Assembly (NCBI GenBank): GCA_035939775.1
Contig: DASZFO010000052.1
Location: 1 to 35,095, forward strand
Direction: 5' to 3'
DNA: 35,095 nucleotides
DNA from: Pirellulales bacterium
GTDB lineage: Bacteria; Planctomycetota; Planctomycetia; Pirellulales; DATAWG01
Within the stretch, counting starts at the first letter, position 1, and each line of letters starts with the position of its first letter. The translations under genes and the position numbers were made by a program. Positions 1 through 35,095 of this stretch are shown piece by piece. Under the pieces are notes generated by a model. It did no database searches, was not told the DNA's origin, and worked only from the letters and a program-made list of their open reading frames with translations.

Positions 1-2
1 AA

Positions 3-191
3 CCGGCCACCAAGCTCGTTGCCGCAATCTGTCTCATGATGGTGGTTGGTGTTGATGCCGCTCATGATGCGATCATTGACGCCAGGGCACGCGCAGCGCG
101 ACGATTGCTAGGTAGCATTGATCATGAAGAACGCGTTCAAGCGGTCCGGAGGCAGATGCTTAACGAAATACGGCAGATAGCGGAGCAATAG
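3..191 (+). CDS. 3' end of an unrecognised gene (partial)
   Basis: One frame is open from the window edge to a TAG at 189-191 and reads 62 codons. The peptide has a hydrophobic stretch (KLVAAICLMMVVGVDAA) followed by a charged, probably helical tail rich in Arg and Gln that ends EIRQIAEQ. The start lies outside the window, so family and length cannot be judged. The next gene starts 185 bp downstream on the same strand, with an inverted repeat between. It could be chance coding, because 62 codons is short for GC-rich DNA, but the frame is too short to have been tested by its length alone. Confidence 0.4.
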   Translation, partial: PATKLVAAICLMMVVGVDAAHDAIIDARARAARRLLGSIDHEERVQAVRRQMLNEIRQIAEQ

Positions 192-269
192 TTCATCCAG
201 ACGCACCGCGGCACCCAGGGCAAACCGAAATGGTCGGCGCCGAAAGCGCAGGCCACGCCGATCTGGACT

Positions 270-298
270 CTTTCAGTCCAACGCGTGCCGACTGAAAG
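270..298. promoter_or_regulatory. Perfect 9-bp inverted repeat upstream of the ycjX-like gene
   Basis: CTTTCAGTC (270-278) and GACTGAAAG (290-298) are exact reverse complements separated by 11 nt. The repeat lies about 80 nt after the preceding stop and about 78 nt before the GTG start of the YcjX-like gene. There is no T-tract, so an operator or RNA hairpin is as likely as a terminator. Function is inference only. Confidence 0.35.
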
Positions 299-375
299 CG
301 TTGCGAAACCAGCTCGGCGTGGTAAAAAGTGGAGGGAACGCGACAAATTAGCCGTGTAAACGGGAGGGTGCTGAA

Positions 376-1779
376 GTGGTTCGTCAGAGAAGGATCCGCG
401 TCGGCGTGATCGGCATGTACCGGTCCGGCAAGACCGTCCTTCTGACATCCCTGATCAATCACCTCCTCAACCATCATCCGGATCGGCTGACGCTGGGAGA
501 CGGGCAGGTCGAGCTGGGCTGCCTCAAATCCGACCTGCCGCCAGCCGACGCAGGGTTCGCCAAGTTCGAGTACGGCTACTACCGTAGCCGGCTCGGGAAC
601 CGGGTCTGGCCGGACAAGACGCTGGCCTGCTCTCAATACCGCTGCCGCCTCCTGGTGAAGAGGTCTGAAAAGCGGCACGAGCAGATTGAACTGACGCTCA
701 CCGACATGGCCGGCGAACGACTGGCCGACCTATCCATGGCCGACCAGACCTACGAGCAGTGGTCCGACAGCATCCTGGAACTGTTCGGCCACCTGGAATA
801 CCAGTCGGCTGCCGGCGAGTATTTGGCGCTCGCCGAGCGGCCCGGAGTGTCGGCCGATGCGGTCGTCGCCACCTACCGCCGCGTATTGGCGCGGCTCATT
901 CATTCCTTCCTCCCTCTCGTCAGCCCCTCCGCGTTCCTGGTCGACGCCAACAGCAAACACTGCGATGTGCTAGATGTCGACAGCTTAGCAGCCACTCGCC
1001 TGTCCGGTCTGGATGAGGCTCGACAATTCGCGACTCTCCCGAAGCCGGTCCGGGAGCGCGACGTGGAAACCGTCGCTCGGTTTCGCCAGCATTATCGGGA
1101 GTATCGACGCCAGATCGTCGAGCCGCTGGCCCATTGGTTCACGCAGTGCGAGACGTTGCTGGTGGTGACCGATTTGACCATGCTGCTGGCCGGCGGGGTG
1201 GGAATGTACAACGGACAGAAGCAGATGCTTTCCCAGGTCGTCGATTATCTCGCCCCCGGCCGCGGGCCTTTCAACCGCTGGGCCGATCGCATCGTCAGGA
1301 CGGGGAGCTGGGGCCGGTTCAGTGCCGGCGATCTCTTAAAGCTCACCTCCGCCGGACGGCTGCGAATGTCGGGCGTTCGGCGTGTCGCGTTCGTGGCGAC
1401 CAAAGCGGACAAAATCCATGTCGATGACCACGATAAGCTCTTGGGCCTGCTCCACGACATGACGCGGAATCTGGCGGTGCAGGGGCGGTTTACCGGTGGT
1501 TTGAAGGTCGAGGAATTCGTGTGCGCGGCCGTCAAATCGAGCGTGAGCCTACCGGAATACCCGTTCCTAGATGCCCGATTGACGACCGCGTCGCAGAACG
1601 GCGAAGCCGACTTGCAACGATTTGAGACCGCCCAGGTGCCCGAGCATTGGCCGGACAAGTGGGCGGCCGGGGATTTCGTCTTTCCAGACGTCTTCCCTTT
1701 GATGCCATCGAACCGCGATCTGCCTCCCCGGCACATCGGGTTGGATCGGGTTGTCAACTATGTCCTGGCGGGCCAATAG
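376..1779 (+). CDS. ycjX: YcjX-like P-loop NTPase (DUF463 family)
   Basis: The protein has 467 residues, typical of the YcjX/DUF463 family of stress-linked GTPase-like P-loop proteins. A Walker A motif, GMYRSGKT, is at residues 13-20. A family-type segment AGERLADLSMADQTYEQW follows near residue 115, and LVVTDLTMLLAGG lies near 260. The guanine-specificity-like TKAD is at residues 342-345. The start is GTG 376, preceded by GGGAGGG with about 8 nt spacing, and the Walker motif falls at the expected distance from it. A DUF697/YcjF-like membrane protein follows 97 bp downstream, the same partner as in the proteobacterial psp-linked ycjXF pair, which supports the family call. No signal peptide is present, so a cytoplasmic or membrane-associated role is likely. 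The substrate is unknown. Confidence 0.85.
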   Translation: MVRQRRIRVGVIGMYRSGKTVLLTSLINHLLNHHPDRLTLGDGQVELGCLKSDLPPADAGFAKFEYGYYRSRLGNRVWPDKTLACSQYRCRLLVKRSEKRHEQIELTLTDMAGERLADLSMADQTYEQWSDSILELFGHLEYQSAAGEYLALAERPGVSADAVVATYRRVLARLIHSFLPLVSPSAFLVDANSKHCDVLDVDSLAATRLSGLDEARQFATLPKPVRERDVETVARFRQHYREYRRQIVEPLAHWFTQCETLLVVTDLTMLLAGGVGMYNGQKQMLSQVVDYLAPGRGPFNRWADRIVRTGSWGRFSAGDLLKLTSAGRLRMSGVRRVAFVATKADKIHVDDHDKLLGLLHDMTRNLAVQGRFTGGLKVEEFVCAAVKSSVSLPEYPFLDARLTTASQNGEADLQRFETAQVPEHWPDKWAAGDFVFPDVFPLMPSNRDLPPRHIGLDRVVNYVLAGQ

Positions 1780-1876
1780 TCGTCATTTGGAGCGCAAGCG
1801 GCGAAATCGCACACATGAATTGCCGCCGTTTGTCCCATCCATTGCAAACTCCGGGCGCCAATCTTGAGGAATTCAA

Positions 1877-3184
1877 ATGAGCGATCATCCTGAAAGTATC
1901 CAGGGTTCGACCCGATCGACGCCGTTAGTTCTCGGAGATCCGAATTCCGGTAAGAGTCCGTTCGAGGCAAGCGAGAAAGAGAAGTCATCGGCGTTGACAG
2001 ATGCCGGACAAGTTGACGCGGGAACCAGCCAGCGCCGGAGCTATCGGCAATCCCTGGGCGTTCCACCGCAGACGGCGACTGTTTTCGAGACGGTTCCACG
2101 AGCGGATAGCCGGTTGACCGAAGCCTGGGATCGGCCGCTTTCCGACGACGATGAAAGCGAAACAGCCCTCGAATCGAACTCTTGGGGCCAGCCGCTGCTC
2201 CGCCCTAGTGTGATCGCCATTCTGCTTTTGCTCGGCAGTCTTGTATCGCTATTTGTCCTCAGCCAGGTCCTGCTGTTGATCACTCAGTTGTCCCAATTGC
2301 CGGGCTGGGTTCGCCCACTCGGCTACGCGGGAGCCGCGGTATTGTGCGGCCTGACGGTTTACGCAATGGTCCGCGTCGGCCTTTGCTACTTCAGTCTCCG
2401 GGCGACCGAGCGGATTTCGCTGCGGTCGCTTGGCGCGCTGCGGCAGCGGGCGCGCCTCCGCTCCGCTGCAATCAAGCGCATTCGCGAGGCGCGGCAAAGC
2501 TTAGCCGAGTTGCTCGACAAGTATCCGATGTCCAACTGGTCAGAGGTCAAGCAACTCAAGAAGTTGGGCATGACTCCTCAAGAGATCAAGAGCCTCGCCC
2601 AGTATCGACAACGGCTCCTGGCCGACACGGGCGGAGCGAGCGAGGGGTGGATGGAGAATTTCAACCGGCAGTTTTTGCAACTCTTGGACGTAATAGCCGA
2701 TCGCCGGATCAAGCTGTATGCCAAGCGATCGGGGATCACAACGGGAGCTGCCCACCGCGGATCCATCGACACGATCATCGTCGCGATGAATGCTTATCTG
2801 ATGGTCGGCGATCTGTGCCGGATCTACAACGTGCGGGCCGGCGCCTGGGGGACAGCGCGGATCCTGGGCCATATTTTCTTCAACACGTTTGCCGCTAGTC
2901 ACGTCGATCAATTGTCGGACGTCGCTGCCGATCATGCTGCCAACGTCATGTCGCAACACGCGGACCATTTGGAGCCTGTAGCCGGCGCCGTCGGGGGCGC
3001 GGTCGGCGGAGCGGTCGGCGGAGCGGTCGGCCACATTCCAGGGGCGCTGGTCGGCGCCAAGGTTGCGTCCAAAGTGGCGTCCCGATTCATCAGCGGCGGG
3101 GTGAATGCGATTTTGTTGTATCGGCTCGGAAGGGCGGCCGTGCGGCAATTACGCCCGTTACAGGAGCGGCCGGGGGCGACATGA
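1877..3184 (+). CDS. ycjF: YcjF-like membrane protein (DUF697)
   Basis: The protein has 435 residues. An N-terminal soluble region of about 110 residues is low-complexity and charged. Two strongly hydrophobic segments follow (about 112-137 and 145-170, including LLLLGSLVSLFVLSQVLLL). A C-terminal DUF697-type domain contains the segment MNAYLMVGDLCRIYNVRAG, then a glycine/alanine-rich hydrophobic stretch. At DNA level that stretch holds about three tandem 12-bp units of GCGGTCGGCGGA around 2991-3030, read as GGAV repeats. TTGAGGA lies 6-7 nt before ATG 1877. It is co-oriented with the YcjX-like gene and probably co-transcribed. In proteobacteria YcjF is the inner-membrane partner of YcjX, and the same arrangement here suggests a conserved pair. 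The glycine repeat is specific to this copy as far as I can tell. Confidence 0.75.
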   Translation: MSDHPESIQGSTRSTPLVLGDPNSGKSPFEASEKEKSSALTDAGQVDAGTSQRRSYRQSLGVPPQTATVFETVPRADSRLTEAWDRPLSDDDESETALESNSWGQPLLRPSVIAILLLLGSLVSLFVLSQVLLLITQLSQLPGWVRPLGYAGAAVLCGLTVYAMVRVGLCYFSLRATERISLRSLGALRQRARLRSAAIKRIREARQSLAELLDKYPMSNWSEVKQLKKLGMTPQEIKSLAQYRQRLLADTGGASEGWMENFNRQFLQLLDVIADRRIKLYAKRSGITTGAAHRGSIDTIIVAMNAYLMVGDLCRIYNVRAGAWGTARILGHIFFNTFAASHVDQLSDVAADHAANVMSQHADHLEPVAGAVGGAVGGAVGGAVGHIPGALVGAKVASKVASRFISGGVNAILLYRLGRAAVRQLRPLQERPGAT

Positions 3185-3705
3185 TCTGTGAGAACGAAAC
3201 GACCAGAATCTAGTAGTCGTCCCGCAGGATGCCTCTTTCATCCTCGAAGGCACGGCCGCACCAGTCGTCGTATCTCACTTGTGAGAAGTGACTTGTGCCA
3301 AGTTCATCGGAATGATTGAAATCCGCTTAGTTGTGTCCACCACTATGCCGGATTCAATCTTTCGCTGAACTTCATCGCAGTATTCTTATTCCCTCAAACC
3401 GTCATTCGGCTGGCGGAGTTCGGCGCGGCGGTCGATCCAACCGAAGCGTCCGGGAGGAAGACCTCAACCTGCTTCGGTGTTGCGGACCGCCGCGTCCAAT
3501 GAAACCTCGTTTCGCGACCTCGGTGGTTTCGACCGACGCGCCGAATTGCCGGGAAAACCCACCCTCGGGCGTGAACACCGACGTGATCAGAGGCAGCAGC
3601 GTAATCCGTTCGGGCGATGGGACCGAAACGTTCTGAATTCGGATTGTTAGGCGCGTCGATCGAGCAGATTGACAGGCTACGGAGCCGGGGCCGGCATTGT
3701 TATAC
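3185..3705. other. Gene-poor intergenic stretch
   Basis: I see no convincing gene. A 101-codon open frame at 3331-3636 (+) has a low-complexity Arg/Pro/Ser composition and no family resemblance. A 6-bp hairpin (AGGATG 3226-3231 with CATCCT 3239-3244) sits 42 nt after the DUF697 stop and could help end transcription, though it lacks a T-tract. A single arm resembling the dispersed repeat (CGGTCGATCCAACCGAAGC) starts at 3429, and a fuller degenerate copy follows at 3483-3540. Confidence 0.6.
3483..3540 (+). repeat. Degenerate copy of the 51-bp dispersed repeat
   Basis: The segment GTTTCGCGACCTCGGT followed by CGACCGACGC matches the right half of the element seen nearly intact at 13576 and 21547 (GTTTCGCAACCTCGGT then CGACCGACGC). 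Substitutions fall in the middle of the right hairpin. The left half is only weakly recognisable, as GCGGACCGCCGCGTCC. It lies beside a decayed gene, like two of the other copies. Confidence 0.5.
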
Positions 3706-4513
3706 TTAAGATTGAATAATCCGCTTCGTGCGGGCCGCCGCAAAACGAACCGCGGAGGCCGTGATCGCGCGTACCAGGTATTTCACGTCGTAACTGTGCA
3801 GCACAAACTGCTGCGAAAGCTCGTCAAACAATTCGGGCTGCGACGGCGGACCGGCCGTGTCGAGATGATCGACCGGACTGACCAGGCCGCGGCCAAAGAA
3901 ATAAACCTACAACCGATTCACCGCGGCCTGGGCGAACCACGGATTGGGGGAGCTGGTGATCCATTTGGCCAGCACCGTCCGCTAAGTCACCCCAGGCTGG
4001 TTAGCCGGCGCGGCGCCGTCAAGGAATTGCGGCTTGACGACATATTTTCGTCTCGGGGATGAGGAGGCTGTCGTCTTCCAGGGCGGCGATTGGCGTCGCG
4101 GCGGACGAAGCAGGATCAGCCGCTTCGTCTTGCATGTCCTTCAAGAACGCGGCGTACTGCCAGAACTGTTGCCGCTTCCAACTGGCGAACGGATGGTCGT
4201 GACACTGGGCGCATTGCAATTGAATGCCCAGAAAGACTCGCGATGTGCTAGCCGCCAACAACTCGGGTTTGAATTCGGCCGCCTGGAAAAACGCGGCCGC
4301 GCTAGGCTCGCTGGCATCGGTCTGGGCCGCGTGGACTTGCGCCGTGATTAATTCGCGGGCGATTTCGTCGTAGGGCATGTTGACCGCGAAGCGCAGCCGC
4401 AACCAGTTTTCCAGCGCCGCGGTTTTGTACCGCAACAGCGGAAATACACAAATCTTTCCCGGACGGGGGAGTCTTGTTGCAAACCAAACGAACAGTAGCT
4501 TAGGATGGTTCAA
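3706..4513 (-). pseudogene. Decayed DUF1549/DUF1553 (planctomycete cytochrome-type) gene
   Basis: Reading the - strand from about 4430, the segment ENWLRLRFAVNMPYDEIARE and then SRVFLGIQLQCAQCHDHPF (with a haem-type CxxCH) are typical of DUF1549. Around 4030 the frame shifts by one: the first frame stops at 4019-4021, while the continuing frame gives KPQFLDGAAPANQPGVT. Two further TAG codons interrupt it (3982-3984 and 3907-3909) before and inside the DUF1553 part, whose relics include WITSSPNPWFAQAAVNRL and FFGRGLVSPVDHLDTAGPPS. The second TAG replaces the Trp usually found in the family's NR(V/L)W motif. Homology fades near 3770 and the N-terminus is missing, so both ends are truncated. The intact family is usually 700 residues or more. 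It is a dead gene. Confidence 0.85.
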
Positions 4514-4669
4514 ATACGGGGCCGATTAGCCCTTTTGGCGGGCCGAACGGGTTGTGGATTCCAGTCAGCCTCGAAGCGGATCTTCGTAAAACCCACGGTC
4601 TGTGCGTCTAATACGGGGACCGATTGCTGCCGGCTTGTACGATCGATCGACCATAGGGGGTCTGAAGTC

Positions 4670-6769
4670 ATGCGCAGGCTGTCAATCAACTTTTTGGCCG
4701 TAGGCACGGCGGCGGGCGGCTTCATGCTTGCGCTTGGAGCCCAAATGGCTTGGGGGCAGGTGCTTAACACAAATGCCGTCGCCAGCGACTCGCCGTCACC
4801 CAACGACCTCAATCAGCCCTTTCTGCTCCCTTCCGTCCCCAGCGACGTGGTGGAATCGATCGACGATTACCGCCGCTATTGCCAGCGCCAATATTGGGAG
4901 AAGGCTTTCGAACAACTGGATAAGTTGAGTTCGGCCAAATCAACCGGCTTGGTGCACGACAAGGATGGCGTGATGATTCCGCCCGCTCTGTTGTTGGCGC
5001 GGTTGATTTTGGACCTGCCCGAGGACGGCAAGAACGCCTTCCGGCTATTTTACGATGCCGATGCCAAAAGTCTGCTGGAACAGGCGCAGGGGAAAGACGA
5101 GGAAGGAAAGCTAGCCAAGGTCGCCACGCAGTTTCTCTTCACGGCCTCCGGCGATCTGGCCGCCGACCGTTGGGGAGATTTGCTGTTTGAGCGCGGTGAT
5201 TTTTCGCGCGCAATCGGCGCCTGGCGCAGCATTTTAAGGAACCATCCGGATAGCGGCATTCCGCAGCCGCAATTGCTGGTAAAGGTTGCCGTCGCCGCGG
5301 CACGCGATGGCCATTGGCCGGAGTTTCAGGAAATCAAACAGCAAATTCACGAGCGTCAGTCGGAGGCCAGCGTGACCGTGGGCGGCCAAAGCGTGCGGGC
5401 CATCGATTATTTGGAAAAGCTGTCCGCGTCTGGCCCAGCCCAAACGACGGCGGTTGGCGCGGCCCAGTCGGCCGCCAAGGTGCGACTGTCGCCCGACGCC
5501 AAGCCACTATGGCAATTCCGCTGGTTCGCACAGATTAATCCCATTTTGGGTAATCGAGAGGGCTTGGCCTTGTACGACCAGAGGTACGGCCGGCAGTTTG
5601 CCTCCAATTTTGTGCCCCCCGTCGCGATCGACGACGCGCGAGTCTACTCGGACTTCGTCGGCTATGACATCGGCATCAATCTGCAGTCCGGAAAGCTTGC
5701 CTGGCGCAGCGGGCGGTTTTACGATCTGATGAAAAACGACAATGGCCAAAACCAAATCAACCAGGGGCGCAATCTGCTGCTGGAACAATCCGGAATCATT
5801 TGCACTAAAGACCGCGTCTGGTCGGTGGCGCACGACACAACCAATCAAAACAACGGCGAAAGCCATTATTACCTGATCGCGCGCGACGTCGCGACCGGCA
5901 AGGAATCGTTCAACAGCAAAACGGCCTCTGGCGTTCGCGATTGGACCATGACCGGCACGCCCATCGCCGACGACAGCCACATTTATTTGGGAGCTTTCAA
6001 GCCGAATCAGCCCAGCGACGTGTATGCCCTCTGCTTGAACGCCGCGGATGGCAAGCTGATGTGGAACGCAAAAATCGGCAGTTACAAAAACGATCCCAGG
6101 CAGCTTTATTACAACGCGACGGTGCGCTCGACCGTGCCGTCGCTGTTGCTGTCGGGCGGGCGGCTGTATTTCGACACGCAGGCCGGCAGTTTCGTGCAAA
6201 TTAACCCGGCCGCCGGCGAGATTGTTTGGGGGCTGAACTATGATTCGGAAATGCCCACCAGCGATCGCGATTACGGCCAAGCGCCCGAGCAATGTACCGT
6301 CAGTGCCCCGATGCTGGCCGGCGGCGTGCTGTATTTCAAGGGAATGCGCTCGCGCCGACTGTATGCGGTCGATCCGAATGGTCCCAAAATTCTGTGGAGG
6401 AGGCCGGTTTCGGTGGGGTCGGTGCTGGTCGGGGTGGATCGCGAACGGATTTATATGGGCGGTGCGGAGATCATGGCCTATGACCTGAAAACGAAGCAAC
6501 TGCTGTGGTCCAAACCGGTGCCAATGGGCACCGGCTGGATTCATCCACTCTTGACCGACGACCGGATTTACGAGTTTACGCCGCGCGGCATTTACGAAAT
6601 CGAAAAAACCACCGGCGAAGTCGTGCAAATATTCCGCGGCATCGATATGGATTCGCTTGGCGGAAGCCTGCTCTTGACGCCGCGCGCGATCGTGGCGGTC
6701 TCGAATTTGGCGATCACCGCGTACCCGCTGGAGAGCACTGACGGCGCCGCGAAAGAGCAATCGGAATAG
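4670..6769 (+). CDS. Secreted PQQ-type beta-propeller protein with TPR-like N-terminal region
   Basis: From ATG 4670 the protein has 699 residues. I chose this start over an in-frame one 165 bp upstream because it is preceded by a GGGGG run and is directly followed by a signal peptide (MRRLSINFLAVG..., cleavage near AWGQ). An all-helical, TPR-like region spans roughly residues 50-260 (AFEQLDKL, SRAIGAWRSILRNHPDSG). The remainder is a PQQ/pyrrolo-quinoline-like propeller with blade motifs such as LQSGKLAWRSG, ADGKLMWNAKIG, PAAGEIVWGLN and LKTKQLLWSKPVP. Such propellers are binding scaffolds, and I see no dehydrogenase active site. It is first in a + strand run of exported proteins and is likely periplasmic. 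Its ligand is unknown. Confidence 0.75.
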   Translation: MRRLSINFLAVGTAAGGFMLALGAQMAWGQVLNTNAVASDSPSPNDLNQPFLLPSVPSDVVESIDDYRRYCQRQYWEKAFEQLDKLSSAKSTGLVHDKDGVMIPPALLLARLILDLPEDGKNAFRLFYDADAKSLLEQAQGKDEEGKLAKVATQFLFTASGDLAADRWGDLLFERGDFSRAIGAWRSILRNHPDSGIPQPQLLVKVAVAAARDGHWPEFQEIKQQIHERQSEASVTVGGQSVRAIDYLEKLSASGPAQTTAVGAAQSAAKVRLSPDAKPLWQFRWFAQINPILGNREGLALYDQRYGRQFASNFVPPVAIDDARVYSDFVGYDIGINLQSGKLAWRSGRFYDLMKNDNGQNQINQGRNLLLEQSGIICTKDRVWSVAHDTTNQNNGESHYYLIARDVATGKESFNSKTASGVRDWTMTGTPIADDSHIYLGAFKPNQPSDVYALCLNAADGKLMWNAKIGSYKNDPRQLYYNATVRSTVPSLLLSGGRLYFDTQAGSFVQINPAAGEIVWGLNYDSEMPTSDRDYGQAPEQCTVSAPMLAGGVLYFKGMRSRRLYAVDPNGPKILWRRPVSVGSVLVGVDRERIYMGGAEIMAYDLKTKQLLWSKPVPMGTGWIHPLLTDDRIYEFTPRGIYEIEKTTGEVVQIFRGIDMDSLGGSLLLTPRAIVAVSNLAITAYPLESTDGAAKEQSE

Positions 6770-6881
6770 ACCGCGGATGACGCGGATTTACGTGGATCAA
6801 ATGGATGCGTTGAAAGAGCGAAGCCAAATCAATAACATCCATGGTTTCCGTTATTGATCTGCTGGACTGCCCAAAAACTGG

Positions 6882-7240
6882 TTGAATTGTGCCATAAAAT
6901 CGACTACGAGCCCGTTGTTTTCGATTGTCGCTGTGTTCGCGCTTGTTAACGCCGCGGCGGGCGGCGAGGAACCGGGCATTACGGTTTCGGCCACGGGGGA
7001 ATCGACCGCCAAGCCCAATCGCTTGGAAATTGAAATCAAAGGCCAACGGCCGTGGAGGAAACTCCGACAGGGTATGCTGAGAGCTTCGACTACGATGGCC
7101 CGGAGGTGCCCGATTCTGTGCGCGTCGGTAACGCAGCCCTCGATGCGCCGCGACTGGCCTCGCCGACTCTGGCCGAAATCCCCATGCGCCTGAACCTACA
7201 AGTACGATTTAACCTTCAACCCAACGAGGCCACAAAATGA
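6882..7240 (+). pseudogene. Remnant of a second SIMPL-domain gene (N- and C-terminal pieces only)
   Basis: The frame starting at TTG 6882 reads a signal-like peptide (LFSIVAVFALVNAAAGG) and then GITVSATGESTAKPNRLEIE, which closely matches the start of the SIMPL domain in the next gene (GITVTGKGEIVAKPDVVEIK). After about 7047 this frame loses sense. A different frame takes over with VRVGNAALDAPRLASPTLAE and ends IPMRLNLQVRFNLQP, the usual closing strand of SIMPL proteins. The central ~170-200 residues are missing. The C-terminal frame ends in TGA at 7238-7240, overlapping the ATG of the intact SIMPL gene (ATGA), which suggests the two were once translationally coupled paralogues. It is an internally deleted, frameshifted duplicate. 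Confidence 0.7.
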
Positions 7241-8121
7241 AAAGCGTCGTGATTGTTACGATCGCGGCGGCAATGCTGGCCACCCTTGCCACATCGGCCG
7301 GCGCGCAGGTTCTCGTAAATCCAGTCAATCCGACCAGCGGCATCACCGTAACCGGCAAGGGCGAGATTGTCGCCAAGCCCGACGTGGTCGAAATCAAACT
7401 TCGCATCGCTGGCTCGGCGGAGCTGACCGATGACGCCATCGTCAAGCATCGCGACGCGCGCGACCGCGTGCTCAAGGCGTTCGAGGCGCTCAAATTGGAT
7501 AATCTGAAGGCCGACGATTTAAACCTCAACGTCCATTCGGCCACCTCGCGCGAACAAGCCCAAATGATTTTCCGCGGCAATGTGCCCAACACGCCCGCGC
7601 AAATCGAGGTTTCCAGCGCCGTGCGGGTCCGCCTATCGGGGATCGACAAGACGCCTCCCGACGAATTGATGAAGTCCATCGGCAAGCTGCTCGATACGGC
7701 CAAAGACAGCGGGGCGGCGGTGGGACCGTCGGACGAGGAAGTGGCCATGGCTTCTCGTTACGGCCGCACGACGACCAGTACGATGGTCCGCTTCGTGGTC
7801 AGCGCCGCCGAGGCAACGCGCGAACAGGCCTATCAAAAGGCCGTGGACGACGCGCGCCAGCGTGCCGAACGACTGGCCAAGCTCCATTCCTCGAAGCTTG
7901 GTCCCGTATTATCCGTGCAGGAAGCGTTCGTTTCCAGCGATAATATCTCAACCGTCCAGCAGCAGCCCTGGGAACTTCAGCAGCCAGACATTACCCCGCC
8001 CGGGGAAATCAACACCGAGAATATGACCGGCGCGGTATTCCAGGTTAGGCTGTCGGTGCGGTTCGCGATCGATTCGGCGGAAAAGATGGCCGCCCAATCC
8101 TCGACAGGTGCGGAGCGATAA
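7237..8121 (+). CDS. SIMPL (DUF541) domain secreted protein
   Basis: The protein has 294 residues. It begins with a signal peptide (MKSVVIVTIAAAMLATLATS, cleavage near AGAQ) and continues as one SIMPL/DUF541 domain: GITVTGKGEIVAKPDVVEIK at the N-terminus, central helices (QAYQKAVDDARQRAERLAKL) and the final strand VFQVRLSVRFAID. Family members are periplasmic or outer-surface proteins linked to signalling and oxidative stress, with no known catalytic residues. GAGG lies 7 nt before ATG 7237. The gene directly follows a decayed paralogue whose stop overlaps this start. An insertion of about 30 residues (around QPWELQQPDITPPGE) is Pro/Gln-rich. The function here is unassigned beyond the family. 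Confidence 0.85.
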   Translation: MKSVVIVTIAAAMLATLATSAGAQVLVNPVNPTSGITVTGKGEIVAKPDVVEIKLRIAGSAELTDDAIVKHRDARDRVLKAFEALKLDNLKADDLNLNVHSATSREQAQMIFRGNVPNTPAQIEVSSAVRVRLSGIDKTPPDELMKSIGKLLDTAKDSGAAVGPSDEEVAMASRYGRTTTSTMVRFVVSAAEATREQAYQKAVDDARQRAERLAKLHSSKLGPVLSVQEAFVSSDNISTVQQQPWELQQPDITPPGEINTENMTGAVFQVRLSVRFAIDSAEKMAAQSSTGAER

Positions 8122-8138
8122 ACTCGACGCAAGCTCTT

Positions 8139-8462
8139 ATGACCAGAATCATATTGGATTTGTACCTCGCTCCCACGCTCTGCGTGGGAGCGCATTGCTC
8201 AGACGCTCCGCGTCGACGCCCTGGCGGCAGACGATTCGTAGCAATTATTCTGATGGTCTTCGCCGCCGTTTCAGCGCTGGATCGAACAAAACTCCTCCAA
8301 GCCGACGATCTGCCTCCCGCCGCGGATGGCGCGTCGAACGCAGCCAATCCCAAGGCATCCAAGCCGCCGTCCTCACTTCCACTTGCCAATCAGGACAAAG
8401 CCGCCCCAGAGGCGAAACCGTCTGTGGATGCCGCAGCGCAGAAAAGTCCAGCAAAGTCCTAG
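8139..8462 (+). CDS. Doubtful small ORF with signal-like segment and a REP insertion
   Basis: The frame has 107 codons from ATG 8139, and the stop is 8 nt before the next gene. Its N-terminal third is encoded by a GC-rich hairpin repeat (8168-8192) read as LAPTLCVGAHC, a translation often seen when this kind of element sits in an ORF, so that part is probably not protein. The rest begins with a hydrophobic stretch (RFVAIILMVFAAVSAL) and continues as a Pro/Ala/Lys-rich tail. An internal ATG at 8253 would give 69 residues. Either a small secreted protein lost its original start to the repeat, or the frame is chance. Confidence 0.3.
   Translation: MTRIILDLYLAPTLCVGAHCSDAPRRRPGGRRFVAIILMVFAAVSALDRTKLLQADDLPPAADGASNAANPKASKPPSSLPLANQDKAAPEAKPSVDAAAQKSPAKS
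8168..8192. repeat. Perfect 11-bp hairpin repeat (REP-like)
   Basis: CGCTCCCACGC (8168-8178) and GCGTGGGAGCG (8182-8192) are exact reverse complements around a TCT loop. A further GC-rich segment follows (CAGACGCTCCGCGTC). The element lies between the SIMPL and NPCBM genes. It resembles dispersed hairpin repeats known from planctomycete genomes by its translated form APTLCVGAHC. Only one copy is present in the window, so repeat status is partly from prior knowledge. Confidence 0.6.
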
Positions 8463-8470
8463 GTCCACCG

Positions 8471-10108
8471 ATGATACAGTCTCGATTGCTACCGTCACGG
8501 CCAAGCCCGGCATGGATGACGTCGATCATCTTCGTCGCGGCCGCCGCCGTGGCCGACTTGGCCCGCGCCGACGATTCAACCGCCGCCAAATCCAAATCGC
8601 GTGAAGTCGCGGTCATTACCGCGGCCGACGAGAGAATCACCGGACCGCTTGCGGATTTTCGTAGCGGCCTGCTCATCGTCGATTCGAAACCCCCGCGATC
8701 GATCGATTTGATGGACCTTCAACGCCTCTCCTTCGGTTCCGTGGCCGGGGTTGCCGCGCAGTGGCTCGGCCAGGATCAGCACGATCTGGTCGGCGTCGGC
8801 TCAACCGCCTCGGGAAACGGCATCCAGGATATCCACCTTCGCCTGACCGGGCTGCCGGCAGAAAAACAAATCAAGCAACTGCGAGTCCTCCTCCGCTCGC
8901 CGCTTTCGGCCTGGCGGCTGGATACGGCCGAGTCGCCCGACTGGCGGCTGGTCGTCGAGCGCTTCGGCAATTCGCCGATGGCCGAAGTGTTTCTCGAGCC
9001 CCCCGCCTCCGACGTCTTCAATCAGCAGTTTCAAATCACGCTGACTTACTCCGACGGTTCCACGGAAAAAATCGCCTGCGCCGCCACGACGCACACGAGC
9101 GACAAGCTAAAAACGGGGGCCCAAACCGCGGATGCTGAAAAGCAACTGCATTTCAAAGCCGAACTGGGCGCCGGCGACGTCATCGTCGGCAAGCTAGTGC
9201 AAATGACGGACGAGAGCCTAACGCTGAAAACGACCTGGCAACCCAATGTGCGAATTCCGCTACTACATGTTCAGGGCTTGCTTTGCGAACCCGCCCTACC
9301 GGAAGCGGCCAGCCGCTATCAACAGGCCCTGGTAAAGCCCGGCAGTGAAGATCTCGCGATCGTCGTCGCCAAAGACGGCGGCCTGGCCGAAATTCCTGGC
9401 CACTTGAAGCAATGGGAATGCCAACAGCTTCACTTCGTCTACGAGGGCCAAGAGCAGACCATCCAAACCGCGCGTGTGCAGGCCCTGGTTTTGGCCGCTC
9501 ATCCGCCAGTCCATTCCACGGCCGCCTTTCAGGTCGTTCGCCTGCAAACGGGCGACACTCTGTCGGGTTCATGGGTGGCGGTCAACGACAACAGCATTTC
9601 CATGAATAGCCCCTGGGGCGATACGTGGGAAATTCCAATCGAAAGCATTTCGGAAATCGGCACCCGCAACGGCAACCTCGTTCATTTGTCCGATCTCGAT
9701 CCAGTTTCCGTCGAACAAGTGCCTTATTTCGGCCGCCTTATGCATTATCGCCGCGACCAGTCCTTGGAGGGCAGCCCCTTGAAGATCAAAGGCAAGTTCT
9801 ATGCCAAGGGCTTGGCGGTCCACTCGCGTTGTCTGCTCGCCTACACACTGGACGGCCAATTTGCCAATTTCAAAACGTTGGTTGGCTTCGATGACGACGC
9901 CGGGACTCGCGGCCGTGTCAACTGCCGAGTGCTGGCCGATGGTAAGGAACTCTTCGCCAATCCCGACCTCCGCGCCGACCAGGAACCGCAAACCCTCGAC
10001 CTTTCCGTCGCCGGAGCCAAGCTTCTAACACTGGAAGTCGATTTCGGCGAAAACGAAGATACAGGCGATCGCGTCATCTGGGCCCAACCGCGCTTGTTCC
10101 GCAAATAG
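8471..10108 (+). CDS. Secreted protein with C-terminal NPCBM carbohydrate-binding domain
   Basis: From ATG 8471 the protein has 545 residues. The open frame extends upstream to 8108, but that part overlaps the hairpin repeat and has no coding character. ATG 8471 is followed by a signal peptide (AWMTSIIFVAAAAVADLARA). The middle contains two related beta-rich segments (DLMDLQRLSFGSV and IPLLHVQGLLCEP types). The C-terminal ~145 residues form an NPCBM domain: YFGRLMHYRRDQSLEGSPLK, GKFYAKGLAVHSRCLLAYTL, FKTLVGFDDDAGTRGRVNCR and the closing VDFGENEDTGDRVIWAQPRL. NPCBM modules bind glycans and are common in planctomycete secreted proteins. No catalytic domain is visible. A TolB-type gene follows 17 bp downstream, so co-transcription is likely. 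Confidence 0.75.
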   Translation: MIQSRLLPSRPSPAWMTSIIFVAAAAVADLARADDSTAAKSKSREVAVITAADERITGPLADFRSGLLIVDSKPPRSIDLMDLQRLSFGSVAGVAAQWLGQDQHDLVGVGSTASGNGIQDIHLRLTGLPAEKQIKQLRVLLRSPLSAWRLDTAESPDWRLVVERFGNSPMAEVFLEPPASDVFNQQFQITLTYSDGSTEKIACAATTHTSDKLKTGAQTADAEKQLHFKAELGAGDVIVGKLVQMTDESLTLKTTWQPNVRIPLLHVQGLLCEPALPEAASRYQQALVKPGSEDLAIVVAKDGGLAEIPGHLKQWECQQLHFVYEGQEQTIQTARVQALVLAAHPPVHSTAAFQVVRLQTGDTLSGSWVAVNDNSISMNSPWGDTWEIPIESISEIGTRNGNLVHLSDLDPVSVEQVPYFGRLMHYRRDQSLEGSPLKIKGKFYAKGLAVHSRCLLAYTLDGQFANFKTLVGFDDDAGTRGRVNCRVLADGKELFANPDLRADQEPQTLDLSVAGAKLLTLEVDFGENEDTGDRVIWAQPRLFRK

Positions 10109-10125
10109 AAAACGGAGAGCGAATC

Positions 10126-11067
10126 ATGATTCCGATTTCTCTGCAACGATACCGTCTTGGTTCATTCCTAGCATGCTTACTCGCCAGCGGGTGGTTTCCG
10201 CCTCCCACTCTTCTGGCCGAGGATGTCCCGCGCCTTACCATCGCCACGCACCGCTTCGGCGGCGTGCAGTTGATGAGCATCGGCATCGACGGCTCCAATC
10301 CCCAGCAGCTCACCAACGATCCGGACGACGCGACCCAGGCCACCTGGTGCCCCGACGGATCGAAGGTCGCCTACGTCGTTGGCCCTCGGCTCCAGGGTAA
10401 AATCAAAATCATGGATGCCGACGGGAAAAACGCCCGCGTGCTGTTGAAGGACGCCGCGCCGCAACGAACTCCACAATGGTCCCCCGACGGCAAGCAAATC
10501 GCGTTCTCGATGGTCGATAAAAGCAATGGCAATTTCAATATCTTTGTCGTCAACACCGACGGAACGGGGTTGAAGAACCTGACGGACGCCCCCAGGTTTT
10601 CCGCCGATCCCGCCTGGTCCCCCGACGGAAAGAAGATTGCCTACGCGTCCGATCGGCCCGGCGCTCGAATCCGCCTCTGGCTGATGAACGCCGACGGCTC
10701 CGAACAGACGGACGTTTTGGGCCGCGACCTGTATCATGCCGTCTATCCCGCCTGGTCGGTGGATGGCAAGCAAATCGTTTACGGTTCGTCGGTCGATCCG
10801 TCGCAGTGCCAGGTCATGCAGGTCAATTTCGACGGCAAAGGCGACTCGCCGATCACCACGGGCCCCAACCAGTACAGCTATCCGGCCTGGTCTGCGGACG
10901 GGCAATATCTGGCCTACGTGTCGGATCCCGGCGCAGAAGCTGGCGATCTGTGCATCTACGACGTGGTCGCTGGCAAGCATCGCGTGGTCCTGAAGGGCGA
11001 AGTCTTCCAAGAACTATTTCGCGACGCCCGTCCCTCATGGGTTCCCAAGCAACCTCCAAAGCAATGA
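10126..11067 (+). CDS. Secreted TolB-type (PD40 repeat) beta-propeller protein
   Basis: The protein has 313 residues. ATG 10126 has GGAG about 8 nt upstream and opens a signal peptide (LGSFLACLLASGWFPPPTLL, cleavage near LLAED). Five PD40/WD40-like repeats follow, each with a W(S/C)xDG core: TWCPDGSKVAYV, QWSPDGKQIAFS, AWSPDGKKIAYAS, AWSVDGKQIVYGS and AWSADGQYLAYVS. This is the TolB C-terminal propeller fold without the TolB N-terminal domain, so it is a TolB-like protein and not Tol-Pal TolB itself. Its stop overlaps the start of the next gene (ATGA at 11064-11067), indicating translational coupling. Propellers of this kind act as periplasmic binding modules. The partner is unknown. Confidence 0.8.
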   Translation: MIPISLQRYRLGSFLACLLASGWFPPPTLLAEDVPRLTIATHRFGGVQLMSIGIDGSNPQQLTNDPDDATQATWCPDGSKVAYVVGPRLQGKIKIMDADGKNARVLLKDAAPQRTPQWSPDGKQIAFSMVDKSNGNFNIFVVNTDGTGLKNLTDAPRFSADPAWSPDGKKIAYASDRPGARIRLWLMNADGSEQTDVLGRDLYHAVYPAWSVDGKQIVYGSSVDPSQCQVMQVNFDGKGDSPITTGPNQYSYPAWSADGQYLAYVSDPGAEAGDLCIYDVVAGKHRVVLKGEVFQELFRDARPSWVPKQPPKQ

Positions 11068-12866
11068 AAATGCCCACGCACAATTCGAAGACATTCGGCG
11101 GCGCGTTCGCCGCTCGAAATACTGCCGCAGCTTCAATCCTGCCCCTCTTATGCCTCCTGGCCGCCATCGCCGCGGCCCGCGCCGATGACCCACCGCGCCT
11201 GGATATTCACGAATGGTCGGTCTGGCTGACAGAGCCCACGCAAAACCAAATCAATGCCCTGGCCGGCTATCCCAGCGCCATGCCCGGATTGGTTGATACG
11301 CCGCGCAGCCGCCGCCCCGAGACCGAGGGTCCCAGCGTCTCGCCCCTCAGCCTGATTTCGTTTTCCGGAAAACCCGCCGACGCGGTCAATCTTTCGCTGC
11401 GAATGACCAACGGCCGCTTCCTCGCCCATTGGCCGCCGGCCGACGCGAAAAACAACCGCCTGGCATGGAACGATTTGAAGTTGACGGCGCCCGCGGCCGA
11501 GGCCCCTTACGGCTTCGTCCCCGACGACCACTGGTTTGCTCGAGCGCGCCAATCGAACAGCCTGCAAGTCCAACGAGGGAGCCGGGTAGAACGCTTCATC
11601 GCTTACGATCCGGAACTAAATGTTCCACTGTCGTTGCGCGTCGACGGCGGGCCGGATCGCTACCAGATCATCAATTCGGGCAAGTATTCGCTGAAAGACG
11701 TGTTGCTGATCGTGCCTGCATCGAAAGGCCGACGGATCGGCTGGCTCGATGATTTGCCTGCGCCGAAGAATCCCGCTCCCGTCAAGACTCCGCCGGCCGC
11801 GACTGGCTCGCCGAATCCCGGCGGTGCGGCGGTGGCCCAGGCGCTCGACGCCGTGAAAGCGGCGACAGCCCAATTGCGCGCCGCCTCCGCTAGGATGCAA
11901 TCGGGCGCCGATAAGCCCGCCGACGGCAGATTCGTCAAGCTCGTACATGTCGAAACCGGTAAGGCCCTGGGCATCGCTGGCGACTCTGATGAAGATTCTG
12001 CCCAAGCTGAATTGGCCCAAGATGAACCGAATGATACGCGCATATGGAAAATCGAAAAAGATGGCGACTTCTTCAAATTGCTCAACCGCAAAAGCGGCAA
12101 GGTGCTGGACGTGCAGCGCGAATCGAAATCGGAGGGCGCCGCCGTCATTCAATGGCCCGACAAAGCGGAAGTCGAAAACCAACTTACGCAGGACAACCAG
12201 CGGTGGTCCTGGGATGGCAGTGGAGCCGAGCGTCGGCTGACAAATAAGCTGAGCAATCTCGTTCTCGATATCGACGGAACTGGGAAACTGGTCCAGCGCC
12301 TCGCCGATCCGGGTGCCAGGCGGCAACTGTGGCGCGTTGTAGAGGTCAAAGAGGGGGTCAAGGATAAGTCGATCGACATCTTGGCCGAAGTGCAAATGAG
12401 CACGCCGCTGGGAATAGACCAACTCAACGTGCAAGCGATCACTCCGCTTCGCGACCGGCTCGTTGCCGCCGGCCTAACAGAAAGCGAGACCGACCTCCTC
12501 CTTTCCCTGTATAGCAAGTCGTTCTTTCAATCCCGCGAGCCGGTCTTGATCTGCCGATTGCCGCAAGCCACCGTCGACGAATGGCTCCCGCTGGAAGTCG
12601 ATCTCGGCACCGCGAAAATCACCCGCGTCGCGCTGGTCCTGTGTTTCAAAGTTGACCCGCTGATTCGCGACCAGGTCCAACAGCTTATCGAGCAATTGGG
12701 CGACGACGACTATGCCAACCGCGAACAGGCCGAGCGAAAACTCCGCGACCTGGGACGGATGGCCATCCCCGCCCTCAAGGAAGCCGTCAATAGCCCAGAC
12801 CCCGAACGAGTCATGCGCGCCGAGCGCCTCCTCCTCTGCCAAAACGAGCGCCTGGACGGAAAATAA
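11064..12866 (+). CDS. Secreted protein with ricin-B-like lectin domain and C-terminal HEAT-type segment
   Basis: From ATG 11064 the protein has 600 residues. A longer upstream frame runs inside the TolB-like gene and is rejected in favour of this start, which overlaps the TolB-like stop by ATGA and precedes a signal peptide (AAASILPLLCLLAAIAAARA). The N-terminal ~230 residues are beta-rich and unrecognised (HEWSVWLTEPTQNQI). After a Pro/Ala linker comes a ricin-B/RICIN-type domain (FVKLVHVETGKALGIAGDS, FFKLLNRKSGKVLDVQ, RRLTNKLSNLVLDIDGTG). The end carries a HEAT-type helical pair (YANREQAERKLRDLGRMAIP). It is the last gene of the run and is likely periplasmic or surface-located and glycan-binding. 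No enzyme motif is visible. Confidence 0.7.
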   Translation: MKMPTHNSKTFGGAFAARNTAAASILPLLCLLAAIAAARADDPPRLDIHEWSVWLTEPTQNQINALAGYPSAMPGLVDTPRSRRPETEGPSVSPLSLISFSGKPADAVNLSLRMTNGRFLAHWPPADAKNNRLAWNDLKLTAPAAEAPYGFVPDDHWFARARQSNSLQVQRGSRVERFIAYDPELNVPLSLRVDGGPDRYQIINSGKYSLKDVLLIVPASKGRRIGWLDDLPAPKNPAPVKTPPAATGSPNPGGAAVAQALDAVKAATAQLRAASARMQSGADKPADGRFVKLVHVETGKALGIAGDSDEDSAQAELAQDEPNDTRIWKIEKDGDFFKLLNRKSGKVLDVQRESKSEGAAVIQWPDKAEVENQLTQDNQRWSWDGSGAERRLTNKLSNLVLDIDGTGKLVQRLADPGARRQLWRVVEVKEGVKDKSIDILAEVQMSTPLGIDQLNVQAITPLRDRLVAAGLTESETDLLLSLYSKSFFQSREPVLICRLPQATVDEWLPLEVDLGTAKITRVALVLCFKVDPLIRDQVQQLIEQLGDDDYANREQAERKLRDLGRMAIPALKEAVNSPDPERVMRAERLLLCQNERLDGK

Positions 12867-12902
12867 CAAACCCGCCTCGCCGACGAAATACGTCGAGTTC
12901 CT

Positions 12903-13152
12903 TCCTAACGCTGACAGTGTTCCAAAACCTTATGCCGTGGTAGTCCGCAAAGGCGAAATGCTGTAACGGTTCCCAGTTTGGCGCGCTGGCGACTAATGTG
13001 CTCCCTTCGGGATCGGTCATCCCCGTGTGGTGATATCCACCCACTCGCCGCACCGGATAGCCTCGCCGCTCCAGCTTCTCGATCGCGCGTTCGCAGGGCG
13101 CAGTGATGAAGCTGGAGAAGAGCACTAGAATGACGCACCGCCGCGGGTCCAT
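12903..13152 (-). pseudogene. Possible thioredoxin-like fragment
   Basis: On the - strand from ATG 13152 the reading gives CVILVLFSSFITAPCERAIE and then KLERRGYPVRRV, similar to the first strand, the (C)xPC site and the first helix of small thioredoxin-fold proteins. The expected first Cys of the CxxC is not present (ITAPC). After the GYPVRRV strand the sequence loses resemblance, and the open frame runs on antisense into the end of the ricin-B-like gene, so it is probably a broken fragment. The assignment rests on about 35 residues and is tentative. Confidence 0.35.
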
Positions 13153-13575
13153 CGGGTGGTTGGAGGGGCGCGGCGCCCTTGGCCGCTGCGGCCGCTCGGG
13201 GGGCTCTGAGATCAAATCTCGCTCTCGATCACGACAGCAGAGATACTAGGAATCTACTGACGGCCCGTGTCGCTTGCAAGCGCGCAGTCTTAGTGGTCAG
13301 AGTGGGATAATAAGGGCCGACTTTTGAGCACAAAGGGAGGATTCCTTGCGCCAAAGGGATGCGATATTGGTCCGGACCAGTCCCGTGTTTAAGACCGACG
13401 CGGCAAAATGCCGCTGGCAGGCGCGCTCATGAGGACGCTTCTGTTTGGGTGTCAAGAGCGTGCAATGGGCTGCTTCCATCCTGCTTCGGCCGACACCTCG
13501 ACGCGGCGAGCTTATTCGGCAAATCTACTTCGGTGAAATCGACCGGCTTGATTTCTACTTACGCCTTGGATGCTC

Positions 13576-13626
13576 CGGTCCGCCCGACCGACGTAGTTTC
13601 GCAACCGCGGTCGATCCGACCGACGC
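13576..13626 (+). repeat. 51-bp two-hairpin dispersed repeat, copy 2
   Basis: The left arm CGGTCCGCCCGACCGACG and right arm CGGTCGATCCGACCGACGC are imperfect direct repeats of each other, separated by TAGTTTCGCAACCG. Each arm can also fold on itself (CGGTC/GACCG; CGGTCG/CGACCG). The copy at 21547-21597 differs at one of 51 positions. Here it sits just before a truncated IS66 transposase. Confidence 0.8.
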
Positions 13627-13678
13627 GGCTAATCGTCTCGCATTCCCGAACGCGTTTTCAGGCAGCGATCGTGGCTAA

Positions 13679-13846
13679 ATCGCGGCGGCAATCCACTTCA
13701 GCCTGATTGCCTCGTGCCTGCGCAACAACGTCGAACCGTTCGCCTATCTCCGCGACCTGCTCACGCGCCTGCCGGCTCTCCTGCCGGGCGCCACGCGCGA
13801 CGACCTTTGCTCCCTGTTCCCCGACCGCTGGCAGCCGGCCAAATAA
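13679..13846 (+). mobile_element. IS66-family transposase remnant (C-terminal end)
   Basis: After a stop at 13676-13678 the frame reads AAAIHFSLIASCLRNNVEPF, then AYLRDLLTRLPALLPGA, and ends PDRWQPAK before TAA 13844-13846. This is the characteristic C-terminus of IS66 transposases (a LIASC..R..(V/I)(D/E)PFAYLRD(V/L)LTRL segment closing with LPDRW). The remaining ~450 residues are absent. The segment GGGTTCCACCGGACGCTCAC at 13886-13905 may be the right terminal inverted repeat, but no left end is present to compare. A copy of the 51-bp dispersed repeat lies about 50 bp upstream, where the transposase body would be expected. Confidence 0.75.
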
Positions 13847-14130
13847 ATCCGCTCGCAATGCCAGCCGTTGCGCAATTCAGCAAACGGGTTCCACCGGACG
13901 CTCACGAAATAGACGCTCCCAAGGCTTGAGCCCAACCCGATTCAGAATCCGCATGAACTGTGTCCGCAGGTTCTGTGTATTCGTCGTTCGACCCGAATTG
14001 AGAAATTGAAAACGCCTGCCATCGATGGGAATTTCATGGACTTCCACGATGGCTCCGACTACAAATGGGTTAGTTCGACTGGGCGGGGTGCGTTCGCGGG
14101 TGAATCAACTTTTAGGTTGGGAGGTCGCTA

Positions 14131-14928
14131 ATGAAGAAACGATCGCAATTGCAGCAGGGCACGAACCTCGCAGATCAACTCGACACTTATTCGGCGTCGG
14201 TGCGAGCCAACCAGACTGCAGGTTGGTGGAGCAAGCGGATCCAACGCTGGACTCCCTATGCGGCCGCAGTTGGCTCGGGCCTCGCCCTGACCACCGCGTT
14301 GGACGCTGCCATCATCTATAGCGGACCGGACAGCACGCAGGTTACGGCAGGGGGCAACGGGACGTTTGGCGCCAATGTCTACATTGGTGGGCGGACGTTT
14401 CGCCTTGTTGTTGAGCACCAGTCCAGTCTATTTTCGCATAAAGGGGTCGCCAGCTTTCGTCGCGGAAATGGTGATAGCGTTCTTTCTCATGCGGGGGTTG
14501 GCTTGAAGCGTCTCTCCCAGGGTGCGGTCATCTCCAATGGCGCGGGCGGTAGCACGGCCGGTTGGGGTGGCGATTTTGCCAAGCTCGCTTACCGACGTTC
14601 CGCATTCGGTAATCCTTCTCCTCCGGGAGGCACCTGGGAGGCGGGCCAATCGGGGTTCGCGGGGATTAGGCTCAACACCGCGCATGGCCAAACTGACTAT
14701 GGCTGGATCCGGTTGGAGTGGCTGGCCGACACGCATGGCGACCCAGTCACGTTGAAAGACGACTGGGCCTACGACGATAGCGGGGCCCCGATCGCCGCCG
14801 GCGCCGGGGCCGCCGTCCCCGAGCCGAGCAGTCTCGCGCTGGTATTGCTCGCGGCCGGCTCGGCGGGCGTGCTGGCCTGGCGGAAACGCCACCGAACGGC
14901 AGCCCCCGCTTCATCAGCCGCCGGCTGA
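14131..14928 (+). CDS. PEP-CTERM sorting-signal protein
   Basis: The protein has 265 residues. GGGAGGTCGCTA directly precedes ATG 14131. A long polar N-region is followed by a hydrophobic export segment (PYAAAVGSGLALTTALDAAI). The mature part is beta-rich with Gly-rich turns and ends in the motif TDYGWIRLEWLADTHGDPVT, often seen in planctomycete PEP-CTERM proteins. At the C-terminus VPEP (residues 229-232) precedes a hydrophobic helix (LALVLLAAGSAGVLAW) and a basic RKRHR cluster, the tripartite PEP-CTERM signal recognised by exosortase. An Ala/Ser-rich tail continues about 10 residues beyond the basic cluster, slightly longer than usual. It heads an operon with CRTAC1, TPR and phosphodiesterase genes. 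No exosortase gene is in the window. Confidence 0.85.
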   Translation: MKKRSQLQQGTNLADQLDTYSASVRANQTAGWWSKRIQRWTPYAAAVGSGLALTTALDAAIIYSGPDSTQVTAGGNGTFGANVYIGGRTFRLVVEHQSSLFSHKGVASFRRGNGDSVLSHAGVGLKRLSQGAVISNGAGGSTAGWGGDFAKLAYRRSAFGNPSPPGGTWEAGQSGFAGIRLNTAHGQTDYGWIRLEWLADTHGDPVTLKDDWAYDDSGAPIAAGAGAAVPEPSSLALVLLAAGSAGVLAWRKRHRTAAPASSAAG

Positions 14929-14941
14929 AGAAACGCCATCG

Positions 14942-16732
14942 ATGACCAAAAAGGCAACCGATCCCTGGTTCCGGCCGCCCGACGCCAGCGTGGATCGACG
15001 ATGGTTTCTCAAAAGCATTGTGGCCGCAACCTTCCTAGCCGGCTGCGACCGTGCCACGCCTCGTCCCGACGCCAACTCTCCGCCGGGACCAGCGCTATTC
15101 CGCGACGCCGCCGAGGATACCGGCCTCATCTTCCGTCACGAAAATGGCATGTCGGGGGCGATGTACATGCCTGAAGTGATCGGCTCCGGCGTCGCCCTGT
15201 TCGATTACAACAACGACGGCAAGCTCGACGTGTTCGTCGTGCAGGGGGGCGTCCTGAAGCCCGGCGCGAAGCCCGAACCGAAAAAGGGCCCAACGCACAA
15301 GCTGTTCCGCAACGACATGGAAATCCTGCCCGACGGCAGCCGCGTCCTTAAGTTTACCGATGTAACCGAGGAGGCCGGGCTGAATTTTGCCGACTACGGG
15401 ATGGGCGTGGTCGCCGGCGACTACGACGGCGACGGCTTCATCGATCTGTACGTCACCTGCCTGGGCCGCAACCGGTTGCTGCACAACAACGGCGATGGCA
15501 CCTTCACCGACGTCACCGAAACCGCGGGCGTCGGCGGCGACGGCTGGAACACCAGTGCCGCCTGGGTCGATTTCGACCGCGATGGCCGGCTCGACCTGTT
15601 CGTCTGCCGCTACCTGCAGTGGACTTTCGACCGCCACAGGATGTGCCAGAACCCGGCGAGCGGCAACGACTACTGCGGCCCGAGATCGTTCGAACCGGCC
15701 CGATCGCGCCTGTATCGCAACTTGGGCAACGGCCGGTTCGAAGAAATATCGATCTCGTCCAGGATCGCGAGCAAAGCCGGCGCGGCGCTGGGTGTGGTCT
15801 GCGCCGACTTCAACGGCGACGGTTGGCCGGACCTGCTGGTGGCTAACGATGGGATGGAAAACCACCTCTGGATCAACCAGAAGGACGGCACGTTCAAGGA
15901 AGAGGCGCTGGCCCGGGGCTGCGCCCTTGATTGCGGCGGCGACGCCGAGGCCAACATGGGAGTCATCGCCGCCGACTTCCACAACAGCGGCCGGGACGAC
16001 CTGTTCATCACCCATCTGATCACCGAGCACGCCACCTTCTATCGGAATCTGGGCGGAGGGCAGTTCGAGGACCAGACGACGCGCCTGGGACTGGATGCGG
16101 CAACCCGTGCCTTCACCGGCTTTGGCGCCTGTGCCATCGATTACGACAACGACGGCCGCCTAGACATTTTCGCCGCCAACGGGGCGGTGAAGGTGCTCGA
16201 TGCCCAGGTAAAGGCTGGCTTCCAACCCCCGTTGCGCCAGCGCTGTCAGTTGTTCCACAACGATGGTGGGCCCAAGCTGCGTTTCGCCGAAGTCACCGAA
16301 GGCGCCTTCCTGAAGGTGGAGGACGTCGGACGCGGCGTGGCCTGCGGCGATTTCCGTAACAACGGCGCCGTTGACCTGGTGGTGGCCAACAACAACGGAC
16401 CGCTGCGCTTGCTGCTCAACCAAGTCAGGCAAAAGAACCACTGGCTCGGCCTGCGTCTCGTGGACGGCCCCGTCGGGCGGCGCTTCGATGTGTTGGGAGC
16501 GGTGGCGACGCTGGAGCGGAGCGGCCAGCCATCGCTGCGACGGCGCTGTGCCACGGACGGCAGCTACCTGTCATCCAGCGATCCACGCGTGGTGTTCGGC
16601 CTGGACAATTCCGCGGCCTTCGACTGCGTCCGCGTGCTTTGGCCGGATGGATCGACGGAGGCGTGGCGGGGTCTGGCGGCGGACCAATATCACGAGCTGG
16701 CAAAGGGAACGGGGCGGAAAGAACAAGCGTAG
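14942..16732 (+). CDS. CRTAC1-type lipoprotein: VCBS/FG-GAP repeats plus ASPIC/UnbV domain
   Basis: The protein has 596 residues. The N-terminus carries a Tat-type RRWFLK (residues 19-24) and a lipobox LAGC with Cys at residue 35, so Tat export and lipid anchoring are likely. Seven-bladed FG-GAP/VCBS repeats follow, with calcium-binding-type loops DYNNDGKLD, DYDGDGFID, DFDRDGRLD, DFNGDGWPD and DYDNDGRLD, and a degenerate DFRNNGAVD. Residues ~495-585 form the ASPIC/UnbV domain (NHWLGLRLVDGPVGRRFDVLG, reported here in two parts: NHWLGLRLVDG and GRRFDVLGAV; then VRVLWPDGSTEAW). The gene starts 13 bp after the PEP-CTERM gene and is followed by a TPR gene. The family is abundant in planctomycetes and often sits beside TPR proteins, but its role is poorly defined; surface binding is inferred. 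Confidence 0.88.
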   Translation: MTKKATDPWFRPPDASVDRRWFLKSIVAATFLAGCDRATPRPDANSPPGPALFRDAAEDTGLIFRHENGMSGAMYMPEVIGSGVALFDYNNDGKLDVFVVQGGVLKPGAKPEPKKGPTHKLFRNDMEILPDGSRVLKFTDVTEEAGLNFADYGMGVVAGDYDGDGFIDLYVTCLGRNRLLHNNGDGTFTDVTETAGVGGDGWNTSAAWVDFDRDGRLDLFVCRYLQWTFDRHRMCQNPASGNDYCGPRSFEPARSRLYRNLGNGRFEEISISSRIASKAGAALGVVCADFNGDGWPDLLVANDGMENHLWINQKDGTFKEEALARGCALDCGGDAEANMGVIAADFHNSGRDDLFITHLITEHATFYRNLGGGQFEDQTTRLGLDAATRAFTGFGACAIDYDNDGRLDIFAANGAVKVLDAQVKAGFQPPLRQRCQLFHNDGGPKLRFAEVTEGAFLKVEDVGRGVACGDFRNNGAVDLVVANNNGPLRLLLNQVRQKNHWLGLRLVDGPVGRRFDVLGAVATLERSGQPSLRRRCATDGSYLSSSDPRVVFGLDNSAAFDCVRVLWPDGSTEAWRGLAADQYHELAKGTGRKEQA

Positions 16733-16733
16733 C

Positions 16734-16753
16734 CGTCACGCGTCCGCGTGACG
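16734..16753. promoter_or_regulatory. Intercistronic 9-bp hairpin
   Basis: CGTCACGCG (16734-16742) and CGCGTGACG (16745-16753) are exact reverse complements around a 2-nt centre. The element starts 2 nt after the CRTAC1 stop codon and ends 22 nt before the TPR start. There is no T-tract, so a transcript-stabilising or attenuating hairpin, or a REP remnant, is more likely than a full terminator. Confidence 0.5.
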
Positions 16754-16775
16754 ATTCTACTGCCAGGCATGCACC

Positions 16776-18431
16776 ATGAAACGACTGGCCAAAATCATCA
16801 TCGCACGCGCCCCGGACTTCCTGCTGGTAGCGATACTGCTCTTTTGCGGCGTGTTGCTCGTCCGCAAATGGCTGCCCCGATCTGTCGTGGCGAAAGGCCC
16901 GGACCTGACATTTGTGGATCATCCCGCCACCGACGGTATGGAGCCGATTGTCCGCGACCAGATCCATGTGGCCCGTGCAAAGTGCGACGAATTGACGGCG
17001 ACGAACGCCACGCGCCGAGAGCGCGGCCGCGCCTGGGGCGAGCTGGGCAAGGTCTACTTAACCTACTCCCATTCCCGGCCGGCGGCGGGGTGTTTCCAGA
17101 ACGCCCAGGCGCTCGACCCCGATGAGTTCCGCTGGAGCTACCTACTGGCCCACGCCCTGGAGCGCGACGGCACGATCGACGAAGCCGCGGGGGCGATGCA
17201 GCGTGCACTGAAAGTGTTGCAGACCGATGCCGCCGCTACGCCGCAAGACCAACTCGCCGGCGTGTGCTTCCTCGGTGACATGATGGTGCGGCTGAACCGC
17301 CCCATCGATGCCCGGCGCACTTTTGAAGCAGCGCTAGCGGCACATCCAAAGTGCGCCTTTGTCCTCGTCAACCTTGGCCAGTTGGCCACAGAAGCCGGTG
17401 AGCCTGAAGCGGCCGTGGGTTATTTCCAGCGTGCCCTAGAGGTGTTGCCCGGCCGAGCAGAGGTACGCCGCCTGCTGGCCGCAGCTTACCGGCGCCAGGG
17501 CGATGTGGCGAAAGCCGCCGAGTACGCCACGCCGGGCGGTGCAATGCCCGCTCCGGTGCAATACCCCGACCCGCTGCTCGCCGCGGTCACCGAACTGGAC
17601 CGCAGCGCAAAGCGACAGAATCGCCTGGGTGTCGAGCATTCCAGCGCGGGCCGCAATCAGCAGGCGGCGCTATGCTTCGCCCGCGCTTTGCAGGCGGATC
17701 CAGAAAACACGGCCGCGCACGGCAATCTCGGCATTGCCTTGTTGAAGCTGGGCCGGATCGAAGAAGCCGTCCAGCATCTAGAAGAAGCACGCCGTAGAAA
17801 TCCGCAAAGCGAGGAATTCCGGTCAGGCTTGATCCTGGCTCACGTTCGCCAGCCGGGCGCACAACAAATCGCAATCGACGACGCCCTGGCCTGGCGCAAG
17901 GAGCAGCCCCGAAACCTCCAGGCGCTTAATATTCTCGCGCAAGTTTACTTCGAGATACAACGGTATCTTGAGACTCTGAACATTAGCGGGGAAGCAGTCC
18001 GGATCGACCCGGCCCAGCCGTCGCCGTTTCTGGAGCAGGCCAGGGCGCTGGCCGCGCTGGGTCGCCACGCCGAGGCCCGCGACCGGCTCGAACAGGCTGT
18101 CAAGACGTTCCCCGACGATGAAACAGTCCGGCACACGCTGGCGCGTTTCCTCGTCGCCTGCCCAGACGACAAGCAACGCGACGCCGCCCGTGGATTGAAG
18201 CTGAGCCAGGAGCTGTTTGCCGGTCTTGGTGAGGTAGTCATCGGCGAAACGCTTGCCCTGGCACTGGCCGAAAACGGGCAATTCGACGAGGCCGTGAAGC
18301 GCCAACGCTGGGCTGTCCAGACCTGCGGCGATCAGGCGGGACCGGCCTTGCGCCAGCGGCTCGAACGGGAACTGAAGTGCCTGGAAGCGAGGCAGCCGTA
18401 TCGCGAACCCTGGCCGTTCTGCAACAAGTGA
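16776..18431 (+). CDS. Membrane-anchored tetratricopeptide repeat protein
   Basis: The protein has 551 residues. A single N-terminal transmembrane segment (FLLVAILLFCGVLLVRKWL, about residues 14-32) is followed by an extended helical region. At least eight TPR-type units are visible, for example RGRAWGELGKVYLTYSHSRP, CAFVLVNLGQLATEAGEPEA, TAAHGNLGIALLKLGRIEEA and GETLALALAENGQFDEAVKR. The segment after residue 240 (around ATPGGAMPAPVQYPDPLL) is a Pro-rich break between two TPR blocks. TPR arrays bind peptides or partner proteins. Placed between the CRTAC1 lipoprotein and a phosphodiesterase-sulfotransferase that also carries TPRs, it may scaffold them at the membrane (inference). It starts 44 bp after the CRTAC1 stop, beyond a hairpin. 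Confidence 0.82.
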   Translation: MKRLAKIIIARAPDFLLVAILLFCGVLLVRKWLPRSVVAKGPDLTFVDHPATDGMEPIVRDQIHVARAKCDELTATNATRRERGRAWGELGKVYLTYSHSRPAAGCFQNAQALDPDEFRWSYLLAHALERDGTIDEAAGAMQRALKVLQTDAAATPQDQLAGVCFLGDMMVRLNRPIDARRTFEAALAAHPKCAFVLVNLGQLATEAGEPEAAVGYFQRALEVLPGRAEVRRLLAAAYRRQGDVAKAAEYATPGGAMPAPVQYPDPLLAAVTELDRSAKRQNRLGVEHSSAGRNQQAALCFARALQADPENTAAHGNLGIALLKLGRIEEAVQHLEEARRRNPQSEEFRSGLILAHVRQPGAQQIAIDDALAWRKEQPRNLQALNILAQVYFEIQRYLETLNISGEAVRIDPAQPSPFLEQARALAALGRHAEARDRLEQAVKTFPDDETVRHTLARFLVACPDDKQRDAARGLKLSQELFAGLGEVVIGETLALALAENGQFDEAVKRQRWAVQTCGDQAGPALRQRLERELKCLEARQPYREPWPFCNK

Positions 18432-18461
18432 GCGTGTTGAGAGAAGCTTCGGGAAATCTGC

Positions 18462-21413
18462 ATGGCCCGACGTGAGAAAGTCCTGCTCGTCGGCTGGGAT
18501 GCGGCCGACTGGAAAGTCATCAATCCGCTGATGGACGCCGGTAAAATGCCGAACGTCCAGCGGCTGGTCGATAACGGCAGCATGGGGCAAATCGCCACAC
18601 TTCACCCGCCGCTGTCGCCGATGCTGTGGACGTCCATCGCCACAGGCAAGCGGCCGTTCAAGCACGGGATCCACGGTTTTAGCGAGCCCACTGCCGACGG
18701 CCTCGGCATCCAGCCGGTTACCAACCTGTCGCGGAAGTGCAAGGCGGTCTGGAATATTCTCAATCAGAACGGATTGCGTAGCGTGGTCATCGGTTGGTGG
18801 CCCAGCCACCCGGCCGAGCCGATCAACGGCGTGATGGTGTCCGACCATTACCACCGTGCGCACGGCCCGCTCGACAAGGGCTGGCCACTCTTGCCCAGGT
18901 CCGTTCATCCGCCCGAGCTGCACGATACATTAGCCGAGTTGCGCTTCCACCCCAACGAGCTGGCGCCGTCGATGATCGAGCCGTTCGTCCCAAAGGCCGA
19001 GGAGATCGACCAGGACAAGGATAAACGCCTGGCTGGCTGCATGCGCACCCTGTGCGAGTGCGTGAGCATCCACTCAGCCGCTACGTACCTGATCGAGCAC
19101 GAACCTTGGGACTTCTTCGCCGTCTACTACGATGCCATCGACCACTTCTGTCATGGCTTCATGAAGTACCACCCGCCGCGGCAGGAGTTCATCCCTGAGG
19201 CGGATTTCGAACTGTACCACAACGTGGTGTCGATGGCCTACCAGTTCCACGACCAGATGCTGGGCACACTGCTCAATAAAGCCGGCGAGGATATGAACGT
19301 GATCCTCATGTCCGATCACGGCTTCCACCCAGACCACCTGCGGCCCAAGATGATACCCAGCATCCCTGCGGGGCCAGCCATCGAGCACCGCGATTTCGGT
19401 ATCTTGGCGATGCGGGGGCCGGGCATCAAGAAGGACGAGCTGCTGCACGGGCCGAGCGTCATCGACATCACGCCGACGATCCTGACGCTCTACGGCCTGC
19501 CCGTGGGCGCCGACATGGATGGCAAGGTGCTGGTAAGCGCGTTCGAGAAGCCGCTGGACGTGCAAACGATCCCGACTTGGGAAGAAGTGCCGGGCGCCGA
19601 CGGCCGCCATCCACCGCACACGCGACTCGATCCGCAGGCCGCCCGCGAATCGCTGGCACAGCTTGTGGCGCTTGGCTACATCGCCAGGCCGGATGAGAAT
19701 CGCGAGAAGGCCGTCGCCGATACCATCGCCGAACTACGTTACAATCTCTCCGAGGCCTACCAGGACGACGACCAACACGCCGAAGCGCTGGAGATTCTGC
19801 GCGAGTTGCATCGGGCCGACCCGGACGAGCAACGCTATGCGGTCCACCGCTTCGTTTCTTGCCAGGCGCTGGGACTGTTGGACGAAATGTCAGAGATAGT
19901 GGCGGACCTCGATGGTCGGCGGCGCGGCGTTTATGAGCAGGCGCGAGTAGGCTTGACGGAACTTTCGGAACTGGTCCGCAAGCGGATGAAAGAGCGCAAA
20001 TTGAAGCAGGAACTTGCGGCGACCGAGGCGCCGTCAGACGCCAAGCCCGAAGAACCGGACCAGCCCGACGAAACCGGCGTGGAAGCATCCGGCGAGGCCG
20101 AGAAGACCGAAGCCGCGCTGCTAAGCCCTGAAGAACGACAAGCGTTGGGCCGCTGGCGGAACTTGGCGCGGTTCGATCCGCCGGTGGTCGATTACCTCAA
20201 GGCTCAAGTCCGGGCGATGGAGGGCCGGCCAGCCGAGGCGCTGAAGCTGCTCGAGCGCGTCCAGGAAGCGCACCTGGCCCGGCCGGGGCTGTTCTTGCAG
20301 ACGGCGGACCTCTATTTGAAGCTTGGTCGTTGGGAAGAGGCTGAGCAGACCTATGCCAAGGCCCTGAGCGTCGATCCGGATAACCCCCATGCCCACGTGG
20401 GAATGAGCCGGATGGCCCTGCGGCGTGGCGATTACGCCCGCGCGGCGCAATCGGCCCTGGACGCGCTCCAGCGGATGTATCATTATCCGGTCGCCCATTT
20501 CCTCTTGGGCGAGGCCTTGATTCGGCTGAGAGAATGGTCGCGGGCCGCCGAGGCCTTCCGCGGGGCGCTTTCGCTGAATCCCAATTTCCCGCAAGCCCAC
20601 CGACGGCTGGCCGGGATCGCCCGCCGGTCCGGCGACTCGGCGGCCGCCGCCGAACACCTCCGGCTGTTCGAGGAGCTCAAAGCCGCCGGGAAGAACGAGC
20701 AGCCCGCCGAAGCAGAAACCGGACAGCCCACTGCTAACGAGTCCAAGTCCGCGGAATTTGCTGAAACGGAGGCCTTGCCAGTGGCCCAGCCGAGTGCTCA
20801 GCCGGCCGCGGACCTGACGGAGACCATTGTGGTGGTCACGGGCTTGCCGCGCTCGGGCACGTCGATGATCATGCAGATGCTGGCCGCCGGAGGGCTGCCG
20901 GTCCTGAGCGATGGCCGTCGCACGGCCGATGTCGATAATCCGTTGGGCTATTTCGAGTATGAGCCAGTCAAGCATTTGCACGAAAGCGCCGACTGGCTGA
21001 CCGACGCACGGGGCCACGCGGTCAAGATCGTGGCGCCGCTCTTACGCTACCTGCCGCACGACCGCGATTACCGGATCGTGTTCATCGAGCGGAATGTCGA
21101 GGAGGTGCTGGCGTCGCAGGCGGAAATGCTGACTCGACGCGGCGAAATAATCGACGACACGCCGGCCCGCCGCAGCCGCCTGAAGGAATCATGCGTCCGC
21201 CAAGTGCAGAGCCTTAAGACGACCCTGCTGCAGCGGCCGCGGATGCGAACTCTGTTCCTGAACCACGCCGAAGTTTTGCGTGATCCCAACGCTGTCGCCG
21301 ACTCGCTGAATCTGTTTCTCGGCGGCAAGTTAAACGCGACAGCGATGGCGGCAAAGGTCAAGCCGTTGCTGCATCGCCAGCGCGCCGCGGAAACTACGGC
21401 GCCGAGTCCGTAA
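18462..21413 (+). CDS. Fusion: alkaline-phosphatase-superfamily phosphodiesterase - TPR - sulfotransferase
   Basis: The protein has 983 residues. Residues 1-400 are a type I phosphodiesterase/nucleotide pyrophosphatase domain: metal Asp13 in GWDAADW, a putative nucleophile Ser52 in PPLSPMLW, Asp224 and His228 in YYDAIDHF, Asp285-His286 in MSDHGFHPDH and His309 in IEHRDFG. Residues ~400-780 are TPR-like (LSEAYQDDDQHAEALEIL, TADLYLKLGRWEEAEQTYAK, HFLLGEALIRLREWSRAAEA) with a charged Glu/Pro-rich linker near 525-555. Residues ~785-975 are sulfotransferase-like, opening with GLPRSGTS (794-801), the 5'-phosphosulfate-binding loop. The family nucleophile is often Thr, so Ser52 is a conservative change. 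No signal peptide is visible, so the enzyme is probably cytoplasmic. It is the last gene of the PEP-CTERM/CRTAC1/TPR operon. The substrate is unknown. Confidence 0.82.
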   Translation: MARREKVLLVGWDAADWKVINPLMDAGKMPNVQRLVDNGSMGQIATLHPPLSPMLWTSIATGKRPFKHGIHGFSEPTADGLGIQPVTNLSRKCKAVWNILNQNGLRSVVIGWWPSHPAEPINGVMVSDHYHRAHGPLDKGWPLLPRSVHPPELHDTLAELRFHPNELAPSMIEPFVPKAEEIDQDKDKRLAGCMRTLCECVSIHSAATYLIEHEPWDFFAVYYDAIDHFCHGFMKYHPPRQEFIPEADFELYHNVVSMAYQFHDQMLGTLLNKAGEDMNVILMSDHGFHPDHLRPKMIPSIPAGPAIEHRDFGILAMRGPGIKKDELLHGPSVIDITPTILTLYGLPVGADMDGKVLVSAFEKPLDVQTIPTWEEVPGADGRHPPHTRLDPQAARESLAQLVALGYIARPDENREKAVADTIAELRYNLSEAYQDDDQHAEALEILRELHRADPDEQRYAVHRFVSCQALGLLDEMSEIVADLDGRRRGVYEQARVGLTELSELVRKRMKERKLKQELAATEAPSDAKPEEPDQPDETGVEASGEAEKTEAALLSPEERQALGRWRNLARFDPPVVDYLKAQVRAMEGRPAEALKLLERVQEAHLARPGLFLQTADLYLKLGRWEEAEQTYAKALSVDPDNPHAHVGMSRMALRRGDYARAAQSALDALQRMYHYPVAHFLLGEALIRLREWSRAAEAFRGALSLNPNFPQAHRRLAGIARRSGDSAAAAEHLRLFEELKAAGKNEQPAEAETGQPTANESKSAEFAETEALPVAQPSAQPAADLTETIVVVTGLPRSGTSMIMQMLAAGGLPVLSDGRRTADVDNPLGYFEYEPVKHLHESADWLTDARGHAVKIVAPLLRYLPHDRDYRIVFIERNVEEVLASQAEMLTRRGEIIDDTPARRSRLKESCVRQVQSLKTTLLQRPRMRTLFLNHAEVLRDPNAVADSLNLFLGGKLNATAMAAKVKPLLHRQRAAETTAPSP

Positions 21414-21546
21414 CGCTTGGCAACTTGCCTCCCAGAGTCGAGCATGTTCGGCTGGCGCAAGTTGACGTTGGCCGGCCCGCTCGTTGTTGGCTGCAGTTCC
21501 GATTTTATTGCTCGCGCTTCGGGCCGTGAACGTCTACAATCTGCGG

Positions 21547-21597
21547 CGGTCCGCCCGACCGACGTAGTTTCGCAACCTCGGTCGATCCGACCGACGC
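21547..21597 (+). repeat. 51-bp two-hairpin dispersed repeat, copy 3
   Basis: This copy is identical to the one at 13576-13626 at 50 of 51 positions (T for G in the spacer). The preceding bases CTGCGG also precede the copy at 33467, where they close a separate hairpin. It reads straight into the orphan fragment that follows, in the same frame. Confidence 0.85.
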
Positions 21598-21601
21598 CGC
21601 G

Positions 21602-21808
21602 AACGCAGCCGGCACGTTTTACAAGAACAGCCTGACGGTCGGCGCTCGCGGCTCACTCGGCAAGCTCATCAACTGGATGATCCGAGCATTCATGTTCGAC
21701 GAGGCCCGCGGCCAAACGTGGATCATCCACAATATCGAAGACGTGGGCAACTTCGAATCGTTCCTGCCGCAGCTCTATGCGGCCGAGGCGACGACGATAA
21801 CTGCGTAA
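21602..21808 (+). pseudogene. Orphan C-terminal coding fragment, family not recognised
   Basis: The frame is open through the upstream repeat and ends at TAA 21806-21808. Beyond the repeat it reads NAAGTFYKNSLTVGARGSLG, KLINWMIRAFMFDEARGQTW and IIHNIEDVGNFESFLPQLY, with balanced composition and no start of its own. The sequence looks like true protein with mixed helix and strand character, and it has no Arg/Pro-rich noise typical of non-coding frames here. I do not recognise the family. It is probably the tail of a gene whose front was replaced or lost at the repeat. Confidence 0.4.
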
Positions 21809-21933
21809 TCACTGGCCGCAACCACATGACCAGGCAACGACGATATCGTTCCCATTAAAGGCTCAGCTTTTAAGCGAGGCACGAACCCAGATCATATTGC
21901 AGGGTCTGGCGAGGCGCTTCACGGAGCGGATTC

Positions 21934-24021
<2,088 letters not shown>

Positions 24022-24030
24022 TTAGCGAGG

Positions 24031-24525
24031 TCAGAGACTCAATTTCGTCTTTTCGTTCCGACGGCTGCGAACGACGTGAGCGGCTTCCGGCAGCAGCGTG
24101 CTCTCGCCGGCAATGTTATCGGCCACGCGCCGCAGGCCGACGATCAACGATCGAGCCGCTTCAGCGGAGAATCCCTTCAGCATCTGCTCGCGAATCGGCT
24201 CGCTTGTTTTTAGCAATCGCTCAAACGTTCGCCGGCCTTTGGACGACAGTCTGACGAGCCGGGCACGATTGTCCTCGGGATCCCGCTCGCGCGTCACCAG
24301 CTCTCGGCCTTCTAAGAGCACCAGCATCGCCCGAATCGTACTCGGATCAGAGGAAGCCCGACGGGCTAATTCCTGCTGCGTAATCCCATCATCTTCCGCG
24401 AGACTGGCAAGCAAAACAAACTGATCTGCGGTCACTCCATTACGGGCAAACTGAGCATCAGAGACGCGGTGCATCGCAAAATACGTGGCGCGCAGGACTC
24501 TTGGCAGTTCACGGGCACTGTCCAT
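24031..24525 (-). CDS. MarR-family transcriptional regulator
   Basis: The protein has 164 residues. A winged helix-turn-helix spans about residues 35-105: VTADQFVLLASLAEDDGITQ, ELARRASSDPSTIRAMLVLL, EGRELVTRERDPEDNRARLV. The wing motif RxxDPxDxRxxLVxLTxxG is recognisable as RERDPEDNRARLVRLSSKG. N- and C-terminal helices for dimerisation are present. AGG precedes the ATG at 24525. The stop is 21 bp before the esterase start, so the two form an operon. MarR proteins usually repress their own operon and respond to small phenolic ligands. With a feruloyl-type esterase downstream, a hydroxycinnamate-like inducer is plausible but unproven. Candidate operator palindromes lie in the upstream region. 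Confidence 0.87.
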   Translation of the reverse strand: MDSARELPRVLRATYFAMHRVSDAQFARNGVTADQFVLLASLAEDDGITQQELARRASSDPSTIRAMLVLLEGRELVTRERDPEDNRARLVRLSSKGRRTFERLLKTSEPIREQMLKGFSAEAARSLIVGLRRVADNIAGESTLLPEAAHVVRSRRNEKTKLSL

Positions 24526-24558
24526 TTAGGACCTGGGTTGGCACGTCGAGGGGAGATA

Positions 24559-24583
24559 ATACGTATACGCACTAAGTGACTTA
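24559..24583 (-). promoter_or_regulatory. Candidate MarR operator palindromes
   Basis: Two perfect palindromes lie 34-58 bp upstream of the marR start: ATACGTAT (24559-24566) and TAAGTGACTTA (24573-24583, 5-bp arms around G). AT-rich palindromes of this size are typical MarR sites, and autoregulation is usual. On the - strand TATTAT next to the first palindrome could be a -10 box. No convincing -35 was found. Confidence 0.4.
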
Positions 24584-24775
24584 TCTTACCAAACCGTTTG
24601 CGAATGTCCAACAAGAATCGCGGGCGGTAGAACGCCGGCGCGCAAATGACCGACCGTCCGACGGACCGTCCCGCGCCATACCCAGCAGTGGCCCAAACCT
24701 GCTTCGGTCCCATCGCCCGAATCGGCCTCGGAGTGTCGGAACGTCCGCGCGCAAGAGCCTGAAGAGGAATCACTC

Positions 24776-24794
24776 CGGTCGATCCGACCGACGC
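24776..24794 (+). repeat. Right arm of the dispersed repeat, copy 4 (half element)
   Basis: CGGTCGATCCGACCGACGC is an exact match to the right arm of the copies at 13576, 21547 and 33467. The left arm is absent. It marks the upstream boundary of the duplicated promoter-leader cassette. Confidence 0.75.
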
Positions 24795-24915
24795 GCACAA
24801 GGTGGTTCGCCATCAGGCCAAAAATCAGTCGATCTATCGGGACTTTGAAGACACCGTGACGTTGAATTGATGGCGGTAGGGGCATCGCGGTTGCCTGCAC
24901 CCCGCAGATTATTCC

Positions 24916-24944
24916 TTGCAATTCGCCGCGCGGGGGGATAGACT
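24916..24944 (+). promoter_or_regulatory. Sigma70-like promoter of the giant TIG gene
   Basis: TTGCAA (24916-24921) and TAGACT (24939-24944) are separated by 17 nt. The same hexamers with the same spacing occur in the second cassette at 33620-33648, although the spacer differs there. Transcription would start near 24951 and give a leader of about 330 nt before ATG 25283. Confidence 0.55.
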
Positions 24945-25282
24945 CAGCACACTGCTCGGCTTTTGGACCCTTGGACGGGCCTCTGCCGTCGCCCCGGTCA
25001 CTGCCGCCCAGAACCGTTTGGTCTGTGGTCGGTGATTCTGTCGCGATCGGGTTTCTCTCGGGCGAAGTCTCCGCGCGATTGCTGTGCGCGGCGGATTTTG
25101 AATCCGTATGGCGCTTGGCGCGATCTCGGTCGGAGTTGCTCGAACTAATCCTGGATAACGTTGCCGCAGCCGCGTATTGCAAAACCGGAGAACGTCATCG
25201 CCGACGCCAGCTCACTCGGTCTTGGTTGCCGGGAAAATGAAAAGAGCGAGCAGCGCGGTCTCTAAAACTTGTGGAGAATCTC

Positions 25283-28200
25283 ATGGCTGGATCGAATCGG
25301 TTGGCGTCTCATCGCGGTAACATTCGGGTGAATGGCCGCCGTCGCAAGGCGCGGCGAAGCGACCGTCAGACGCGGTTATCCGTCGAGCGATTAGAAGATC
25401 GCACGATGCTCACGATCGTCTTTCCGCTCAATTCTGGGGCTGAGACTCATTACAATGCTAACCCTTTTCCCCACGGTGCCTTGCAGAACCCCCAAGTGAA
25501 CCTCATTTTCGCTGGGAATTGGACTACATACCAGGCAAATGAAGGAGAGGCGTCTACGTACCTGGCAGATGAAGCCGCAATGAGAAACGCCGTGCAGTCG
25601 ATCGTGCAAGGGCCCTATTTGACCGGATTGGAGCAATATGGCGCCAGTGGGACGGCCCAGATGGGCGCGGTTTGGTCTGATCCTTCGCAGACGCTGCCCA
25701 ACCCAACCGTTGCCAACGCAGGTAATCTGCAGGATTACCTACAGAACTCCATCACACATTATAACACGACCCCGCCCTCAGTCGACCAGGAGCATGCACC
25801 CATTTACGCGGTCGTCTTGGATCCGACCGATACCGGTACTAGTGGGTCTTCCGGAGGATTCAACGCTCCGGGCAGCTACACGGTCAACCCCGGTGTTCTG
25901 GGCTCGAGCGTGCCGATCAACATGATCGAAGTCGGGGCGTACGAAAGCGGCGGGCAAGTGGATATGAACAAGTTCGGCCAGTATTTCTCTCACGAATTGG
26001 CCGAACGGGTCGTCGACGACCATCAGATGTTTAATTCACCGTACGTCAATTCTGACATATTCCACTCACAACAAGTCGCTGACGGCGAGCAAAACGCCAA
26101 CGAGTATTCTTACCGGCTAAATGGTGCGCTGGTCCAGGCCTACTGGTCGGACGCGGACCAGGCCGCGATTGTGCCGGACGTCCCTTCGCCTGTGGCAAAT
26201 TTTGTCCTCACACCTACTTACTCACTTAACCCGAACACGTATGGGTTTCAGAGCAAATACGACTTAACGGTCACGTCCAGCCTTCATGCCGTCTCATTCA
26301 GTTCGGGCCCCGGCGGCGTTTCGGTAATCGTCGACGGGGAGACCGCCACATTCGGCCTCAGCGATGACCCCTTGAATAGCATTACGGTCAACGGAGCCTC
26401 TCAATTGTATGTCAACGACTCGAGCGACGCAAATCCCAGCGCGATCACTGTCGGTAACATACAGGGAAAACCCGGATGGGGCTACGTTCGCGGCGTGCTT
26501 CCGGTCGACGTCGATTTTTCCTACGCCACCACGTCATTGCTGGAGAGTGGCACCAGCCAGCTCAACGGCAATGTCGTAAATGTGCAGGAAACCGGCACGC
26601 AAACCAATATCATTTGCGACCCGCAGCATACGACCTCGATCAACATTGGAGACAGCACGAGCGTTCAAAGTATCCAGGGCGCGGTCAGTGTATCAAGCTC
26701 GGGATTTCCTCCCTTGGGAGGACCGTCGCCCATAACGATCACGCTTAACGATTCCAGTGATCCCTCGTCCCACACGTTCTATGTCGAGAACGATGCGGCG
26801 ACTCCCGGCTGGGGCGACGTTCGAAGTCTCGCCCCCGCGCAGATCAGCTACCAATACGAATTCACCGCCAGTCTCACGATTATCACCGGCTCGGCCAGCG
26901 GCGGCATCGCGAACGTCTTGGAAACGGGGGTCCCCACAAACATCAACGGTCAGAGCGGAGTGGCATCGACCGTCCAGATCGGCGACAATAGCGGCGTCCG
27001 GAACATTGTGGGCCAGCTAACCATCAGTGGCCCGACGAACTTGCTTGGCCCCAACCCTGCCGCAACGATCATCATCGACGACACGAACGATCTACACGCG
27101 CGCACAATCCACGTGGAAGACTCGACCACTCCGGGAGCCACGGGTGTCGGCGAGGTGGCGGGTATGGCCCCGGCCAATATCTACTTCCAGTACTGGAACA
27201 CGGTCAGCCTGACGATCAATACCGGTCTGGCCAACAACAATGTCGTTGACGTCTTGCAAACCGGCGTAACCACCAACCTGAACACCGTCAATGGGTCTAC
27301 CGTCAATATCGGATATGCCGCGAACGGAGCGCAAGGCCTCCTCAGCGATTTGAACATTGCGAGCCCCGGCATGAGTTTGGTGCGATACGCCACCATCAAC
27401 GTCGACGACACAGGCGACACCTCAGCGCGCAGTGTCACCCTAGCGGACCCATACGCATCGAGCGACCCCGGTGAGGCCAACGCCAGTTCTATCAGCGGTC
27501 TGGCCCCGGGAACTATCAACTACTTCGGCTTGTACACGGCCAGCCTGTCGATCGTCACCGACGCGATCGCCGCAAACTCAATCAATGTGCTTGAAAATAA
27601 CGTTCCGACGTATCTAGTCGGTGGTGCCCTCACATACGTCTATCTTGGCGACGGCACCACCGGCGCCCAGAGCATCTTCGGCAATTTGTACATTTCTAGC
27701 TCGGAGAGCGGCACCCCGGACTCCGGCAACATGTTCATTTCAGTCAACGACCTGGCCGATGGAACGGCCCGCACGGCCACGGTTTCCACCTATTATCCTT
27801 TCAAACGACTTCTCTCGGGCTTGACCATCTTTGATGATCCCTGGGGCTCGATGAGCGGGCTGTTACCGTCTCCGGCCACCATCAACTATGAATATCTGGA
27901 TACGTCCAGTGTGCTGATCGACGGCAACGCTGCCGACCAGAAGGTCAACCCTCCTGGCGCCACGCCCGTCTACCTCAATGCGTTCCCGGTCGTCACCAGC
28001 GTTAGTCCCTCAACCGGATCGCTCAATGGAGGAACCGTTGTGACGATCCTTGGCACCTTCCTGGACCTCCCCGGCCGGTTTGTCGATTTCGGCCATAAAC
28101 CCGGGCACATCATCAGTGACACGCCCACCGAGATTCAAGTCGTCGCGCCGGCAGCGACCGCGGCCGGCACGGTGGACGTGAGAGTCGGGAATGTCGCCGG

Positions 28201-31200
28201 CAAGTCAGCGACATCGGCGGCCGATAAGTTCACCTACGTCGTCCCGCCGGTCGTCACCTCCATCGCTCCCGGTGCCGGTCCGCTAGGGGGCGGAAACACG
28301 GTGTTCATCTTTGGCACGGACTTAAACGGCGCGACGGCGGTGGACTTCGGGCAGAATCCAGGCACAATCCTCGCGGTCTTCCAAACCGATCCCCCTGCCG
28401 ACCTCTGGGAAATGATTGCCATCGCCCCCGCGGGCGCCCAAGGCACGGTGGATGTGACGGTGACGACGGGAGGCGGCCCGTCGGCCACGTCGTCGGCCGA
28501 CGTTTACGCTTACTTCGCGGCACCCGTTTTCGGCCACATGAGACCGTCCTCGGGGCCGACGACGGGCGGCACTGTGGTGATGATCAGTGGCGCGAGTCTG
28601 GAATCCGTCACCGAGGTCGATTTTGGCCAAACCGCCGTCACTTTTCCTAATTTCCAAAGGCAATTCAACGCGATCCGGGTCACCAGTCCAATGGGTGCCG
28701 CCGGCACTGTGCATGTGACGCTAAAATCGGCGGGCGGCACGACCGCGACGTCGGCGGCCGACCAGTTCACCTACATCGCCGCGCCTGTCTTGATCGACTA
28801 CAGCGGGTTCCCTTTTGCTTTGACCCCGAATTTTGGGCCGTACGAAGGGGGCACCACAGTCACGATCAACGGTGCGAATCTAGCCAATGCCACGAAAGTG
28901 AATTTCGGGGCGATTGCGGGCACGATTGTCAGCGACACGGCCACGCAGATCGTTGCCATCAGCCCGGCGCAGCCCTTGGGCAGCATTGTCGACGTGACCG
29001 TGACCACCGCGGGGGGCACGTCGGACCTGTTGTACGGCGACCTGTTCCAATACACGCATGAGCCGCCTTATGTTTACGGCGTAAGTCCGCCGTCAGGCGA
29101 CGTGGCGGGCGGGACAACGGTGACGATCACCGGACTGAACCTGCTGGGCGCGACGGAGGTGGATTTCGGCAGCGTCCTCGGCGGTCCCAAGGCCACGAGC
29201 TTTACCATCAACTCGCCGACACAGATCACGGCCACCAGCCCGGCGGAAACCGCCGGCACCGTGGACGTGACTGTGGTCACGCCGGGCGAACGGTCGGCTA
29301 TTTCGGCGGCAGATCATTTTACGTATACGTCGAGCGCCGTCCCGACCGTCTCCAGCCTGAGCCCATCGTCGGGCTTGGTGGCGGGCGGGACCACCGTCAC
29401 CATCACGGGGACGAACCTGACCGGCGCCACGGCGGTCGACTTCGGCTCGACCGCAGGCACGATTGTCCCCGGCACGGATACAGGCACGCAAATCGTAGCC
29501 ACAAGCCCGGCTGGCGCCGCCGGCGCCGGCGCGGTCGACGTGACGGTGGTGACGCTCAACGGGACGTCGGCCACTTCGCCGGCCGACCAGTTCACTTACC
29601 AAGTGCCCGGCCCCGTCGTCTCCTTAATAAACCCAGCGTCGGGAGCTACGTCGGGTGGCACCATCGTGACCATCAGCGGTTCGAATTTGTCGGGCGCGAC
29701 GGCGGTGAGTTTCGGCGGCACCCCGGCGACTAGCTTCACGGTCAATGCGAATGGAACGATTACCGCCACCAGCCCGGCGGGAACCACTGGCGCGGTGGAC
29801 GTGACGGTCGTGACGGCGGGGGGCACGTCGGCCCTCTCGCCGTACGATCAGTTCCACTACGGCGCCGCGCCGACGATATCAGCCCTCATTGACGGCGGCA
29901 GCCTGATTCACAATCTGGGCCCGAGCAACACCCGCGGTTTCGGGCTCTACATTTTTGGCGGGAATCTGACCGGCGCCACGGAAGTGGATTTCGGCGCCGT
30001 GGCAGGCACAATTATCGACGACCGAGGAGCAGCAGAGGGGTCTATCTATGTCACGACCCCGTCCGAAGGCCCTGGCACGGTCGACGTGAGGGTCGTTACG
30101 CCGAGCGGCACGTCAGCGATTACCCCGGCCGACCAATTCACGTTTACCGCTGGGCCCTTCGTCACGAATGCGACATCGCATTTCATCGACGCTGGCCATG
30201 GCTTCTTTGGCGCAGACGGACCGCTGGCGGGTGGCACGCCGGTGCTCATTCAGGGCTACCATTTGAGCGATGTGACCGCGGTGAATTTCGGCAATACCCC
30301 GGCCGCCAGTTTTACGTATGACAGCTATTACGCGACGATCGTCGCCGTCAGCCCGCCGGGCGCTGCCGGCACGGTGAGCGTGACGGTGACTTCGCCGGAA
30401 GGGACCTCCACGGTCGCGCCGGCTCTAGATTTGTTCACCTACGTGCCGGCCCCGACCGTTTCCGGCATCAGTCCCGCGTCGGGTCCCTTGGCTGGCGGCA
30501 ATAGCGTTGTGATTACTGGCACGAATTTGCTCGGCGCCACGGTGTATTTCGGCGGCCGCCCACTTACGAATTTCTTGGACTATTCTGATACTGACACCAG
30601 TATTCTAGTCGATGCCCCGGCGGGAGCATCTTTGGGCACGGTGGACGTGACCGTGGTAACTGATGGGGGCACGTCGCCGACGCCGTCGGCCGACCAATAC
30701 ACCTACCTGACGCCGCCCGTGCTCTCTGGATTGAGTACGTCGAATGGCGCGATTGCGGGCGGCACGACGGTGACGATCAGCGGCACTGCCTTGGCCGGCG
30801 CAACCGCCGTGGATTTCGGGGGCGTCGCGGGCACGATTATCCCCGGCACGAATACAGACGCTCAGATCATAGTCACCAGCCCCGCTGGTGCTGCCGGCAC
30901 CGTCGACGTGACCGTGACGGCTCTCAACGGCACGTCGGCCATTTCATCGGCCGATCAGTTCACCTACGAAGGGCCACCCAGTATTAGTACCCAGGACACG
31001 AACTCGGGCCCTGTGAAGGGAGGCACGTTGGTGACGCTGACCGGCGCCAGCCTGGCAAACGCCACGGCAGTGGATTTCGGCGCCAACCCCGGCACGATTT
31101 TCAGCGACACGAATGGCCAAATCGTCGTCCTCAGTCCCGAGGCGACCGCGGATGCTGCTGGCACGGTCGGCGTGACCGTGATGACTCAGCATGGCACGTC

Positions 31201-33370
31201 GCCTTCCGGCCAGTTCGCGTTCACGTACGTGCTGCCCCCCGCCGTCACCGGGATTTCTCAATCTTCCGGTCCCGCGGCGGGTGGGACGTTGGTCACCATT
31301 TCCGGCGCAAATCTGTCGGGCGCGACGGCGGTCGATTTTGGCGGCACCCCAGCGACCAGTTTCATACGCGACGGCGACGGCCAGATCAGGGCCTTCAGCC
31401 CGGCGGGCGCCGGCAGCACCGTGGATGTGACGGTGGTTACGGTGGGCGGCACGTCGGCTACTTCGTCGGTCGACCAGTTCACCTACGTGGCTGCGCCTCA
31501 CGTCTCGGCAATCAGTCCGGTGGCCGGTCCGACCTCAGGCGGCACACAAGTCACCATAACTGGCACGGATTTGGCCGGCGCTTCGCGGGTGGACTTCAGT
31601 GACGGTTTCGGCGATGACCGTGTCGGCACGATTGTCAGCGATACGAGCGGCCAGATTTTGGTCTCCAGTCCGTGGTTCTTCGGTTTTGCGGGTACCTTCG
31701 ACGTGACGGTGACGACGATTGGTGGCACGTCGGCCACGTCCGCGGCCGACCAATTCACCTACGTGGACGCGCCGAGCGTCTCGGGCGTCAGCCCCGGCTT
31801 GGGGAACACCTTAGGCAGCAACATCGTGACGATCAATGGCGCAAATCTAGGGGGCGCCACGGCGGTGGACTTCGGCCAGCACGCGGGCACGATCCTCTAC
31901 GATTCGGCCAATCAGATTCAGGTGGTCAGCCCCGCCGGCACCGCCGGTTTGGTCGACGTGACGGTGGTTGCGCCGGGCGGCACGTCGCCCACCTCATCGG
32001 CCGACCGGTTCCTTTACGTCGGTGCGCCGCTGGCTGTGGCCGATAGTTACACGGTAACCCCGAACACGACGCTGACGGTTGCCGCCGCCGGCGTGTTGGC
32101 CAACGATACGGATCCGCAACAATCACCGCTGACCGCGGAGCTGTTGGCCAATCCGTTGCACGGCGCCCTATCGTTTAACGGCGACGGCTCGTTTACGTAT
32201 ACTCCCGACAACGGATACGTCGGCGTGGATGGTTTCGTCTACCAGGCCGACAACGGAATCTTCGCCTCCGCGCCAACGACGGTTTCGCTGGCGATTGGGA
32301 CGCTGACGGTGACCACCACCGCCGATAGCGGGCCCGGATCGTTGCGCCAAGCGATTTTGGATGCCAATGGCAAGCCGGGCCTCCCACATATAGTCCAGTT
32401 CGAGCTTCCGGCCGCGCCGCAAACGATCAATTTGCTTACTCCCTTGCCGGCCGCGACTGATCCCTTGACCGTCTCGCTCGATGCAACGCAGAACGTGACG
32501 GTCGCCCTATCGTCGGGCAGCACTTGGAATGACAACAACTCGCTGACCGTGACCGGCGCGGGAACGCTCACCTTGAGGGCGGGCATCGAGGGCCCGGGAA
32601 ACCTGACGGTCGATGCCGGCAGCAGCTTGACGGCAAACCACATCGTTCAGGGCGCCTTGGTGATCGGCGGCACCGCGGACGCCCCCGCGATGTTGACCAT
32701 CGCCGCGTCGGATTCTTCAGGCAATCCGCTGATTTCCGCGGCCGTAGCATCTTCGAGTAATAGCTCTATTTCGGCCCTGAGCAACAACGTTGCGGGTAAT
32801 GCCGGCACTGAGGCGACCCTTGCCGAACGCCTAGCAGCGATTCGAGCCCGCCGCTTGGCGCAGCAACTTGCAGCGAGTCCGGTCTCGACAGGGGCCAATG
32901 ATGCTTCGTCCGGAATTGCGCCTCCGCCGGTTGTCGTTTCCACGTTAGTCCCGACATCGGCAGCAATCCAAGAGGTCATTTCGACAGCGGCGGGCGTGAG
33001 TCCCATGATTTTCGTCCACGCGATGGTCCCCGTTGATGTAAATGCCAAATCGGCCGCCATCTCTACCGTGGTCAGTGGCAGTTTAGGCGCGCCGGTCGGT
33101 GAGAGTTCTTTTTCGATTCCCCTGGCCGATCCGATCGTCGCAACATCATCCGTCACGAGTCAGACGGGATCCGGCACAGTTCAAGGCGCGGCAGCCACGC
33201 GCAAGAGACTCGATGCGGATGCCGTTGCCGCGGCGTTCGGTTCGGACAATTGGGAATGGCTCGGTTCGGATCCGGTCGCGGGACCGACCTACTGCTCGAT
33301 GGGCAATGTGGGCGGCCTCCTCTTGGGAGATGATTTGCTGGAAGCAATCGCCAAGAAATGGGGCAATTAA
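25283..33370 (+). CDS. Giant secreted protein: LEPR-XLL-like N-terminus, zincin-like domain, 15 IPT/TIG repeats
   Basis: The protein has 2695 residues. ATG 25283 has GGAG 6 nt upstream; an in-frame GTG 12 nt earlier overlaps that site and is rejected. In order: a basic N-terminus ending in the planctomycete LEPR-XLL-like ERLEDRTMLT (~38-47). Then a domain (~50-320) with HELAE at 237-241 and a closing NEYSYRLNGALVQAYWS, resembling putative zincin-like peptidases. Next are five ~112-residue repeats (~375-895), then 15 IPT/TIG domains (~901-2250) with GGTxVTIxGxxLxGATxVDFG cores. A cadherin-like/Big_9 domain (~2251-2340, VLANDTDPQ, GDGSFTYTPDNGYVG) follows. A beta-helix-type segment (TADSGPGSLRQAILDAN) and a Ser/Ala-rich tail complete it. 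It is likely a surface adhesin or matrix protein. Confidence 0.85.
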   Translation: MAGSNRLASHRGNIRVNGRRRKARRSDRQTRLSVERLEDRTMLTIVFPLNSGAETHYNANPFPHGALQNPQVNLIFAGNWTTYQANEGEASTYLADEAAMRNAVQSIVQGPYLTGLEQYGASGTAQMGAVWSDPSQTLPNPTVANAGNLQDYLQNSITHYNTTPPSVDQEHAPIYAVVLDPTDTGTSGSSGGFNAPGSYTVNPGVLGSSVPINMIEVGAYESGGQVDMNKFGQYFSHELAERVVDDHQMFNSPYVNSDIFHSQQVADGEQNANEYSYRLNGALVQAYWSDADQAAIVPDVPSPVANFVLTPTYSLNPNTYGFQSKYDLTVTSSLHAVSFSSGPGGVSVIVDGETATFGLSDDPLNSITVNGASQLYVNDSSDANPSAITVGNIQGKPGWGYVRGVLPVDVDFSYATTSLLESGTSQLNGNVVNVQETGTQTNIICDPQHTTSINIGDSTSVQSIQGAVSVSSSGFPPLGGPSPITITLNDSSDPSSHTFYVENDAATPGWGDVRSLAPAQISYQYEFTASLTIITGSASGGIANVLETGVPTNINGQSGVASTVQIGDNSGVRNIVGQLTISGPTNLLGPNPAATIIIDDTNDLHARTIHVEDSTTPGATGVGEVAGMAPANIYFQYWNTVSLTINTGLANNNVVDVLQTGVTTNLNTVNGSTVNIGYAANGAQGLLSDLNIASPGMSLVRYATINVDDTGDTSARSVTLADPYASSDPGEANASSISGLAPGTINYFGLYTASLSIVTDAIAANSINVLENNVPTYLVGGALTYVYLGDGTTGAQSIFGNLYISSSESGTPDSGNMFISVNDLADGTARTATVSTYYPFKRLLSGLTIFDDPWGSMSGLLPSPATINYEYLDTSSVLIDGNAADQKVNPPGATPVYLNAFPVVTSVSPSTGSLNGGTVVTILGTFLDLPGRFVDFGHKPGHIISDTPTEIQVVAPAATAAGTVDVRVGNVAGKSATSAADKFTYVVPPVVTSIAPGAGPLGGGNTVFIFGTDLNGATAVDFGQNPGTILAVFQTDPPADLWEMIAIAPAGAQGTVDVTVTTGGGPSATSSADVYAYFAAPVFGHMRPSSGPTTGGTVVMISGASLESVTEVDFGQTAVTFPNFQRQFNAIRVTSPMGAAGTVHVTLKSAGGTTATSAADQFTYIAAPVLIDYSGFPFALTPNFGPYEGGTTVTINGANLANATKVNFGAIAGTIVSDTATQIVAISPAQPLGSIVDVTVTTAGGTSDLLYGDLFQYTHEPPYVYGVSPPSGDVAGGTTVTITGLNLLGATEVDFGSVLGGPKATSFTINSPTQITATSPAETAGTVDVTVVTPGERSAISAADHFTYTSSAVPTVSSLSPSSGLVAGGTTVTITGTNLTGATAVDFGSTAGTIVPGTDTGTQIVATSPAGAAGAGAVDVTVVTLNGTSATSPADQFTYQVPGPVVSLINPASGATSGGTIVTISGSNLSGATAVSFGGTPATSFTVNANGTITATSPAGTTGAVDVTVVTAGGTSALSPYDQFHYGAAPTISALIDGGSLIHNLGPSNTRGFGLYIFGGNLTGATEVDFGAVAGTIIDDRGAAEGSIYVTTPSEGPGTVDVRVVTPSGTSAITPADQFTFTAGPFVTNATSHFIDAGHGFFGADGPLAGGTPVLIQGYHLSDVTAVNFGNTPAASFTYDSYYATIVAVSPPGAAGTVSVTVTSPEGTSTVAPALDLFTYVPAPTVSGISPASGPLAGGNSVVITGTNLLGATVYFGGRPLTNFLDYSDTDTSILVDAPAGASLGTVDVTVVTDGGTSPTPSADQYTYLTPPVLSGLSTSNGAIAGGTTVTISGTALAGATAVDFGGVAGTIIPGTNTDAQIIVTSPAGAAGTVDVTVTALNGTSAISSADQFTYEGPPSISTQDTNSGPVKGGTLVTLTGASLANATAVDFGANPGTIFSDTNGQIVVLSPEATADAAGTVGVTVMTQHGTSPSGQFAFTYVLPPAVTGISQSSGPAAGGTLVTISGANLSGATAVDFGGTPATSFIRDGDGQIRAFSPAGAGSTVDVTVVTVGGTSATSSVDQFTYVAAPHVSAISPVAGPTSGGTQVTITGTDLAGASRVDFSDGFGDDRVGTIVSDTSGQILVSSPWFFGFAGTFDVTVTTIGGTSATSAADQFTYVDAPSVSGVSPGLGNTLGSNIVTINGANLGGATAVDFGQHAGTILYDSANQIQVVSPAGTAGLVDVTVVAPGGTSPTSSADRFLYVGAPLAVADSYTVTPNTTLTVAAAGVLANDTDPQQSPLTAELLANPLHGALSFNGDGSFTYTPDNGYVGVDGFVYQADNGIFASAPTTVSLAIGTLTVTTTADSGPGSLRQAILDANGKPGLPHIVQFELPAAPQTINLLTPLPAATDPLTVSLDATQNVTVALSSGSTWNDNNSLTVTGAGTLTLRAGIEGPGNLTVDAGSSLTANHIVQGALVIGGTADAPAMLTIAASDSSGNPLISAAVASSSNSSISALSNNVAGNAGTEATLAERLAAIRARRLAQQLAASPVSTGANDASSGIAPPPVVVSTLVPTSAAIQEVISTAAGVSPMIFVHAMVPVDVNAKSAAISTVVSGSLGAPVGESSFSIPLADPIVATSSVTSQTGSGTVQGAAATRKRLDADAVAAAFGSDNWEWLGSDPVAGPTYCSMGNVGGLLLGDDLLEAIAKKWGN
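26380..27960 (+). repeat. Five ~112-residue internal repeats
   Basis: The cores LYVNDSSDANPSAITV, ITLNDSSDPSSHTFYV, IIIDDTNDLHARTIHV, INVDDTGDTSARSVTL and ISVNDLADGTARTATV recur every ~330-340 bp. Each is followed by a G.V.GL.PA.I.Y.Y segment and a (N/D)V(L/Q)ETG-type strand. The pattern is known from other planctomycete giant proteins. The repeats are diverged at DNA level, so this is old duplication. Confidence 0.7.
27985..32030 (+). repeat. Array of 15 IPT/TIG domain repeats
   Basis: Each unit is ~270 bp and encodes ~90 residues: a PxVxxxxPxxGPxxGGTxVTI start, a LxGATAVDFG strand, an (A/S)PAGxAGTVDVTV turn and a GGTSATSxADQFTY end. Units 8 and 9 have longer first loops. DNA-level similarity is highest at the unit ends, where the segment encoding ADQFTY recurs almost unchanged, so homologous recombination between units would be easy. 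Confidence 0.85.
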
Positions 33371-33447
33371 GAACAGAATGGAGGAGCCGAGCGGACGGGA
33401 AACCGCTTTACTCTGGCCCCACCTCGATCCGCGGAACTGCCTCACGT

Positions 33448-33466
33448 CCGCAGGCCTTGCCTGCGG
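33448..33466. repeat. 8-bp hairpin abutting the dispersed repeat
   Basis: CCGCAGGC (33448-33455) and GCCTGCGG (33459-33466) are exact reverse complements around CTT. The hairpin ends one base before the 50-bp dispersed repeat at 33467. It lies 77 bp after the giant gene's stop, so it may also help transcription end, though there is no T-tract. Confidence 0.5.
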
Positions 33467-33516
33467 CGGTCCGCCCGACCGACGTTGGCAAAAACTTCGG
33501 TCGATCCGACCGACGC
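33467..33516 (+). repeat. Two-hairpin dispersed repeat, copy 5
   Basis: Both arms (CGGTCCGCCCGACCGACG and CGGTCGATCCGACCGACGC) match copies 2 and 3 exactly. The spacer between them differs in sequence (TTGGCAAAAACTT) and is one base shorter. Conservation of the arms with a changed spacer suggests the arms, or their hairpins, are the functional part. Confidence 0.85.
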
Positions 33517-34114
33517 GCGCAAGGTGGTTCGCCGTCACTCCAAAAATCAACTGCGACGTTGAATTGATGGCGGCAGGCGCATCGCGTTGCCCGCTTGCCC
33601 GCACCCCGCAGATTACTCCTTGCAATTTACCGCGCGGGGGGATAGACTCAGCACACTGCTCGGCTCTTAGACCCCTGGACGGGCCTCTGCCGTTGCCCCG
33701 GTCACTGCCGCCCAGAACCGTTTGGTCTGTGGTCGGTGATTCTTTCGTGATTGGGTTTCTTGCGCGAATTCTCCTCGCGATCGCGGTGCGCGGCGTATCG
33801 CAAATCTGCTCGGCTCTTGCCGCGATCTCGGTCGGAGTTGCTCAAACAAACCCTATGGAACGCCGCCGCACGCGCGTATTGCAAAACCGGAGAACGTCAG
33901 CGCCGACGCCAGCTCACTCGGTCTTCGTTGCCGGGAAAATCGCAAGAGCGAGCAGCGCGGTCTCTAAAACTTGTGGAGAATCTCATGGCTGGATCGAATC
34001 GGTTGGCGTCTCATCGCGGTAACATTCGGGCGAATGGCCGCCGTCGCAAGGCGCGGGGCGGCGATCGTCAGACGCGGTTGTCCGTCGAGCGATTGGAACA
34101 GCGAACGCTGTTGA
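33498..34114 (+). repeat. Promoter-leader-LEPR cassette, copy 2
   Basis: This is the second copy of the block at 24776-25414, about 617 bp, beginning at the right arm of the dispersed repeat. It contains the same promoter hexamers, the identical leader hairpin region, the identical segment TCTAAAACTTGTGGAGAATC before ATG 33985, and the N-terminal codons through ERLEQRTLLT. Similarity to copy 1 ends right after that motif. Confidence 0.85.
33620..33648 (+). promoter_or_regulatory. Sigma70-like promoter of the Asp-box propeller gene
   Basis: TTGCAA (33620-33625) and TAGACT (33643-33648) have 17-nt spacing, the same as upstream of the first giant gene. The start would be near 33655, giving a leader of about 330 nt. 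Confidence 0.55.
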
Positions 34115-35095
34115 CCGCCAACTTTCTTCCGGGCGTGCCCGTTTGGCAGGCCCAGGGGCCGGCGCCCATCACAGGAGTGACTTACGCGACTCCCGATACG
34201 AGCGTCGGCGCCGTAGAAAGCATTCTTCCCGTGCCCACGGGCTCGGTGACTTACAATGTCCTGGGCTATTCTGTCACCGAGACGGTCTACACAATCTACG
34301 CCGGCACCGTCAACGGAGGCGTGTGGGAGGCAGACAATGTTACCGCCAGTACGTTGAACGCGATCAACTGGAGGCCGTTGAGCGATAACGAGCCTTCCCT
34401 CGGCGTCGCTTCGATGGCCTACGATCCACGACTCAAAACACTTTGGGTAGGAACCGGCTCTGTGAGCAGCGCCTATCGCCAAGGCGGTCCCGATGTCGGT
34501 CTTCTCAAGAGTACCGACAGCGGAACGACATGGACGCAACTGGGGACCGGTTTGGCTGGACAGCGCATCGTGACGGTCTTGCCGACCGCGAATTATGAAG
34601 GCGGACAGCAAGTGGTTTTCGCCGCGTCTTTGGACGGAGGCGGCATTCTGCGGAGCAATGACGGCGGCAAAAACTTTAACGCAGTGACCAAAGTTAGCTA
34701 CCTCTTCGGGCAACCAGCGGGAACGTTGGCGGGCACTGCCACCGACATAGTCCAAGATCCAAACAACGCGAATCGCTTCTATGCCGCGCTAGCGGGGCAG
34801 GGCGTTTTTGAGAGCGACGATGATGGTTTGCACTGGGGATGGATTGATAACGGAATACCGCAGATGACCCAGGCTGAAGGTACGAAACTGGCTGCGGTCT
34901 ACGACGGAACCACTCACCAAACGAATCTGTACGCGGTCACCGAAAAAGGCGGGAACGTGACCGGGGCCTGGATCACTCATCCGGTCGGGAACTACAGTCT
35001 CACCAATCAACCGCAATGGAGCGCCATCGGGACCGTGCCGGAGTCGAAGCCAGGCGACCCGACGACCGCCCCGCAGGCGGACGTCGGCTACGGGC
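33985..35095 (+). CDS. Secreted Asp-box (BNR/sortilin-like) propeller protein, 3' end cut by window
   Basis: The frame is open from ATG 33985 to the window edge, 370 codons, with no stop. The first ~44 residues match the preceding giant protein (MAGSNRLASHRGNIRANG, ERLEQRTLLT), the LEPR-XLL-like export region of planctomycetes. The body is unrelated: a beta-propeller with Asp-box motifs STDSGTTWTQLG, RSNDGGKNFNAV and ESDDDGLHWGWI, and inter-motif strands such as ASMAYDPRLKTLWVGTGSV. These resemble BNR/sortilin-type and photosystem II assembly factor-like propellers, which bind proteins or glycans. Catalytic sialidase residues cannot be judged from this part. GGAG lies 6 nt before the start. 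Full length is likely far greater than what is seen. Confidence 0.8.
   Translation, partial: MAGSNRLASHRGNIRANGRRRKARGGDRQTRLSVERLEQRTLLTANFLPGVPVWQAQGPAPITGVTYATPDTSVGAVESILPVPTGSVTYNVLGYSVTETVYTIYAGTVNGGVWEADNVTASTLNAINWRPLSDNEPSLGVASMAYDPRLKTLWVGTGSVSSAYRQGGPDVGLLKSTDSGTTWTQLGTGLAGQRIVTVLPTANYEGGQQVVFAASLDGGGILRSNDGGKNFNAVTKVSYLFGQPAGTLAGTATDIVQDPNNANRFYAALAGQGVFESDDDGLHWGWIDNGIPQMTQAEGTKLAAVYDGTTHQTNLYAVTEKGGNVTGAWITHPVGNYSLTNQPQWSAIGTVPESKPGDPTTAPQADVGYG

Follow-up and report, generated by a model that had tools for sequence, protein, structure and literature searches.

The window, that is the whole 35,095-nucleotide stretch analysed, is contig C52 (DASZFO010000052.1) of a Pirellulales genome of 6.39 Mb in 384 contigs, the sole member of its genus in the collection. 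It carries two giant-protein genes on the forward strand, each with a copy of a duplicated block at its front end. Protein 1 has 2695 aa from the ATG at 25283, and 14 IPT/TIG domains were found in its body by Pfam. Protein 2 could be read for 370 aa before the contig end; on the basis of a weak sub-threshold Pfam signal, its body looks like an Asp-box/sortilin-type propeller. The features are listed below.

24772-24796: half of a dispersed repeat, bordering block copy 1 on its upstream side
24916-24944, plus strand: predicted sigma70-like promoter of copy 1 (TTGCAA, 17 nt, TAGACT), backed by the TTGC/TANNNT spacing across copies
24947-25051, plus strand: conserved leader core, copy 1
24992-25051, plus strand: predicted hairpin of about 60 nt in the core, copy 1
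25052-25282, plus strand: remaining leader of copy 1, with the ribosome binding site GGAG at 25273-25276
25283-25414, plus strand: arginine-rich N-terminus of 44 codons with LEDRTMLT at its end (LEPR-XLL / Planc_extracel-like), copy 1
25415-33370, plus strand: body of giant protein 1, with 14 IPT/TIG domains and one Ig/cadherin-like domain
33454-33517: two-part dispersed repeat, bordering block copy 2 on its upstream side
33620-33648, plus strand: predicted promoter of copy 2 (TTGCAA, 17 nt, TAGACT), backed by the same spacing
33651-33755, plus strand: conserved leader core, copy 2, with the predicted hairpin at 33696-33755
33756-33984, plus strand: remaining leader and ribosome binding site, copy 2
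33985-34116, plus strand: 44-codon N-terminus ending in LEQRTLLT, copy 2
34117-35094, plus strand: body of protein 2, Asp-box/sortilin-like propeller by sub-threshold matches, truncated by the contig end

The two block copies (24772-25408 and 33494-34110) were recovered as one BLASTN alignment of 644 columns, with 545 identical positions (84.6%, E=0) and 34 gap positions, 25 of which correspond to a single deletion; around the start codon they are nearly identical. The original prediction had placed them at 24776-25414 and 33498-34114, which is correct within a few bases, and had set the junctions at a dispersed repeat and at the LEPR motif. Both junctions were confirmed, the upstream edge of similarity falling within the repeat and the downstream edge in LEPR-like codons (LEDRTMLT and LEQRTLLT). 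The end of the similarity at this motif and the unrelatedness of the bodies beyond it also hold: the two proteins are alike only at residues 1-47 (85% identity), and protein comparison of one body with the other gave no match. The repeat CGGTCGATCCGACCGACGC occurs at six sites in the window, four of them exact, against 0.07 expected. In its two-part form (GGTCCGCCCGACCGACGT ... CGGTCGATCCGACCGACGC), with a short palindrome, the dispersed repeat lies between genes at 3429-3545, 13571-13632, 21542-21603, 24772-24796 and 33454-33517, and its minus strand at 33497-33514 is terminator-like.

In both proteins the motif occupies residues 37-44, with 12-13 R/K before and within it, at the position and in the form observed in homologues; each protein is a large exported-type one beginning with a basic stretch followed by a short LEPXXLL-like motif. 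This N-terminal motif is a known planctomycete cell-surface signal, Pfam PF07595 (PMC8567305, PMC10952558); the family, Planc_extracel, is a planctomycete-specific cell surface signal peptide (PMC8567305), and planctomycetes are known to have genes for giant surface proteins (PMC5177795). As in Planc_extracel/LEPR-XLL proteins, an Arg-rich N-terminus ending in LEXRXXLT, with no hydrophobic core, precedes giant secreted-type proteins. Unlike them, the present N-termini gave only sub-threshold Pfam scores (12.0 bits for protein 2, 14.5 bits for a paralogue on contig C280 and none for protein 1, the threshold being 25.5 bits), and the motif family is silent on promoter or leader. Because the scores are below the curated cut-off, the N-termini are termed Planc_extracel-like and not members of the family.

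A genome-wide search with the block revealed two full copies only. A third copy of the leader and N-terminus, with a partial leader, was found on contig C91 before protein 3, which is paralogous to protein 1 over its full length (67% across about 2500 aa); this leader has lost more than 200 nt and has kept the core 5' part and the ribosome binding site. On contig C359, the core and promoter alone precede a 2253-aa protein whose signal peptide looks ordinary and which contains PATR repeats and ends in a PEP-CTERM tail. With a sequence model built from four copies, three further ones were detected in two other families (G034 C88:26789 and G034 C184:66176, called G034a and G034b, and G036 C350:1776), and structured models agree with it on the core copies. 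The core is consequently present at seven places, in three genomes of three families. The element recurring before different proteins is the promoter with a leader core of about 105 nt; it includes neither the 44-codon N-terminus nor the repeat arm.

When 1.1-kb regions were aligned between genomes, only the core could be aligned, together with the promoter in some pairs, mostly at 75-85% identity. Relative to the core, TTGC lies at -31 and TANNNT at -8 in five of the seven copies (1, 2, C359, G034b and G036), which represent four contexts, and from this constant spacing the core should begin close to the RNA 5' end. A strict consensus promoter scan called neither the copy 1 nor the copy 2 promoter. 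A sigma54 -24/-12 reading of GGCAC...GC was rejected, the spacing being one base short by eye. The promoter and leader proposed at the outset are backed by comparison with the other copies and are still predictions.

All seven core copies lie on the sense strand upstream of exported-type protein genes, transcription of the core being predicted, and the downstream proteins are not homologous over their length. The claim of a shared promoter-leader before unrelated exported proteins is thereby extended to C359, G034 and G036. LEPR-XLL N-termini are found in proteins 1 to 3 and signal-peptide-like starts in the C359, G034a and G036 proteins. The G034b frame has a signal-peptide-like start, then an apparent frameshift into a beta-repeat protein, which is either an assembly error or a pseudogene; at this locus (G034 C184, L049 about 5380-5420), a 50-aa frame is followed by a 615-aa frame starting within it. 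VPEP-type tails end the C359, G034a and G036 proteins, and the G034a protein has a dockerin domain too. These three proteins resemble the PEP-CTERM/exosortase surface proteins in their tails, whereas proteins 1 and 3 have none and only the C359 tail passed the NCBIfam cut-off; the published PEP-CTERM/exosortase system concerns sorting through a C-terminal signal and does not involve a leader (PMC1569441).

Comparison of proteins 1 (25283-33370) and 3 (L024 from 5390) gave 50-64% at the amino acid level in the N-terminal half and 77-79% in the TIG and C-terminal half, where synonymous-site similarity was likewise higher, as if the latter half had been homogenised. Proteins 1 (residues 2435-2482) and 3 also share with the C359 PATR protein (L119 12111-18872, residues 2093-2141) a segment of about 48 aa close to the C-terminus, with 65-67% identity; the C359 protein is otherwise unrelated to them.

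Folding of the seven copies with RNAalifold gave one long interrupted stem. Single-sequence folding of the core 3' half gave one hairpin of about 60 nt, which is the minimum-energy fold in all six complete copies; the two folds are mutually exclusive. The hairpin consists of an outer helix CCCGGUCAC/GYGAUCGGG, an inner hairpin GCCGCCAG...CGGU and a 3' bulge. In the six complete copies its z-scores were -2.0 to -3.4, and -1.4 to -3.3 with wider limits; all are somewhat flattering values since the limits were picked after seeing the folds. In the C91 copy, an internal deletion removes most of the hairpin and the folding is different. The nearly invariant core 5' half (CUGCUCGGCUCUUAGACC) could instead pair with the hairpin strand through CUG/CAG, CGGC/GCCG and GACC/GGUC. 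Covariation of either fold in the seven copies was not above shuffles, whole-core single-sequence folding energies were no better than shuffles, and an alternative middle fold had no clear advantage. With this sparse covariation, the hairpin is retained as a candidate structure.

No Rfam family was detected at gathering level in the window, nor any up to E=5 in the copy 1 leader; the C359 leader gave only a chance-level match to an lncRNA. Like the cis-regulatory leader RNAs of Rfam, the core is predicted to be a structured 5' leader, is better conserved than its flanks and stands before genes that have one broad function in common; unlike them, it matched no family at the gathering threshold. 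A 2010 RNA survey lists Rhodopirellula-1 as an uncertain cis-regulatory RNA candidate of Planctomycetes and Proteobacteria (PMC2864571), a standing it has in common with the core as a candidate leader.

The repeats, the boundaries, the copies elsewhere, the constant promoter spacing and the common predicted fold were directly observed. The working unit proposed here, which we hold to be somewhat probable, would be a sigma70-type promoter with a transcribed leader core of about 105 nt controlling large exported-protein genes, copy 2 having arisen by 5'-end exchange. The core would begin at or near the predicted transcription start, its 3' half would fold into the hairpin and its 5' half could pair with the same hairpin strand instead. 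The elongation or translation of these costly proteins would then be tuned at the RNA level, either through refolding or through a factor that binds the leader. Against a leader RNA stand the covariation, which does not exceed that of shuffles, the whole-core folding energies, which are no better than those of shuffles, the C91 copy, in which the hairpin is mostly lost, the absence of an Rfam match and the small number of carrier genomes (three only).

The conserved DNA just downstream of the promoter could be a protein-binding site instead, the core acting as an extended promoter or operator for a transcription factor common to the surface-protein genes, with no RNA role. Its constant spacing from the adjoining promoter and stem sequences that are invariant, not covarying, are compatible with such a DNA element. 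However, about 105 bases is long for an operator, and the identical predicted hairpin in six complete copies, even those differing in sequence, argues against it; a purely DNA-level role is considered a possible but unlikely alternative. Within the leader-RNA interpretation, a more specific and rather speculative proposal is that of a new class of switching leader RNA in some Pirellulales, in which GGUCACNGCCGCCAG would have two alternative pairing partners, CUGCUCGGC...GACC upstream and ...GAUCGGG downstream, and the leader would respond to a signal that sets giant surface-protein output.

The origin of the protein 2 5' end was approached through relatives of its body. Propeller-body homologues were found in 31 of 296 sampled genomes of the order, the present one included, and in about 22 of the 30 loci examined by reading, an own LEPR-XLL-like N-terminus lies close before the propeller. 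Among them is the C280 propeller paralogue of the same genome, with its own LEPR-XLL N-terminus (MRRNSSHNRP...IEQLESRTMLTVNLTGVPNW). The propeller body has therefore not been newly brought to export, contrary to the original prediction. The leaders of the protein 2 relatives and of the C280 paralogue differ from the block leader, and no convincing leader core was found upstream of the propeller-homologue loci tested. The N-terminus closest to that of protein 2 is that of its neighbour protein 1: 22 of 24 four-fold sites agree between the two, compared with 16 of 23 between proteins 2 and 3 and 16 of 22 between proteins 1 and 3. The G051 homologue of protein 1 has another, different LEPR-XLL N-terminus.

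Since most protein 2 relatives and the C280 paralogue have LEPR-XLL N-termini of their own, the simplest account of copy 2 is that two genes which both belonged to this type beforehand exchanged 5' ends locally; the direction and mechanism of this exchange are inferred. The downstream propeller gene would have had its 5' end (promoter, leader and 44-codon export N-terminus) replaced by that of the upstream neighbour, probably via recombination or gene conversion with limits at the dispersed repeat and at the LEPR codons common to both genes, and this proposed replacement would be the reason why the window has two block copies. The block in its entirety, repeat arm and LEPR motif included, had been regarded at first as a mobile or recombining expression-and-export cassette that brings new bodies under one signal, as its two full copies before unrelated bodies and its edges at the repeat and the LEPR motif could suggest. 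This is now improbable: the genome contains no further full copy, the C91 N-terminus fronts a paralogue of protein 1 and not a new body, the protein 2 relatives already possess LEPR-XLL N-termini, and the repeat arm was not found beside the core at other sites. A promoter-leader of unrelated surface-protein genes, together with one local exchange of 5' ends, appears to be the better-supported unit from these sequence comparisons.

The core is carried by three of 396 sampled genomes of the order and is absent from a congener of G034. It was not found in 397 genomes of the class beyond the present one, in a further draw around G036 or in plasmids; because stricter filters were applied in scoring the large samples, copies that have diverged may have escaped detection. 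A scan of about 85,000 genomes with a strict pattern gave 22 matches, of which only a Pirellulales contig equal to G036 scored as real, a result which, given the strictness of the pattern, does not prove rarity elsewhere. Two pattern matches on viral contigs were unsupported by the model, and two loci with weak model matches, L042 on C159 and L051 in G068, look like coding sequence on reading and were rejected. Very improbably, this patchy distribution reflects recent shared ancestry only, the core having been passed from genome to genome by gene transfer and having no function of its own, because flanks and proteins are unalignable while the core stays mostly 75-85% identical, and its position, strand and promoter spacing are constant.

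In the literature found, no shared leader has been linked to planctomycete giant surface proteins, and no control element was described for planctomycete giant and PEP-CTERM-type surface proteins. The core appears to be a leader, so far undescribed, through which cell-surface proteins are controlled, and not an export cassette that moves about freely. A promoter-plus-leader common to unrelated surface proteins would define a co-regulated set and a testable control element, and the proposed exchange, with its limit at the LEPR codons, illustrates how a giant gene could acquire the regulation and export end of its neighbour while its body remains unchanged.
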